From assembly GCF_023703325.1 (NCBI RefSeq), contig NZ_JAMQGM010000041.1:1-64000 (forward strand): a stretch of DNA of 64,000 bases, written 5' to 3'. The DNA is from Streptomyces meridianus. Its GTDB lineage: Bacteria > Actinomycetota > Actinomycetes > Streptomycetales > Streptomycetaceae. A program made the translations under genes and the position numbers. The notes under the pieces were generated by a model. It saw only the letters and a list, made by a program, of their open reading frames with translations, did no database searches and had not been told where the DNA came from. How positions within the stretch are numbered: the first letter of the stretch is position 1; each line of letters starts with the position of its first letter. This document shows positions 1 through 64,000 of the stretch, piece after piece.

Positions 1-1240
1 ACGGCAGCGCCCACAGCAGGGCCGCCGCGTGCACGGCCGCCCCGGCGAGGCACAGCCCGGTGGACAGACCCCGGCGCCCGGCGGCGAAGCGGGCACCGAG
101 CAGCAGACCCGTGGCACACACTGCGTAGCCGACGACGGCCCAGTCCTCCGGCAGGACGACACGCAGCATCCCACCGGACGCGGCCACGGCCGCGGCTCCG
201 CTCAGGACGGACCACCACACGTCCGGCCGGCGCAGGGCGGACCCGGACCGGGCGGCGGAGTCGTCGGCGGCTGCCCGGCCGGTGGGGAGGAGCACGCCCG
301 CCAGCCCACCGGCCGATACCCCGAGCAGTACGGCAGCGGCCTGCGCAGCATCGACCGCACCGGTGGCGGACAGCGACAGCCCCAGTGCGAGGCCCAGGCC
401 CGGGCAGCCGGTGACGGCTGCGCACACCGCGGCGGTTCCGCGCACCCCGGGGGTGCCGCGCCAACGGGTGACCAGGACGTCCAGCGTTGCCGTGGCGGTC
501 AGCGCCCAGGCGTGGCCGAGGGCGTCGGCGGAAAGTGCGACCGCCCAGAGAGAAAAGGGGAGTTGAGCCAGGCAGAGAGCCAACGGCAGAGGCAGCCGCA
601 GCCCGTTGGGGGACGCCGGACGCCGGCCCGCCCCGGCAGCGTCCGCCCCCGGCGAGTGCGCCCGGGCAGCAGGGGCCGGCCGGCCCGGCCACAGCCCGTA
701 GCCCGCCCAGACCAGGGCGAGCACGGTGCCCGCCACCGCGCCGTAGCCGGCCCAGCCGGAGTCCGGGAAGGCCAGAACGTGCAGGGCGTACGCGTCCAGC
801 ATCAGCAGCACCAGCCCCAGGCAGCCGACCACTTCGGCCGTCGCGGTCAGGGACCTGCGCAGCAGCGGGACCGGCGCCGTCAGCGCCGTGAGCGTCAGCA
901 GCGCCAGGACCGCGGCCCGTCCGCCCGTTCCCATGCGGCCCCAGCTGACCACCGTGAAGGCGGTCACCGCCACGGCCAGCAGGACCCCGCCGAGCCCCAG
1001 CAGGACGTTCTGCACGGTCGGCGGGTTCGTCTCTCGCCGGGCGGCCGGAGGCCCTTGCCACCCGGGCCGAGCGGGCCACGCTCCGGGCGGGGCCGGCGGG
1101 CCGGTGACCGGCCATCCGCTGCGGTTCAGCTGGGTGAGGATTTGTCCCCGCCGGGCCAGAAGCCGCGCGCGGTCGGCGTCGAGCCGGGCGAGCATCAGGT
1201 CAATCTGCTGCAGTTCCACGGCGGGAGGGACGCTGTTCAT
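1..1240 (-). CDS. Multi-spanning membrane protein, 3' end beyond the window
   Basis: The minus strand is open without a stop from an ATG at 1240 to the window edge, about 413 codons, so the C-terminus is missing. The first ~35 residues are charged and predicted helical (an LDADRARLLARRGQ-type segment), followed by a Pro/Trp-rich stretch and then repeated hydrophobic Ala/Leu/Val/Gly segments typical of many membrane helices. This architecture resembles the large Streptomyces integral membrane proteins annotated as SCO7613-like; that assignment is from memory of the family and no function is known. There is no clear Shine-Dalgarno sequence before this ATG. High confidence that it is coding, low on identity. 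Confidence 0.72.
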   Translation of the reverse strand, partial: MNSVPPAVELQQIDLMLARLDADRARLLARRGQILTQLNRSGWPVTGPPAPPGAWPARPGWQGPPAARRETNPPTVQNVLLGLGGVLLAVAVTAFTVVSWGRMGTGGRAAVLALLTLTALTAPVPLLRRSLTATAEVVGCLGLVLLMLDAYALHVLAFPDSGWAGYGAVAGTVLALVWAGYGLWPGRPAPAARAHSPGADAAGAGRRPASPNGLRLPLPLALCLAQLPFSLWAVALSADALGHAWALTATATLDVLVTRWRGTPGVRGTAAVCAAVTGCPGLGLALGLSLSATGAVDAAQAAAVLLGVSAGGLAGVLLPTGRAAADDSAARSGSALRRPDVWWSVLSGAAAVAASGGMLRVVLPEDWAVVGYAVCATGLLLGARFAAGRRGLSTGLCLAGAAVHAAALLWALP

Positions 1241-1346
1241 ACGGTGCAGTGTGGCCGCGCCGCCCGCCAGGGAACATGGGTACGTGTACTCAGGCCGATC
1301 GTGAGTACCGCTGTGCGCCGGACGCGCACGGCGGCACACTGGGGAA

Positions 1347-1793
1347 GTGGACTGGTGCAGCTACCGCTTCCGGAGCCTGTGGGACGTCGATGCCCCGCCC
1401 GACGCCGTCTTCGTGGTGCTCGGGACGCCCGAGGAGTATCCGCTCTGGTGGCCGCAGGTCCGTGAGGTGGCCCGGATCGACGACACCAGCGGCCGGGCCC
1501 GGTTCCGTTCGGTTCTGCCGTACGACCTGGTCGTCACCGTCCGCAAGGTCCGCCACGACCCTGCCGCCCGCGTGCTGGAGGTGGCGCTCGCGGGAGATCT
1601 CGACGGGTGGGCGCGGTGGACCGTCGCGCCGTGCGGCGGCGGTACCCGCGCCGTGTACGACCAGCAGGTCGAGGTGAGGCATCCGTTGATGCGCGTCCTC
1701 GCCGTCCCGGGGCGTCCGCTGTTCCGCGCCAACCACGCTCTGATGATGCGCGCGGGGCTGCACGGCCTGCGGGTCAGGCTCGCCGCCGGCTGA
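1347..1793 (+). CDS. SRPBCC / polyketide cyclase-like protein
   Basis: A 148-residue protein of START/SRPBCC size. The N-terminal segment (SLWDVDAPPDAVFVVL followed by a PLWWPQVREV-type segment) matches the usual first strand and helix of SRPBCC small-ligand-binding proteins, and a two-helix C-terminus closes the presumed cavity. The ligand and role cannot be read from the sequence. The GTG start has no properly spaced ribosome binding site, so the message may be leaderless. It stands alone, divergent from the membrane-protein gene upstream and followed by a tRNA gene. Confidence 0.75.
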   Translation: MDWCSYRFRSLWDVDAPPDAVFVVLGTPEEYPLWWPQVREVARIDDTSGRARFRSVLPYDLVVTVRKVRHDPAARVLEVALAGDLDGWARWTVAPCGGGTRAVYDQQVEVRHPLMRVLAVPGRPLFRANHALMMRAGLHGLRVRLAAG

Positions 1794-1851
1794 CCCCGCG
1801 GACCGGGCGCGGCGGCCGTGGCTCTCCTCCTCTGGCACCGGAGGTCGCGGT

Positions 1852-1881
1852 TTGTACGGAGTCCGCCGTGCGCTGTATGGT
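1852..1881 (+). promoter_or_regulatory. Vegetative promoter of the tRNA-Val gene
   Basis: TTGTAC at 1852-1857 and TATGGT at 1876-1881 are separated by 18 bases and resemble the -35 and -10 of the principal sigma factor. The predicted start would be about 30 bases before the tRNA. Sequence-only prediction. Confidence 0.55.
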
Positions 1882-1918
1882 TCTCGCCGTGCCGCGGTCC
1901 GCAATCCGCGACGCGAAG

Positions 1919-1990
1919 GGGCGATTAGCTCAGTGGGAGAGCGCTTCGTTCACACCGAAGAGGTCACTGGTTCGAACCCAGTATCGCCCA
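1919..1990 (+). tRNA. tRNA-Val (anticodon CAC)
   Basis: A complete cloverleaf can be drawn. Acceptor GGGCGAT (1919-1925) pairs with ATCGCCC (1983-1989), and A1990 is the discriminator. The anticodon stem is CTTCG/CGAAG around the loop TTCACAC, giving anticodon CAC, which reads GTG codons. The T arm is ACTGG-TTCGAAC-CCAGT. The 3' CCA is not encoded (the next bases are CCT), so it must be added enzymatically. A promoter and a terminator flank it, making it a single-gene unit. Confidence 0.96.
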
Positions 1991-1995
1991 CCTCC

Positions 1996-2026
1996 GAACC
2001 GGGCCGCCGGACAGGCGGCCCGGTTC
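1996..2026. terminator. Hairpin terminator after tRNA-Val
   Basis: A perfect 13-bp stem (GAACCGGGCCGCC with its complement) has a 5-base loop GGACA. It lies 6 bases after the tRNA and just before the end of the convergent exonuclease gene, so it can serve both directions. Confidence 0.7.
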
Positions 2027-2049
2027 TCTGCATTCGATGACGTCGACTC

Positions 2050-2772
2050 TCAGGCAGCGGTGGGCAGTTGGGGCCGGAGCGGCCAGGCGGGGTCGACCTG
2101 TTCCGGGGAGCCGTTGCGGGCGAACCACGCCTGGAGGCCCCGGGCCTGCCCGGCATGCCAGACGGCCTGGAGGCTGTGCAGCTCCGCCGCACTCAGCTGT
2201 TCCAGCCGCGGCGCGAAGCGTCGCCCCAGGGCCCGGACCAGGTCGAGCGACGCGACGGCGTCCGCCGCCGCGTCGTGCGCACCGGTCAACTCCACGCCGT
2301 AGTGAGCACACAAATCGGTGAGCGTGCGCCGCCCCTTGCGATACGGGTCGAGATGCTTGTCCAGAACGCGGGGATCGATCACGCACAGCGAGGCGCCGCC
2401 GAGGTATCCCGCCAGCGACGAGGCCCGGTGCCGACGCAACTCACGGTCGAGAAGCGTGAGATCGAAGGGCGCGTTCATCACCACCAGGGGCGTGCGCGCC
2501 GCGCAGAGCGCGGCCAGGGCCCGTGCGGCCTCCTCGACGACCGGTGACGGCCACCGGCCGTGGCGCTGCAGGTGCTCTTCTGTCAGCCCGTGCACGGCCG
2601 TCGCCTCCGCGGGTATCGGAACGCCGGGGCTCACCAGCCACCTGGTGACACGCGCCACCGCGCCCGGTGAGCTCTGGACGACCAGGGCAGCCGAAACCAT
2701 GCGATCACGCTCGACGTCGACCCCGGTCGTCTCGGTGTCGAATGCGGCGAGTGGTCCCTCGAACCAGTACAT
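2050..2772 (-). CDS. DnaQ-like 3'-5' exonuclease (DEDDh family)
   Basis: 240 residues spanning one exonuclease domain. All three Exo motifs are visible: FDTETTG near residue 11 (Exo I), NAPFDLTLLDREL near residue 100 (Exo II) and HDAAADA near residue 162 (Exo III, the DEDDh histidine type). It should cut 3' ends of DNA or RNA with two metal ions. It is not the long polymerase epsilon subunit: there is no UvrC-like or polymerase extension. AGGAG precedes the ATG. It is convergent with the tRNA and divergent from the DUF4365 gene. In vivo substrate unknown. Confidence 0.88.
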   Translation of the reverse strand: MYWFEGPLAAFDTETTGVDVERDRMVSAALVVQSSPGAVARVTRWLVSPGVPIPAEATAVHGLTEEHLQRHGRWPSPVVEEAARALAALCAARTPLVVMNAPFDLTLLDRELRRHRASSLAGYLGGASLCVIDPRVLDKHLDPYRKGRRTLTDLCAHYGVELTGAHDAAADAVASLDLVRALGRRFAPRLEQLSAAELHSLQAVWHAGQARGLQAWFARNGSPEQVDPAWPLRPQLPTAA

Positions 2773-2936
2773 GTCACCAACTCCTCGCCTTGGCGCGGAA
2801 CATGGGAATTGGTCCCGTTACGAGCTGGTGATACCCCGACCGTTTGCTGCGTACGCCGCCCGGAGACAACACAGATGACGGGCCGTCGGTGGCCGGCGTG
2901 CCCGCAGGGGGACATCGCGCGGAAGGCGCAGGGAAC

Positions 2937-3524
2937 ATGACGCTCGCTCATCCGGAACCCGGGGGCCTGCACCGCGACGGGGAACGTGGAAACCCGTCGG
3001 CTGCGGGGCCCGCACGGGGCCAACTCGCCGTCACCGCCTGCATGGAGACACTCCAGGTGGGATACCTCCACGCCGTCGCGGCGGCGGCCGGCTGCTCGCT
3101 GGCCCAGCCGTTCCCCGACAACGGCATCGACTGGCACGTCAGCCACAGCGCACCCGGCCATGCCGTGGACGACGAGGTGACCATCAAGGTCCAGCTGAAG
3201 TGCACCTACCAGATGCCGCCGCACCCCGCCGGGAGCTCCTTCTCGTTCACGCTCGACAACGACCACCTGGTGAAGCTCGCGCGCACACCGGTGGCCGTCC
3301 ACAAGATCCTCGTGGTGATGCTGGTGCCGAGGACCCCCGGGGAGTGGCTGAACGCCTCGCACGACCGGCTGGCCCTGCGGCACTGCTGCTACTGGACCAA
3401 CCTGGCAGGCCACCGCGTGACGGGGCGCACCCGTACCACCGTGCGGATTCCGACCGCGCGCATCTTCGACGACCGGGCGCTCTGCGAGATCATGACCCGG
3501 GTCGGGCGGGGAGGGAGACCGTGA
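2937..3524 (+). CDS. DUF4365 family protein, PD-(D/E)XK nuclease-like
   Basis: 195 residues from the ATG at 2937, chosen because the family similarity begins soon after it; the frame stays open to an upstream start at 2844. The segment from about residue 36 carries the DUF4365 hallmarks: E37 in the first helix, D65 in NGID, and Q86-x-K88 in VQLK. These are spaced like the E...D...QxK active site of PD-(D/E)XK nucleases, so metal-dependent nucleic-acid cleavage is plausible but inferred. Its TGA overlaps the ATG of the next gene (TGATG), so the two are translationally coupled. It diverges from the DnaQ-like exonuclease. Confidence 0.82.
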   Translation: MTLAHPEPGGLHRDGERGNPSAAGPARGQLAVTACMETLQVGYLHAVAAAAGCSLAQPFPDNGIDWHVSHSAPGHAVDDEVTIKVQLKCTYQMPPHPAGSSFSFTLDNDHLVKLARTPVAVHKILVVMLVPRTPGEWLNASHDRLALRHCCYWTNLAGHRVTGRTRTTVRIPTARIFDDRALCEIMTRVGRGGRP

Positions 3525-4750
3525 TGAACCTGCCGTTCGGCGAACCGTCCCCGGGCCGACGGCCCGGCGGAAGCTTCCCGCGGGAGGGTCTGGACCCCGG
3601 CCGGGTCGACCCGCACGTCCTCACCACCCTGCTCGCCCGGCGCGGCTGGCAGCGCCGCGGCGGAGAACCGGGCCGGTACGCGCGATGGACGCCCCCGCCC
3701 TCCGACCCCGGTGCCGCCAGCCTTCTCGTCCCTGAGAGCCTCGCCTTCCCCGACAGCCGGGATCTGCTCGCGGACGCCCTCACCGGACTGGTCCGCAGCC
3801 CCACCGCCACCGCGCGCCAGGTCCTGGTCGCCCTCGCCGTGCCCAGCGACGAGCTGCGCTGGTCGCGTCGGGTGCCGGATCGCGACACGGGTCCGTGCGG
3901 CAGCTCGCCGTGGCCGGCCGGGGACCGGCTGCGCCGGGGAGCCCGGGCGATGCTGCTGGCCGGGGCGCTGGGGGCACTCGGCCGGGCCGCACACCACGGG
4001 GCACGGCACCGCAGGCGCGCCGAGGAGGCCCTCGGACAGGTACTCGTCGGGCCGGAGTCCGCGGCCGGAACACTGACCGCCCATCTGCCCGTCGCGAGCG
4101 GGCGAGCCGCCGCGACCACACTGCTGCGGGCGCTTCACGCGGCCCGCGACGCAACCGACTATCACCGTGCGACCGGCCGGCCGGAGGCGTTCGACGCGGC
4201 CGTCCGGCTCGGTGTGAGCCGTGAGCTGACCGAGGCAGTCGTCGATCTCGTCCACGGCTCCGAGGGCATCCGCTTCGCGCTGGAATGGTCACCGGCCACG
4301 GGCGCCCCCGCCGGATTCTCCGCCGCGCCCGAACCGGTGGAGTTCTCCCCGGGCGATCTGCCCGCGCTGCGGGACGCCGGTGCCCGGTTCGTCCGCTGCG
4401 AACCGTCCGTTCCGGTCCGGCTGACCGGGGTCGTGGTGCGGATGCGGCGCCGCTCGGCGGCCGGACCGGGAACGGTGGCGCTGCGGGTCCTGACCGGGGC
4501 GGACGTCGGCCGGGTCCGGGCGGAACTCGACGAGAACTCGTACCGGACGGCCGTCCACGCCCACCTCGTCGGACTGCCGATCAGGGTGAGCGGACGCCTG
4601 GAGAGCAGTGGAGGCTTCCGCCGCCTCACCGGCGCCCGGGACGTGGAGCCGGTGCGCGTCGACGAGACCGAGCGGGACCGCATGATGAAGTCGCTGCACG
4701 AGAACCTGGGCTGCTTCGAGGAGGCATGGGGCGGCGAGGACGACGGGTAG
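3524..4750 (+). CDS. Uncharacterised partner of the DUF4365 protein
   Basis: 408 residues from ATG 3524 with GAGGGAG upstream; GTG 3521 is an alternative. I do not recognise a catalytic family. The N-terminal ~60 residues contain a basic, aromatic motif (LLARRGWQRRGG) that could bind nucleic acid. The middle is Ala/Arg-rich and helical. Residues near 310-390 alternate short strands (VRLTGVVVRMRRR, then LPIRVSGRLESSGGFRRLTG) in a pattern suggesting an OB-like beta barrel. It has no signal peptide or membrane segment. Coupling to the upstream gene suggests the two products act together. It lies just before thrS. Confidence 0.8.
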   Translation: MNLPFGEPSPGRRPGGSFPREGLDPGRVDPHVLTTLLARRGWQRRGGEPGRYARWTPPPSDPGAASLLVPESLAFPDSRDLLADALTGLVRSPTATARQVLVALAVPSDELRWSRRVPDRDTGPCGSSPWPAGDRLRRGARAMLLAGALGALGRAAHHGARHRRRAEEALGQVLVGPESAAGTLTAHLPVASGRAAATTLLRALHAARDATDYHRATGRPEAFDAAVRLGVSRELTEAVVDLVHGSEGIRFALEWSPATGAPAGFSAAPEPVEFSPGDLPALRDAGARFVRCEPSVPVRLTGVVVRMRRRSAAGPGTVALRVLTGADVGRVRAELDENSYRTAVHAHLVGLPIRVSGRLESSGGFRRLTGARDVEPVRVDETERDRMMKSLHENLGCFEEAWGGEDDG

Positions 4751-4938
4751 TCCGGTGCGGAACCGCTCCCGGAGGCGGGCCACGGCGCACCACCGGACGT
4801 GCGCCGGTGCCCGGGAAACGTTTAGCGGTCCGCCCCGGCGGATCGGTACCATCTGGGGGACCCGGGTGAATGCCTCCCCGGGGCCAGCGCCACCTGCGCA
4901 GCGTCCGCTGCCGCAGAGCCACGAGTCAGGAGAAACCG

Positions 4939-6918
4939 GTGTCGGACGTCCGTGTGATCATCCATCGCGATTCCGAGCGGGAAGAGCGCGTGGTGACCAC
5001 GGGCACGACGGCGGCGGACCTCTTCCCCGGCGATCGCAGCATCGTCGCCGCGCGGGTGACCGGTGAGCTCAGGGACCTGACCCACGAGATCGCCGAGGGC
5101 GACGTGGTCGAGCCGGTCCTGATCGGATCCGACGACGGCCTGAACATCCTGCGGCACTCGACCGCGCACGTCATGGCGCAGGCCGTGCAGGAGCTGTTCC
5201 CCGAGGCGAAGCTCGGCATCGGCCCGCCGATCAAGGACGGCTTCTACTACGACTTCGATGTCGAGAAGCCCTTCCACCCCGACGACCTCAAGCGCATCGA
5301 GAAGAAGATGCAGGAGATCGTCAAGCGCGGGCAGCGCTTCTCGCGCCGGGTGACCACCGACGAGGACGCCCGCGAGGAGCTCGCGGACGAGCCCTACAAG
5401 CTGGAGCTGATCGGCCTCAAGGGTTCGGCCGCCGAGGCAGCCGAGGGTGCCTCCGCAGAGGTCGGCGCCGGTGAGCTGACCATCTACGACAACCTGGACC
5501 CGAAGACGGGCGACCTGTGCTGGAAGGACCTGTGCCGGGGTCCGCACCTGCCGACCACCCGGAACATCCCGGCGTTCAAGCTGATGCGTTCTGCCGCCGC
5601 CTACTGGCGCGGCAGCGAGAAGAACCCGCAGCTTCAGCGCATCTACGGCACCGCCTGGCCGGCCAAGGACGAGCTCAAGGCGTACCTGGAGTTCCTCGCC
5701 GAGGCCGAGAAGCGCGACCACCGCAAGCTCGGCGCCGAGCTCGACCTGTTCTCCATCCCGGAGGAGCTGGGATCCGGCCTCGCCGTTTTCCACCCCAAGG
5801 GCGGCATCATCCGCCGGGAGATGGAGACATACTCGCGCGAGCGCCACCAGGCCGCGGACTACGAGTTCGTCAACACCCCGCACATCTCGAAGGAGCACCT
5901 CTTCGAGACCTCGGGGCACCTGCCGAACTATGCCGAGGGAATGTTCCCGCCCCTGGAGTTCGACGGGCAGAACTACCGCCTCAAGGCGATGAACTGCCCC
6001 ATGCACAACCTGATCTTCAAGGCACGCGGACGCTCCTACCGTGAACTGCCGCTGCGTCTCTTCGAGTTCGGCACGGTGTATCGCTACGAGAAGTCCGGCG
6101 TCGTGCACGGCCTGACCCGGGCCCGCGGCTTCACCCAGGACGACTCGCACATCTACTGCACGAAGGAGCAGATGGCGGACGAACTGGACTCGCTGCTCAC
6201 CTTCGTCCTGGATCTCCTGCGCGACTACGGGCTCAACGAGTTCGAGCTCGAGCTCTCCACCCGCGACGACTCCCCGAAGTTCATCGGTGAGGACGCGGAG
6301 TGGGAGGAGGCAACCGAGGCGCTGCGCCAGGCGGCCGAGAAGCAGGGCCTGCCGCTGGTCCCGGACCCGGGCGGCGCCGCCTACTACGGGCCGAAGATCT
6401 CGGTCCAGGCGAAGGACGCCATCGGCCGTTCCTGGCAGATGTCCACCATCCAGGTCGACTTCCAGCAGCCCAAGCGCTTCGAGCTCGAGTACACGGCGGC
6501 GGACGGTTCCCGTCAGCAGCCGGTGATGATCCACCGTGCCCTCTTCGGCTCGATCGAGCGGTTCTTCGCGGTGCTCCTGGAGCACTACGCCGGCGCCTTC
6601 CCGGCCTGGCTCGCCCCCGTCCAGGTCGTCGGCATCCCGATCGGCGACAGTCACGTGCCCTACCTGCGGGAGGTCGCGGCGAAGCTGAAGGCGCGCGGCA
6701 TCCGCGTCGAGGTGGACGCCTCCTCCGACCGGATGCAGAAGAAGATCCGCAACGCCCAGAAGTCCAAGATCCCTTACATGCTGATCGCGGGTGACGACGA
6801 TGTGGCGGCCGGTGCCGTCTCCTTCCGCTACCGCAACGGCGAGCAGAAGAACGGTGTGCCGGTCGACGAGGCGGTCGCCGAGATCGTCAAGGCCGTGGAG
6901 GACCGCGTGCAGGTCTGA
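4939..6918 (+). CDS. thrS: Threonine-tRNA ligase
   Basis: Cytoplasmic class II synthetase charging tRNA-Thr. 659 residues, full length. Domain order is TGS (about 1-65), editing/SAD-type domain (to about 230), class II catalytic core and C-terminal anticodon-binding domain. Visible hallmarks are the zinc-binding cysteine in MNCPMHN, the motif 2 region ([20 protein letters not shown]) and the motif 3 arginine region near [12 protein letters not shown]. The GTG at 4939 is preferred over the upstream in-frame ATG because AGGAG precedes it and the family begins there. No T-box leader is visible. The gene ends at a strong hairpin facing the channel gene. Confidence 0.97.
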
Positions 6919-6947
6919 CAAGAGGCCGCACCACGCCCACCGGCCTT

Positions 6948-6979
6948 CGTGCCCCCGCCCCGCACCGGGCGGGGGCACG
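6948..6979. terminator. Bidirectional hairpin between thrS and the channel gene
   Basis: A perfect 13-bp stem (CGTGCCCCCGCCC with its complement) and loop CGCACC lie between two convergent genes, 29 bases after thrS. Confidence 0.7.
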
Positions 6980-7029
6980 TGCCGTCCGGAGGCCGGAGCC
7001 GGTGCGCCGCGTGCGGGACCGGCCCGGCG

Positions 7030-7737
7030 TCAGTCCTCCGAACGCCTGCGGGCCTCCTGCGTCTTCTCCCGGAAGCTCTGCACCAGCCAGGACGAGAAGA
7101 CACCGACCACCGCGCCGATCAGGGCGACGCCGACCGCCATCATCAGTACCGCCAGGACGCGGCCCCGCCAAGTCACCGGCACCACGTCGCCGTAGCCGGT
7201 CGTCGAGAGCGTCACGCAGGCCCACCACACCGCGTCCCCGAACGTGAGGATCGACGCACCGGGTGCGCCCTGCTCCACCCGGTAGACCGCGAGACTCCCG
7301 GAGTAGCCGAGTAGCAGTGCGGTCAGCAGGGTCAGGGCCATCACCTGCCCCTCCAGGGACAGCCTCGGGTGCGGACGCCGGAGCTGGGCCGCGGCGTACA
7401 CCTGCACCATCCGCAGGGGGCGCAGCAACGGCAGCAGCACGACGAGCAGGTCGAGCCAGTGCTTGCGGGCGTAGACCCAGCGGCTGGGGCTGAGTCCCAG
7501 CCGCACCGCGTAGTCGATGATGAAGGCGGCCCAGGTGCCGAACGTGATCGTCAGCCAGAACTCGTGCCAGCCCGGTGACACCTCCGGTACGAGCACGTGC
7601 ACGGTGTAGGCGGCGAGATACAGCAGCGAGGCCACCAGCAGCGGCACCTGGCAGTACCGCTCCCACTCCGCAATCGCACTGTCACCGCGCACCGGCCAAG
7701 CATCGCCGTCCGTGGCGCTGCCCCGCCCCGGCGACAC
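7030..7737 (-). CDS. Voltage-gated-like potassium channel
   Basis: 235 residues from the likely GTG start at 7737; the frame extends further upstream but only by overlapping the divergent HIT gene. The protein shows a six-helix layout: hydrophobic segments from about residue 22 onwards, a weakly charged S4 region (LLRPLRMVQVYAAAQLRRP), then a pore loop with the K+ selectivity filter TTGYGD near residue 172 and a final helix. The C-terminal tail (EKTQEARRRSED) is short with no RCK/TrkA domain, so gating by a cytosolic ligand domain is not expected. Start uncertain because no clear ribosome binding site is seen. Confidence 0.85.
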   Translation of the reverse strand: MSPGRGSATDGDAWPVRGDSAIAEWERYCQVPLLVASLLYLAAYTVHVLVPEVSPGWHEFWLTITFGTWAAFIIDYAVRLGLSPSRWVYARKHWLDLLVVLLPLLRPLRMVQVYAAAQLRRPHPRLSLEGQVMALTLLTALLLGYSGSLAVYRVEQGAPGASILTFGDAVWWACVTLSTTGYGDVVPVTWRGRVLAVLMMAVGVALIGAVVGVFSSWLVQSFREKTQEARRRSED

Positions 7738-7758
7738 GCTTCGCTGCTGCGAAGTTCT

Positions 7759-8316
7759 ATGCTGCTCAGCATGACGAGTGAGCCGGAGCAGCAGATCGGA
7801 GTGGGAGCCCAGGACGCCTTCCAGCGTCTGTGGACCCCCCACCGGATGGCGTACATCCAGGGCCAGGGCAAGCCCACCGGTCCCGGCGCCGATGACGGCT
7901 GCCCGTTCTGCACCATCCCTGAGAAGTCCGATGAGGACGGCCTCGTCATCGCCCGCGGTGAGCACGTGTACGCGGTCCTCAACCTTTACCCCTACAACGG
8001 CGGCCACCTCATGGTGGTGCCGTTCAGGCACGTCGCGGACTACACGGAGCTCGACGGCCCGGAGACCGCGGAGCTCGCCGATCTGACCAAGCGGGCGATG
8101 ACGGCTCTGCGCAAGGCATCCGGGGCCCACGGGTTCAACATTGGCATGAACCAGGGCGGAGCCGCGGGGGCCGGTATCGCGGCTCATCTGCACCAGCACG
8201 TGGTGCCCCGGTGGGGCGGGGACTCGAACTTCATGCCGGTCGTCGGGCACACGCGGGTGCTCCCGCAGCTGCTCGCCGAAACCCGGCGGATGCTCGCCGA
8301 CGCCTGGCCCGTCTGA
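7759..8316 (+). CDS. HIT-family Ap4A phosphorylase homologue
   Basis: 185 residues from ATG 7759 (181 from ATG 7771; neither has a strong ribosome binding site). The histidine triad is HLHQHVVPRW near residue 150, preceded by NLYPYNGGHLMVVPFRHV. It closely resembles the mycobacterial Rv2613c protein, an atypical HIT phosphorylase that cleaves diadenosine tetraphosphate; the CPFC pair near residue 50 could bind a metal. As in mycobacteria it sits between thrS and the phosphatidylinositol genes, but here two minus-strand genes intervene before pgsA. Family assignment is firm; Ap4A as substrate is from the family. Confidence 0.9.
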   Translation: MLLSMTSEPEQQIGVGAQDAFQRLWTPHRMAYIQGQGKPTGPGADDGCPFCTIPEKSDEDGLVIARGEHVYAVLNLYPYNGGHLMVVPFRHVADYTELDGPETAELADLTKRAMTALRKASGAHGFNIGMNQGGAAGAGIAAHLHQHVVPRWGGDSNFMPVVGHTRVLPQLLAETRRMLADAWPV

Positions 8317-8339
8317 CCCCTCCCGCCCGGCGTCCGACC

Positions 8340-8360
8340 CCGGACCGACCTCCGGTCCGG
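8340..8360. terminator. Short hairpin between convergent genes
   Basis: CCGGACC and GGTCCGG form a 7-bp stem around a 7-base loop, between the stop codons of the HIT gene and the convergent membrane-protein gene. Weaker than the other terminators in the window. Confidence 0.35.
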
Positions 8361-8370
8361 CGGAACGGGA

Positions 8371-10035
8371 TCAGGCGTTGTAGAGGTCCGCCTTCTTCGG
8401 CTCGACGTCCTGCACCAGGTTGCTCATGAAGGTCGACCGGGTGCCGAAGACCTCGGTGTCCACGCCGTTCTCCTCCAGCATCCGCATGGTCGCGGCATGC
8501 ACGGAGCGCAGCACCGGGGTCGCGGCTCGCAGCGCGTCGTCCGCCATGAAGCGGTGCCGCCAGGGCGGGGACGCCCAGGCGTGCCGCAGGCCGAACGGTT
8601 CGGGCAGCGTGACCTTGCCGCCGAGGAAGTCGACGAACGGCGGGAACCAGGTGAAGGGGGCGCGCACTGCCAGCCGCACCACCTCGTCCGGCTTCACCAG
8701 GGGCTGGACGACCTCCTTCGTCTCCCAGAACCGCCAGCCGTTCGTGACCTCCTTCTTCTCCGGCTCCGGTTTGGTGGTGAAGAGCGAGTGCACCGGTCCG
8801 AGGGCGTGCCCGGTCACCTCGATGCGCAGGGTCTTGTGCAGCACCGTGACGGTGACCAGGAAGGTGAGGACCAGCTGGCCGTCCCACAGGACGAACTGGA
8901 CCCCGAGGTAGTGCCGGTTGCCGCTGCCGAACTGCTGCTCGTTGCAGATGCGCTGGATCTCGTGGCCCTTGATCCGGTAGGCGTCGGTGTCCGTGTTGTT
9001 GGGCCGGGTGACCTCCTTGGCACCCTCGCCGATCGGTGACACCACCCAGTGCGCCACGGACGGCTTGGGGAACCCGCCGGTGTGCAGCGGACCGCGTTCC
9101 AGCATCCGCAGCTGGTCGTGGATCGCGCGTATGACGTCCCAGCTGCGGAACGGGTTGAAGTCCTTGCCCGGTTCGGCCGAGACGAGCTCCTCGGCGAGGT
9201 GCCAGCTGCCCCACCGCGTGCCCATGCCCAGTATGCCCTTGGGCCCGGCGTAGAAGACGAGGTTGCTGTTCTGCTCGGCCGTCAGCTGCGCGAGGGCCTT
9301 GCGCAGCCGCTCGGCGCTCGTGTGGTTCGGGTCCTGCGGAACGGCCTCGGGGATCTTCGGGCCCAGACCGCTTCCGGTGAGCAGGCTCTCCCACCGGGCG
9401 CGCATGTCCTGCGCGCTGCGCTCGCAGATCTGCTTCGCCACCCACCAGCCGATGACCGGTGCCACCACCATCACCCGCAGGTACACGCCCCACAGCCCGG
9501 GCAGCGGCGGCCGGAGCAGGAACAGCAGGGACACGCCGCCCGCGACGACCAGCACGATCGAACCGAGTGCCGTCGCACGCCGGTTCTCGGGACCCGTGAT
9601 CGTCCGGCGCAGCTGGAAGGCGGTCAGCCACAGCAGGGTGCCGGGCAGGAACAGCAGGGCACTGAGCGCCATGACGACCGTCAGCTTGGCGTCCCGGGCC
9701 CGGCGTATCCGGGTCGCGGCCAGACAGTGCTCGACCACGGTCTGGGGCTCCGTCCCGAAGGACTGGATCAGGGGCTTGCGAGCCCCGCCGAGCAGCCGCA
9801 CCTGCACCGCCCGGGCGAACGCCTCTCCCAGATTCGGCTGGAACAGGGAGAGGAACGCGGACTTCGGCTTCTTGACGGTGGTCTTGTGCCACTCGTTGTC
9901 CGTCTTGAGGAACTCCTCCAGCGGGGTGTCGCGATAGGCCGCGGAAGCGAGGGCATGGGTCGCCGCGGTCTGACCGGCCGCCCCGGTCAGCGGAACCTGG
10001 GCCCCGGGGCTGAAGTCGAATCCGTCCTGTGCCAC
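8371..10035 (-). CDS. Uncharacterised membrane protein
   Basis: 554 residues from GTG 10035, chosen for the GGGGG tract five bases upstream; ATG 10059 in the same frame would add eight residues. About 115 soluble N-terminal residues (with a KTTVKKPKSAFLS segment) are followed by two pairs of hydrophobic helices (near LTVVMALSALLFLPGTLLW and at SIVLVVAGGVSLLFLL / YLRVMVVAPVIGWWVA), then a long soluble region, one further hydrophobic strand or helix (LVLTFLVTVTVL), and a soluble C-terminus. I recognise no domain. It follows the EF-G-like gene on the same strand after 305 bases, so it is probably separately transcribed. Confidence 0.78.
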   Translation of the reverse strand: MAQDGFDFSPGAQVPLTGAAGQTAATHALASAAYRDTPLEEFLKTDNEWHKTTVKKPKSAFLSLFQPNLGEAFARAVQVRLLGGARKPLIQSFGTEPQTVVEHCLAATRIRRARDAKLTVVMALSALLFLPGTLLWLTAFQLRRTITGPENRRATALGSIVLVVAGGVSLLFLLRPPLPGLWGVYLRVMVVAPVIGWWVAKQICERSAQDMRARWESLLTGSGLGPKIPEAVPQDPNHTSAERLRKALAQLTAEQNSNLVFYAGPKGILGMGTRWGSWHLAEELVSAEPGKDFNPFRSWDVIRAIHDQLRMLERGPLHTGGFPKPSVAHWVVSPIGEGAKEVTRPNNTDTDAYRIKGHEIQRICNEQQFGSGNRHYLGVQFVLWDGQLVLTFLVTVTVLHKTLRIEVTGHALGPVHSLFTTKPEPEKKEVTNGWRFWETKEVVQPLVKPDEVVRLAVRAPFTWFPPFVDFLGGKVTLPEPFGLRHAWASPPWRHRFMADDALRAATPVLRSVHAATMRMLEENGVDTEVFGTRSTFMSNLVQDVEPKKADLYNA

Positions 10036-10262
10036 TACCGCCCCCAACGCTGCGCGCATCCGATGGTGCGGCTCTGCCCGACTACCGCCCCGTGCACACC
10101 TTCTGAAGTGCATCTCAGCGTATCCGTGCGGGTGCCCATCCCGCAGGGGGTTGATCGGACGGGCCGTCAGCAGCCTGTTGGCGCGGAATGTCCGCGGCCC
10201 CGGGGCCCTCGCGGCCCCGCTGCCCGGGCGTCGCCTCTCGGTGAAGCCCAGGGACAGCCGTC

Positions 10263-10326
10263 GGCACGGGAACCCCTCCGCGGCGACCGGGCGAACTCCC
10301 GGTCCCTGCAGAGCCGTTCCCGTGCC
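10263..10326 (-). terminator. Branched hairpin after the EF-G-like gene
   Basis: An 11-bp outer stem (GGCACGGGAAC with GTTCCCGTGCC) encloses a 7-bp inner stem (GACCGGG/CCCGGTC). On the minus strand it starts 14 bases after the EF-G-like stop. The rest of the 305-base interval to 10035 holds no reading frame I can support. Confidence 0.5.
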
Positions 10327-10339
10327 TGTGGGCCGTGGG

Positions 10340-12538
10340 CTACGCGCCGGCCCCGGCTGTTTCGCGGATCTTCGACGCCACCTGGGCCGGCATCGGCTCG
10401 TGCCGGGCGTAGGCGCGGCTGAACCGTCCGGTGCCGTGCGACAGCGAGCGCAGATCGACGGCGTACCGGCCGATCTCCATCTCCGGGATCTCGGCCTTGA
10501 CCAGCGTGCGGCCCGGCCCGGACTGATCGGTGCCCACCACCCGGCCCCGCCGGCCCGACAGATCGCTCATCACCTGGCCCACGTACTCGTCGGCCACCAT
10601 GACCTGAACCTCCGAGACCGGCTCCAGCAGGTCGATCCGCACGGACGCGGCAGCCTCCCGGAGCGCCAAGGCCCCCGCGGCCTGGAACGCGGCATCGGAG
10701 GAGTCCACCGAGTGCGCCTTGCCGTCCACCAGGGTCACCCGGATGTCCACCAGCGGATATCCGGCGGCGATACCGCGGGCGGCCTGGGCCCGTACGCCCT
10801 TCTCCACCGACGGGATGAACTGCCGGGGCACGGCGCCGCCGACCACACGGTCGACGAACTCGATGCCCGACCCCGGCGGCAGCGGCTCCACCTCGATGTC
10901 GCAGATCGCGTACTGGCCGTGCCCGCCGGACTGCTTGACGTGCCGGCCGTGCCCGTTCGACGCGACGCCGAAGGTCTCGCGCAGCGCAACCCTGTGCGGC
11001 ACCGCATCGACCTGCACGCCGTACCGGCCGCGCAGCCGCTCCAGCACCACGCTCATGTGCGCCTCGCCCAGACACCACAGCACCACCTGACGGGTGTCCG
11101 GATTCTGCTCCAGCCGGGTCGTCGGGTCCTCGGCGACGAGCCGTGACAGGCCCTGCGAGAGCCGGTCCTCGTCCTGCTTGCTGTGCGCCTGCACGGCCAC
11201 CGGCAGCAGCGGGTCCGGCATCAGCCAGGGTTCCATCAACAGCGGATCGTCCTTCGACGACAACGTGTCGCCCGTCTCCGCCCGGCCGAGCTTCGCCGCG
11301 CAGACCAGATCGCCCGCGATCCCGCTCGGCAGGATGCGCTGCTGCTTGCCGAACGGCATCGACAGCGCGCCCACACGCTCGTCGACGTCGTGGTCCTCGT
11401 GACCGCGGTCCTCCAGGCCGTGGCCCGAGACGTGGACGGTCTCGTCCGGCCGCAGGGTGCCCGAGAAGATCCGGACCAGACTGATGCGCCCCACGTAGGG
11501 GTCGGAGAACGTCTTGACCACCTCGGCCGCCAACGGTCCGGCCGGGTCGCACTCGAGGGCGGGCCGCGGTTTGCCGTCCGGTGTCGTCACCGCCGGGAGT
11601 TCGCGCTCGGGAGGTGTGGGGAAACCGCCGGCGATCAGCTCCAGCAACTCCACCGTGCCCAGGCCGTACCGCGCGCCGTCGGCGGCCGGTGCGGCCGCGA
11701 GAACCGGGTGGAAGGACCCGCGCGCCACCGCCCTTTCCAGGTCCCCGACCAGGGTCTTGACGTCGATGTCCTCGCCGGCGAGATACCGGTCCATCAGGGT
11801 TTCGTCCTCGCTCTCGGCGATGATCCCCTCGATGAGCCGGTTGCGGGCCTCCTCGATCAGCGGCAGATGCTCCGGATCGGGCGGCTGCTCCGCGCGCTCC
11901 CCGTTCGAGTAGTCGAAGATGCGCTGGGAGAGCAGCCCGATGAGCCCGACGACCGGCGCGTGTCCGTCCCCCCCCGCCTCGCCGTGCAGCGGCAGGTAGA
12001 GGGGCAGGACCGCGTCCGGGTCCTCGCCGCCGAAGGTGCGCGCGCAGATCGCCGTCATCTCGTCGAAGTCGGCCCGCGCCGCCTCGAGATGGGTGACGAC
12101 GATGGCTCGCGGCATGCCCACGGCCGCGCACTCGTCCCAGACCATCCGGGTCGAGCCGTCCACGCCGTCGGAAGCCGAGACGACGAAGAGGGCCGCGTCC
12201 GCCGCTCGCAGACCGGCCCTCAACTCTCCGACGAAATCGGCGTATCCGGGGGTGTCCAGGATATTGATCTTGATGCCGTCCCATTCCACGGGGACCAGCG
12301 ACAGCTGGACGGAGCGCTGCCGGCTCTGCTCGATCTCGTCGTAGTCGGAGAGCGTGGTCCCGTCCTCGACCCGCCCCGGCCGGTTGATCGCCCCGGCCGC
12401 CAGGGCGAGCGCCTCCACCAGCGTGGTCTTGCCCGATCCGCTGTGGCCGACCAGCACGACGTTCCGTATCGCGGAGGGCCGGTCGGCCGTTGCCGCCCTG
12501 CCGGCGGCTCCGGGCTGTGTGCGTGTTTTGTCGCCCAT
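10340..12538 (-). CDS. EF-G-like translational GTPase paralogue (EF-G2 type)
   Basis: 732 residues with the five-domain layout of elongation factor G. Start is ATG 12538 with GGTGAGG upstream. The P-loop GHSGSGKTT is intact (31-39). Other G motifs deviate: DTPGY at 95-99 has Tyr where EF-G has the catalytic His, the NKMD position reads THLE (149-152), and the RGITI switch reads QRSVQL. The C-terminal domains look well conserved (VVGGAVPRQFIPSVEKG; MVADEYVGQVMSDLSGRRG). The mycobacterial EF-G2 paralogue was reported to bind GTP without ribosome-stimulated hydrolysis, which fits. It is not the housekeeping fusA, which normally lies in the str operon. Confidence 0.9.
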   Translation of the reverse strand: MGDKTRTQPGAAGRAATADRPSAIRNVVLVGHSGSGKTTLVEALALAAGAINRPGRVEDGTTLSDYDEIEQSRQRSVQLSLVPVEWDGIKINILDTPGYADFVGELRAGLRAADAALFVVSASDGVDGSTRMVWDECAAVGMPRAIVVTHLEAARADFDEMTAICARTFGGEDPDAVLPLYLPLHGEAGGDGHAPVVGLIGLLSQRIFDYSNGERAEQPPDPEHLPLIEEARNRLIEGIIAESEDETLMDRYLAGEDIDVKTLVGDLERAVARGSFHPVLAAAPAADGARYGLGTVELLELIAGGFPTPPERELPAVTTPDGKPRPALECDPAGPLAAEVVKTFSDPYVGRISLVRIFSGTLRPDETVHVSGHGLEDRGHEDHDVDERVGALSMPFGKQQRILPSGIAGDLVCAAKLGRAETGDTLSSKDDPLLMEPWLMPDPLLPVAVQAHSKQDEDRLSQGLSRLVAEDPTTRLEQNPDTRQVVLWCLGEAHMSVVLERLRGRYGVQVDAVPHRVALRETFGVASNGHGRHVKQSGGHGQYAICDIEVEPLPPGSGIEFVDRVVGGAVPRQFIPSVEKGVRAQAARGIAAGYPLVDIRVTLVDGKAHSVDSSDAAFQAAGALALREAAASVRIDLLEPVSEVQVMVADEYVGQVMSDLSGRRGRVVGTDQSGPGRTLVKAEIPEMEIGRYAVDLRSLSHGTGRFSRAYARHEPMPAQVASKIRETAGAGA

Positions 12539-12720
12539 GTGCCTCACCTTCCGGTCTGCACCTGCGTACTTCGAGCTTTCCACCACCGTCACCCTGCGTC
12601 CATACGTCCGGCGCGCGTCCGTCGACGGGTGCACGGCACGAGCGGCCCGGTGGCCTGGCTACGATGGGCCAGCCGACGCCTGTCCGGGGCGCGCGGCACC
12701 GACCGATCCCCGGGAAGGCC

Positions 12721-13392
12721 ATGCTGAACAAGTACGCGCGTGCGTTCTTCACGCGTGTCCTCACCCCCTTCGCCGCACTGCTGCTCAGGCTCGGGGTCAG
12801 TCCCGACACCGTCACCCTGGTGGGGACCGGCGGTGTCGTGGCCGGCGCACTGGTCTTCTTCCCCATGGGGGAGCTGTTCTGGGGCACGGTCGTGATCACC
12901 CTGTTCGTCTTCTCCGACCTGGTGGACGGCACCATGGCCCGCCTCTCGGGTCGGTCCAGCCGCTGGGGCGCCTTCCTGGACTCGACGCTCGACCGGGTGG
13001 CCGACGCGGCAGTCTTCGGCGGGCTGGCGCTCTGGTACGCGGGCGGGGGCGACGACCTGCTGCTGTGCGGCATCGCCATCTTCTGCCTGGCCGGCGGCCA
13101 GGTCGTCTCCTACACCAAAGCGCGCGGGGAGAGCATCGGGCTGCCGGTGAACGTCAACGGGCTGGTGGAACGGGCCGAGCGCCTCGTCATCTCCCTGGTG
13201 GCCGCCGGGCTTGCGGGACTGCACGCCTTCGGCGTGCCCTACATCGAGATCCTGCTGCCCATCGCGCTGTGGGTGGTGGCGGTGGGCAGCCTGATCACCC
13301 TCGGGCAGCGAATGGTGACCGTGCGAAGTGAGGCGGCGGAGATGGACGCTGCGGCGGCCCCCGGCACCGGGACCGGAGACGAGGCGGCATGA
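12721..13392 (+). CDS. pgsA: CDP-alcohol phosphatidyltransferase, probable phosphatidylinositol phosphate synthase
   Basis: Membrane enzyme of 223 residues making phosphatidylinositol phosphate from CDP-diacylglycerol and inositol phosphate (family knowledge for actinobacteria). The CDP-alcohol phosphotransferase signature D66-x2-D69-G-x2-AR-x8-G-x3-D87-x3-D91 is complete, with several hydrophobic helices around it. GGAAGG precedes the ATG. Its stop overlaps the start of the acyltransferase (ATGA), and that gene overlaps pimA, giving a three-gene unit equivalent to mycobacterial Rv2612c-Rv2610c. Position and partners argue for inositol rather than glycerol phosphate as acceptor. Confidence 0.93.
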   Translation: MLNKYARAFFTRVLTPFAALLLRLGVSPDTVTLVGTGGVVAGALVFFPMGELFWGTVVITLFVFSDLVDGTMARLSGRSSRWGAFLDSTLDRVADAAVFGGLALWYAGGGDDLLLCGIAIFCLAGGQVVSYTKARGESIGLPVNVNGLVERAERLVISLVAAGLAGLHAFGVPYIEILLPIALWVVAVGSLITLGQRMVTVRSEAAEMDAAAAPGTGTGDEAA

Positions 13393-14291
13393 AGGAGCAG
13401 GTCACGGACGCCCTGTACGGCCTGGGCTGGGCCACGGTCAAGCGGCTCCCCGAGCCGGCGGCCGAGGCCCTGGGGCGGACCGTCGCCGATACGGTCTGGC
13501 GTCGCCGCGGCAAGCAGATACTCCGCCTCGAGGCCAACCTCGCGCGGGTCGTCCCCGAAGCGGACGCGGACCGGCTCGCCGAGCTCTCGCGCGCCGGCAT
13601 GCGCTCCTACCTGCGGTACTGGATGGAGTCGTTCCGGCTCCCCGCGTACAGCAGGGACCGGATCCGTGACGCCTTCACGCCCGAGGACGTCCACCTGCTC
13701 GAGGAGGGACTCGCCTCGGGCCGAGGGGTGATACTCGCGCTCCCCCACCTGGGCAACTGGGACCTCGCCGGGGCCTGGGTCACCACGCAGCTCGGCGTGC
13801 CCTTCGCCACGGTCGCCGAGCGGCTCAGGCCCGAGACGCTGTACGACCGGTTCGTCGCCTATCGCGAGAGCCTCGGTATGGAGGTGCTTCCGCACAGTGG
13901 CGGCACCGCCTTCGGCACCCTGGCCCGCCGGCTGCGCGCGGGCGGCCTGGTCTGCCTCGTCGCCGACCGGGACCTGTCCGCCTCCGGCGTCGAGGTCGAC
14001 TTCTTCGGCGACCGCACGCGCATGCCCGCCGGGCCGGCGATGCTCGCCCAGCAGACCGGCGCCCAGTTGCTGCCCGTCACCCTCTGGTACGACGAGCCGC
14101 CGGTGATGGGCGGTCGGGTCCACCCGCCGGTGACGGTCCCCGAGCAGGGAACCCGGGCGGAGAAGACGGCTGCAATGACCCAGGCCCTCGCCGACGTCTT
14201 CGCCGGCGGAATCCGTGAACATCCGCAGGACTGGCACATGCTGCAGCGGCTCTGGCTCGCCGATCTCGAGCCTCGTGAGGAGAAGCCTTGA
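13389..14291 (+). CDS. Phosphatidylinositol mannoside acyltransferase homologue (PatA-like)
   Basis: 300 residues of the LpxL/HtrB-like lysophospholipid acyltransferase family. The HX4D catalytic motif is H120-LGNW-D125, followed by a conserved ADRDLSASGVEVDFFG region about 70 residues later. In mycobacteria the orthologue acylates the mannose of PIM1/PIM2 at the inner membrane face. It is translationally coupled to pgsA upstream (ATGA) and to the mannosyltransferase downstream (TTGA overlap), which supports a shared lipid pathway. The exact acceptor in this organism is inferred. Confidence 0.92.
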   Translation: MKEQVTDALYGLGWATVKRLPEPAAEALGRTVADTVWRRRGKQILRLEANLARVVPEADADRLAELSRAGMRSYLRYWMESFRLPAYSRDRIRDAFTPEDVHLLEEGLASGRGVILALPHLGNWDLAGAWVTTQLGVPFATVAERLRPETLYDRFVAYRESLGMEVLPHSGGTAFGTLARRLRAGGLVCLVADRDLSASGVEVDFFGDRTRMPAGPAMLAQQTGAQLLPVTLWYDEPPVMGGRVHPPVTVPEQGTRAEKTAAMTQALADVFAGGIREHPQDWHMLQRLWLADLEPREEKP

Positions 14292-15448
14292 GGATCGGCA
14301 TCGTCTGCCCCTATTCCTGGGACGTGCCCGGCGGCGTGCAGTTCCACATCCGGGATCTCGCCGAGCACCTCATCGCTCTGGGGCACGAGGTGTCCGTGCT
14401 CGCCCCCGCGGACGACGACACACCGCTGCCGGAGTACGTCGTCCCGGCCGGGCGCGCTGTCCCCGTCCCGTACAACGGCTCGGTGGCCCGGCTCAACTTC
14501 GGTTTCCTGTCGGCCGCGCGGGTCCGGCGATGGCTGCAGCACGGCCGCTTCGACGTGCTGCACATCCACGAACCCGCCTCGCCGTCCCTGGGCCTGCTCG
14601 CCTGCTGGGCGGCCCAGGGGCCGATCGTGGCCACCTTCCACACCTCGAACCCCCGGTCGCGCGCCATGGTGGCCGCCTATGCGATCCTGCAGGCCGCACT
14701 GGAGAAGATCAGTGCCCGGATCGCGGTGAGCGAGTATGCCCGGCGCACCCTCGTCGAGCACCTCGGCGGGGACGCCGTGGTGATCCCCAACGGCGTCGAC
14801 GTCGACTTCTTCGCCCGCGCCGAGCCCGAACCGCGCTGGCAGGGGCAGACCATCGGGTTCATCGGCCGGATCGACGAACCCCGAAAGGGGCTGCCGGTGC
14901 TGATGCGGGCCCTGCCGGAAATCCTCGCCGAACGCCCGGACGCCAGGCTGCTCGTCGCCGGCCGCGGGGACGAGCAGGAGGCGGTCGCCGGACTTCCGGA
15001 GAAGATGCGGGAGCGTGTGGAGTTCCTCGGCATGGTCAGCGACGAGGAGAAGGCCCGTCTGCTGCGCAGTGTCGATCTCTACGTCGCCCCGAACACCGGC
15101 GGCGAGAGCTTCGGCATCATCCTGGTCGAGGCGATGTCGGCGGGCGCCCCGGTACTGGCCAGCGACCTCGACGCCTTCGTGCAGGTCCTCGACGGGGGGG
15201 AAGCCGGGGAACTGTTCGCCAACGAGGAAGCCGGAGCCCTGGCCTCGGCGGCCGTCCGGCTGCTGGGGGATGCCGGGCGGCGCGCCGAACTGCGGGAACG
15301 GGGCATGAACCACGTCCGGCGCTTCGACTGGTCGACGGTGGGTGCGGACATCCTCGCCGTCTACGAGACGGTGACGGACGGCGCGGCCTCGGTCGCCGAG
15401 GACGAGCGCACCGGCCTGCGGAGCCGCCTCGGGCTCGCCCGCGGCTGA
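14288..15448 (+). CDS. pimA: GT4 glycosyltransferase, probable phosphatidylinositol mannosyltransferase
   Basis: 386 residues, two Rossmann-like halves of a GT-B enzyme. The N-terminus RIGIVCPYSWDVPGGVQ carries the glycine-rich acceptor loop, and the C-terminal half has the GT4 nucleotide-sugar signature (APNTGGESFGIILVEAMS with its E-x7-E). PimA transfers mannose from GDP-mannose to phosphatidylinositol in mycobacteria. It starts with TTG 14288, whose last bases overlap the preceding TGA, with GAGGAG upstream. Context with pgsA and the acyltransferase is the main reason for the PimA call. Confidence 0.92.
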   Translation: MRIGIVCPYSWDVPGGVQFHIRDLAEHLIALGHEVSVLAPADDDTPLPEYVVPAGRAVPVPYNGSVARLNFGFLSAARVRRWLQHGRFDVLHIHEPASPSLGLLACWAAQGPIVATFHTSNPRSRAMVAAYAILQAALEKISARIAVSEYARRTLVEHLGGDAVVIPNGVDVDFFARAEPEPRWQGQTIGFIGRIDEPRKGLPVLMRALPEILAERPDARLLVAGRGDEQEAVAGLPEKMRERVEFLGMVSDEEKARLLRSVDLYVAPNTGGESFGIILVEAMSAGAPVLASDLDAFVQVLDGGEAGELFANEEAGALASAAVRLLGDAGRRAELRERGMNHVRRFDWSTVGADILAVYETVTDGAASVAEDERTGLRSRLGLARG

Positions 15449-15544
15449 CCCGGCCCGGGCTCGGGCGCATCCGCAGGCGTGGTGCGGGCTGCCGTGGGGG
15501 AGCGCCGGTTTCCGCCGGACCGGGTGCCGGTACTGTGACCCGCC

Positions 15545-16087
15545 GTGAGCACACTGATCTGGATTGTCGTCGCCCTGGCCCTCGTCGGCGTCTACCTCAG
15601 CTGGACGGCCGGACGCCTGGACCGGTTGCACGCCCGCATCGACGCCACTCGCGCCGCCCTCGACGCCGCGCTCGTCCGGCGGGCCTCGATCAGCCAGGAG
15701 GTGGCCACCTCGGGTCTGCTCGACCCGGCCGCTTCGATGGTGCTGTATCAGTCCGCGCATGCCGCGCGGCAGGCCGACGAGGACGGCCGGGAGGTCGCTG
15801 AGAGCGAACTCAGCCAGGCGCTGCGGGCGGTGTTCGCCGAGAGCGCACAGGTGGACGCGGTACGGGAGGCCCCCGGAGGTGCGGAGGCCGCCGGGGAGCT
15901 GTCGGCCGCCGTCCGCCGGGTTCCGATGGCCCGCAGGTTCCACAACGACGCGGTGCGTGCCGCCCGGGCGCTGCGCCGGCACCGCAAGGTCCGCTGGTTC
16001 CGCCTCGCGGGCCACGCCCCGTTTCCGCTGGCCTTCGAGATGGACGACGAGCCCCCGGTCACCCTCGACGGCCGCGCGGTTCGCTGA
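15545..16087 (+). CDS. LemA-like single-pass membrane protein
   Basis: 180 residues starting at GTG 15545. One N-terminal hydrophobic helix (about residues 2-18) is followed by long amphipathic helices (DRLHARIDATRAALDAALVR), as in LemA-type proteins whose helical bundle projects into the cytoplasm or the cell exterior. The C-terminal 30 residues (RWFRLAGHAPFPLAFEM) are conserved-looking but unassigned. It lies downstream of pimA after a 96-base gap, where the mycobacterial cluster has a membrane-linked NUDIX protein; no NUDIX box is present here. Function unknown. Confidence 0.82.
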   Translation: MSTLIWIVVALALVGVYLSWTAGRLDRLHARIDATRAALDAALVRRASISQEVATSGLLDPAASMVLYQSAHAARQADEDGREVAESELSQALRAVFAESAQVDAVREAPGGAEAAGELSAAVRRVPMARRFHNDAVRAARALRRHRKVRWFRLAGHAPFPLAFEMDDEPPVTLDGRAVR

Positions 16088-16275
16088 CCGGACCGGAACG
16101 GCCCATGACGGGCCACTGGGTGCGAATTGGCCCTTGTCGCCCTGGATCCGGGTGGGGTTTCCTCTTGCGTGCAGCAGTGCGGGCGCACCTGCCCGCACCG
16201 GACGGCCGGGCGGAGCCGGTGGCGCAGCAGCCTACGATGGGCTCATCGCACGATTCATTCAAGTGAGGTCAAACC

Positions 16276-17205
16276 GTGTCCAGCGAGCTCTCCAGCACGT
16301 CTGCCCAGGTTCCCGGCGGCAATCCCGAGACCGGCACCGCGCGCGTCAAGCGCGGCATGGCCGAGCAGCTCAAGGGCGGCGTGATCATGGACGTCGTCAC
16401 GCCGGAGGAAGCGAAGATCGCCGAGGACGCCGGCGCGGTCGCGGTCATGGCCCTGGAGCGGGTCCCGGCCGACATCCGCAAGGACGGCGGCGTCGCGCGG
16501 ATGTCCGACCCCGACATGATCGACGGAATCATCAGCGCGGTCTCCATCCCGGTGATGGCAAAGTCCCGGATCGGCCACTTCGTCGAAGCGCAGGTCCTGC
16601 AGTCCCTCGGCGTCGACTACATCGACGAGTCCGAGGTCCTCACCCCCGCCGACGAGGTCAACCACAGCGACAAGTGGGCCTTCACCACGCCCTTCGTCTG
16701 CGGTGCCACGAACCTGGGTGAAGCTCTGCGCCGGATCGCCGAGGGCGCGGCCATGATCCGTTCCAAGGGCGAGGCGGGCACGGGCAACGTCGTCGAGGCC
16801 GTCCGCCACCTGCGCCAGATCAAGAACGAGATCGGCAGGCTGCGCGCGCTGGACAACCACGAGCTGTACGCGGCGGCGAAGGAGCTGCGTGCCCCGTACG
16901 AGCTGGTCAAGGAGGTCGCCGAGCTCGGCAAGCTGCCGGTCGTGCTGTTCTCCGCCGGTGGTGTGGCCACCCCCGCCGATGCCGCGCTGATGCGGCAGCT
17001 GGGTGCCGAGGGTGTGTTCGTGGGCTCGGGCATCTTCAAGTCCGGCGACCCGGCCAAGCGCGCCGCGGCCATCGTCAAGGCGACGACCTTCTACGACGAC
17101 CCGAAGATCATCGCCGACGCGTCCCGTGATCTGGGCGAGGCCATGGTCGGCATCAACTGCGACACCCTGCCCGAGGCGGAGCGCTACGCCAACCGCGGCT
17201 GGTAG
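16276..17205 (+). CDS. pdxS: Pyridoxal 5'-phosphate synthase, synthase subunit
   Basis: 309 residues, full length. With PdxT it makes PLP directly from ribose 5-phosphate, glyceraldehyde 3-phosphate and glutamine-derived ammonia, as a 12-mer coated by glutaminase subunits. A (beta-alpha)8 barrel with the conserved segments [18 protein letters not shown], the Lys-containing [10 protein letters not shown], and [10 protein letters not shown] in the phosphate site. The GTG start has GTGAGG upstream. A possible -10 (TACGAT, 16233-16238) lies in the 188-base upstream gap. Hairpins follow it, so pdxT is partly uncoupled. Confidence 0.96.
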
Positions 17206-17225
17206 TCCCGGCGCCAGAAGCACTC

Positions 17226-17264
17226 GATGGACGGCCCCGCCGGAGTCGGCCGGGGTCGTCCATC
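17226..17264 (+). terminator. Hairpin between pdxS and pdxT
   Basis: A 13-bp stem (GATGGACGGCCCC with GGGGTCGTCCATC, one G-T pair) and a 13-base loop lie 20 bases after pdxS. Probably a partial terminator that lowers pdxT relative to pdxS. Confidence 0.55.
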
Positions 17265-17268
17265 GGCT

Positions 17269-17288
17269 TTCCTCCGGAGACGGAGGAA
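17269..17288 (+). repeat. Second hairpin in the pdxS-pdxT interval
   Basis: TTCCTCCG and CGGAGGAA form an 8-bp stem around GAGA, directly after the first hairpin and about 70 bases before pdxT. Confidence 0.5.
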
Positions 17289-17356
17289 CCGAACGACCCG
17301 TGCACGACAGAGCGGTGCGGGCGCGCACGGCGTCCCGCACCCGGAAGAGGTAGCCC

Positions 17357-18010
17357 GTGTCCACCCACTCCAAGCCGTCGGCGGCCGACCACCCCGTGAT
17401 CGGCGTCCTCGCCCTCCAGGGTGACGTCCGTGAACACCTCGCAGCGCTCGCCGGTGCCGGTGCGCTGGCCCGCCCGGTCCGCCGGCCGGACGAGCTCGCC
17501 GAGGCCGACGGCCTCGTGGTCCCCGGCGGCGAGTCGACCACCATGGCCAAGCTCGCCGTCGCCTTCGGACTGCTCGAACCGCTGCGGGAGCGGATCCGCG
17601 CCGGAATGCCCGCCTACGGTTCGTGCGCCGGCATGATCATGCTCGCGGACAAGATTCTCGACGGCCGGGACGACCAGGAGACCATCGGCGGCATCGACAT
17701 GATCGTGCGCCGCAACGCGTTCGGACGGCAGAACGAGTCGTTCGAGGCGGCGGTCGAGATGGCAGGCATCGACGGCGGTCCGGTGGAAGGGCTCTTCATC
17801 CGTGCCCCATGGGTCGAGTCCGTGGGCGCCGGGGTCGAGGTCCTGGCCACCGTGCGGTCCGGCGAGAGCGGTACCCACCCCGTCGCGGTCCGCCAGGGCA
17901 ACCTCCTCGCGACCTCGTTCCATCCCGAGCTCACCGGTGATCACCGGGTGCACGAACTCTTCGTCGCAATGGTGCGAGCCGCGGCCCGCTGTGCTGCGGC
18001 CGGTGCCTGA
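17357..18010 (+). CDS. pdxT: Pyridoxal 5'-phosphate synthase, glutaminase subunit
   Basis: 217 residues of class I glutaminase fold. It hydrolyses glutamine and channels ammonia to PdxS. The nucleophile is C90 in AYGSCAGMI; the GGES oxyanion segment is at 57-60 and the His/Glu partners lie in SFHPEL near residue 190. The start is GTG 17357 with GAGG upstream; the first ~10 residues are an extension beyond the usual VIGVLALQG beginning. Separated from pdxS by two hairpins. Confidence 0.95.
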
Positions 18011-18108
18011 CCCGGGCGTGGGAGGACGCGGGACCGGGGCGGGTCCGACCGTCCCGGTAGGATCGTTTCCGTTCGTGCAGTAATCGGTGACGTGAAGGAG
18101 ACAGGCGG

Positions 18109-18861
18109 ATGTCCGGCCACTCTAAATGGGCTACGACGAAGCACAAGAAGGCCGTGATCGACGCCAAGCGCGGCAAGCTCTTCGCGAAGCTGATCAAGAA
18201 CATCGAGGTCGCTGCCCGGACCGGCGGTCCGGACCCGGACGGCAACCCGACCCTGTTCGACGCCATCCAGAAGGCGAAGAAGCAGTCCGTCCCGAACAAG
18301 AACATCGACTCCGCGGTCAAGCGCGGCGGCGGTCTCGAGGGCGGCGGTGTCGACTACGAGACGATCATGTACGAGGGTTACGGCCCCAACGGTGTCGCGG
18401 TGCTCGTCGAGTGCCTGACGGACAACCGCAACCGTGCGGCGTCCGACGTGCGCGTCGCCATGACCCGCAACGGCGGCTCGATGGCCGACCCGGGCTCGGT
18501 CTCCTACCTGTTCAACCGCAAGGGCGTCGTGATCGTGCCCAAGGGCGAGCTGACCGAGGACGACGTGCTCGGCGCCGTCCTGGACGCCGGTGCCGAGGAG
18601 GTCAACGACCTCGGCGAGAGCTTCGAGGTCCTCAGCGAGGCCACCGACCTCGTCGCGGTGCGCTCCGCGCTCCAGGAGTCGGGCATCGACTACGACTCGG
18701 CCGACGCCAACTTCGTCCCGACCATGCAGGTCGAGCTCGACGAGGAGGGCGCCCGGAAGATCTTCAAGCTGATCGACGCCCTCGAGGACAGCGACGACGT
18801 GCAGAACGTGTTCGCGAACTTCGACGTCTCCGACGACGTCATGGAGAAGGTCGACGCCTGA
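18109..18861 (+). CDS. yebC: YebC/PmpR-family transcriptional regulator or translation factor
   Basis: 250 residues, typical family length. The N-terminus [20 protein letters not shown] is the family signature, followed by [16 protein letters not shown]. YebC proteins have been described as DNA-binding regulators and, for some homologues, as factors relieving ribosome stalling at prolines; which applies here cannot be told. It directly precedes ruvCAB as in many bacteria, but a strong hairpin separates it. AAGGAG precedes the ATG. Confidence 0.95.
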
Positions 18862-18883
18862 CGTTCCGACAGCGAGCGGCGGC

Positions 18884-18918
18884 GCGGGCCGGCGGGGGGA
18901 AACACCCCGCCGGCCCGC
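18884..18918 (+). terminator. Terminator after yebC
   Basis: A perfect 14-bp stem (GCGGGCCGGCGGGG with its complement) and a 7-base loop GGAAACA start 23 bases after the yebC stop. Confidence 0.7.
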
Positions 18919-18986
18919 CGCTGTTGTCGGTACCTGCCGATAGCCTGCCGGAACACGTCCGAGTCAGGTGGAAGGGAGCGGCGCCG

Positions 18987-19580
18987 GTGCGCGTGCTGGG
19001 GGTGGACCCGGGGCTGACCCGTTGCGGGATCGGGGTCGTCGAAGGGGTCGCGGGCCGTGCGCTCACCATGGCCGGGGTCGGAGTCGTCCGTACGCCGGCG
19101 GATGCCGACATCGGCGCGCGCCTCGTCCTCATCGAGCAGGGCCTGGAGCAGTGGCTCGACGAGTACCGGCCCGAATACGTCGCCGTGGAGCGGGTGTTCA
19201 GCCAGCACAACGTGCGCACGGTCATGGGCACCGCACAGGCCAGCGCCGTGGCGATGCTTTGCGCCTCGCGCCGCGGTCTGCCCGTCGCCCTGCACACGCC
19301 CAGCGAGGTCAAGGCCGCCGTGACCGGCAGCGGCCGCGCGGACAAGGCCCAGGTCGGTGCCATGGTGACCCGGCTGCTGCGGCTCGACGCCCCGCCGAAA
19401 CCGGCGGATGCCGCCGACGCCCTCGCCCTGGCGATCTGTCACATCTGGCGCGCGCCCGCGGTCAACCGGCTCCAGCAGGCGCACGCGGCGGCGCGCGGGC
19501 GGACACCGGCTCCGCCCGCCACGGTTGCCCGGGCGAGCCGGACGGCCGTACGTCAACGAACCTCCCGGAAGGACACCTGA
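18987..19580 (+). CDS. ruvC: Holliday junction resolvase RuvC
   Basis: 197 residues from GTG 18987, with GAAGGGAG upstream; the RNase H-like core begins immediately ([16 protein letters not shown], catalytic D7). Other acidic residues are in YVAVERVF and in the helix [15 protein letters not shown]. The last ~35 residues form a basic, Pro/Arg-rich tail. RuvC nicks the two symmetric strands of a Holliday junction as a dimer. First gene of ruvCAB: ruvA starts 3 bases after its stop. Confidence 0.95.
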
Positions 19581-19582
19581 CT

Positions 19583-20206
19583 GTGATCGCCTTCGTCAGC
19601 GGCCCCGTCGCCGCCCTCGCGCCGGACTCCGCGGTCGTCGAGGTCGGCGGCATCGGCATGTCCGTCCAGTGCGCCCCGAACACCCTCTCCGCGCTGCGGG
19701 TGGGGGAGCGGGCCCGGCTCGCGACCTCCCTGGTCGTCCGGGAGGACTCGCTGACGCTCTACGGGTTCGCGGACGACGACGAGCGCCAGGTCTTCGAACT
19801 CCTGCAGACCGCAAGCGGTGTCGGCCCCCGGCTGGCCCAGGCGATGCTCGCCGTGCACAGCCCGGACGCCCTGCGTCGCGCGGTCGCACTCGGCGACGAG
19901 AAAGCACTGACAGCCGTCTCCGGCATCGGCAAGAAGGGCGCTCAGCGGCTGCTGCTGGAGCTGAAGGACCGGCTCGGCGAACCCATCGGCACCCCCGCCG
20001 TGCAGACCGCCCGGGCCGGGGGGACACCGCCGTGGCGTGAGCAACTGCATGCCGCACTCGTGGGTCTCGGCTACGCAGCCCGGGAGGCCGACGACGCCGT
20101 CGAGGCTGTCACCCCGCAGGCGGAGGCCGCGGCCGTGGACGGTGCGGCTCCACCGGTCCCGCAGTTGCTGCGGGCCGCCCTGCAGACCCTCAACCGCGCA
20201 CGCTGA
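19583..20206 (+). CDS. ruvA: Holliday junction branch-migration protein RuvA
   Basis: 207 residues. Order: N-terminal OB-fold ([22 protein letters not shown]), a middle domain with two helix-hairpin-helix motifs ([37 protein letters not shown]), a flexible linker (about 140-155) and the C-terminal RuvB-binding three-helix domain. Tetramers hold the four-way junction for the RuvB motor. GTG start with GGAAGGA eight bases upstream. Confidence 0.95.
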
Positions 20207-20268
20207 ACCGCACCCCCGTTCGGTCCCCCGCCGCTCCGGCCGGGGGACCCGGAAGGACTCAGGCACAC

Positions 20269-21330
20269 ATGGACTTCGACGTATCCGGACCCGGAACCGA
20301 CAACCGGCTGGTCGAAGCAGCCGCCGACGGTGAGGACCAGGCCGTCGAGGCCGCGCTGCGGCCCAAGGACCTCGAGGAGTTCATCGGGCAGGAGCGGGTC
20401 CGTGAACAGCTCGATCTCGTCCTGCGCGCCGCCCGCGCGCGCGGCGCGACCGCCGACCACGTCCTGCTCTCCGGCGGGCCCGGGCTCGGCAAGACCACCC
20501 TCTCCATGATCATCGCCGCGGAGATGGGCGCCCCGATCCGCATCACCTCCGGCCCCGCCATCCAGCACGCCGGCGACCTCGCCGCGATCCTCTCGTCCCT
20601 CACGGAGGGCGAGGTGCTCTTCCTCGACGAGATCCACCGGATGTCCCGGCCGGCCGAGGAGATGCTCTACATGGCGATGGAGGACTTCCGGGTCGACGTC
20701 ATCGTCGGCAAGGGCCCCGGCGCCACCGCCATCCCGCTGGAGCTGCCGCCGTTCACCCTCGTCGGCGCGACCACCCGAGCCGGACTGCTGCCGCCTCCGC
20801 TGCGCGACCGCTTCGGATTCACCGGCCACATGGAGTTCTACGGGCCGGCCGAGCTGGAGCGCGTCATCCACCGTTCGGCCGGACTGCTGGACGTCAGGAT
20901 CGAGACGGAGGGGGCAGCGGAGATCGCGGGCCGCTCCCGTGGCACCCCCCGGATCGCCAACCGTCTCCTGCGCCGCGTGCGGGACTACGCCCAGGTCAAG
21001 ACTGACGGGCTGATCACCCGGGAGGTGGCCGCGGCCGCCCTCCAGGTCTACGAGGTCGACGCCCGGGGCCTCGACCGGCTGGACCGCGCGGTGCTCACGG
21101 CCCTGCTCAAGCTGTTCGGTGGCGGTCCCGTCGGTCTGTCCACCCTGGCGGTCGCGGTGGGGGAGGAGCGGGAGACGGTGGAAGAGGTCGCCGAACCGTT
21201 CCTGGTCCGCGAAGGCCTGCTCGCCCGGACCCCCCGGGGCCGGGTCGCCACGCCCGCGGCGTGGGACCACCTCGGGCTGACGCCCCCGAACGGCGCCGGA
21301 CCGGCCCAGCAGGGGCTCTTCGGCGGGTGA
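20269..21330 (+). CDS. ruvB: Holliday junction branch-migration ATPase RuvB
   Basis: 353 residues. AAA+ motor that pulls DNA through the RuvA-bound junction. Walker [10 protein letters not shown] and Walker [11 protein letters not shown] are intact, sensor 1 is in LVGATTRAG and the arginine finger region is [10 protein letters not shown]; the C-terminal winged helix ends with [12 protein letters not shown]. The first ~25 residues are a variable acidic extension. Last gene of ruvCAB. Confidence 0.97.
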
Positions 21331-21377
21331 CGGCGCGGGTACTCGCCCGGGCAGGAACCCCGGTGACATGCTGGGCG

Positions 21378-21407
21378 TTGTTCCTGATACGCGGACTCCC
21401 TTAGACT
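21378..21407 (+). promoter_or_regulatory. Probable promoter of yajC-secDF
   Basis: TTGTTC (21378-21383) and TAGACT (21402-21407) with an 18-base spacer fit the principal sigma factor. They lie 86 bases before yajC, after the ruv operon has ended. Confidence 0.45.
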
Positions 21408-21492
21408 CCGCCGATGCCGTCCCCTCCCGGACGGCCTTGCCCATACCCGCTCACCAGGCCGCCATGCGCGGTCGTGCGAAGGATTTCCGGCC

Positions 21493-21990
21493 GTGGATAT
21501 TGTGACCCTCCTCCCGCTCGTTCTGATCATCGGCGTCATGTTCCTCATGACCCGCTCGGCAAAGAACAAGCAGCGGCAGGCCGTGCAGATGCGTGACTCG
21601 ATGCAGCCGGGCGCCGGTATCCGGACGATCGGGGGCATGTACGCCACCGTCAAGGAGATCCACGACGACACGATCCTCCTCGAGGTCGCCCCGGGCGTGC
21701 ACGCTGTCTACGCGAAGAACGCCGTCGGCGCCGTCCTGGAGGACGAGGAGTACAACCGCATCGTGCACGGCATCGACCCGGCCGTGCAGAAGACCGACGA
21801 GCCGGTCGTCCCGGACGACGCCTCCTCGCTGACCGATGACGCGGACGATGCCGCCCGGATCGACCTCGGCAAGTCCGAGGCCGGGGACCAGGCCGCTCCG
21901 GCCGCCGGCGCCGAGCAGACCGACGCGCCGAAGGCCGCCGACCGGGCCGAGGACGGCAAGAAGGACGACGGCGGCACCGACGCGAAGTAG
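21493..21990 (+). CDS. yajC: Preprotein translocase subunit YajC
   Basis: 165 residues. A single N-terminal transmembrane helix (about 2-20, LLPLVLIIGVMFLMTRSAKN) is followed by the conserved small cytoplasmic domain (MQPGAGIRTIGGMYATVKEI). The last ~75 residues are an acidic, Ala/Asp/Lys-rich tail without structure, common in actinobacterial YajC. It is accessory to SecDF. GTG start with GAAGGA upstream. Confidence 0.93.
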   Translation: MDIVTLLPLVLIIGVMFLMTRSAKNKQRQAVQMRDSMQPGAGIRTIGGMYATVKEIHDDTILLEVAPGVHAVYAKNAVGAVLEDEEYNRIVHGIDPAVQKTDEPVVPDDASSLTDDADDAARIDLGKSEAGDQAAPAAGAEQTDAPKAADRAEDGKKDDGGTDAK

Positions 21991-22156
21991 ACCTCCCGAG
22001 AACCGCGAGCGTCCGGGTGTGCCATCCTGCTGCGACCGCCCCCGGACGCACCGCGGTTGCCTGACGGTCTAGGCTCCGGCGGGGCACGTCCCCACATCAC
22101 TTCGTGGCCGCCCGCGACAGCCGACGCGCGGCGGTTGGACAGGGAGAAACAAGAAG

Positions 22157-23977
22157 GTGGCAGCACCGAAGAAGGGCCGGCGGTCCTCGGGGGGTCAGAG
22201 CAGGCCAGGGCGTGCTCTGGCGCTCATCGCGATCGCCCTGGTCGCCCTCACCGGGGGGATGTTCCTCTCCGGTCACACCACGCCCCGACTGGGCATCGAT
22301 CTCGCCGGCGGCACCAGCATCACGCTCAGTGCCAAGGAACAGCCGGGCCAGAAGAACGCGATCAACCCGACCAACATGAACACGGCCGTCGGCATCATCG
22401 AGCGGCGTGTCAACGGGCTGGGCGTCTCCGAGGCCGAGGTACAGACCCAGGGCGACCGGAACATCATCGTCAACATCCCCCGGGGGACGAACGAGAAGCA
22501 GGCCCGGGAACAGGTCGGCACCACGGCGCAGCTGTACTTCCGGCCGGTGCTCACCATCGCGCCCGGCACTCCGGCGCCCAAGCCGAAGCCCTCCGAATCC
22601 CCCGCGGGCAAGGCCGGGGACAAGGGGAAGGCCGGCAGCGGTGAGAAGGCCACCGGCACGGACAAGCCCTCGGACGGACCGAGCGCCTCGGCGCCGGCAC
22701 CGAGCAGCACCACGCAGGGCCGCGCCGTCACCGACGCGCTGAAGGCCGACGCCTCGAAGTCCCCGCAGGCCGCGCCGTCGAAGGCCGCCCCCAGCGGTTC
22801 CGCCCGGCCCACGGGCTCGCCCGCGCCGTCCGGGGCCGCGACCCCCGCCCCGCAGCCCACGCCGGGCGCCAACATCCCGCCCGAGCTGAAGAAGAAGCTC
22901 GACGCGCTCAACTGCGCCGACCCGAAGGCACGCGCCGAGGCCGGCCTGGGCGTCAAGCCCAGTGAGCCCACCGTCGCCTGCGACGAGCAGGGCAAGGCCA
23001 AGTACGCCCTCGGGCCGGCCGGCGTCAGCGGAACCGACGTCGACGACGCCAAGGCCGCCTTCGACCAGCAGTCCGGTGCCGGCTGGATCGTCACGCTGGA
23101 CTTCAACTCCAAGGGCGCCGACAAGTTCGCCGACGTGACCGGCAAGCTCGCTGCCCAGCAGCCGCCGAACAACCAGTTCGCGATCGTCCTCGACAACGAG
23201 GTGGTCTCGGCACCGAGCGTTTCCTCCGCGATCACCGGCGGCAACGCCCAGATCTCCGGAAGCTTCACCCAGCAGTCCGCGAGTGACCTGGCCAACGTGC
23301 TGTCCTACGGCGCCCTGCCGCTGACCTTCACGGAGTCCAACGTCACCACCGTCTCCCCGGCCCTCGGCGGGGAGCAGCTGCACGCCGGACTCGTCGCCGG
23401 CGCCCTGGGCCTCGCCCTCGTCGTGCTCTACCTGGTCATCTACTACAGGGGCCTGTCGCTCATCGCGATCCTGAGCCTCCTGGTCTCGGCGGCGATGACG
23501 TACACGATCATGACGCTGCTCGGCCCGGCCATCGGCTTCGCGCTGAACCTCCCGGCCGTGTGCGGTGCCATCGTCGCGATCGGGATCACCGCCGACTCCT
23601 TCATCGTGTACTTCGAGCGCATCCGGGACGAGATCCGGGAGGGCCGCAGCCTGCGCCCGGCCGTCGAGCGCGGCTGGCCGAGGGCCCGGCGCACCATCCT
23701 GGTCGCGGACTTCGTGTCCTTCCTCGCCGCCGCGGTGCTGTTCATCGCAACGGTGGGCAAGGTGCAGGGCTTCGCCTTCACCCTGGGTCTGACCACGCTC
23801 CTCGACGTCGTGGTCGTCTTCCTCTTCACCAAGCCGCTGATGACGATCCTCGCCAAGCGGAAGTTCTTCTCGAGCGGGCATCCGTGGTCCGGCCTCGACC
23901 CGACGCGCCTGGGTGCCAGGCCGCCGCTGCGCGGCCGCCGTCGTCCTGCCGCCCCGACCGACCCGAAGGAGGCGTGA
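22157..23977 (+). CDS. secD: Protein translocase subunit SecD
   Basis: 606 residues. With SecF it uses the proton gradient to help pull proteins out through SecYEG. One N-terminal helix (about 18-36), the D1 motif LGIDLAGGTSITL, then a large extracytoplasmic domain, then five C-terminal helices starting near the GLVAGALGLALVVLYLVIYY segment. Between residues ~135 and ~245 lies a long Pro/Ala/Ser/Lys-rich low-complexity insertion absent from the short SecD of model bacteria. GTG start with GGGAGA upstream. secF follows after 1 base. Confidence 0.95.
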   Translation: MAAPKKGRRSSGGQSRPGRALALIAIALVALTGGMFLSGHTTPRLGIDLAGGTSITLSAKEQPGQKNAINPTNMNTAVGIIERRVNGLGVSEAEVQTQGDRNIIVNIPRGTNEKQAREQVGTTAQLYFRPVLTIAPGTPAPKPKPSESPAGKAGDKGKAGSGEKATGTDKPSDGPSASAPAPSSTTQGRAVTDALKADASKSPQAAPSKAAPSGSARPTGSPAPSGAATPAPQPTPGANIPPELKKKLDALNCADPKARAEAGLGVKPSEPTVACDEQGKAKYALGPAGVSGTDVDDAKAAFDQQSGAGWIVTLDFNSKGADKFADVTGKLAAQQPPNNQFAIVLDNEVVSAPSVSSAITGGNAQISGSFTQQSASDLANVLSYGALPLTFTESNVTTVSPALGGEQLHAGLVAGALGLALVVLYLVIYYRGLSLIAILSLLVSAAMTYTIMTLLGPAIGFALNLPAVCGAIVAIGITADSFIVYFERIRDEIREGRSLRPAVERGWPRARRTILVADFVSFLAAAVLFIATVGKVQGFAFTLGLTTLLDVVVVFLFTKPLMTILAKRKFFSSGHPWSGLDPTRLGARPPLRGRRRPAAPTDPKEA

Positions 23978-23978
23978 G

Positions 23979-25091
23979 ATGTCGCGACTCGGCACCTTGG
24001 GCGCCCGGCTCTACCGCGGTGAGGTCGGCTACGACTTCGTCGGCAAGCGCAAGATCTGGTACGGCATCTCGATCCTGATCACCATCACGGCCATCGTGGG
24101 CCTGGCGGTGCGCGGCCTCAACATGGGCATCGAGTTCTCCGGCGGTGCGGTCTTCACCACTCCCAAGGCCAGCGTCTCGGTGGGCCAGGCGGAGCAGTTC
24201 GCGGAGCGGGCCTCCGGCCACGCCGCACTGGTGCAGGAACTCGGCAACGGCGGCCTGCGGATCCAGATCAGCGAGGTCGACACCGCCAAGTCGGACCAGA
24301 TCAAGCAGAAGCTCTCCCAGGACCTGGACATCCCGGCGTCCCAGATCAACGCCGACCTCGTCGGCCCGAGCTGGGGCGAGCAGATCGCCAACAAGGCCTG
24401 GCTGGGCCTCGGCATCTTCATGCTCCTGGTGGTGATCTACCTGGCCATCGCCTTCGAGTGGCGGATGGCGCTGGCCGCACTGATCGCGCTCATTCACGAC
24501 CTCACGATCACCGTCGGCATCTACTCGCTCGTCGGGTTCGAGGTCACCGTCGGTACGGTCATCGGCCTGCTGACCATCCTCGGTTACTCCCTGTACGACA
24601 CCGTCGTCGTCTTCGACGGACTGAAGGAGGCCAGCCGGGGCATCACCAAGCAGGCCCGCCGTACCTACAGCGAGGTCGCCAACCGGAGCCTCAACGGCAC
24701 CCTGGTGCGGTCCATCAACACCACGGTGGTGGCGCTCCTGCCGGTTGCCGCCCTGCTCTTCATCGGGGGCGGCTTCCTCGGCGCGGGCATGCTCAACGAC
24801 ATCTCGCTGTCGCTGTTCGTCGGTCTCGCGGCCGGCGCCTACTCATCGATCTTCATTGCCACCCCGCTGGTCGCCGACCTCAAGGAGCGCCAGCCGCAGA
24901 TGAAGGCCCTGGCCAAGCGGGTGCGCGCCAAGCGGGCCTCTGCCGCCGCCAAGGGTGAGACGGACGGGGCGGAACAGCAGGACCGGGAGGACGGCGAGTA
25001 CGAGGAGAACGGCACCTCGGTGGTCCGTCCCCGGTACCAGCCCCCGGCCCGCAACCGTGGCCGCGGCGGGCCCTCGGGCGGCCGCCGATGA
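23979..25091 (+). CDS. secF: Protein translocase subunit SecF
   Basis: 370 residues. N-terminal helix near residues 24-44, the IEFSGGAVF motif equivalent to the SecD D1 motif, a short extracytoplasmic domain, then five helices including IYSLVGFEVTVGTVIGLLTI and the DTVVVFDGLKE segment. The C-terminal ~60 residues are charged and disordered, ending Gly/Arg-rich. GAAGGAGG precedes the ATG inside the end of secD. Its stop overlaps the apt start (ATGA). Confidence 0.95.
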   Translation: MSRLGTLGARLYRGEVGYDFVGKRKIWYGISILITITAIVGLAVRGLNMGIEFSGGAVFTTPKASVSVGQAEQFAERASGHAALVQELGNGGLRIQISEVDTAKSDQIKQKLSQDLDIPASQINADLVGPSWGEQIANKAWLGLGIFMLLVVIYLAIAFEWRMALAALIALIHDLTITVGIYSLVGFEVTVGTVIGLLTILGYSLYDTVVVFDGLKEASRGITKQARRTYSEVANRSLNGTLVRSINTTVVALLPVAALLFIGGGFLGAGMLNDISLSLFVGLAAGAYSSIFIATPLVADLKERQPQMKALAKRVRAKRASAAAKGETDGAEQQDREDGEYEENGTSVVRPRYQPPARNRGRGGPSGGRR

Positions 25092-25633
25092 CGGCCATAC
25101 CGGTGCGGGACCTGCTGCTGGAACGGATCCGGGACGTCGCGGACTACCCCAAGCCCGGGGTGATGTTCAAGGACATCACTCCGCTGCTGGCCGACCCCGC
25201 CGCCTTCGGGGCGCTCACCGAGAGCCTCGCGGAGCTTTGCACCCGGCACGGCGCAACCAAGGTGGTGGGGCTCGAGGCCCGCGGCTTCATCCTCGCCGCA
25301 CCTGCCGCCCTGCGGGCCGGTCTCGGGTTCGTCCCCGTGCGCAAAGCGGGCAAGCTCCCCGGAGCGACCCTCGCCCAGGCGTACGAGCTCGAGTACGGCA
25401 CCGCCGAGATCGAGGTGCACGCCGAGGACCTGAACGCCGGCGACCGCGTCATGGTCATCGACGACGTGCTCGCCACCGGCGGCACCGCCGGGGCCTCGCT
25501 GCAGCTCATCCGCCGGGCCGGCGCCGACGTCGCGGGCGTGGCGGTCCTCATGGAACTGGGTTTCCTGAACGGGCGCCTCCGCCTGGCGGAGGAACTCGGC
25601 GGAGCGCCCCTGGAGGCTCTGATCACGGTCTGA
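25088..25633 (+). CDS. apt: Adenine phosphoribosyltransferase
   Basis: 181 residues. Converts adenine and PRPP to AMP (purine salvage). The PRPP-binding motif VMVIDDVLATGGTA is intact near residue 120, and KPGVMFKDITPLL and GLEARGFILAAPAAL are the standard N-terminal motifs. The ATG overlaps the secF stop, so it is read from the sec transcript, and a strong terminator follows before relA. The apt-relA neighbourhood is conserved in actinobacteria. Confidence 0.97.
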   Translation: MTAIPVRDLLLERIRDVADYPKPGVMFKDITPLLADPAAFGALTESLAELCTRHGATKVVGLEARGFILAAPAALRAGLGFVPVRKAGKLPGATLAQAYELEYGTAEIEVHAEDLNAGDRVMVIDDVLATGGTAGASLQLIRRAGADVAGVAVLMELGFLNGRLRLAEELGGAPLEALITV

Positions 25634-25660
25634 TCCCCCGACGGCCGCAGCAGCACATCG

Positions 25661-25703
25661 CCCCGAGGCGGGTGCCCGGAAGCACCGGGTTCCCGCCTCG
25701 GGG
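25661..25703 (+). terminator. Terminator after apt
   Basis: A perfect 12-bp stem (CCCCGAGGCGGG with its complement) is topped by a further 5-bp stem CCCGG/CCGGG around AAGCA. It starts 28 bases after apt. Confidence 0.75.
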
Positions 25704-25844
25704 TGTGATCGGGACTGCTCGTACGGCGACCGGGCACGGCGTGTGATGCCGGGATCGATACCATGGGGATTCCGGGCCTGACCGGGGGCCGGAACAACTC
25801 TCCTCGCGCGCCCGCGGTGAGGAGGGGCCCACTGAGGAGTGCTC

Positions 25845-28421
<2,577 letters not shown>

Positions 28422-28436
28422 CCAGGACCGGTCACC

Positions 28437-28473
28437 GCGGTGGCCCCGGTGCTTCGAGCACCGGGGCCACCGC
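28437..28473. terminator. Bidirectional terminator between relA and the DUF349 gene
   Basis: A perfect 17-bp stem (GCGGTGGCCCCGGTGCT with its complement) and loop TCG lie between convergent stop codons. The strongest hairpin of the window. Confidence 0.8.
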
Positions 28474-28505
28474 CGTGCGCCGCGCCGTGAGGACGCGGCA
28501 CGCGC

Positions 28506-29735
28506 TCAACCGCCGAACTCCTGCAGGCCCTTGAGTGCCTGGTCCAGGAGCGCCTGGCGGCCCTCGAGTTCCTTTGCCAGCTTGTCGGCCTTGGTGTTGT
28601 TGCTGGCCGCACGCGCCGCGTCGACCTGCGTGCGCAGCTTGTCGACCGCGTCCTGCAGCTGGCCGGTCAGCCCCGCGGCGCGGGCCCGGGCCTCGGGGTT
28701 GGTACGGCGCCACTCGGCCTCTTCGGCTTCGAGGATCGCGCGCTCCACCGTGTGCATCCGGCCCTCGACCTTCGGCCGGGCGTCGCGCGGCACGTGACCG
28801 ATGGCCTCCCAGCGTTCGTTGATCGAACGGAATGCGGCGCGAACCGCCTTCAGATCGGTCACCGGCAGCAGCTTCTCGGCCTCGAGAGCGAGTTCCTCCT
28901 TGCGGGCCAGGTTCTCCCGCTGCTCCGAGTCACGTTCGGCGAAGACCGCGCTGCGCGCCTGGAAGAAGACGTCCTGGGCGCCCCGGAAGCGGTTCCACAG
29001 GTCCTCCTCGGCCTCGCGCTGGGCGCGGCCCGCGGCCTTCCACTCGGTCATCAGCTCGCGATAGCGGGCGGCGGTCTGGCCCCAGTCGGTGGAATCGGAC
29101 AGCGATTCGGCCTCCGTGACCAGCCTCTCCTTGGTCCTGCGGGCCTCCTCGCGCTGCGCGTCCAGCGCCGCGAAGTGGGCCTTGCGCCGCTTCGAGAACG
29201 CCGATCGGGCATGCGAGAAACGGTGCCAGAGCTCGTCGTCGGTCTTCCGGTCCAGGCGCGGCAGGCCCTTCCAGGTGTCGACGAGCGCCCGCAGCCGATC
29301 GCCGGCCACCCGCCACTGCTCGCTCGCGGCCAGCTCCTCGGCCTCGGCGACGAGCTGCTCCTTGGCCTGGCGGGCCTCGGCCGACTGCTTGGCCTTGGCC
29401 GCCTTGCGCTCCTCCCGGCGTTCCGCGACGCCGGCCTCGAGCTTGTCCAGCCGCTTGCCGAGGGCCTCGAGGTCACCGACCGCGTGCGCCTCGTCCACCT
29501 GTGCGCGCAGATGCTCGATGGCGGTCGTCGCATCCTTCGACGACAGGTCGGTCGTCCTCACCCGGCGCTCGAGAAGACCGATCTCCACGACCAGGCCGTC
29601 ATACTTGCGCTCGAAGTAGGCAAGGGCCTCGTCCGGAGATCCCGCCTGCCACGATCCGACGACCTTCTCGCCCTCGGCCGTCCGCACGTACACGGTCCCC
29701 GTCTCGTCGACGCGTCCCCATGGGTCGCTGCTCAC
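28506..29735 (-). CDS. DUF349-repeat coiled-coil protein
   Basis: 409 residues from GTG 29735 (GGAGGAGG upstream). After a ~45-residue N-terminal domain (DPWGRVDETGTVYVRTAEGE) the protein is almost wholly charged helix. It contains repeated DUF349 units with a recurring WK-x-G...DDELWHRF / LWNRFRGAQD pattern about 75 residues apart (three to four copies), and a coiled-coil end. No catalytic motif, signal peptide or membrane segment. A structural or binding role is likely; function unknown. Convergent with relA. Confidence 0.85.
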   Translation of the reverse strand: MSSDPWGRVDETGTVYVRTAEGEKVVGSWQAGSPDEALAYFERKYDGLVVEIGLLERRVRTTDLSSKDATTAIEHLRAQVDEAHAVGDLEALGKRLDKLEAGVAERREERKAAKAKQSAEARQAKEQLVAEAEELAASEQWRVAGDRLRALVDTWKGLPRLDRKTDDELWHRFSHARSAFSKRRKAHFAALDAQREEARRTKERLVTEAESLSDSTDWGQTAARYRELMTEWKAAGRAQREAEEDLWNRFRGAQDVFFQARSAVFAERDSEQRENLARKEELALEAEKLLPVTDLKAVRAAFRSINERWEAIGHVPRDARPKVEGRMHTVERAILEAEEAEWRRTNPEARARAAGLTGQLQDAVDKLRTQVDAARAASNNTKADKLAKELEGRQALLDQALKGLQEFGG

Positions 29736-29857
29736 AGCGCCTCCTCCACATGATGCCTGCACGAGCGCTGGGCCCGTGGGCATCGTCCACAGTTCTTCCG
29801 GCAGGGCGTCGCCCCGGCCGGTCCGACAGTCGGCTGCACCGCGCGGACTTGTCCGCG

Positions 29858-29885
29858 GGGGACCGGCGGCGAACCGCCGGTCCCC
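29858..29885. repeat. Perfect hairpin upstream of the DUF349 gene
   Basis: GGGGACCGGCGG and CCGCCGGTCCCC form a 12-bp stem around CGAA. It lies about 120 bases upstream of the DUF349 start in the 273-base gap that separates it from the cyclophilin gene. It could be a second terminator for the cyclophilin gene or a leader structure. Confidence 0.5.
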
Positions 29886-29984
29886 AAGGTCCGCGCACGA
29901 AGGCGGCGGCCGTCGGCGCCGACACCCCTGTACACCGCCCAACATAGGCGAACGGCGGTGCGGCTGTCCGCATCCTTGAGCAAG

Positions 29985-30009
29985 CGAAAACCAGCCCCCA
30001 CCTCGGGCT
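29985..30009 (-). terminator. Intrinsic-type terminator at the cyclophilin stop
   Basis: On the minus strand AGCCC and GGGCT pair around GAGGTGG and are followed by GGTTTT. A short stem, but the T run is unusual for this GC-rich genome. Confidence 0.4.
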
Positions 30010-30842
30010 CAGGACGTGCGCACCGTCGCCCGGTCGATCACCACGGTCGCGTTGGGCGCAGTGTTCTGCGCGGCGTCGGGGGGTGCGGCCCCGGCGTCCG
30101 CGATCTTCTTCAGCACGTCCTTGCCACCGGTGACGGTGCCGAACGGCGTGTAGTCGGGCGGCAGCCGGCTGTCCTTGTACACGAGGAAGAACTGGCTGCC
30201 GCCACTGTTCCGGCCCTGGCCGGTCCGGGCGTTGTACTGGTTGGCCATGGCGACCGTGCCCGCCGGGTAGACCTTGCCCTTCAGCCTCGGGTCCTTGAGG
30301 TTCTCGTCCGGGATCGTGTAACCGGGACCGCCCCGGCCGGTGCCCTCGGGGTCGCCGCACTGGAGGACGTAGATGCCGCCGGTCGTCAGACGGTGACATT
30401 TGGTGTGGTCGAAGAAGCCCTGTCCGGCAAGGAAGTTGAAGGAGTTGACCGTGTGCGGGGCCTTGGTCGCGTTCATCGTGATGCCGATGTCGCCGCAGGT
30501 GGTCTCGAGTCGCATGATGTACGACGCGGTCCGGTCGACGCTGAGGGCCGGCTCCTTCTTCCACTGCTCGCCGCTCGGTTTCCCCGCGGCCGGCCTCGCA
30601 CAGGGGTCGGCGGGCTTGCCCGAGGGGGACGCCTCGGGCGCCGCGTTGTCCTTCTTCCCCTCGTCGTCCCGGAAGACGTCGGTGGCGTACGCGAACACCC
30701 CCGCGCCCAGGGCGATGGCGAGGCCGACGGCGATCGCGGCGTTCCGGCGGTGGGCCTTCCTGCGCTGCGCTGTGCGGCGTTCCTGCTGCCGCAGGAACTT
30801 CTCCCTGGCGAGCTGCCGTCGCCGCTGGTCCTTGGTGACCAC
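30009..30842 (-). CDS. Membrane-anchored cyclophilin-type peptidyl-prolyl isomerase
   Basis: 277 residues from GTG 30842 with GGAGGG upstream. A basic cytoplasmic N-terminus (about 1-33), one transmembrane helix (34-53), a disordered linker, and an extracytoplasmic cyclophilin domain from about residue 95 to the end. Active-site landmarks are present in divergent form: [16 protein letters not shown] for the usual FHRVI...QGGD, and GGSQFFLVY intact. Probably assists folding of exported proteins. The QC in place of QG and the missing Phe may lower activity. Diverges from the hydrolase gene. Confidence 0.92.
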
Positions 30843-30988
30843 CGGTTCCCTCCTGTCGCGTCGTGTGCGGGCCTTCGGGCCGCCTGCTGCGTCGAGGCGT
30901 ACCGTATACGGGTTCGCCGTCCGCAGGGCACCGCCGGTAGGCTCTGATCTGCTCAGATTCCTGATCCGGACGAAAGCTGAGGGCGAAC

Positions 30989-31702
30989 GTGCTCATTGCC
31001 GGGTTCCCCGCCGGGGCCTGGGGGACCAACTGCTACCTGGTCGCCCCCGCCGCCGGCGAGGAGTGCGTGATCATCGATCCGGGGCACCAGGCGGCCCAGG
31101 GCGTCGAAGAGGCACTCGCGAAGCATCGGCTCAAGCCCGTCGCCGTCGTCCTCACCCACGGACACATCGACCACGTGGCCTCCGTGGTGCCGGTCTGCGG
31201 CGCGCACGACGTGCCGGCCTGGATCCACCCACGGGACCGCTACATGATGAGCGACCCGGAGAAGGCGCTCGGCCGGTCGATCGGGCAGCCGCTGATGGGC
31301 GAGCTGACGGTGGGCGAACCCGACGACGTCCAGGAGCTTGCGGACGGTGCCCAACTGGACCTTGCCGGCATGCGGTTCGGTGTCACGCACGCACCGGGGC
31401 ATACCAAGGGGTCGGTGACCTTCAGGCTGCCCGAGAGCGCCGACGTGCCGTCGATCTTCTTCTCGGGCGACCTGCTTTTCGCCGGCTCCATAGGACGCAC
31501 CGACCTGCCCGGCGGCGACCACACCGAGATGCTCGCCTCGCTGGGCCGGGTGTGCCTGCCGCTCGACGACTCGACCGTGGTGCTGTCCGGCCACGGCCCC
31601 CAGACGACCATCGGCCGCGAGCGCGCCACCAACCCGTTTCTGCGGGAGGTGGCGGCCGGCCTCGGAAGCGGCGGAAGCGCCGCTCCGCGACGAGGAATGT
31701 GA
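30989..31702 (+). CDS. Metallo-beta-lactamase-fold hydrolase (glyoxalase II-like)
   Basis: 237 residues. The zinc-binding signature THGHIDH is at 56-62, with the further ligands in [10 protein letters not shown] and FSGDLLF and a terminal histidine in VLSGHGP, so a binuclear metal site is complete. The family includes glyoxalase II and related thioesterases; the substrate here is unknown. GTG start. The stop overlaps or adjoins hisS, with which it is probably co-transcribed, as in other actinobacteria. Confidence 0.9.
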
Positions 31703-31713
31703 CGACTTCTCCC

Positions 31714-32976
31714 GTGAGCACCTTCAAGGCCCCCAAGGGCACCTACGACCTGCTTCCGCCGGACTCCGCGAACTATCTGGCGGTGCGCGAGATGATCTCC
31801 GCCCCGCTCCGGCGCGCGGGGTACGGCTACATCGAGACCCCCGGTTTCGAGAACGTCGAGCTCTTCGCCCGCGGTGTCGGCGAGTCCACCGACATCGTGA
31901 CCAAGGAGATGTACACGCTCACCACCAAGGGCGGCGACGAGCTCGCCCTGCGCCCGGAGGGCACCGCCTCCGTGCTGCGTGCCGCGCTGGAGGCCAACCT
32001 CCACAAACTCGGGAACCTGCCCGTCAAGCTCTGGTACTCCGGGTCCTACTACCGCTACGAGCGGCCGCAGAAGGGCCGCTACCGCCACTTCTCGCAGGTC
32101 GGCGCCGAGGCCATCGGGGCTCAGGACCCCGCGCTCGACGCAGAGTTGATCATCCTGGCGGTGGACGCATACCGCTCGCTGGGCCTGAAGAACTTCCGGC
32201 TGCTGCTGAACTCGCTCGGCGACCAGGAGTGCCGCCCGGTCTACCGCGCCGCGCTCCAGGACTTCCTGCGCGGGCTCGACCTCGACGACGACACCCGCAA
32301 GCGGATCGACATCAATCCGCTGCGGGTGCTCGACGACAAGCGCGACTCGGTGCAGAAGCAGCTCGCCGGTGCGCCGATGATGCGCGACCACCTGTGCGAG
32401 GCGTGCAAGGAGTACCACGACACGGTGCGTGAACTCCTGCTCGCGGCAGGTGTCGAGTTCGAGGACGACCCGAAGCTGGTCCGCGGTCTCGACTACTACA
32501 CGCGCACGACCTTCGAGTTCGTCCACGACGGCCTGGGCTCGCAGTCCGCGGTCGGCGGTGGCGGGCGCTACGACGGTCTGTCGGAGATGATCGGCGGCCC
32601 GGCGCTGCCCTCCGTCGGCTGGGCGCTCGGCGTGGACCGCACGGTTCTCGCGTTGCAGGCCGAGGGAGTCGAACTCCGACTGCCGTCCGCCACGCAGGTG
32701 TTCGCGGTACCGCTCGGCGACGATGCGCGGCGTGCCCTGTTCGGCATCGTCACCGGGTTGCGCCGGGCCGGGATCGCCGCGGACTTCGCGTTCGGCGGCA
32801 AGGGCCTCAAGAACGCGATGAAATCGGCCAACCGGTCGGGCGCGCGGTACGCCGTGGTCGCCGGCGAGCGGGACCTCGCCGAGGGCAGCGTCCAGCTCAA
32901 GGACCTCGAGACGGGCGAGCAGCAGCCGGTCGCGCTGGACGAGGTCGTGGCCGAGCTCTCCCGCCGGCTGGCCTGA
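31714..32976 (+). CDS. hisS: Histidine-tRNA ligase
   Basis: 420 residues from GTG 31714, where the family normally begins ([14 protein letters not shown]); GTG 31699 overlaps the preceding stop (GTGA) and would add five residues, and GAGGA is badly spaced for either. Class II motifs are clear: motif 2 region [14 protein letters not shown] and [12 protein letters not shown], the two histidine-specific segments [15 protein letters not shown] and [14 protein letters not shown], and motif 3 near [12 protein letters not shown]. The C-terminal anticodon-binding domain follows. No T-box is visible. Confidence 0.96.
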
Positions 32977-32995
32977 GCACGCCGTACCGTCGCAC

Positions 32996-33033
32996 CGCAG
33001 TGCCCGGACGGCCGTCGCCGTCCGGGCACTGCG
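32996..33033 (+). terminator. Terminator after hisS
   Basis: A perfect 17-bp stem (CGCAGTGCCCGGACGGC with its complement) and loop CGTC start 20 bases after hisS. Confidence 0.8.
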
Positions 33034-33185
33034 CTGTGCGGTGGCCCCGAAGAGCCCGGACGGCAACACCGTGCCGAGCCGGTCCCTCGTCCGGTGGACA
33101 ACTCCCGGTGACCGGTCTCCCTGGGGCACAATGTGCCTCGTGCCCGGCAGGGCGGCCATCTTCTCGGGAGCGACGGAACGGCACT

Positions 33186-33836
33186 ATGACGATGACAGCG
33201 CTTGACGACGTGTCCACCGACGGTGAACGGGGGGACGACACCCCGGCCACCATCGGCAGCAGCCGCGGCTTCGGATGGCTGCTGGTGATCACGGGCGCCG
33301 CCGGACTGCTCGCCGCCTGGGTGATCACCCTCGACAAGCTCAAGATCATGGAGGCGAAGCTCGAGGGGAAGACCTTCACCCCCGGCTGCAGCCTCAACCC
33401 GATCGTCTCCTGCGGCAACATCATGGAGAGCGCGCAGGCCAAGGCGTTCGGCTTTCCCAACCCCTGGCTGGGCCTGGCCACCTACGGCGTGGTGATCGGT
33501 ATCGGCCTCGGTCTCCTCGCCGGCGCACGCTACCGCCGCTGGTACTGGCTCGGTCTCAACGCCGGCACGCTGTTCGGCGTGGGCTTCTGCAGCTGGCTCC
33601 AGTACCAGTCGCTGTACGTCATCGGCTCGCTGTGCCTGTGGTGCTGCCTGGCCTGGGTCGCCACCATCGTCATGTTCTGCTATGTGACCGTGCACAACGT
33701 CCGCAACCGGGTCCTTCCCGCTCCCGAGGGCCTGCGGCGGACGCTGACCGAGTTCCACTGGGTGCCCCCGGTGCTTTGGGTGGGCGTGATCGGAATGCTC
33801 GTCCTGACCCGCTGGTGGTCGTTCTGGACCGGCTGA
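33186..33836 (+). CDS. Vitamin K epoxide reductase (VKOR) family protein
   Basis: 216 residues with five hydrophobic helices. VKOR homologues in actinobacteria reoxidise DsbA-like proteins using menaquinone and so drive disulfide formation outside the membrane. The redox pair is C150-LW-C153 in [10 protein letters not shown], and the loop cysteines C68 and C76 are in [16 protein letters not shown], as in VKOR. A further cysteine (C154) follows the pair. No fused thioredoxin domain, so a separate DsbA partner is needed. ATG start with GGAG upstream. Single gene. Confidence 0.93.
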
Positions 33837-33912
33837 CCGGGCGGACCCACCCGGCCCGAGCCTGATCCGGCACCCCACCGGACTGTCGGAACGGTGCCAT
33901 AGGCTTCTCTGC

Positions 33913-35337
33913 GTGGAGCCCGATCTGTTCACCGCCGCCGCCGAGGACCGCCAGGAGAAGGACCCGGCAGGCAGCCCGCTGGCCGTGCGCATGCGCCCCC
34001 GCACCCTGGACGAGGTCGTGGGCCAGCAGCATCTGCTGAGACCCGGAGCGCCGCTGCGACGCCTGGTCGGCGAGGGTGCGGGCGGACCGGCCGGCGCCTC
34101 GTCCGTGATCCTCTGGGGCCCTCCGGGAACCGGCAAGACGACCCTGGCCTATGTGGTCAGTCAGGCCACCAACAAGCGTTTCGTGGAGCTGTCCGCGATC
34201 ACCTCCGGGGTCAAGGAGGTCCGCGCGGTCATCGACGGCGCACGGCGGGCATCGGGTGGGTACGGCAAGGAGACCGTGCTGTTCCTCGACGAGATCCACC
34301 GGTTCAGCAAGGCCCAGCAGGACTCGCTGCTCCCGGCCGTCGAGAACCGCTGGGTGACCCTTGTTGCGGCGACCACCGAGAACCCCTACTTCTCGATCAT
34401 CTCGCCCCTGCTCTCCCGCTCACTGCTGCTCACGCTGGAGCCGCTCACCGACGACGACCTGCGCTCCCTGCTGCGCCGGGCGGTCGGGGACGAGCGCGGG
34501 CTCGGCGGCGCCGTCCGCCTGCCGGAGGACGCCGAGGCGCACCTGCTGCGGATCGCCGGCGGAGACGCCCGTCGTGCGCTCACCGCGCTGGAGGCGGGGG
34601 CGGGCTCGGCCATCGCCCGCGGCGAGCAGGAGGTCTCGCTGCGCACGCTGGAGGAGTCCGTCGACCGGGCCGCGGTGACGTACGACCGGGACGGCGACCA
34701 GCACTACGACGTCGCCAGCGCGCTCATCAAGTCCATCCGCGGGTCCGACGTGGACGCCGCCCTGCACTACCTGGCCCGCATGATCGAGGCGGGCGAGGAC
34801 CCCCGGTTCATCGCCCGGCGTCTGATGATCTCGGCGAGCGAGGACATCGGCATGGCCGACCCCACGGCGCTGCAGACCGCCGTCGCAGCCGCTCAGGCCG
34901 TGGCGCTGATCGGTTTTCCCGAGGCGCGCATAGCCCTCGGTCAGGCGACAGTCGCGCTTGCTCTCGCGCCGAAGTCCAACGCCGCCTATCTGGCGATCGA
35001 CGCGGCTCTGGCCGACGTCCGGGCGGGCCATGCGGGCCCCGTGCCGCCGCACCTGCGCGACGGCCACTACAAGGGCGCGCAGAAGCTCGGTCATGCGCGG
35101 GGGTACGTGTACCCGCACGACGTGCCGGGCGGCATCGCCCAGCAGCAGTACGCGCCCGACGCGGTGCGGGGCAGGCGCTACTACGAACCGACCCGTTACG
35201 GCGCCGAGGCCCGTTATGCCGACGTGCTGGAGCGGGTCCGTGAACGGCTGGGCCGTGGTGGGGCTCCCGAGGGCGACGGTGACAGCGCCGGGGCTGCGGA
35301 CCCGGCCGGTGACAGCGGACGGCAGTCCGGCACCTGA
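33913..35337 (+). CDS. rarA: Replication-associated recombination AAA+ ATPase
   Basis: 474 residues of the RarA/MgsA/WRNIP1 family, which acts at stalled replication forks. Walker A is [10 protein letters not shown] (68-77), Walker [11 protein letters not shown], sensor 1 LVAATTENP, followed by the arginine-finger region [12 protein letters not shown]. The C-terminal tetramerisation domain has the typical [15 protein letters not shown] and [10 protein letters not shown] segments. A Gly/Asp-rich tail ends the protein. The GTG start has no Shine-Dalgarno and may be leaderless. Convergent with the DUF2470 gene. Confidence 0.95.
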
Positions 35338-35388
35338 CGGGTCAGCCGGCCCGGTACGGCAGGCAGCGACCGGGGATGCCGCGCGGAC

Positions 35389-36303
35389 TCAGCCCGCCCG
35401 GGCCGCGCCGTCGAGGAGCCGGTGCAGGGCCCGGCGCAGGGCGGGGAGGTCCCGGACCGGTTCGGGGAAGTCGAAGCGGGCGTCGAAGACGGGCCGGTCC
35501 CGGAGGTCCACGGTGTTGTCCTCCGGCCGCTCGGACCGGCCGAAGAAACGGACCCGCAGTCCGAACCGGTTCAGGGCCACCGGAACCGCCGTTTCGTCCG
35601 CGGCGCAGGTGGTCGCACCGGGTCGGTCGAGCAGGGTGCACAGGCCCCGGATCAGGTCGCCGTGCGCCGAGGCCAGGTGCTGGAGCAGCTCCGTCTCGTG
35701 GTGGACGAAAGGATCGTGGCCGGCCGCGGCGAACTCGTCCGCCTCGACATCGCCCGCTCCCCGCAGGTCGTCGATGTTCGCCTCACCCACCTCGAGCCGC
35801 AGCAGCATCCAGCCGCTCCCCGGAGCGGTCGGGGCCTCGGCCGCGACCGCCGCAGCGGCCGCAGTCCGCTTCGCCGGCAGCGCCGCACCGGCCTCGCGTT
35901 CGGCCCGGTCGCGCACCGGCGTCAGCCACCCGCCGACCCGGGCGCGGCCGCGGATACGATGGGGTACGGCGACCGGCGCCACGTCCGTGACCTCCATCAC
36001 GGCCACCACGTCGTCGTCCTGTGCGTGGGTCGCGGCGCGAGCCGCGGGGGAGTCCCCGGGCACCAGCAGGAGCACGTTTCCGTCGGGAGCGACGGTGCGT
36101 GCCACGGGCGTCCCCGCCAGGTGTTCCACCGGTTCCGCTCCGGGAACAACGAGCACCGCGGAGGCGTCGGACTCCACGAGGGTTCGTACACGCTCGGCGG
36201 CCGAGGGCCGTCCGGCGTCTTCCGCGGGACGCGGCTGACCCGCATCCGAGCCGCACGCCGGTGTTCCGGCGGCGCCGGTCGCGGGGGTCCCAGGTCGAAA
36301 CAT
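35389..36303 (-). CDS. DUF2470 protein, probable haem/iron-related
   Basis: 304 residues from ATG 36303, with GGAGGAG upstream. The N-terminal ~35 residues are a disordered Pro/Ala/Gly stretch. The middle resembles a split-barrel flavin or haem oxygenase-like fold (ASAVLVVPGAEPVEHLAG; HAQDDDVVAVMEVTD). The C-terminal ~90 residues carry DUF2470 (HHETELLQHLASAHGDLIRG), found in HugZ-type haem-utilisation proteins. A near-consensus iron box sits 15 bases upstream of its start, which supports expression under iron limitation. Haem degradation is inferred from the family. Confidence 0.85.
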   Translation of the reverse strand: MFRPGTPATGAAGTPACGSDAGQPRPAEDAGRPSAAERVRTLVESDASAVLVVPGAEPVEHLAGTPVARTVAPDGNVLLLVPGDSPAARAATHAQDDDVVAVMEVTDVAPVAVPHRIRGRARVGGWLTPVRDRAEREAGAALPAKRTAAAAAVAAEAPTAPGSGWMLLRLEVGEANIDDLRGAGDVEADEFAAAGHDPFVHHETELLQHLASAHGDLIRGLCTLLDRPGATTCAADETAVPVALNRFGLRVRFFGRSERPEDNTVDLRDRPVFDARFDFPEPVRDLPALRRALHRLLDGAARAG

Positions 36304-36317
36304 GCGTTCTCCTCCGC

Positions 36318-36336
36318 TAAGGTAAGCCTCACCTAA
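36318..36336. promoter_or_regulatory. DmdR/IdeR/DtxR iron box
   Basis: The 19-base sequence TAAGGTAAGCCTCACCTAA is a near-palindrome close to the DtxR/IdeR consensus TTAGGTTAGGCTAACCTAA. It lies 15 bases upstream of the DUF2470 start and 22 bases upstream of rpsD on the other strand. An iron-loaded DmdR repressor binding here would block the DUF2470 promoter; an effect on rpsD is possible because the whole intergenic gap is only 55 bases. Confidence 0.8.
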
Positions 36337-36358
36337 TTTACATGGAGGATCGTTCCAC

Positions 36359-36970
36359 GTGAACCAGTCGCGTCCCAAGGTCAAGAAGTCGAGGGCGCTC
36401 GGCATTGCGCTGACCCCGAAGGCCGTCAAGTACTTCGAGGCACGCCCCTACCCGCCCGGCGAGCACGGCCGCGGCCGCAAGCAGAACAGCGACTACAAGG
36501 TCCGGCTGCTGGAGAAGCAGCGCCTGCGTGCCCAGTACGACATCAGCGAGCGTCAGATGGTTCGCGCCTACGACCGTGCCCGGAAGGTCGAGGGCAAGAC
36601 GGGCGAGGCTCTGATCATCGAGCTCGAGCGCCGTCTGGATGCGCTCGTCCTGCGCTCGGGTATCGCCCGCACCGTCTACCAGGCGCGCCAGATGGTGGTG
36701 CACGGCCACATCGAGGTCAACGGCCGCAAGGTCGACAAGCCGTCGTTCCGGGTCCGCCCGGACGACGTGGTCATGGTCCGCGAGCGCAGCCGTGACAAGC
36801 ACCCCTTCCAGGTGGCCCGCGAGGGCGGCTACGCGCCCGACGGCGAGACCCCGCGCTACCTCGAGGTCAACCTGAAGGCGCTCGCCTTCCGGCTCGACCG
36901 GGACCCGAACCGCAAGGAGGTCCCGGTGATCTGCGACGAGCAGCTCGTCGTCGAGTACTACGCGCGCTGA
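36359..36970 (+). CDS. rpsD: 30S ribosomal protein S4 (zinc-free form)
   Basis: 203 residues. Primary 16S rRNA-binding protein; the S4 RNA-binding domain is [20 protein letters not shown] onward. The N-terminal cysteine zinc motif found in many S4 proteins is absent: there is no Cys in the first 190 residues. GTG start with GGAGG upstream. Transcribed alone, away from the other ribosomal genes, with a strong terminator after it and an iron box in front. Confidence 0.96.
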
Positions 36971-36994
36971 ACGTCCGGTGCCCGCGTCCCACCG

Positions 36995-37027
36995 GTCCGC
37001 CGCACCCCCCGGGGGGGTGCGGCGGAC
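36995..37027 (+). terminator. Terminator after rpsD
   Basis: GTCCGCCGCACCCCC pairs with its complement (about 15 bp) with a 3-base loop in the C/G run, 25 bases after rpsD. Confidence 0.75.
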
Positions 37028-37185
37028 TCGTGCGTCGCCGCCCGGTCCGTGCCGCCCGGGTGCCGGGTGGTAATCCGGTACGGGCCCCTCGCACAGGCGC
37101 GATAAGGTCGATACCTGCCGCCGACCGGCCCGGAGATCCGGCCGCCCTTGAACGCGGCGGCCGAATCGATCACAGGGAGCGGTGG

Positions 37186-37629
37186 ATGGTGTCCGGTGGA
37201 GAGGTGGCCGGGATCCTCGTGGCCGTCTTCTGGGCGATCCTGGTGTCATTCCTCGCCGTGGTGCTGGTGCGGCTCGCCCAAGTCCTCAAGGCGACCACCA
37301 AGTTGGTGGCCGACGTGACGGAGCAGGCGGTCCCGCTGCTCGGTGAGGCATCCGCGACGGTGCGCACGGCGCAGACCCAGCTTGAGCGGGTCGACGCGAT
37401 CGCCACCGATGTCCAGGAGGTCACCTCCAACGCCTCGGCGCTCTCCACCACCGTCGCATCGACTTTCGGCGGTCCGCTCGTCAAGGTCGCGGCCTTCGGT
37501 TACGGCGTTCGCCGGGCCCTGGGCCGCAAGGACGCACCCGTCCCGTCCCCGCGGCGTACCGTGATCGTGGGACGCACACTGCCATCGGCCCGGCGCGGCA
37601 GCAGGCGCGACCGGGGCAAGAAGGACTGA
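37186..37629 (+). CDS. DUF948 membrane-anchored protein
   Basis: 147 residues from ATG 37186 (AGGGAG upstream). One N-terminal transmembrane helix (about 8-28) followed by an amphipathic helix with repeated Val/Thr/Asp pattern (LKATTKLVADVTEQAVPLLGE) typical of DUF948, and a basic tail. Function unknown in the family. It precedes the DUF6167-like gene by 7 bases and is probably in one transcript with alaS. Confidence 0.85.
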   Translation: MVSGGEVAGILVAVFWAILVSFLAVVLVRLAQVLKATTKLVADVTEQAVPLLGEASATVRTAQTQLERVDAIATDVQEVTSNASALSTTVASTFGGPLVKVAAFGYGVRRALGRKDAPVPSPRRTVIVGRTLPSARRGSRRDRGKKD

Positions 37630-37636
37630 GAGAGCG

Positions 37637-37957
37637 ATGTTCCGCCGTACGTTCTGGTTCACCGCGGGCGCCGCTGCCGGTGTGTGGGCCACCACGAAGG
37701 TCCAGAGCAGGCTGCGCCGGCTCACCCCCGAGAGTCTGGCCGCCCAGGCGGCCGACAAGGCCGTCGAAGCTGGACACCGGATCAAGGAGTTCGCGCTCGA
37801 CGTCCGCGCAGGCATGGCTCAGCGCGAGGGGGAGCTCAACGAAGCGCTCGGCCTCGAGGCCGGGGCCGGAACCGAGCACGAGCGGGAACTCGTCGCACGG
37901 CCCCGCCCCGCCCCGCTCACCCAGAAGCACACGTACAACCGGAATGAGGACCACTGA
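37637..37957 (+). CDS. Small membrane-associated protein (DUF6167-like)
   Basis: 106 residues. An N-terminal hydrophobic segment ([20 protein letters not shown]) with a basic flank, then an amphipathic helix rich in Ala/Glu/Lys, and a disordered end. It matches what I recall as the DUF6167 family, always small and close to alaS in streptomycetes. No function known. Its stop overlaps the alaS start (TGATG), so it is translationally coupled to alaS. Confidence 0.82.
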
Positions 37958-40626
37958 TGGAGTCGGCTGAAATCCGTCGCCGCTGGCTGCGCTTCTTCGA
38001 GGAGCGGGGGCACACCGTCGTGCCGTCGGCGTCGCTCATCGCTGACGACCCGACCCTGCTGCTCGTCAATGCGGGCATGGTCCCCTTCAAGCCCTACTTC
38101 CTGGGCGAGGTCAAACCGCCGGCCCCGCGGGCCACCAGCGTGCAGAAGTGCGTGCGTACGCCCGACATCGAAGAGGTCGGCAAGACCACGCGGCACGGCA
38201 CGTTCTTCCAGATGTGCGGCAACTTCTCCTTCGGCGACTACTTCAAGGAAGGCGCCATCAAGCTTGCCTGGGAGCTGCTCACCAGCTCCCAGGAGGACGG
38301 CGGCTACGGGCTGGACCCGGAGCGGCTCTGGGTCACCGTCTACAAGGACGACGACGAGGCCGAACAGATCTGGCGCGACGTCGTCGGTGTCCCCGCCGAG
38401 CGCATCCAGCGCCTGGGCATGGCCGACAACTACTGGTCGATGGGCGTTCCCGGTCCCTGCGGCCCCTGCTCCGAGATCAACTACGACCGCGGCCCCGGGT
38501 TCGGAGCCGAGGGCGGCCCCGCCGTCAACGACGAGCGCTACGTGGAGATCTGGAACCTGGTCTTCATGCAGTACGAGCGCGGGCAGGGCTCCGGCAAGGA
38601 CGACTTCCCGATCCTGGGCGAACTGCCGAGCAAGAACATCGACACCGGCCTCGGTCTCGAGCGCCTCGCGATGATCCTGCAGGACGTCCACAACATGTAC
38701 GAGACCGACACCCTGCGCGTCGTGATGGACAAGGCCACGGAGCTCACCGGGGTCCGTTACGGCAGCGCCGCCGACACCGACGTGTCCCTGCGCGTCATCG
38801 CCGACCACCTGCGGACTTCCGTCATGCTCATCGGCGACGGCGTGACCCCGGGCAACGAGGGCCGCGGCTACGTCCTGCGCCGCATCATGCGCCGGGCCAT
38901 CCGCAACATGCGCCTGCTCGGCGCCACGGGGCCCGTCGTCGGTGAACTCGTCGACACCGTCATCAAGATGATGGGCGAGCAGTATCCCGAACTGCTCACC
39001 GAGCGGAAGCGGATCGAGACCGTCGCGCTCGGCGAGGAGGCCGCCTTCCTCAAGACCTTGAAGACCGGCACCAACATCCTCGACACGGCCGTGTCCGAGA
39101 CCAAGGCCGGCGGCTCGGGGGTGCTGCCGGGCGACAAGGCGTTCCTGCTGCACGACACGTGGGGCTTCCCCATCGACCTCACCCTCGAGATGGCCGCCGA
39201 ACAGGGCCTGACCGTGGACGAGGAGGGCTTCCGCCGCCTGATGAAGGAGCAGCGGGAGCGCGCCAAGGCCGATGCCAAGGCCAAGAAGCAGGGCCACGCC
39301 GACCTGTCCGCCTACCGGGAGGTCGCCGACACCTCCGGATCCACCGTCTTCACCGGCTACACCGACACCGAGGGCGAGTGCACGGTCGTCGGTCTGCTCG
39401 TCGACGGCGTGCCGTCGCCGGCCGCCCTGGAGGGCGACGAGGTGGAGATCGTCCTCGACCGCACACCGTTCTACGCCGAGGGCGGCGGCCAGTTGGCCGA
39501 CACCGGCCGGATCAGGCTCGAGAACGGCGCGGTCGTCGAGGTCCGGGACGTGCAGCAGCCGGTGCCGGGCGTCAGCGTGCACAAGGGCGTCGTCCAGGTC
39601 GGCGAGGTCACCGTCGGCTCGTCGGCCCACGCGCACATCGACGTGACCCGCCGCCGGGCTATCGCCCGTGCCCACAGCGCCACCCACCTCACCCACCAGG
39701 CGCTGCGGGACGCCCTCGGTCCCACCGCCGCGCAGGCCGGTTCGGAGAACTCTCCGGGACGCTTCCGCTTCGACTTCGGGTCGCCGTCCGCCGTGCCCGG
39801 CGGGGTGCTCACCGACGTCGAGCAGAAGATCAACGAGGTCCTCGCGCGTGAACTCGACGTGCGCGCCGAGGTCATGAGCATGGACGAGGCCAAGAAGCAG
39901 GGTGCCATCGCCGAGTTCGGCGAGAAGTACGGCGACCGGGTCCGCGTCGTCACGATCGGTGACTTCTCCAAGGAGCTGTGCGGCGGCACCCACGTGCACA
40001 ACACCTCGCAGCTCGGCCTCGTCAAGCTGCTCGGCGAGTCGTCCATCGGCTCCGGCGTGCGCCGGGTGGAGGCGCTGGTCGGCGTCGACGCCTACAACTT
40101 CCTGGCCCGCGAACACACGGTCGTCTCGCAGCTCACCGATCTGCTCAAGGGCCGGCCCGAGGAGCTGCCGGAGAAGATCTCCGGAATGCTCACGAAACTC
40201 CGGGACGCCGAGAAGGAGATCGAGCGCTTCCGCGCCGAAAAGGTCCTCCAGGCCGCTGCGGGCCTGGCCGAGGGTGCCCGGGACGTCCACGGGACCGCTC
40301 TGGTCACCGGACGGCTTCCGGACGGCACCGGTGCCGACGACCTGCGCAAGCTCGTCCTCGACGTGCGCGGTCGGATCCAGGGCGGCCGGCCGGCCGTCGT
40401 GGCCCTGTTCGCCGTGACCAACGGCCGGCCGCTGACGGTGATCGCCACCAACGAGGGCGCCCGGGAGCGGGGCATCAAGGCCGGCGAACTGGTCCGTGCC
40501 GCCGCCAAGACCCTGGGCGGCGGCGGTGGAGGCAAGGACGACGTCGCTCAGGGCGGCGGGCAGAACCCGGGCGCCGTCGACGAGGCCGTGGCCGCAGTGG
40601 AGCGCCTGGTCGCCGAGAAGGCGTGA
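37957..40626 (+). CDS. alaS: Alanine-tRNA ligase
   Basis: 889 residues, full length. Class II catalytic core at the N-terminus ([40 protein letters not shown]), then the tRNA recognition region, the editing domain with HSATH near residue 570 and the zinc-binding cysteine in [13 protein letters not shown], and the C-terminal C-Ala/DHHA1 domain ending in a glycine-rich segment (GGGGGGKDD). It should charge tRNA-Ala and deacylate mischarged Ser/Gly. Overlaps the gene before it and ruvX after it. Confidence 0.97.
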
Positions 40627-41114
40627 ACGAGCCGGTGACGGAGCAGTCGATGCGGCGCGGCCGGCGGATCGCCGTGGACGTGGGGGACGCCCGGATCGGG
40701 GTCGCCTCGTGCGACCCCGACGGGGTCCTCGCCACCCCGGTGGAAACGGTGCCGGGACGCGATGTCCCGGCCGCCCACCGCCGGTTGGCCGCGATCGTCG
40801 AGGAGTACGAACCCCTCGAGGTCGTGGTCGGCCTGCCCCGCTCGCTCAGCGGTGGCGAGGGGCCGGCCGCGGCCAAGGTGCGGGCGTTCGCGAGCACACT
40901 CGCACGGACCATCGCGCCCGTACCGGTGAGGCTGGTGGACGAGCGCATGAGCACCGTCACGGCGGCGCAGAGCCTGCGGGCGTCCGGCGTCGGCTCCCGG
41001 AAGGGCCGATCGGTCGTCGACCAGGCGGCCGCCGTGGTGATCCTTCAGAACGCCCTCGAGACGGAGCGCAGCTCGGGTCGGCCCCCGGGCGAGGACGTCG
41101 AAGTGGTCATCTGA
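40623..41114 (+). CDS. ruvX: YqgF/RuvX-family putative nuclease
   Basis: 163 residues. RNase H-like fold with conserved acidic residues in [14 protein letters not shown], the loop [16 protein letters not shown] and the [11 protein letters not shown] segment. The family is implicated in pre-16S rRNA 5' end processing and in Holliday junction resolution. GTG start overlapping the alaS stop, so the two are translationally coupled as in many bacteria. Confidence 0.93.
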
Positions 41115-41209
41115 TCGCGATACGGTAACGTTCCCGGCGGCGCGGCGGCGTTCGAATCGATCAACTGCCGTGCGGAACGAGGTGGCCCGGGCATGTGTGC
41201 CGTGCGACG

Positions 41210-41228
41210 AGAGCCGCCTCGCGGCTCT
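41210..41228 (+). repeat. Hairpin just upstream of mltG
   Basis: AGAGCCGC and GCGGCTCT form an 8-bp stem around CTC, ending 13 bases before the mltG start and just before its AGGGGATCG ribosome binding region. Confidence 0.5.
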
Positions 41229-41241
41229 CTCTAGGGGATCG

Positions 41242-43047
41242 ATGACTGAGTATGGCCGGGGCCAGGGCTCCGAACCGTGGCATCCCGAGGACCCGCTGTA
41301 CGGGGACCAGGGGTGGCACGGCCAGCAGCAGGCCGCGCACGGCCCGGATGCCTACGCCCCCCAGGGCGGGCAGTATCCCCAGGCTGAGCACTACCCCCAG
41401 GGCGGTCAGTGGGACACGGGGCAGTGGGAGACCGGCCAGTGGGACGCCGCGCAGACCGGCCAGTGGGACACGGGGCAGTGGAACAGCCAGGCCGCCCAGT
41501 ACACCGGGCAGGGCCGGCAGTACCAGCAGCAGTCCCAGGGCTGGGATCCCTCGCCGGGCGGGGCCACGGGTCACGCGCCCGGGCCCGGGGACCCGTACGG
41601 CCGGCAGGAGCCGGATCCCTACGGAACCGACCACGGTCACCCCGACCCCTACAGCCAGTCGTACGGCTACCAGCAGCCGCAGCAGATGCGCAGCGGTCCG
41701 GCCGGAGGCCCCGGCCCGTTCGAGCAGAACCCTCACACCGGCTACGGCACGCAGGAGATGCCGCACATCCGGCCCGAGGAGCCCCGGCAGCCCCATCCGC
41801 CGCAGCGGCCCGGGGGCGCCGAGGCGGACGGCTGGGACGACGAACCGGACGAGCCCGAGCACGCCTTCTTCCGCCAGGACCGTGACGAACACGATCACTA
41901 CGCGGACGAGGACGCTCCGGACCGCCGGTGCCGTCCGAGGCTGCGTGGCGGCCGGGGCGACGGCCCGTCGAAGCCCGGACGACGCAGCGGTCTGGCCTGC
42001 CTGCTGGTCGGTGCGGTGCTGGTCGGCGGCGTCGGGGGCGCGGGCTGGTTCGGCTACCAGTTCTGGGAGAGCCGCTTCGCGGACGCCCCCGACTACTCCG
42101 GTGACGGCTCGGGCAGCGTGCAGATCGAGATCCCGAGCGACACGAGCCTGGCCGGGATGGGCCGGATTCTGAAGAGCAAGGGCGTGGTGAAGAGCGTCGA
42201 CGCCTTCGTCGAGGCCGCCGACACCCCCAAGGGCCGTGGAATCCAGTCGGGCATCTACACGCTGCACCGCAGGATGTCCGCCGAGGCAGCGGTCGAGATG
42301 ATGACCGACCCGGCGGCCATGAACGCCCTCATCATCCGCGAGGGCATGCGCGCCTCCCAGGTCTACGCTGCGATCGACGACAAGCTCGGCGTCAAGGCCG
42401 GAACGACGAAGAAGGTCGCCAAGTCGGATGCCGGCTCCCTCGGTCTGCCGCGCTGGGCGGCCGGCAACCGGAAGGCCATGGACCCCCTCGAGGGCTTCCT
42501 CTTCCCCTCGCGCTACGACGCGGCCGAGGGCTCGAAGCCGGCCGACGTGCTGCGCCAGATGGTCCAGCGGGCCACGAAGCAGTACGAGCAGCAGGGCGTC
42601 GTGCAGGAGGCGAAGAAGCTCGGGCTCGACTCGCCGCTCGAGCTCGTCACGGTGGCGAGCCTCGTCCAGGCCGAGGGCATGACCCACGACGACTTCCGCA
42701 AGATGGCGCGGGTCGTCTACAACCGGCTGAAGGCGGGCAACACCGAGACCAACGGGCGTCTCGAGTTCGACTCGACGTACAACTACCTCAAGGGCCAGAG
42801 CAAGATCGATCTCGACCCGAACGAGCTCCGGACCTACGACCACCCGTACAACACGTACTTCTACAAGGGCCTGCCGCCCGGCCCCATCGGCAACCCCGGC
42901 GACGAAGCGGTGAACGCGGCGATCCACCCGGAGCGGGGCTCCTGGTACTACTTCGTCTCGATCAAGGGCAAGACCAAGTTCGCCGACACGCTGGAGGAGC
43001 ACAACAAGCTCGTCCGCGAGTTCAACAGGAGCCGGCGGGACGGCTGA
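41242..43047 (+). CDS. mltG: Endolytic murein transglycosylase MltG
   Basis: 601 residues from ATG 41242. A ~250-residue Gln/Gly/Tyr/Pro-rich cytoplasmic region containing GQW repeats is followed by one transmembrane helix (about 250-272, LACLLVGAVLVGGVGGAGWF) and the extracytoplasmic YceG domain. The catalytic glutamate lies in SLVQAEGM near residue 478, with VVYNRLKAG and FDSTYNY downstream. MltG cuts nascent peptidoglycan strands and sets glycan length. The cytoplasmic region is far longer than in most MltG proteins and may bind partner proteins. aroE follows after 42 bases. Confidence 0.93.
   Translation: MTEYGRGQGSEPWHPEDPLYGDQGWHGQQQAAHGPDAYAPQGGQYPQAEHYPQGGQWDTGQWETGQWDAAQTGQWDTGQWNSQAAQYTGQGRQYQQQSQGWDPSPGGATGHAPGPGDPYGRQEPDPYGTDHGHPDPYSQSYGYQQPQQMRSGPAGGPGPFEQNPHTGYGTQEMPHIRPEEPRQPHPPQRPGGAEADGWDDEPDEPEHAFFRQDRDEHDHYADEDAPDRRCRPRLRGGRGDGPSKPGRRSGLACLLVGAVLVGGVGGAGWFGYQFWESRFADAPDYSGDGSGSVQIEIPSDTSLAGMGRILKSKGVVKSVDAFVEAADTPKGRGIQSGIYTLHRRMSAEAAVEMMTDPAAMNALIIREGMRASQVYAAIDDKLGVKAGTTKKVAKSDAGSLGLPRWAAGNRKAMDPLEGFLFPSRYDAAEGSKPADVLRQMVQRATKQYEQQGVVQEAKKLGLDSPLELVTVASLVQAEGMTHDDFRKMARVVYNRLKAGNTETNGRLEFDSTYNYLKGQSKIDLDPNELRTYDHPYNTYFYKGLPPGPIGNPGDEAVNAAIHPERGSWYYFVSIKGKTKFADTLEEHNKLVREFNRSRRDG
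41407..41487 (+). repeat. Tandem GQWD-type coding repeats in mltG
   Basis: The 20-base unit CAGTGGGACACGGGGCAGTG occurs exactly at 41407 and 41461 with related copies between, encoding four to five (T)GQW-D/E/N units. A low-complexity tract likely to vary in copy number between strains. Confidence 0.7.
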
Positions 43048-43089
43048 CCCGCCGGCCGGCGGCGCGCACGACAGCACAACGAGGAACTG

Positions 43090-43929
43090 ATGGTGGAACA
43101 GCGACGGGCGGCCGTCCTCGGCTCGCCGATCGCGCATTCCCTCTCGCCGGAGCTGCACCGGGCGGCCTACGAGGCGCTGGGGCTGACCGGTTGGGCGTAC
43201 GACCGCTTCGAGGTGGACGAGGCGGCCCTGCCGGGCTTCCTCGCGGAACTCCCTCCGGGCGACTGGGCCGGACTCTCGCTGACCATGCCGCTCAAGCGGG
43301 CGGTCATCCCGCTGCTCGACGGCATCAGCGACACGGCGGCCGCGGTGGAGGCGGTCAACACCGTCGTCTTCGGCCCTTCCGGACGCCTGGTCGGTGACAA
43401 CACCGACATCCCCGGGATGGCCGCGGCTCTCCGCGAACGCGGCATCGAGAAGGTCGACCGGGCCGCCGTGCTCGGCGCCGGCGCCACCGCCTCCTCCGCA
43501 CTCGCGGCGCTGGCCCGGATCTGCACCGGCGAGGTGACGGTCCACGTGCGCACCAGCGCCCGGGCCGATGAGATGCGGCGGTGGGGGGAGCGTCTGGGCG
43601 TGCCCGTGCGCATCGCCGACTGGACGGATGCCGCCGCGGCGTTCGACGCGCCGCTGGTGATCGCGACCACTCCCGCCGGGACGACCGACCCGCTCGCGGC
43701 CGCCGTCCCGGAACGGCCGGGAACGCTCTTCGACGTGCTGTACGAGCCCTGGCCGACCCCGCTGGCCGCTGCCTGGCGGGCGCGCGGCGGAGCCGTGGTC
43801 GGCGGCCTGGACCTCCTGGTGCACCAGGCGGTCCTTCAGGTCGAGCTGATGACGGGCCGCACGCCCGCGCCGCTGGCGGCCATGCGCGCGGCGGGAATGC
43901 GGGCCCTGGCGGCACGCTCCGCGGGCTGA
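43090..43929 (+). CDS. aroE: Shikimate dehydrogenase
   Basis: 279 residues. Reduces 3-dehydroshikimate with NADPH. The N-terminal substrate site shows GSPIAHSLSPELHRAAY, the catalytic Lys is in LTMPLKRA and the Asp in DNTDIPGM. The NADP-binding loop is AVLGAGATASSALAAL and the C-terminal helix has HQAVLQVELMTG. GAGGAA precedes the ATG. It lies between mltG and the aroCKBQ unit, 129 bases upstream of aroC. Confidence 0.95.
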   Translation: MVEQRRAAVLGSPIAHSLSPELHRAAYEALGLTGWAYDRFEVDEAALPGFLAELPPGDWAGLSLTMPLKRAVIPLLDGISDTAAAVEAVNTVVFGPSGRLVGDNTDIPGMAAALRERGIEKVDRAAVLGAGATASSALAALARICTGEVTVHVRTSARADEMRRWGERLGVPVRIADWTDAAAAFDAPLVIATTPAGTTDPLAAAVPERPGTLFDVLYEPWPTPLAAAWRARGGAVVGGLDLLVHQAVLQVELMTGRTPAPLAAMRAAGMRALAARSAG

Positions 43930-44058
43930 CCGGGACGCCGTCCGTCTGCTGGACCCGCGTCGGAATCAGGCCCCGGACATGGGAGGATCGGGGAAAAGCG
44001 GGCCGGGCCGCGCACCGGGCCACGCTGCAGAACCGAGGCGCGAGCAAGAGGAGCACCG

Positions 44059-45239
44059 TTGAGCAGGTTGCGCTGGCTGACGGCGGGGGAGTCGCACGGT
44101 CCCGCACTGGTGGCGACGCTGGAGGGACTTCCGGCCGGGGTCCCCGTCACCACGGACATGGTGGCCGACGCGCTGGCCCGGCGGCGGCTCGGCTACGGCC
44201 GCGGCGCCCGCATGAAGTTCGAGCGCGACGAGGTCACCTTCCTCGGCGGCGTGCGGCACGGCCGCACCCTCGGCAGCCCGGTCGCGATCATGGTGGGCAA
44301 CACCGAGTGGCCGAAGTGGGAGAAGGTCATGGCGGCCGACCCCGTCGACCCCGATGAGCTGGCCGACCTCGCCCGGAACGCGCCGCTGACCCGTCCCCGC
44401 CCCGGACACGCCGACCTGGCCGGTATGCAGAAGTACGGCTTCGACGAGGCCCGGCCGATCCTGGAGCGCGCCAGCGCCCGGGAGACCGCGGCCCGCGTCG
44501 CCCTGGGCACCGTCGCCCGCTCCTACCTCGAGGAGACGGTCGGCATCGAGATCGTCTCGCACGTCGTCGAACTGGCCGCGGCCAAAGCCCCCTACGGCGT
44601 CGTGCCCCGGCCCGAGGACGTGGACCGGCTCGACGCGGACCCGGTCCGCTGTCTCGACCCTGCGGCAAGCGAGGCGATGGTCGCCGAGATCGACCAGGCC
44701 CACAAGGACGGCGACACGCTCGGCGGGATCGTCGAGGTCTTGGCCTACGGCGTGCCCGTCGGGCTCGGCTCGCACGTCCACTGGGACCGGCGGCTCGACG
44801 CGCGCCTCGCCGCAGCGCTCATGGGCATCCAGGCGATCAAGGGCGTCGAGGTCGGCGACGGCTTCGACCTCGCCCGGGTCCCGGGCTCCCGGGCCCATGA
44901 CGAGATCGTGAGCACCGGCGACGGCATCCGCCGCACCTCCGGCCGCTCCGGCGGCACCGAGGGCGGGCTGACCACCGGTGAACTGCTGCGCGTCCGCGCC
45001 GCGATGAAGCCGATCGCGACCGTCCCGCGCGCTCTGGCCACGGTCGATGTCGCCACCGGCGAGGCCGCGCAGGCCCACCACCAGCGCTCGGACGTCTGCG
45101 CGGTACCTGCGGCGGGCATCGTCGCCGAGGCCATGGTCGCCCTGGTTCTCGCGGATGCGGTTGCCGAGAAGTTCGGCGGCGACTCGGTCCCCGAGACCCG
45201 CCGCAACGTCCGGACGTTCCTCGACAACCTGGCGATCCG

Positions 45240-45243
<4 letters not shown>
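44059..45243 (+). CDS. aroC: Chorismate synthase
   Basis: 394 residues. Converts EPSP to chorismate with reduced FMN. The signatures [15 protein letters not shown] at the N-terminus, [13 protein letters not shown] and [17 protein letters not shown] are all present. TTG start at 44059 with AGAGGAG upstream. Its TGA overlaps the aroK start (ATGA), beginning a tightly coupled four-gene unit aroC-aroK-aroB-aroQ; the EPSP synthase gene aroA is not in the window. Confidence 0.97.
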
Positions 45244-47334
<2,091 letters not shown>

Positions 47335-47345
47335 ACCGGGCACTT

Positions 47346-47394
47346 CCCACCGCCCTCCGGGCACCACGGCATCCGCCGGCCGGAGGGCGGTGGG
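47346..47394 (+). terminator. Terminator after aroQ
   Basis: CCCACCGCCCTCCGG and its perfect complement form a 15-bp stem with a 19-base loop, starting 11 bases after aroQ. Confidence 0.65.
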
Positions 47395-47493
47395 CATCCC
47401 ACGGCACCGGCCGGGGTAACGTTCGACCCGACCGGCGCCAAGACCGGTCGACCGAGTGCCAGTTGCCGCCTGCACGAGACGGAGAACCAGCGG

Positions 47494-48390
47494 ATGCAGC
47501 ACGCAGTGGGGGGAGCGCTGCCACCGTCGCACGGCCCGCACCGGGGCGCCGCTGCCGGCCCCCCGGCGCCCCCGGGCGGGCCGGATCCGGGACACCCCGT
47601 TCACCCCGGCGCCCCCGGGAGGCCACCCGCGCCGCCCGCCCACCAGCCCCCGCCCGGGCACGACGGCGCGCCGCCCGTCCCGGGCACGCCCCCCGGAACC
47701 GGCTGGGCCCCGCCGTCCCCCCGCCACGGCTCTTTTCCGCCCGCGGAGGCCGGTGGCCCGACGGGGCACATACCGCTGCCGTCCGGCGCCCCGGTGCCGC
47801 TCCCGGAGTCCCACGCGGTGAACGACACGACACAGATCACGCTCGCCGTGCTGCTCATCGGACCCGCGGGAGCCGGCAAGACGACCGTGGCGCGGCACTG
47901 GGCGGGCAGCCGCCGACTTCCGACCGCCCACATCAGCCTGGACGACGTCCGTGAGTGGGTCCGCTCCGGCTTCGCCGACCCGCAGAGCGGCTGGAACGAC
48001 CACTCCGAGGCGCAGTACCGGCTGGCCCGGCGCACCTGTGGCTTCGCCGCGCGCAACTTCCTCGCCAACGGCATCTCCTGCATCCTCGACGACGCCGTCT
48101 TCCCCGACCGCCCGGTCGTCGGGCTCGGAGGCTGGAAGCGGCACGTCGGCCCCGGCCTGCTGCCCGTCGTCCTGCTGCCCGGGCTGGAGGTGGTGCTGGA
48201 GCGCAACGCCGCCCGCAGCGGGAACCGGCGGCTCAGCGACGAGGAGGTCGCCCGGATCCACGGCCGCATGGCCGGCTGGTACGGGTCCGGGCTGCCGATC
48301 ATCGACAACTCCCAGTACGACGTGGAGACGACGGCCCGCGCCCTTGACGACGCCCTCGCCCGGAGCATCGCCAGCCCGCCCAGCTGGTGA
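47494..48390 (+). CDS. P-loop ATPase/kinase-like protein with a proline-rich N-terminus
   Basis: 298 residues. Residues 1 to about 108 are Pro/Gly/His-rich low complexity. The rest is a small P-loop domain of the AAA_33/zeta-toxin-like kinase type: LLIGPAGAGKTTVARHW near residues 120-136, an Asp pair at SLDDVREWVRSGF, and an arginine-bearing lid-like region (LERNAARSGNRRLSDEEVARIH). It probably phosphorylates or binds a small molecule; the substrate is unknown. ATG start with GGAGA upstream. Single gene between the aro unit and the M24 gene. Confidence 0.82.
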   Translation: MQHAVGGALPPSHGPHRGAAAGPPAPPGGPDPGHPVHPGAPGRPPAPPAHQPPPGHDGAPPVPGTPPGTGWAPPSPRHGSFPPAEAGGPTGHIPLPSGAPVPLPESHAVNDTTQITLAVLLIGPAGAGKTTVARHWAGSRRLPTAHISLDDVREWVRSGFADPQSGWNDHSEAQYRLARRTCGFAARNFLANGISCILDDAVFPDRPVVGLGGWKRHVGPGLLPVVLLPGLEVVLERNAARSGNRRLSDEEVARIHGRMAGWYGSGLPIIDNSQYDVETTARALDDALARSIASPPSW

Positions 48391-48499
48391 CCCGGGCAGA
48401 CCGTTGCGGCGCTGTCGCACCGCGGTGCACCGCCGCCCCGCCGCTCGGTCGGACGCGCTGGGAAGGACGGGCCGGGACTTCGCTCGTACGCTCGGGAGC

Positions 48500-49606
48500 A
48501 TGTCAGAGGTGCACGCGGTCCGACGCTCGGCGCTGCGCGACCGGTGCGCGGCGGGCGGCTGGGCGGCGGCGCTCATCTCCCGTCCGGCGAACGTCCGCTA
48601 TCTCGCGGGCTCCGCACCGGCCGGCTCCGCGCTGCTGGTCGGCCCGGCCGAGGACGTCCTGGTCTGCCCCGGCGATCTCCCCCCGGACGCATCCGGGGCA
48701 CGCGTCGCCGACGGGGTGCGGCTGCACCGGCTTCCGACGGCGGGAGGGGATGCCGCGGTGGCCGCGGCCGGCCTCGCCGCCTCGGCCGGCGCCGAGACGC
48801 TCGCCGTCGAGGAGCACCACCTGACCGTCGCCCGCCACCGCGCCCTGGTCTCCGTCGCACCGCGGATGCGGCTGACCGACGTGGCCGCGGCCGTCGAGCA
48901 GCAGCGGCTGGTCAAGGACGAGGACGAGCTCGCCTGCCTGCGCATCGCCGCGGAGATCACGGACCAGGCACTCGGGGAACTGCTCGAATCCATTCTGGTC
49001 GGCCGGACCGAGCGTCATCTCGCTCTGGAGCTGGAACGCCGTCTGGTCGACCACGGTGCGGCCGGACCTGCCTTCCCCACATCGGTGGCGACCGGACCGA
49101 ACGCCGGCGCCGCCGGGCATCTGCCGACCGACCGCCGGGTCGAGGAGGGGGACTTCCTGAGCGTGCGGCTCGGTGCGGACTACCGCGGCTACCGCTGCGA
49201 GATCGGCCGGACGTTCGTGATCGGACCGTCCCCCGACAACTGGCAGATCGACCTGTACGACCTGGTCTTCGACGCGCAGCGGGCCGGACGTGAGGCGCTG
49301 CTGCCCGGTGCGGAGTGCCGCGAGGTCGACCATGCGGCCCGGCAGGTCCTCGACAGCGCCGGGTACGGTGGGGACCTGTCGCCGTGGATGGGCCATGGCG
49401 TCGGACTCGAAATCGGTGAGGACCCTCAGCTGTCCCCGTCGGCCATGGGTAAACTGGACGCTTGTGTGCCGGTCACCGTCGATCCGGGGGTCCACCTCCC
49501 GGGCCGGGGCGGTGTCCGCATCGACGACACTCTCGTCGTCCGCTCCGAGGCGGACGGCGGACCCGAGCTACTCACCATCACGACCAAGGAACTGCTCGCG
49601 CTCTGA
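48500..49606 (+). CDS. M24 (Xaa-Pro peptidase-fold) protein with substituted metal ligands
   Basis: 368 residues: N-terminal creatinase-like domain (about 1-130) and C-terminal pita-bread domain. The five metal ligands of aminopeptidase P (D, D, H, E, E) appear here as R223 (SVRLGADY), E234 (CEIGRTF), H299 (MGHGVGLE), D328 (VTVDPG) and D342 (GGVRIDD). Loss of the first Asp to Arg makes normal two-metal catalysis doubtful. It precedes efp by 59 bases, as pepP-like genes often do. It could be a one-metal enzyme, have changed substrate, or be a binding protein. Confidence 0.88.
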
Positions 49607-49665
49607 CAGCTGAGGCGCGCAACCCCTCGGTCTCCGCTCCAGCCAGTCCAGGAGATTCCGCAACC

Positions 49666-50232
49666 GTGGCATCCACGAACGACCTCAAGAACGGCATGGT
49701 GCTCAAGCTCGACGGCGGCCAGCTCTGGTCCGTGGTCGAGTTCCAGCACGTCAAGCCCGGCAAGGGCCCCGCCTTCGTCCGCACCAAGCTCAAGAACGTG
49801 CTCTCCGGCAAGGTCGTCGACAAGACCTTCAACGCCGGCGTGAAGGTCGAGACGGCCAACGTCGACAAGCGCGGAATGCAGTTCTCGTACATGGACGGCG
49901 AATACTTCGTCTTCATGGACATGGACACCTACGACCAGCTGCACGTCGACCGCAAGACGGTCGGCGACGCGGCCAACTTCCTGCTGGAGGGCTTCGAGGC
50001 CGTCGTCGCGATGTACGAGGGCAGCTGCCTGTACGTCGAGCTGCCGGCCGCCGTCGAGCTGGTGATCGAGCACACCGAGCCCGGTGTCCAGGGAGACCGT
50101 TCCACCGGCGGCTCCAAGCCCGCGAAGCTCGAGACCGGCTACGAGATCCAGGTCCCGCTGTTCATCACGACCGGTGAGAAGATCAAGGTCGACACCCGCT
50201 CCGGCGAGTACCTCGGCCGGGTGAACAAGTAG
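49666..50232 (+). CDS. efp: Elongation factor P
   Basis: 188 residues. Three-domain tRNA mimic that rescues ribosomes at polyproline stretches. Domain I contains [16 protein letters not shown], where the Lys at the loop tip (PGKGP) contacts the peptidyl-tRNA; actinobacterial EF-P is generally thought to work without its modification. The C-terminal domain ends [23 protein letters not shown] start with GGAGA upstream. nusB begins 2 bases after the stop. Confidence 0.97.
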
Positions 50233-50234
50233 CC

Positions 50235-50663
50235 GTGGCCGCACGCAACAAGGCCCGTAAACGCGCTTTCCAGATCCTCTTCGAGGCCGACCAGCGCGGG
50301 AGTTCCGTGCAGACGGTGCTCGCGGACTGGCTCCGGCACGCACGGACCGACGAGCGGCAGCCGCCGGTCGGCGAGTACACCATGCAGCTGGTCGAGGGGT
50401 ACGCCGAGCACGCGGACCGGATCGACGAGCTGCTTTCCACCTACTCGGTGGGCTGGACCCTGGACCGCATGCCCGTCGTGGACCGGAACATCCTCCGGCT
50501 CGGCGCCCACGAGCTGATCTGGGAGGACGACGTCCCCGACGCCGTCGTGATCGACGAGGCCGTGCAGCTCGCCAAGGAGTTCTCCACGGACGAGTCGCCC
50601 TCGTTCGTGAACGGCATGCTGGGGCGGCTCAAGGAACTCAAGCCGGGCCTGCGCAGAGCCTAG
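50235..50663 (+). CDS. nusB: Transcription antitermination factor NusB
   Basis: 142 residues. All-helical RNA-binding protein that with NusE/S10 binds boxA for rRNA antitermination. The N-terminus ARNKARKRAFQILFEADQ and the late segment IDEAVQLAKEFSTDESPSFVNGML are family signatures. GTG start directly after efp, so efp-nusB form one transcript. A hairpin follows 8 bases after the stop. Confidence 0.95.
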   Translation: MAARNKARKRAFQILFEADQRGSSVQTVLADWLRHARTDERQPPVGEYTMQLVEGYAEHADRIDELLSTYSVGWTLDRMPVVDRNILRLGAHELIWEDDVPDAVVIDEAVQLAKEFSTDESPSFVNGMLGRLKELKPGLRRA

Positions 50664-50671
50664 GAACGCAC

Positions 50672-50691
50672 GTCCGGGCGAGTGCCCGGAC
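50672..50691 (+). terminator. Terminator after efp-nusB
   Basis: GTCCGGGC and GCCCGGAC form a perfect 8-bp stem around GAGT, right after nusB. Confidence 0.5.
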
Positions 50692-50708
50692 CCTGGTCCA
50701 CCCACCGG

Positions 50709-50743
50709 CCCGGAGCAGAACCTGAACAATGTTCTGCTCCGGG
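50709..50743. promoter_or_regulatory. Extended inverted repeat, possible operator for the MFS/lyase pair
   Basis: The 13-base arm CCCGGAGCAGAAC is repeated exactly in inverted form after a 9-base spacer. Inside it GAACAATGTTC (50724-50734) is a second, overlapping palindrome. It lies 40 bases upstream of the MFS start, just ahead of a possible -10 (TAGGTT, 50770-50775), so a dimeric repressor site is plausible; a second terminator for nusB is the alternative. Confidence 0.55.
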
Positions 50744-50782
50744 TCTGGTGCGTTCCCGGAGCCGTGTCCTAGGTTCTGCCGC

Positions 50783-52081
50783 ATGCCCGATCACGGACCG
50801 GCGGAGAGCAGCCGGCTGCACGCACGTGTCCGTATCGGCTACGGCCTCGGCTCGTTCGCCACCGGGACCTTCGGCACCGTTCCCGGCCTGCTGCTGCTCT
50901 ACTACCTGACCGACATCCTCGGGGTGGCCGCAGGAGTCGCCGGCCTGCTGGTCTTCCTTCCCAAGGCATGGGACGTCCTGCTCAACCCCTGGATCGGCAG
51001 CCTCTCCGACCGCACCATCCACCGGTGGGGGCCGCGCCGGCCCTGGATGCTGCTCGGCGCCCTGACCATGCCGCTCTGCTTCGCCGCCATGTTCGCGGTC
51101 CCGTCCGCGCTGCAGCGCGGCTGGGCCGCCGCCTGGGTCACCGTCCTCTTCCTGCTCACCGCGACCGCGTACGCCTGCTTCCAGGTCCCGTATGTGGCCC
51201 TGCCCGCCGAGTTGACGGCCGACCCCGGCGAACGAGCCCGAGTGATGTCCTGGCGCATCGCCTTCCTCGGAGCAGCGATCCTGCTGTCGGGGGCCACCGC
51301 GCCGCTCCTGGCGGGGGCCTCGGCCGACGGCCCGGGCTCACCGGACGGCTACCGGTTCATGGGCCTGGTCATAGGCTGCGTCCTGATGCTGGGGATGCTC
51401 GCTGCCTTCGCCGCCACAGCGGGCGTGCACGGCGTCGCCGAACCGGTCGCCGAGCCGACCCTGCTCGCCCAGCTGCGTGCCACCCGCGGCAACCGTCCGT
51501 TCGCCTGCCTGATCGTGCCCTGTCTGCTCGCCATGCCGTTGTGGCTCGCTCTCGGGCTCCGCACCGGCAAGCGCGCTGCCGCAATCGCGGCGTCCCTCTG
51601 CTTCCTGACCGGGGCCCTGAGCACCGCCTTCGCCCCGATCCTTCCGCTCGCGGCCGTGTACGCCGCGGTGGCCCTCGCGGGTGTCGGCTACGCCGGCATG
51701 CAGATGCTGCCGCCGGCCATGCTCGGGGACGCCATCGCGGCGGACGGGCTGACCAGCGGCCGCCGCCGGGCCGGCGTGTTCACCGGACTGTGGACCGCGG
51801 GGGAGACGCTGGGGCTCGCCCTGGGCCCGGGACTTTTCGGGCTCGTGCTGTCGGCCGGGGGTTTCGTCTCCTCCGACGCCGCCCATCGGGTCGACCAGCC
51901 CGAATCGGCACTGACCGCGATCCTCGCCGGCTTCGGGGTGCTGCCGGCCCTGCTGCTGCTGGTCAGTCTTCCCCTGCTCGGGCGGTACGACCTGACGGAG
52001 GCGGAGCTGGGCCGCCTGCGGGGAGCCGCCCGGGCACGGGACACGCCACCCGCCCCCGCCATCGACACGGAGAGCCCATGA
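50783..52081 (+). CDS. MFS transporter of the glycoside/cation symporter (MelB-like) type
   Basis: 432 residues from ATG 50783, probably leaderless; GTG 50729 would add 18 unlikely residues. About 12 hydrophobic segments. The N-terminal half has the GPH-type features GYGLGSFATGTFGT, DVLLNPWIGSLSDRT and the loop WGPRRPWMLLGA; a long central loop follows. Substrate unknown: the family moves sugars and some other small molecules with cations. Its stop overlaps the PLP enzyme start (ATGA), so transporter and enzyme probably serve one substrate. The pair separates nusB from bldD, which I recall as neighbours in S. coelicolor. Confidence 0.85.
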   Translation: MPDHGPAESSRLHARVRIGYGLGSFATGTFGTVPGLLLLYYLTDILGVAAGVAGLLVFLPKAWDVLLNPWIGSLSDRTIHRWGPRRPWMLLGALTMPLCFAAMFAVPSALQRGWAAAWVTVLFLLTATAYACFQVPYVALPAELTADPGERARVMSWRIAFLGAAILLSGATAPLLAGASADGPGSPDGYRFMGLVIGCVLMLGMLAAFAATAGVHGVAEPVAEPTLLAQLRATRGNRPFACLIVPCLLAMPLWLALGLRTGKRAAAIAASLCFLTGALSTAFAPILPLAAVYAAVALAGVGYAGMQMLPPAMLGDAIAADGLTSGRRRAGVFTGLWTAGETLGLALGPGLFGLVLSAGGFVSSDAAHRVDQPESALTAILAGFGVLPALLLLVSLPLLGRYDLTEAELGRLRGAARARDTPPAPAIDTESP

Positions 52082-53610
52082 CCACCGACAGCCCGACGAA
52101 AGGCGCCGAGGAGCAGCACATCCTCCAGCGGCTCGCCACACTCCGCGAGGCCGACCTGCCCGTGCGCGGCGGCCGGACGATGGCGTACGTCTACGACTCC
52201 GGCCTCGACGGGCTCCAGGAACTCGCCTCCGCGGCGCAGGCCGCGTTCGACGGGGTCAACGGCCTGGACATGACGGTGTTTCCCAGCGTCGTCACCCTGG
52301 AGAACGAGGTGGTGGGCCGCGCGGCCGCCCTGCTGGGCGGAGGGCCGGAGACCACGGGCACGTTCACCAGCGGCGGTACCGAGAGCTGTCTGCTCGCGGT
52401 GCTGACGGCCCGGGAGTACGCGCGGCGAACCCGCGGCGTCGGCGCGCCCGAACTCGTCCTGCCCGTCACCGCGCACCCCGCGTTCCACAAGGCAGCCGCC
52501 TACTTCGGGCTGCGGGTGGTGACGGTACCGGTCGAGCCGGAAAGCTTCCGCGTGCGGGCGGCCGATGTCGCCACGGCGATCACCGACGACACCGCACTGG
52601 TGGTCGTCTCGGCCCCGTCCTACGCGCACGGGGTGGTCGACCCGATCGCGGAGGTGGCCGCCGAGACCGCCCGGCGCGGGGTGCTCTGCCACGTCGACGC
52701 CTGCATCGGCGGCTGGTACCTCGGGCATCTCCGGCTCGTGGCCGAGGGCGGGCATCTGCCCGCCTTCGACCTGTCGGTGCCGGGGGTGACCTCCCTGTCC
52801 GTGGATCTGCACAAGTACGGCTACACCCCCAAGGGGGCTTCCGTGCTGCTGATGCGGGACGCCGAACTCAGGCGCCACGGCTGGTTCGCCCATGCGGGAT
52901 GGCCCGGCTATCCGGTGGTGGGTTCCACACTGCAGGGCACCAAGTCGGCGGCTCCGCTGGCCGCCGCCTGGGCTGTGACCGAACGGCTGGGAACCGGCGG
53001 CTATGTCGAGCTGTCCCGGCGGGTGCACCGGGCCGTCAGCGAACTCATCGAGGGAATCGGCCGGATCGAGGGCATCCGCGTCCTGGGGCGCCCGGACGCC
53101 TCACTGATCGCCGTCGCCGCCGACGGACCGCTGACCGACCCGTTCGTGGTGGCCGACGAGATGAGAGCCCGGGGCTGGTACCTCCAGCCGCAGCTCGCGT
53201 TCGGGGTTTCTCCCGCCAACCTGCATCTGACGGTGACGGCGGCAGTGGCCGGATCGGAAACCGTCACGGATCTGCTGGCCGAACTGGAAGTGGCGGTGGC
53301 GCGGGCGCGCGAGGCCGGTCCCACTGCGGTCGACCCGGCCCTGGCCGAACTGGCGGCGGCGCTGGACCCCGACGCGCTGGGGGCGGACGAGGTCGCGGCC
53401 GCACTTGCAATCGCGGGAATCGGAGAGGACGGTGCGCTGCCGGGGCGGATGGCCCCGGTCCTCGCGGTGATGCAGGTGATGCCACCGCGCTTGGTGGAGC
53501 GGCTGCTGCCCGAAGTGATCGGCAGGCTCTACGCCTGCCCGCCGGCTGACGGGCCCACCGGCGCCGGGGGGAGCATGTCCGGCAAGGCACCGGTTCGTCA
53601 GGGACGTTGA
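52078..53610 (+). CDS. Sphingosine-1-phosphate lyase-like PLP enzyme
   Basis: 510 residues, fold type I PLP enzyme (group II decarboxylase superfamily). Motifs match the sphingosine-1-phosphate lyase branch: TFTSGGTES (about 95-103), HPAFHKAA (H133), VDACIGGW with PLP-pairing D207, and DLHKYGYTPKG with the Schiff-base K246. There is no N-terminal membrane anchor as in eukaryotic lyases. A C-terminal ~80-residue Ala-rich extension is unassigned. Likely C-C or decarboxylating cleavage of an amino substrate; sphingoid phosphate is only the family precedent. Translationally coupled to the MFS gene. Confidence 0.86.
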   Translation: MTTDSPTKGAEEQHILQRLATLREADLPVRGGRTMAYVYDSGLDGLQELASAAQAAFDGVNGLDMTVFPSVVTLENEVVGRAAALLGGGPETTGTFTSGGTESCLLAVLTAREYARRTRGVGAPELVLPVTAHPAFHKAAAYFGLRVVTVPVEPESFRVRAADVATAITDDTALVVVSAPSYAHGVVDPIAEVAAETARRGVLCHVDACIGGWYLGHLRLVAEGGHLPAFDLSVPGVTSLSVDLHKYGYTPKGASVLLMRDAELRRHGWFAHAGWPGYPVVGSTLQGTKSAAPLAAAWAVTERLGTGGYVELSRRVHRAVSELIEGIGRIEGIRVLGRPDASLIAVAADGPLTDPFVVADEMRARGWYLQPQLAFGVSPANLHLTVTAAVAGSETVTDLLAELEVAVARAREAGPTAVDPALAELAAALDPDALGADEVAAALAIAGIGEDGALPGRMAPVLAVMQVMPPRLVERLLPEVIGRLYACPPADGPTGAGGSMSGKAPVRQGR

Positions 53611-53702
53611 CGCACACCGGTGCCGAGGTGCCGGCCCATGCGGTCGGCGATGGGCCGGGGCGGTGCCGGACGTTTTCGGGACGCCGGACCGGGGCCCGGT
53701 CC

Positions 53703-53733
53703 CGGGGCCGCGTGAGGGAATCACGCGGCCCCG
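53703..53733. terminator. Bidirectional terminator between the PLP gene and bldD
   Basis: CGGGGCCGCGTGA and its perfect complement form a 13-bp stem with loop GGGAA, 6 bases from the end of convergent bldD. Confidence 0.75.
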
Positions 53734-53738
53734 CGGTG

Positions 53739-54236
53739 TCAGGCGTCCTCGTGCACCGCGCGTCGGGCATCCGCGTCCAGCACACCCCAGCTGATCAGCT
53801 GCTCGGTCAGCACCGAGGGGGACTGGTCGTAGATGACGGCGAGGGTCCGCAGGTCGTCCTGGCGGATCGAGAGGACCTTGCCGTTGTAGTCGCCTCGCTG
53901 GCTCTGGATGGTCGCGGCGTAGCGCTGGAGCGGGCCCGCCTTCTCCGCGGGCACGTGCTGCAGCCGCTCCAGGTCCAGAACGAGCTTCGGAGGCGGCTCG
54001 GCGGCTCCACCGGGCGTGGTGCCCGGCAGCAGTTCCTGCACCGGCACCCCGTAGAAGTCCGCCAGTTCGGCGAGGCGCTGTACGGTCACGGCGCGGTCGC
54101 CGCGCTCGTACGAGCCGACCACGACGGCCTTCCAGCGGCCCTGCGACTTCTCCTCGACGCCGTGGAGGGAGAGGCCCTGCTGGGTGCGGATGGCGCGGAG
54201 TTTGGCCCCGAGCTGTTTGGCGTATTCGCTGGACAT
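53739..54236 (-). CDS. bldD: Developmental master repressor BldD
   Basis: 165 residues. N-terminal helix-turn-helix domain of the Xre/SinR type (KLRAIRTQQGLSLHGVEEKS; VGSYERGDRAVTVQRLAEL), a short Pro-rich linker, and the C-terminal c-di-GMP-binding domain. The signature R114-G-D116 and R125-x2-D128 is exactly present. Four c-di-GMP molecules join two BldD monomers to repress sporulation genes during vegetative growth. ATG 54236 with GGGGAG upstream. A perfect BldD box 62 bases upstream indicates autorepression, as known in S. coelicolor. Divergent from pyrR. Confidence 0.97.
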   Translation of the reverse strand: MSSEYAKQLGAKLRAIRTQQGLSLHGVEEKSQGRWKAVVVGSYERGDRAVTVQRLAELADFYGVPVQELLPGTTPGGAAEPPPKLVLDLERLQHVPAEKAGPLQRYAATIQSQRGDYNGKVLSIRQDDLRTLAVIYDQSPSVLTEQLISWGVLDADARRAVHEDA

Positions 54237-54298
54237 AAAGCTCCCCGGACGCAATATCGACGTGCGGCTGAGCCGCGCGGCTGGTGACTCACTGTGAG

Positions 54299-54313
54299 GT
54301 TACGCAGCGTAAT
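54299..54313. promoter_or_regulatory. BldD box upstream of bldD
   Basis: GTTACGCAGCGTAAT fits the BldD consensus nTnACnC(A/T)GnGTnAn at every fixed position on both strands. A looser GTGA/TCAC-rich stretch lies beside it (54283-54298). Predicted autoregulatory site. Confidence 0.8.
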
Positions 54314-54383
54314 TGCGCTCGTCAAGCCGAACGGTCCACCCCCGTCCGAGGGGGACGGGTGCCGCACCCGGCGACGGCCCTGG

Positions 54384-54389
54384 TAGCGT
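54384..54389 (+). promoter_or_regulatory. Possible -10 of the pyr operon
   Basis: TAGCGT resembles a vegetative -10 and lies 71 bases before pyrR, just ahead of the PyrR leader hairpin. No matching -35 is evident. Confidence 0.3.
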
Positions 54390-54404
54390 CTGTGGTGCAC
54401 ATCC

Positions 54405-54446
54405 GACGTCCTTTAATGTCCGTCCCGTGAGGCGGAGAAGGAGGTC
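54405..54446 (+). promoter_or_regulatory. PyrR-binding leader hairpin masking the pyrR ribosome binding site
   Basis: The RNA loop UCCCGUGAGG (54423-54432) matches the core UCCNGNGAGG of the PyrR binding consensus. It is closed by TCCG/CGGA (54419-54422 with 54433-54436). A lower stem pairs GACGTCCTT (54405-54413) with AAGGAGGTC (54438-54446; one G-G mismatch), and that segment is the pyrR Shine-Dalgarno. PyrR bound with UMP/UTP should hold the structure and block translation, the mode described for mycobacterial PyrR. Confidence 0.75.
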
Positions 54447-54454
54447 CGTTTCGT

Positions 54455-55036
54455 ATGGACTCGATCAGTTCCCCACATGCGGCCCCGGCCCGATCCGTGC
54501 TCGAAGGCCCGGACATCGCGCGGGTCCTGACCCGCATCGCCCACGAGATCGTCGAACGCGCCAAGGGCGCCGACGACGTGGTGCTCCTCGGCATCCCCAC
54601 CCGTGGCGTCTTCCTCGCCCGCCGGCTGGCCGCCAAACTCGACGCGATCACCGGCCGCAGCACCCAGGTCGGCTCCCTCGACATCACCATGTACCGCGAC
54701 GACCTGCGGCTCCGCCCGGCCCGCACGCTGGGCCGGACCGAGATTCCCGCCGACGGCGTCGACGGCCGCCTCGTCGTCCTCGTCGACGACGTGCTGTTCT
54801 CGGGCCGCACGATCCGCGCCGCGCTGGACGCCCTGGGCGACATCGGCCGGCCGCGCGCCGTGCAGCTCGCCGTCCTGGTCGACCGCGGCCACCGCGAGCT
54901 GCCCATCCGTGCCGACTACGTCGGCAAGAACCTCCCCACATCCCTGCGGGAGACGGTCAGGGTCCAGCTCGACGAGGAGGACGGCCGCGACAGCGTGCTC
55001 CTCGGCGTCCGTGAGACCCCCGCGCCGGGCGAGTAG
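54455..55036 (+). CDS. pyrR: Pyrimidine operon regulator PyrR / uracil phosphoribosyltransferase
   Basis: 193 residues. Phosphoribosyltransferase fold with the PRPP motif [19 protein letters not shown] near residue 105; [18 protein letters not shown] is the other conserved loop. It binds pyr mRNA when UMP is high and also has some UPRTase activity. First gene of the pyrimidine operon. AAGGAGG lies 10 bases before the ATG and is part of its own binding hairpin. pyrB follows after 157 bases with no obvious terminator. Confidence 0.96.
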
Positions 55037-55193
55037 CCCCCTTACCGCACCGACCGGTGCGCGGGCCGCCGACGCCTGCCCAGGCCCCTGCGCGCGCACG
55101 CCCCGGTGACGCCGGTGCACCCCCGACCGGGCCGGAACGGCCCGGCGGTGCCCGATCGCCCCGCACGTCCTCCTCACCCACGGAGAGAACCGG

Positions 55194-56213
55194 ATGAAGC
55201 GCCACCTCATCTCGGCCGCCGACCTCACCCGCGACGACGCCGTCCTGATCCTCGACACCGCCGAGGAGATGGCGCGCGTAGCCGACCGGCCGATCAAGAA
55301 ACTGCCCACGCTGCGCGGCCGCACCGTCGTGAACCTCTTCTTCGAGGACTCCACCCGGACCCGCATCTCCTTCGAGGCCGCGGCCAAACGCCTGTCGGCC
55401 GACGTCATCAACTTCTCCGCCAAGGGCTCCTCGGTCTCCAAGGGCGAGTCCCTGAAGGACACCGCGCTCACCCTCGAGGCCATGGGCGCCGACGCCGTCG
55501 TGATCCGCCACCACGACTCGGGCGCACCGCACCGCCTCGCCACCTCCGGCTGGATCGGCGGCTCGGTGGTCAACGCGGGTGACGGCACGCACGAGCACCC
55601 CACCCAGGCGCTGCTCGACGCCTTCACCATGCGCCGTCATCTCGCCGGGGCGCCGGACGGCGGGCCCACCCGCCACGGGGAGCCGGGAGACAGCAGCGGC
55701 CGTGATCTCGCCGGACGGCGCATCACGGTGGTCGGCGACATCCTGCACAGCCGCGTCGCCCGTTCCAACGTGCACCTGCTCACCACGCTCGGAGCCGAGG
55801 TCACCCTGGTCGCGCCGCCCACCCTGGTGCCCGTCGGCGCCGGGAACTGGCCCTGTGAGATCTCCTACGACCTCGACGCCGTGCTGCCCAAGTCCGACGC
55901 CGTGATGATGCTGCGTGTCCAGCGCGAACGCATGAACGCGGCCTTCTTCCCCACCGAGCGCGAGTACGCGCGCCGCTACGGCCTGGACGCCGACCGGATG
56001 GCGCGCATGCCGGGCCACGCGATCGTCATGCACCCCGGGCCGATGAACCGTGGCATGGAGATCACCGCCGAGGTCGCCGACTCCGAGCGCTGCACGGCGG
56101 TCGAGCAGGTCGCCAACGGCGTCAGCATCCGGATGGCGGTCCTTTACCTGCTGCTCGGCGGCAACGAGCCCGCCGTCGGCGCCCCCATCGCCCGTACCGA
56201 GGAGAGCAAGTGA
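55194..56213 (+). CDS. pyrB: Aspartate carbamoyltransferase catalytic subunit
   Basis: 339 residues. First committed pyrimidine step: carbamoyl phosphate plus aspartate. The carbamoyl phosphate loop [18 protein letters not shown], the Lys loop around SKGESLKDT and [14 protein letters not shown] are intact. A 20-residue insertion ([17 protein letters not shown]) follows the HPTQ segment. No pyrI is present, so this is the class that may associate with dihydroorotase PyrC. GGAGAGA precedes the ATG. Its stop overlaps the pyrC start (GTGA). Confidence 0.97.
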
Positions 56214-57511
56214 CCGTGAGTGACGACAGGAACACGCTGATTCGCGGAGCCCGGGTACTCGGCGCCGAAGCGCAGGACGTCCTGATCGAGGGCGGGACGA
56301 TCGCCGCGGTCGGCCCGGGGCTCTCCGCCCCGGACGCCGTCGTCGTCGAGGCGGACGGGCAGATCCTGCTCCCGGGCCTGGTGGACCTGCACACCCACCT
56401 CCGCGAACCCGGCCGGGAGGACTCCGAGACCGTCCTCACCGGCACCCGGGCGGCAGCCGCCGGCGGCTTCACCGCCGTCCACGCCATGGCCAACACCTTC
56501 CCGGTCGCCGACACCGCCGGCGTCGTCGAGCAGGTCTGGCGCCTCGGCCGCGAGTCCGGCTACTGCGATGTGCAGCCCGTCGGCGCCGTCACCGTCGGCC
56601 TCGAGGGACGCAAGCTCGCGGAGCTCGGTGCCATGCACGACTCCGCGGCCGGCGTCCGGATCTTCTCCGACGACGGCAAGTGCGTCGACGACGCGGTGAT
56701 CATGCGTCGTGCGCTGGAGTACGTGAAGGCGTTCGACGGCGTCATCGCCCAGCACGCCCAGGAACCCCGGCTGACCGAGGGCGCCCAGATGAACGAGGGC
56801 GTCGTCTCCGCGGAACTCGGCCTGGGCGGCTGGCCCGCCGTCGCCGAGGAGTCGGTCATCGCCCGGGACGTGCTGCTGGCGGCCCACGTCGGCTCCCGCG
56901 TCCACATCTGCCACGTCTCCACGGCGGGGTCGGTCGAGATCGTCCGCTGGGCCAAGTCCAAGGGCTGGAACGTCACCGCCGAGGTCACCCCGCATCACCT
57001 GCTGCTCACCGACGAACTGGTGCGCTCCTACGACCCCGTCTACAAGGTCAACCCGCCGCTGCGCACCGAGGCCGACGTGACGGCGCTCCGGGAGGGACTG
57101 GCCGACGGCACCATCGACTGTGTCGCCACCGATCACGCCCCCCACCCGCACGAGGACAAGGACTGCGAGTGGGGCGCCGCAGCCATGGGCATGGTGGGCC
57201 TGGAGACGGCGCTGTCCGTCGTCCAGCACACGATGGTCGAGACCGGCCTGCTGGACTGGGCGCAGGTCGCCGATCGGATGTCGTTCCGCCCGGCGGCCAT
57301 CGGCCGCCTCGGCCACCAGGGACGGCCCGTCTCGACGGGTGAGCCGGCCAACCTCACGCTGGTCGATCCGGCTTACCGTGGTGTGGTGAACCCCGTGGGC
57401 TTCGCCTCCCGCAGCCGCAACACCCCCTACGAGGGCAGGGAGCTGCCGGGACGCGTGACGCACACCTTCCTGCGGGGCCGGGCAACGGTCGTGGACGGGA
57501 AGCTGGCGTGA
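56210..57511 (+). CDS. pyrC: Dihydroorotase
   Basis: 433 residues, class I bacterial type. Zinc ligands are in [12 protein letters not shown], in IAQHAQEP and in [11 protein letters not shown] (spelled [11 protein letters not shown] here), with the catalytic Asp in CVATDHAPH. Closes carbamoyl aspartate to dihydroorotate. GTG start overlapping the pyrB stop with GGAGAG upstream; stop overlaps the next gene (GTGA). Confidence 0.97.
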
Positions 57512-58137
57512 GCACCGTGGGAACTCTGCAGACACTCGACCCCCTGGCAGCGCAGACGGCGCTGGCCGCTCTCGCCGCGGAGCCGAAGTCCCAGGAGGTC
57601 ACCGACTGGGCCGCGCGTATCGGCTGGGTCGTCGGCCTGCTGCTGTTCGTCGCGCTTGTCTACTGGCTGATGCGCGAGGGCTGGAAGTGGCGCGGTCTGC
57701 TCCAGTCGGGACTGCCCGAGCTGCCCGCGGTCCCCGCCGGGACGGCCGAAGCCGAGCTGACCATGACCGGCCGCTACCACGGCAGCACCACCTCCGGGCA
57801 GTGGCTCGACCGGATCGTCGCCCACGGCCTGGGCACCCGCAGTCGCGCCGAGCTCGCCCTGACCGCGAACGGCATCACCGTCGTGCGCCCCGGGGCCCGG
57901 GACTTCCTCATCCCGACCACTGCCCTGCGCGGCGCCCGCCTGGACAAGGGCATCGCCGGCAAGGTCCTCACCGAGGGCGGGCTGCTGGTCGTCACCTGGC
58001 AGCACGGCGACATCTTGATCGATTCGGGTTTCCGCTCCGACCGCTCGGCGGAGCACCGGGCGTGGACCGAGCGGATCAGCACACTCTGCGGCGACACCGG
58101 CGTCGCCGCCCAGCACGACCAGGAAGGCGCACGATGA
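57508..58137 (+). CDS. Membrane-anchored PH-like protein of the pyr operon
   Basis: 209 residues. A transmembrane helix at about 35-55 ([18 protein letters not shown]) follows a ~33-residue N-terminal segment, then a soluble domain of mostly beta strands ([48 protein letters not shown]) suggesting a PH-like fold. Mycobacteria carry an equivalent gene (Rv1382) between pyrC and carA, so its place in the operon is old. It overlaps both neighbours by 4 bases. No pyrimidine function is known; it could anchor the pathway enzymes at the membrane. Confidence 0.85.
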
Positions 58138-59274
58138 CGACCTCCAACCGGGGATCCGCCGCGACCGCGGCCCCCGCCGTTCTCGTCCTGGAGGACGGCC
58201 GCACGTTCCGCGGCCGCTCCTACGGGGCGGTGGGGGAGACCTTCGGCGAGGCGGTGTTCTCCACCGGCATGTCCGGCTACCAGGAGACCCTGACCGACCC
58301 GTCGTACCACCGCCAGGTGGTCGTCATGACGGCCCCGCACATCGGCAACACCGGCATCAACGACGAGGACCCCGAGTCGAAGCGGATCTGGGTCTCCGGC
58401 TACGTCGTACGCGATCCCGCCCGCATCCCGTCCAACTGGCGTTCCGTGCGCAGCCTCGACGACGAACTGGTCGCCCAGGGCGTCGTCGGCATCAGCGGCA
58501 TCGACACCCGTGCCCTGACCCGCCATCTGCGCGAGCGCGGCGCGATGCGCGTGGGCATCTTCTCCGGTGACGCGCTGGCCGGCGACGCCGCGCTCCTGGC
58601 CAGGGTCCAGGGGGCCCCGCAGATGAAGGGCGCGGATCTGTGCGGCGAGGTGGCCACCGCCGAGCCGTACGTCGTCCCGGCCGTCGGCACCAAGCGGTTC
58701 ACGGTCGCCGCGATCGACCTGGGCATCAAGGGCATGACCCCGCAGCGGATGGCCGAGCGCGGCATCGAGGTGCACGTCCTGCCGCCGTCCGCCGCCCTCG
58801 ACGAGATCTACGCGCTGAACCCCGACGGCGTGTTCTTCTCCAACGGCCCCGGTGACCCGGCAACCGCCGACCGCCCGGTCGCCCTGATGCGCGGCGTGCT
58901 GGAGCGGCGGACCCCGCTGTTCGGCATCTGCTTCGGCAACCAGATCCTGGGCCGCGCGCTCGGCTTCGGCACGTACAAGCTCAAGTACGGCCACCGGGGC
59001 ATCAACCAGCCGGTGCAGGACCGGACCACCGGAAAGGTCGAGGTCACCGCGCACAACCACGGATTCGCCGTCGACGCCCCGCTCGACGAGGTCTCCGAGA
59101 CCCCCTACGGGCGGGCCGAGGTCAGCCACGTCTGCCTCAACGACCAGGTCGTCGAGGGCCTCCGGTTGCTCGACCGTCCGGCATTCAGCGTCCAGTACCA
59201 CCCCGAAGCAGCAGCGGGTCCGCACGACGCGGCGTACCTGTTCGACCGCTTCGTCTCCCTGATGGAGGGCCAGC

Positions 59275-59282
<8 letters not shown>
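58134..59282 (+). CDS. carA: Carbamoyl phosphate synthase small (glutaminase) subunit
   Basis: 382 residues. N-terminal CPSase domain ([32 protein letters not shown]) and C-terminal class I glutaminase with nucleophile Cys in [15 protein letters not shown] and His/Glu in [14 protein letters not shown]. The residue two after Gly in GICFGN is Asn where enteric CarA has His. Supplies ammonia to CarB. ATG overlaps the preceding stop; carB starts 8 bases before its end. Confidence 0.96.
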
Positions 59283-62586
<3,304 letters not shown>

Positions 62587-62593
62587 GGCAGGA

Positions 62594-62617
62594 GGGGGCG
62601 CCCCGGCGGGCGCCCCC
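62594..62617 (+). terminator. Hairpin between carB and pyrD
   Basis: GGGGGCGCC and GGCGCCCCC form a 9-bp stem with loop CCGGCG, 8 bases after carB. It may only partly terminate, since pyrD and pyrF continue the pathway. Confidence 0.5.
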
Positions 62618-62679
62618 TTCCGCTGTGTGCCCCCGCGGCGCCGCCGCCCCCCTCACCTCGCTCCCGTGGAAGGCCCGGC

Positions 62680-63795
62680 ATGTACCGTCTCCTCTTCGAC
62701 CTGCTCTTCCGGCGCATGGACCCGGAACGAGCCCATCACCTGGCCTTCGGCTGGATCCGGCAGGTCTCACGTGTCCCGGTGCTCCGGCGTCTCGTCGCGG
62801 CCGTGCTCGCTCCCCGCCTGCCGCAGCTGCGCACCGAGGCCTTCGGGCTGAGCCTGCCCGGTCCGTTCGGGCTGGCGGCCGGCTTCGACAAGAACGCCGT
62901 CGCGATCGACGGGATGGCGATGCTCGGCTTCGGCCACGTCGAGATCGGCACCGTCACCGGGCAACCGCAGCCCGGAAATCCGCGGCAGCGCCTCTTCCGG
63001 CTCGTCCCGGACCGGGCTCTGGTGAACCGGATGGGGTTCAACAACGAGGGTTCGGCCGCGGTCGCAGCCCGCCTCGCCGCCCGGAACCCCGTGTTCCCGG
63101 TCACCGTCGGCGTCAACATCGGCAAGACCAAGGTCATCCCGGAGAACGAAGCCGCCGCCGACTACGTCACCTCGGCCGAACGTCTCGCCCGCCACGCCGA
63201 CTACCTCGTGGTCAACGTGTCCTCGCCGAACACTCCGGGCCTGCGCGACCTCCAGGCAGTCGGGCAGCTGCGGCCGCTGCTGAGCGCGGTGCGCGAGGCG
63301 GCCGACCGCAGTGTCCCCGGCCGGCGCGTTCCGCTCCTGGTGAAGATCGCCCCCGATCTGGCCGACGAGGACGTGGACGCGGTCGCCGACCTCGCCGTCG
63401 AGCTCGGCCTCGACGGCATCATCGCCACGAACACCACCATCGCCCGCGACGGCCTCGGACTGGCCACGGAGGCGTCGGCGATCGAGGCGATCGGCGCGGG
63501 CGGGCTCTCCGGAGCCCCGCTCAGGTCCCGCTCCCTGGAGGTCCTGCGCCGCCTGTACGCCAGGGTCGGCGGCCGGATCACCCTGGTCGGCGTCGGCGGC
63601 ATCGAGACCGCGGACGACGCCTGGGAACGGATCCTGGCCGGGGCCACACTTGTCCAGGGCTACAGCGCCTTCGTCTACGAGGGCCCCTGCTGGGCCCGTC
63701 GGATCCACCGCGGGCTCGCCGCCCGGCTGGCCGCGAGCCCCTACGCCACCCTCGCCGACGCCGTCGGCGCCGACACCCGGAAGGCAGCAGTCTGA
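62680..63795 (+). CDS. pyrD: Dihydroorotate dehydrogenase (quinone), class 2
   Basis: 371 residues. FMN barrel with the N-terminal helical extension of class 2 enzymes ([19 protein letters not shown]), which docks to the membrane and receives menaquinone. The catalytic Ser lies in [15 protein letters not shown], and [25 protein letters not shown] and [16 protein letters not shown] are FMN-site motifs. ATG 62680; GGAAGG lies upstream. Its TGA overlaps the pyrF start (TGATG). Confidence 0.97.
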
Positions 63796-64000
63796 TGTCC
63801 CAGTCCGCACCCCCGCACCAGCAGACGCAGTCCTTCGGCGCCCGGCTGCGCCGCGCCATGGACACCCGCGGTCCGCTGTGCGTCGGCATCGACCCGCATG
63901 CCTCGCTGCTCACCGACTGGGGACTGAACGACGACGTCGCCGGGCTCGAGCGGTTCACCCTCACCGTGGTCGAGGCGCTGGCCGACCGGGTCGCGGTGCT
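63795..64000 (+). CDS. pyrF: Orotidine 5'-phosphate decarboxylase, 5' part only
   Basis: Open from ATG 63795 to the window end, 68 codons. The segment RRAMDTRGPLCVGIDPHASLL is the N-terminal substrate region of the actinobacterial (type 2) OMP decarboxylase, with the Asp of GIDPH. The rest, including the catalytic Lys, lies outside. Translationally coupled to pyrD; it completes the route to UMP. Confidence 0.9.
   Translation, partial: MSQSAPPHQQTQSFGARLRRAMDTRGPLCVGIDPHASLLTDWGLNDDVAGLERFTLTVVEALADRVAV

What the first reader, a model, noticed from the sequence alone, without database searches (positions are those of the whole stretch)
2050..4750. DUF4365 nuclease-like protein coupled to an uncharacterised partner, divergent from a DnaQ-like exonuclease
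The 195-residue protein shows E37, D65 and Q86-x-K88 spaced like a PD-(D/E)XK active site. Its stop overlaps the start of a 408-residue protein with a basic N-terminus and an OB-like C-terminus that I cannot assign. A DEDDh exonuclease with all three Exo motifs diverges from the same 164-base region. Together they could form a nucleic-acid processing, repair or defence module that has gone undescribed because it sits beside thrS in a core region.
Basis: partly seen in the sequence, partly recalled or inferred. Interest (0 to 1): 0.62.

Follow-up and report, generated by a model that had tools for sequence, protein, structure and literature searches.

The report
Two-gene nuclease immunity candidate beside thrS
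Next to a core tRNA-synthetase gene, this Streptomyces-type genome carries a tightly coupled nuclease-plus-partner gene pair that a defence database already lists as an antiphage candidate; here it looks like an immune pair that has settled into the core genome.

Summary
The genes are real, but the pair is not uncatalogued. A (2937-3524) is a DUF4365 nuclease; B (3524-4750) is its partner. Both match PADLOC's candidate antiphage system PDC-M02 (E 5e-89 and 1e-154). D61, D65, Q86 and K88 are invariant in 111 of 111 aligned A proteins; E37 is not. A and B stay together: 61 of 101 family genomes at thrS and 36 of 38 divergent loci, among them plasmids and two phage records. Some divergent pairs lie beside DISARM or Druantia genes (neighbours picked by eye). 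B is modelled as a HicA-like N-domain (tentative), a ferredoxin-like middle and an SSB-like OB fold. The exonuclease is a positional neighbour: none in 38 divergent loci; kept where A-B is absent (14 of 101). The thrS-linked B proteins lack the family motif TxxGS[F/Y] (0 of 59, against 30 of 38 divergent), while A's site is intact. Best reading: B senses infection and unleashes A on DNA. I found no functional test. Novelty is modest: a catalogued candidate, newly given an anatomy and an unusual core-genome residence.

The parts
1919..1992 (+). tRNA-Val (anticodon CAC), left border of the presence/absence cassette
   Evidence: ARAGORN, Rfam tRNA; tRNA-Val(CAC) is the nearest tRNA beside the exonuclease in 77 of 77 named loci that hold the exonuclease
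2050..2772 (-). DnaQ-like DEDDh 3'-5' exonuclease; positional neighbour, not part of the A-B system
   Evidence: NCBIfam NF005927 291.9 bits, Pfam RNase_T E 2.5e-16; no homologue in 38 divergent A-B loci
2827..2835 (.). conserved box GGTGATACC in the gap between exonuclease and A; its TGATACC core goes with the exonuclease
   Evidence: TGATACCC in 76 of 78 gaps; TGATACC 56-85 nt from the exonuclease start in those 76, but 46-175 nt from A; present in 4 of 5 fetched loci without A-B
2937..3524 (+). gene A: DUF4365 / PDC-M02A nuclease, 195 aa; conserved D61, D65, Q86, K88
   Evidence: Pfam PF14280, PADLOC PDLC04276 E 5.1e-89, conservation
3524..4750 (+). gene B: PDC-M02B partner, 408 aa, no Pfam family
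   Evidence: PADLOC PDLC04317 E 9.7e-155; Pfam and NCBIfam give nothing over a cut-off
3599..3841 (+). B N-domain (about residues 26-106): HicA-like dsRBD fold, predicted and tentative; the one module found in every B variant seen
   Evidence: models; VIA-align 1whz Z 6.3, 5yrz Z 5.6, 6g26 Z 5.3; short forms of B
3845..4288 (+). B middle domain (about residues 108-255): predicted ferredoxin-like alpha/beta domain
   Evidence: secondary structure; only weak fold matches, Z up to 4.4
4049..4072 (+). B hairpin (residues 176-183), where the family has TxxGS[F/Y] and this clade does not
   Evidence: 30 of 38 divergent B, 0 of 59 thrS-linked B
4406..4657 (+). B C-terminal OB fold (residues 295-378), predicted
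   Evidence: VIA-align SilF Z 10.0, SSBb 9.4, PriB 8.9, RecO 8.7, RPA 8.5
4939..6918 (+). thrS, threonyl-tRNA synthetase, right border of the cassette
   Evidence: NCBIfam TIGR00418 thrS 657 bits, cut-off 383.65; strong match in 101 of 101 family genomes

Best explanation
A and B are a two-gene immune system of the PDC-M02 kind. A is a DUF4365 (DREN) PD-(D/E)XK-type nuclease that is probably idle alone. B is the sensor and scaffold: its N-domain is the constant module and probably holds A, while the middle domain and the SSB-like OB fold probably recognise an infection signal such as phage single-stranded DNA, a phage ssDNA-binding protein or a nucleotide ligand. On sensing, B brings copies of A together and A degrades DNA without sequence preference, stopping phage growth at the cost of the cell. 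In the Streptomyces family one such pair settled in the gap between tRNA-Val(CAC) and thrS, was passed down mostly by descent and was lost many times. Shown here: the gene pair, its linkage, the conserved active-site residues, predicted domains of B, mobile relatives and the presence/absence pattern. Inferred: nuclease activity of this A, binding of A by B, the trigger and the outcome.
For: A is DUF4365 with D61, D65, Q86 and K88 in 111 of 111 sequences. In tested DUF4365 proteins this site matters: three of the four motif residues, mutated singly, abolish EAT16 toxicity (PMC11297309, passage); Q62A/K64A is the inactive TmuRE mutant of PMC10810196 (passages); NbaSPARDA's DREN domain alone has undetectable activity and is switched on by tetramerisation (PMC12205087, passages). 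A's profile aligns to solved DUF4365 chains 9qbq and 9qbp with D65, Q86 and K88 in register, at weak E 0.074 and 0.18. Linkage: 61 of 101 family genomes hold both at thrS; 36 of 38 divergent loci have A just before B. Both match PDC-M02 models, as do all ten relatives' proteins scanned (two A, eight B, from eight loci). Relatives lie on plasmids, at the left end of a Mycobacterium prophage record and in Leptospira phage LE1; some lie beside DISARM, Druantia or GmrSD-type genes. B is predicted with an SSB-like OB fold and a HicA-like N-domain. The pair is dispensable, and usually absent as a unit.
Against: I found no phage, toxicity or nuclease data for any PDC-M02 pair; the preprint behind the PDC names was not seen and could hold some. 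The window copy sits in a core region: of five nearby proteins scanned against PADLOC, only a HIT protein matched, weakly, ThsC. It is constrained about as strongly as thrS (median dN/dS of A 0.17, thrS 0.21), which is unusual for defence. Its B lacks the family's TxxGS[F/Y] motif, so its trigger may differ. HicA-like matches are below Z 8 and middle-domain matches are weaker. The neighbours scanned for defence genes were picked by eye and have no control. Two other PDC predictions, PDC-M63AB and PDC-S04, showed no defence when tested (PMC12409345, passage).
Confidence: 0.62

Rival explanations
1. Housekeeping DNA repair or replication pair: B binds single-stranded DNA through its OB fold and recruits A to process damaged or stalled DNA; the neighbouring exonuclease may help.
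For: Syntenic and apparently mostly vertical: distances of B and A correlate with those of thrS (r 0.70 and 0.60, n 78); purifying selection; SSB-, PriB- and RecO-like OB matches; exonuclease divergently adjacent in 60 of 61 pair-bearing family genomes.
Against: Dispensable: 35 of 40 family genomes without an intact pair at thrS have no A match at E 1e-5. Relatives sit on plasmids, in phages and beside defence genes. The exonuclease does not accompany the 38 divergent pairs.
Confidence: 0.15
2. Toxin-antitoxin pair: A is a DNase toxin and B its antitoxin, kept on plasmids and phages for stability.
For: Overlapping genes, plasmid and phage carriage, HicA-like domain, a DUF4365 protein that is toxic when expressed (PMC11297309, passage).
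Against: B is twice A's size, multi-domain and faster-evolving; the HicA-like fold is that of a toxin, not an antitoxin, and antitoxin genes usually come first (both recalled). The DREN domain of SPARDA alone is inactive (PMC12205087, passage). This reading does not exclude defence, since toxin-antitoxin pairs can act against phage.
Confidence: 0.13
3. Three-gene nucleic-acid module in which the DEDDh exonuclease acts with A and B.
For: Divergent from one 164-nt gap in the window, and adjacent in 60 of 61 pair-bearing family genomes.
Against: No exonuclease homologue in 38 divergent loci; exonuclease kept at thrS without A-B in 14 genomes; the conserved box in the gap goes with the exonuclease; a second exonuclease of this type lies elsewhere in the window's genome.
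Confidence: 0.05

Closest known systems
PADLOC candidate system PDC-M02 (A and B); PDC candidates are cited to Payne et al., bioRxiv 2024, in PMC12988326 (passage; preprint not seen)
   Same: Both proteins match at E 5e-89 and 1e-154; ten proteins of relatives from several phyla match the same model set; same gene order
   Different: Fixed between tRNA-Val and thrS; B lacks TxxGS[F/Y]. PADLOC's best models for this clade (PDLC04276, PDLC04317) suggest the clade is already inside the catalogue
SPARDA: short Argonaute with DUF4365 (DREN)-APAZ nuclease
   Same: DUF4365 nuclease with GxD...QxK; two-gene system
   Different: No Argonaute or APAZ match: A is a lone domain and B has another predicted make-up
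EAT16, DUF4365 toxin of an extracellular contractile injection system (PMC11297309)
   Same: Same four motif residues D, D, Q, K (passage)
   Different: Injected toxin with a second domain
HicA (HicBA toxin-antitoxin)
   Same: B's N-domain has HicA-type entries as best fold matches (Z 5.3-6.3; 1whz and 5yrz recalled as HicA-type)
   Different: No conserved histidine in B's N-domain; part of a large protein
SSB, PriB and RecO OB folds
   Same: B's C-domain matches them (Z about 8-9.4)
   Different: Fused to other domains; 9-22% identity in most rows shown; DNA binding untested

Membership tests
DUF4365 (PF14280) | profile match over the curated cut-off | tested here: met
   74.8 bits, cut-off 24.3
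DUF4365 (PF14280) | motif DxGxD...QxK | tested here: met
   D61-N-G63-I-D65 and Q86-L-K88; D61, D65, Q86, K88 in 111 of 111
PD-(D/E)XK nuclease | active-site residues clustered in a PD-(D/E)XK fold | not tested
   no model of A was made; the fold is taken from DUF4365 literature (passages)
PD-(D/E)XK nuclease | metal-dependent DNA cleavage | not testable with these tools
   needs purified protein
PDC-M02 candidate system | A and B both match the PADLOC models | tested here: met
   relatives
PDC-M02 candidate system | adjacent genes, A then B, same strand | tested here: met
   window; 36 of 38 divergent loci; 61 of 101 family genomes
PDC-M02 candidate system | antiphage activity | not testable with these tools
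   no functional study met in paper searches; library incomplete
SPARDA | short Argonaute gene and APAZ domain with DUF4365 | tested here: not met
   A and B have no Argonaute or APAZ match in Pfam or PADLOC; the genes on either side are an exonuclease and thrS
HicA toxin | dsRBD-like HicA fold | tested here: inconclusive
   B N-domain Z 6.3, 5.6 and 5.3, below Z 8
HicA toxin | catalytic histidine (recalled) | tested here: not met
   no His among invariant or nearly invariant columns of 16 B sequences
OB fold / SSB-like | five-stranded OB barrel | tested here: met
   predicted model: five strands in residues 296-376, Z up to 10.0 to OB entries
OB fold / SSB-like | single-stranded DNA binding | not testable with these tools
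   needs binding assays
DnaQ-like DEDDh exonuclease (neighbour) | subfamily profile match over cut-off | tested here: met
   NF005927 291.9 bits, cut-off 186

The most novel reading that the evidence does not exclude
The thrS-resident clade is a domesticated immune pair: a mobile PDC-M02 cassette entered the tRNA-Val/thrS gap in an ancestor of the family, kept its nuclease site, rewrote the sensor's signature hairpin (T to A, S to G, and a nearby D to E) and now answers a chromosomal signal, such as exposed single-stranded DNA during replication stress or mycelial development, with programmed DNA degradation rather than, or as well as, phage defence.
Probability: 0.2. Interest if true: 0.72.

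Novelty: new member of a known kind. Interest (0 to 1): 0.45.

Why it matters
PDC-M02 is a candidate on which I found no experiment. This work gives it a testable anatomy: a DREN-type effector whose relatives have known dead mutants, and a partner made of an adapter-like domain, a middle domain and an SSB-like OB fold. It also supplies a genetically tractable family, Streptomyces, in which the pair is a natural presence/absence cassette with closed empty sites for comparison. If the thrS copy is active, many Streptomyces carry a core-located DNA-degrading immune system; if it has been repurposed, it is a case of an immune pair turned to host use.

Tried and rejected
Exonuclease as a third component: rejected. 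The conserved box in the exonuclease-A gap as an A-B operator: rejected, since it lies 56-85 nt from the exonuclease start in 76 of 78 loci and is present in 4 of 5 fetched loci without A-B, though there at about 67-110 nt. RNA element: only the tRNA matched in window 1-12000. Phylum-wide search with diverse alignments gave 7 of 296 genomes for B and 6 of 296 for A, all in the window's genus. I do not read this as absence elsewhere, because only 6 and 11 candidates per genome were scored, and searches found relatives outside it. IMG/VR scans with two A queries confirmed no relative. tblastn of a Gluconobacter B in phages found nothing at E 0.01. Profile search of B in the PDB: nothing at E 10. 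The middle domain's matches to nucleotide cyclases and GGDEF domains (Z about 4; weak rows for cyclases and Csm1/Cmr2) are too weak to claim. OB rows filled the full-length lists; no row reached E 0.001, and complement and other OB-like rows are mixed in. Azospirillum B's weak Acb2/Tad1 hairpin match (E 0.016, under its cut-off) was dropped. A paper listed for SCO1531 (locus tag recalled) showed no such passage in its main text.

A fused A-B chain was considered for a complex prediction; a read-through translation was made but not folded, because the tool returns no contacts and only two jobs were allowed. I used them on B and on B residues 20-293.

I corrected these points: E37 counts (two thrS-linked sequences had been counted as divergent), the number of B proteins without a middle domain, the number of plasmid records fetched and the number of loci behind the defence-neighbour scan.
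Full report
WHAT IS THERE. The window lies on contig C36 of a 5.64-Mb genome whose closest named relatives found are Streptomyces. In order, on the plus strand unless noted: an ORF at 1347-1793 (SRPBCC-like by my reading; no NCBIfam match), tRNA-Val(CAC) 1919-1992, a DnaQ-like exonuclease on the minus strand (2050-2772), gene A (2937-3524), gene B (3524-4750) and thrS (4939-6918). A is Pfam DUF4365. B has no Pfam or NCBIfam family above cut-off. PADLOC-DB scores A as PDC-M02A (E 5.1e-89) and B as PDC-M02B (E 9.7e-155). PDC names are called unpublished candidate systems of Payne et al. [quoted passage not shown] I did not see the preprint, so a test of PDC-M02 in it is not excluded. 'PDC-M02' occurs in no paper of the library and DUF4365 in ten. 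Of those ten I saw passages of three and the listing of the rest; none seen describes this pair. The library holds no bioRxiv preprints and lacks most subscription papers.

ACTIVE SITE OF A. I aligned 111 A proteins: 80 thrS-linked (window, 77 named Streptomyces loci, two from other genera) and 31 divergent. D61, D65, Q86 and K88 are present in 111 of 111. E37 is present in 80 of 80 thrS-linked and 18 of 31 divergent sequences. Of the 13 without it, 8 carry Glu four residues later, one helical turn away; two have S flanked by Glu, two have Q, and one has neither (the printed table counts L061 and L062 as divergent, and I moved them). The DUF4365 motif is given as DxGxD...QxK in PMC11297309, where three of four single mutants of EAT16 lose toxicity (passage). 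PMC10810196 used Q62A/K64A as the inactive TmuRE mutant (passages). In PMC12205087 the isolated DREN (DUF4365) domain had undetectable activity and was activated by tetramerisation in an Argonaute filament (passages). A profile of A meets two solved DUF4365 chains, 9qbq and 9qbp, weakly (E 0.074 and 0.18), with D65, Q86 and K88 in register. I did not model A, so spatial clustering is inferred from the family.

ANATOMY OF B. An AlphaFold2 model from 59 sequences has mean pLDDT 86.0 and pTM 0.76. Residues 295-378 form an OB fold: VIA-align gives SilF Z 10.0, mycobacterial SSBb 9.4, a small Streptomyces SSB 9.1, PriB 8.9 and RecO 8.7 over 70-86 residues. Foldseek's first rows are mostly RPA and SSB at E about 1e-3 to 1e-2, with complement rows among them and none at or below 0.001. 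Residues 20-293 folded alone reach pLDDT 87.9 and pTM 0.85. For their N-domain (alpha-beta-beta-beta-alpha) the top rows are 1whz Z 6.3 (a Thermus protein, recalled as HicA-type), 5yrz Z 5.6 (a toxin-antitoxin complex, recalled as HicBA) and 6g26 Z 5.3 (HicAB), then RnlA at 4.9. All are below Z 8, so the HicA-like label is tentative, and no histidine is conserved there. The middle domain reads as a ferredoxin-like beta-alpha-beta-beta-alpha-beta unit with only weak matches. The best viral-model match to residues 20-293 is a 381-residue protein of Leptospira phage LE1 (E 3e-9). LE1 gp37, the B of an A-B pair, has the same length and is presumably that protein.

B IS MODULAR. Most B proteins seen have N-domain, middle and OB. 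Two Nostoc plasmid forms (179 and 180 aa) keep N-domain and OB only. A form in a related genus (L116, 270 aa, PADLOC PDLC04327) keeps N-domain and middle only. The Azospirillum form (185 aa) keeps the N-domain plus a helical tail. The N-domain is the constant part, which suggests that it serves A (inference).

LINKAGE AND SPREAD. In 101 family genomes A matched in 66 and B in 64. Using coordinates that I copied, the thrS locus is: exonuclease-A-B-thrS in 60; exonuclease-thrS without A-B in 14 (gap 231-906 nt); none of the three in 22; A-B without exonuclease in 1; a B remnant in 2; exonuclease with an A remnant in 1; exonuclease on another contig in 1. Five of the 60 have A or B matched in pieces (G016, G037, G071, G074, G094) and may be broken or badly assembled. 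Eight B matches among the 60 contain one stop; in the seven whose locus I held it lies in the last codons of the match. All 80 have B and thrS and 77 have all four genes; the other three (L123, L130, L156) begin near a contig end. In 62 of 77, A and B overlap by 4 or 1 nt with the starts that my script chose. Outside the thrS site I examined 38 divergent loci, fetched through A or B hits. 36 have A just before B on the same strand; one (Ornithinimicrobium plasmid) has A split over two frames; one (Pigmentibacter plasmid) has no A, with an IS6 transposase upstream. They include plasmids of Cyanobacteria, Alpha- and Betaproteobacteria, Clostridia, Spirochaetota and Actinomycetota, a Mycobacterium abscessus prophage record and the temperate Leptospira phage LE1. 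Of the 27 plasmid records with an A match I fetched 12: ten by that hit and two through B hits.

DEFENCE NEIGHBOURS. In ten neighbouring proteins that I picked by eye from eight loci, PADLOC named DISARM DrmA and DrmB (L064), DrmA (L082), DrmD plus a GmrSD/Orf5-type protein (L107), Druantia DruH (L105) and DruA (L112), a GmrSD/HEC-06-like protein (L201), a HerA/mad8-like protein (weak, L109) and candidate PDC-S27 (L079). The sample is biased by my choice and has no control; several annotated plasmid loci (for example L097, L098, L101) show no obvious defence neighbour. Around the window copy, one of five proteins matched: a HIT protein, weakly, to ThsC.

A CASSETTE BETWEEN tRNA-Val AND thrS. 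In 77 of 77 named loci with the exonuclease the nearest tRNA is tRNA-Val(CAC), within 211 nt of its open frame in 73. I fetched 12 of the 22 genomes with none of the three genes. In 7 of 12, tRNA-Val(CAC) lies about 165-365 nt from thrS, a closed site; in the other 5 no tRNA lies in the fetched 6 kb next to thrS, or only one about 6 kb away. Of 40 genomes in which one search found no intact pair at thrS, 35 have no A match anywhere at E 1e-5, 4 have an ectopic A and 1 has the remnant. The pair is thus dispensable and often absent, mostly as a unit. Which absences are losses and which are primary I did not reconstruct; the remnants in G044, G068 and G075 show some losses.

INHERITANCE AND CONSTRAINT. 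Across 78 sequences, pairwise distances correlate: A with B r 0.80, B with thrS 0.70, A with thrS 0.60. Median dN/dS is 0.174 for A, 0.285 for B, 0.208 for the exonuclease and 0.213 for thrS (77 loci). So the pair is under selection, and the presumed sensor changes faster than the nuclease. In trees of A and of B the thrS-linked copies group together (support 0.49 and 0.90), with the same two ectopic pairs from the window's family and genus, L063 and L108, as sisters (parent support 0.92 and 1.0).

A REWRITTEN SENSOR MOTIF. Divergent B proteins share TxxGS[F/Y] in a predicted hairpin of the middle domain: 30 of 38 have it, including both sister pairs. Of the other 8, three lack the middle domain (L096, L098, L204) and five have it without the motif (L107, L109, L112, L116, L117). 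It is in 0 of 59 thrS-linked B proteins, which have Ala at 178 (46 of 59), Gly at 181 (56 of 59) and Glu for the family's Asp at 110 (59 of 59), while R115, R194, W42 and D77 are kept. The nuclease site is unchanged. This suggests a changed trigger or ligand in the thrS clade; what it means is unknown.

MECHANISM. The most likely mechanism is an activated-nuclease immune system: B keeps A idle or apart, detects infection through its middle or OB domain, assembles A, and A degrades DNA. The closest worked example of activation is SPARDA, which shares only the DUF4365 domain. A host-directed role for the thrS clade remains possible and is my novel case. The exonuclease is best seen as a neighbour with its own upstream element: the TGATACC box lies 56-85 nt from the exonuclease start in 76 of 78 loci, at variable distance from A, and is present in 4 of 5 fetched loci without A-B.

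VERDICT. Observation confirmed; interpretation partly right. The family is a catalogued candidate, so novelty is limited. What is new here, as far as these searches show, is B's predicted anatomy and modularity, the tRNA-Val/thrS cassette with closed empty sites, and the absence of B's signature motif in the thrS clade.

Noticed in passing
window 1919-4938: The gap between tRNA-Val(CAC) and thrS is a presence/absence site in the family: exonuclease-A-B, exonuclease alone, or closed. In five of twelve genomes without the module thrS has other upstream neighbours.
   Followed up: partly
window 2827-2835: A conserved box (TGATACCC in 76 of 78) lies 56-85 nt from the exonuclease start and may be its promoter or operator.
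   Followed up: partly
L098 7475-8032 (Azospirillum plasmid): Short B with the N-domain and a helical tail that weakly matches the Acb2/Tad1 hairpin family (E 0.016, under the cut-off).
   Followed up: no
L199 4989-6667 (Leptospira phage LE1): A temperate phage carries an A-B pair, a possible superinfection-exclusion cassette.
   Followed up: partly
BFVD entry A0A482MK90 (Nodularia phage): A 101-residue phage protein resembles part of B residues 20-293 over 82 columns (Foldseek E 0.011, 24% identity), by size probably the N-domain; it could be a decoy against the system or a plain HicA-like protein.
   Followed up: no
window 7597-8316: HIT-family protein downstream of thrS with a weak match to Thoeris ThsC (E 1.9e-9); probably an ordinary HIT hydrolase.
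   Followed up: no
G000:C6:44856-45560: A second exonuclease, 49% identical to the window's, lies elsewhere in the genome.
   Followed up: no
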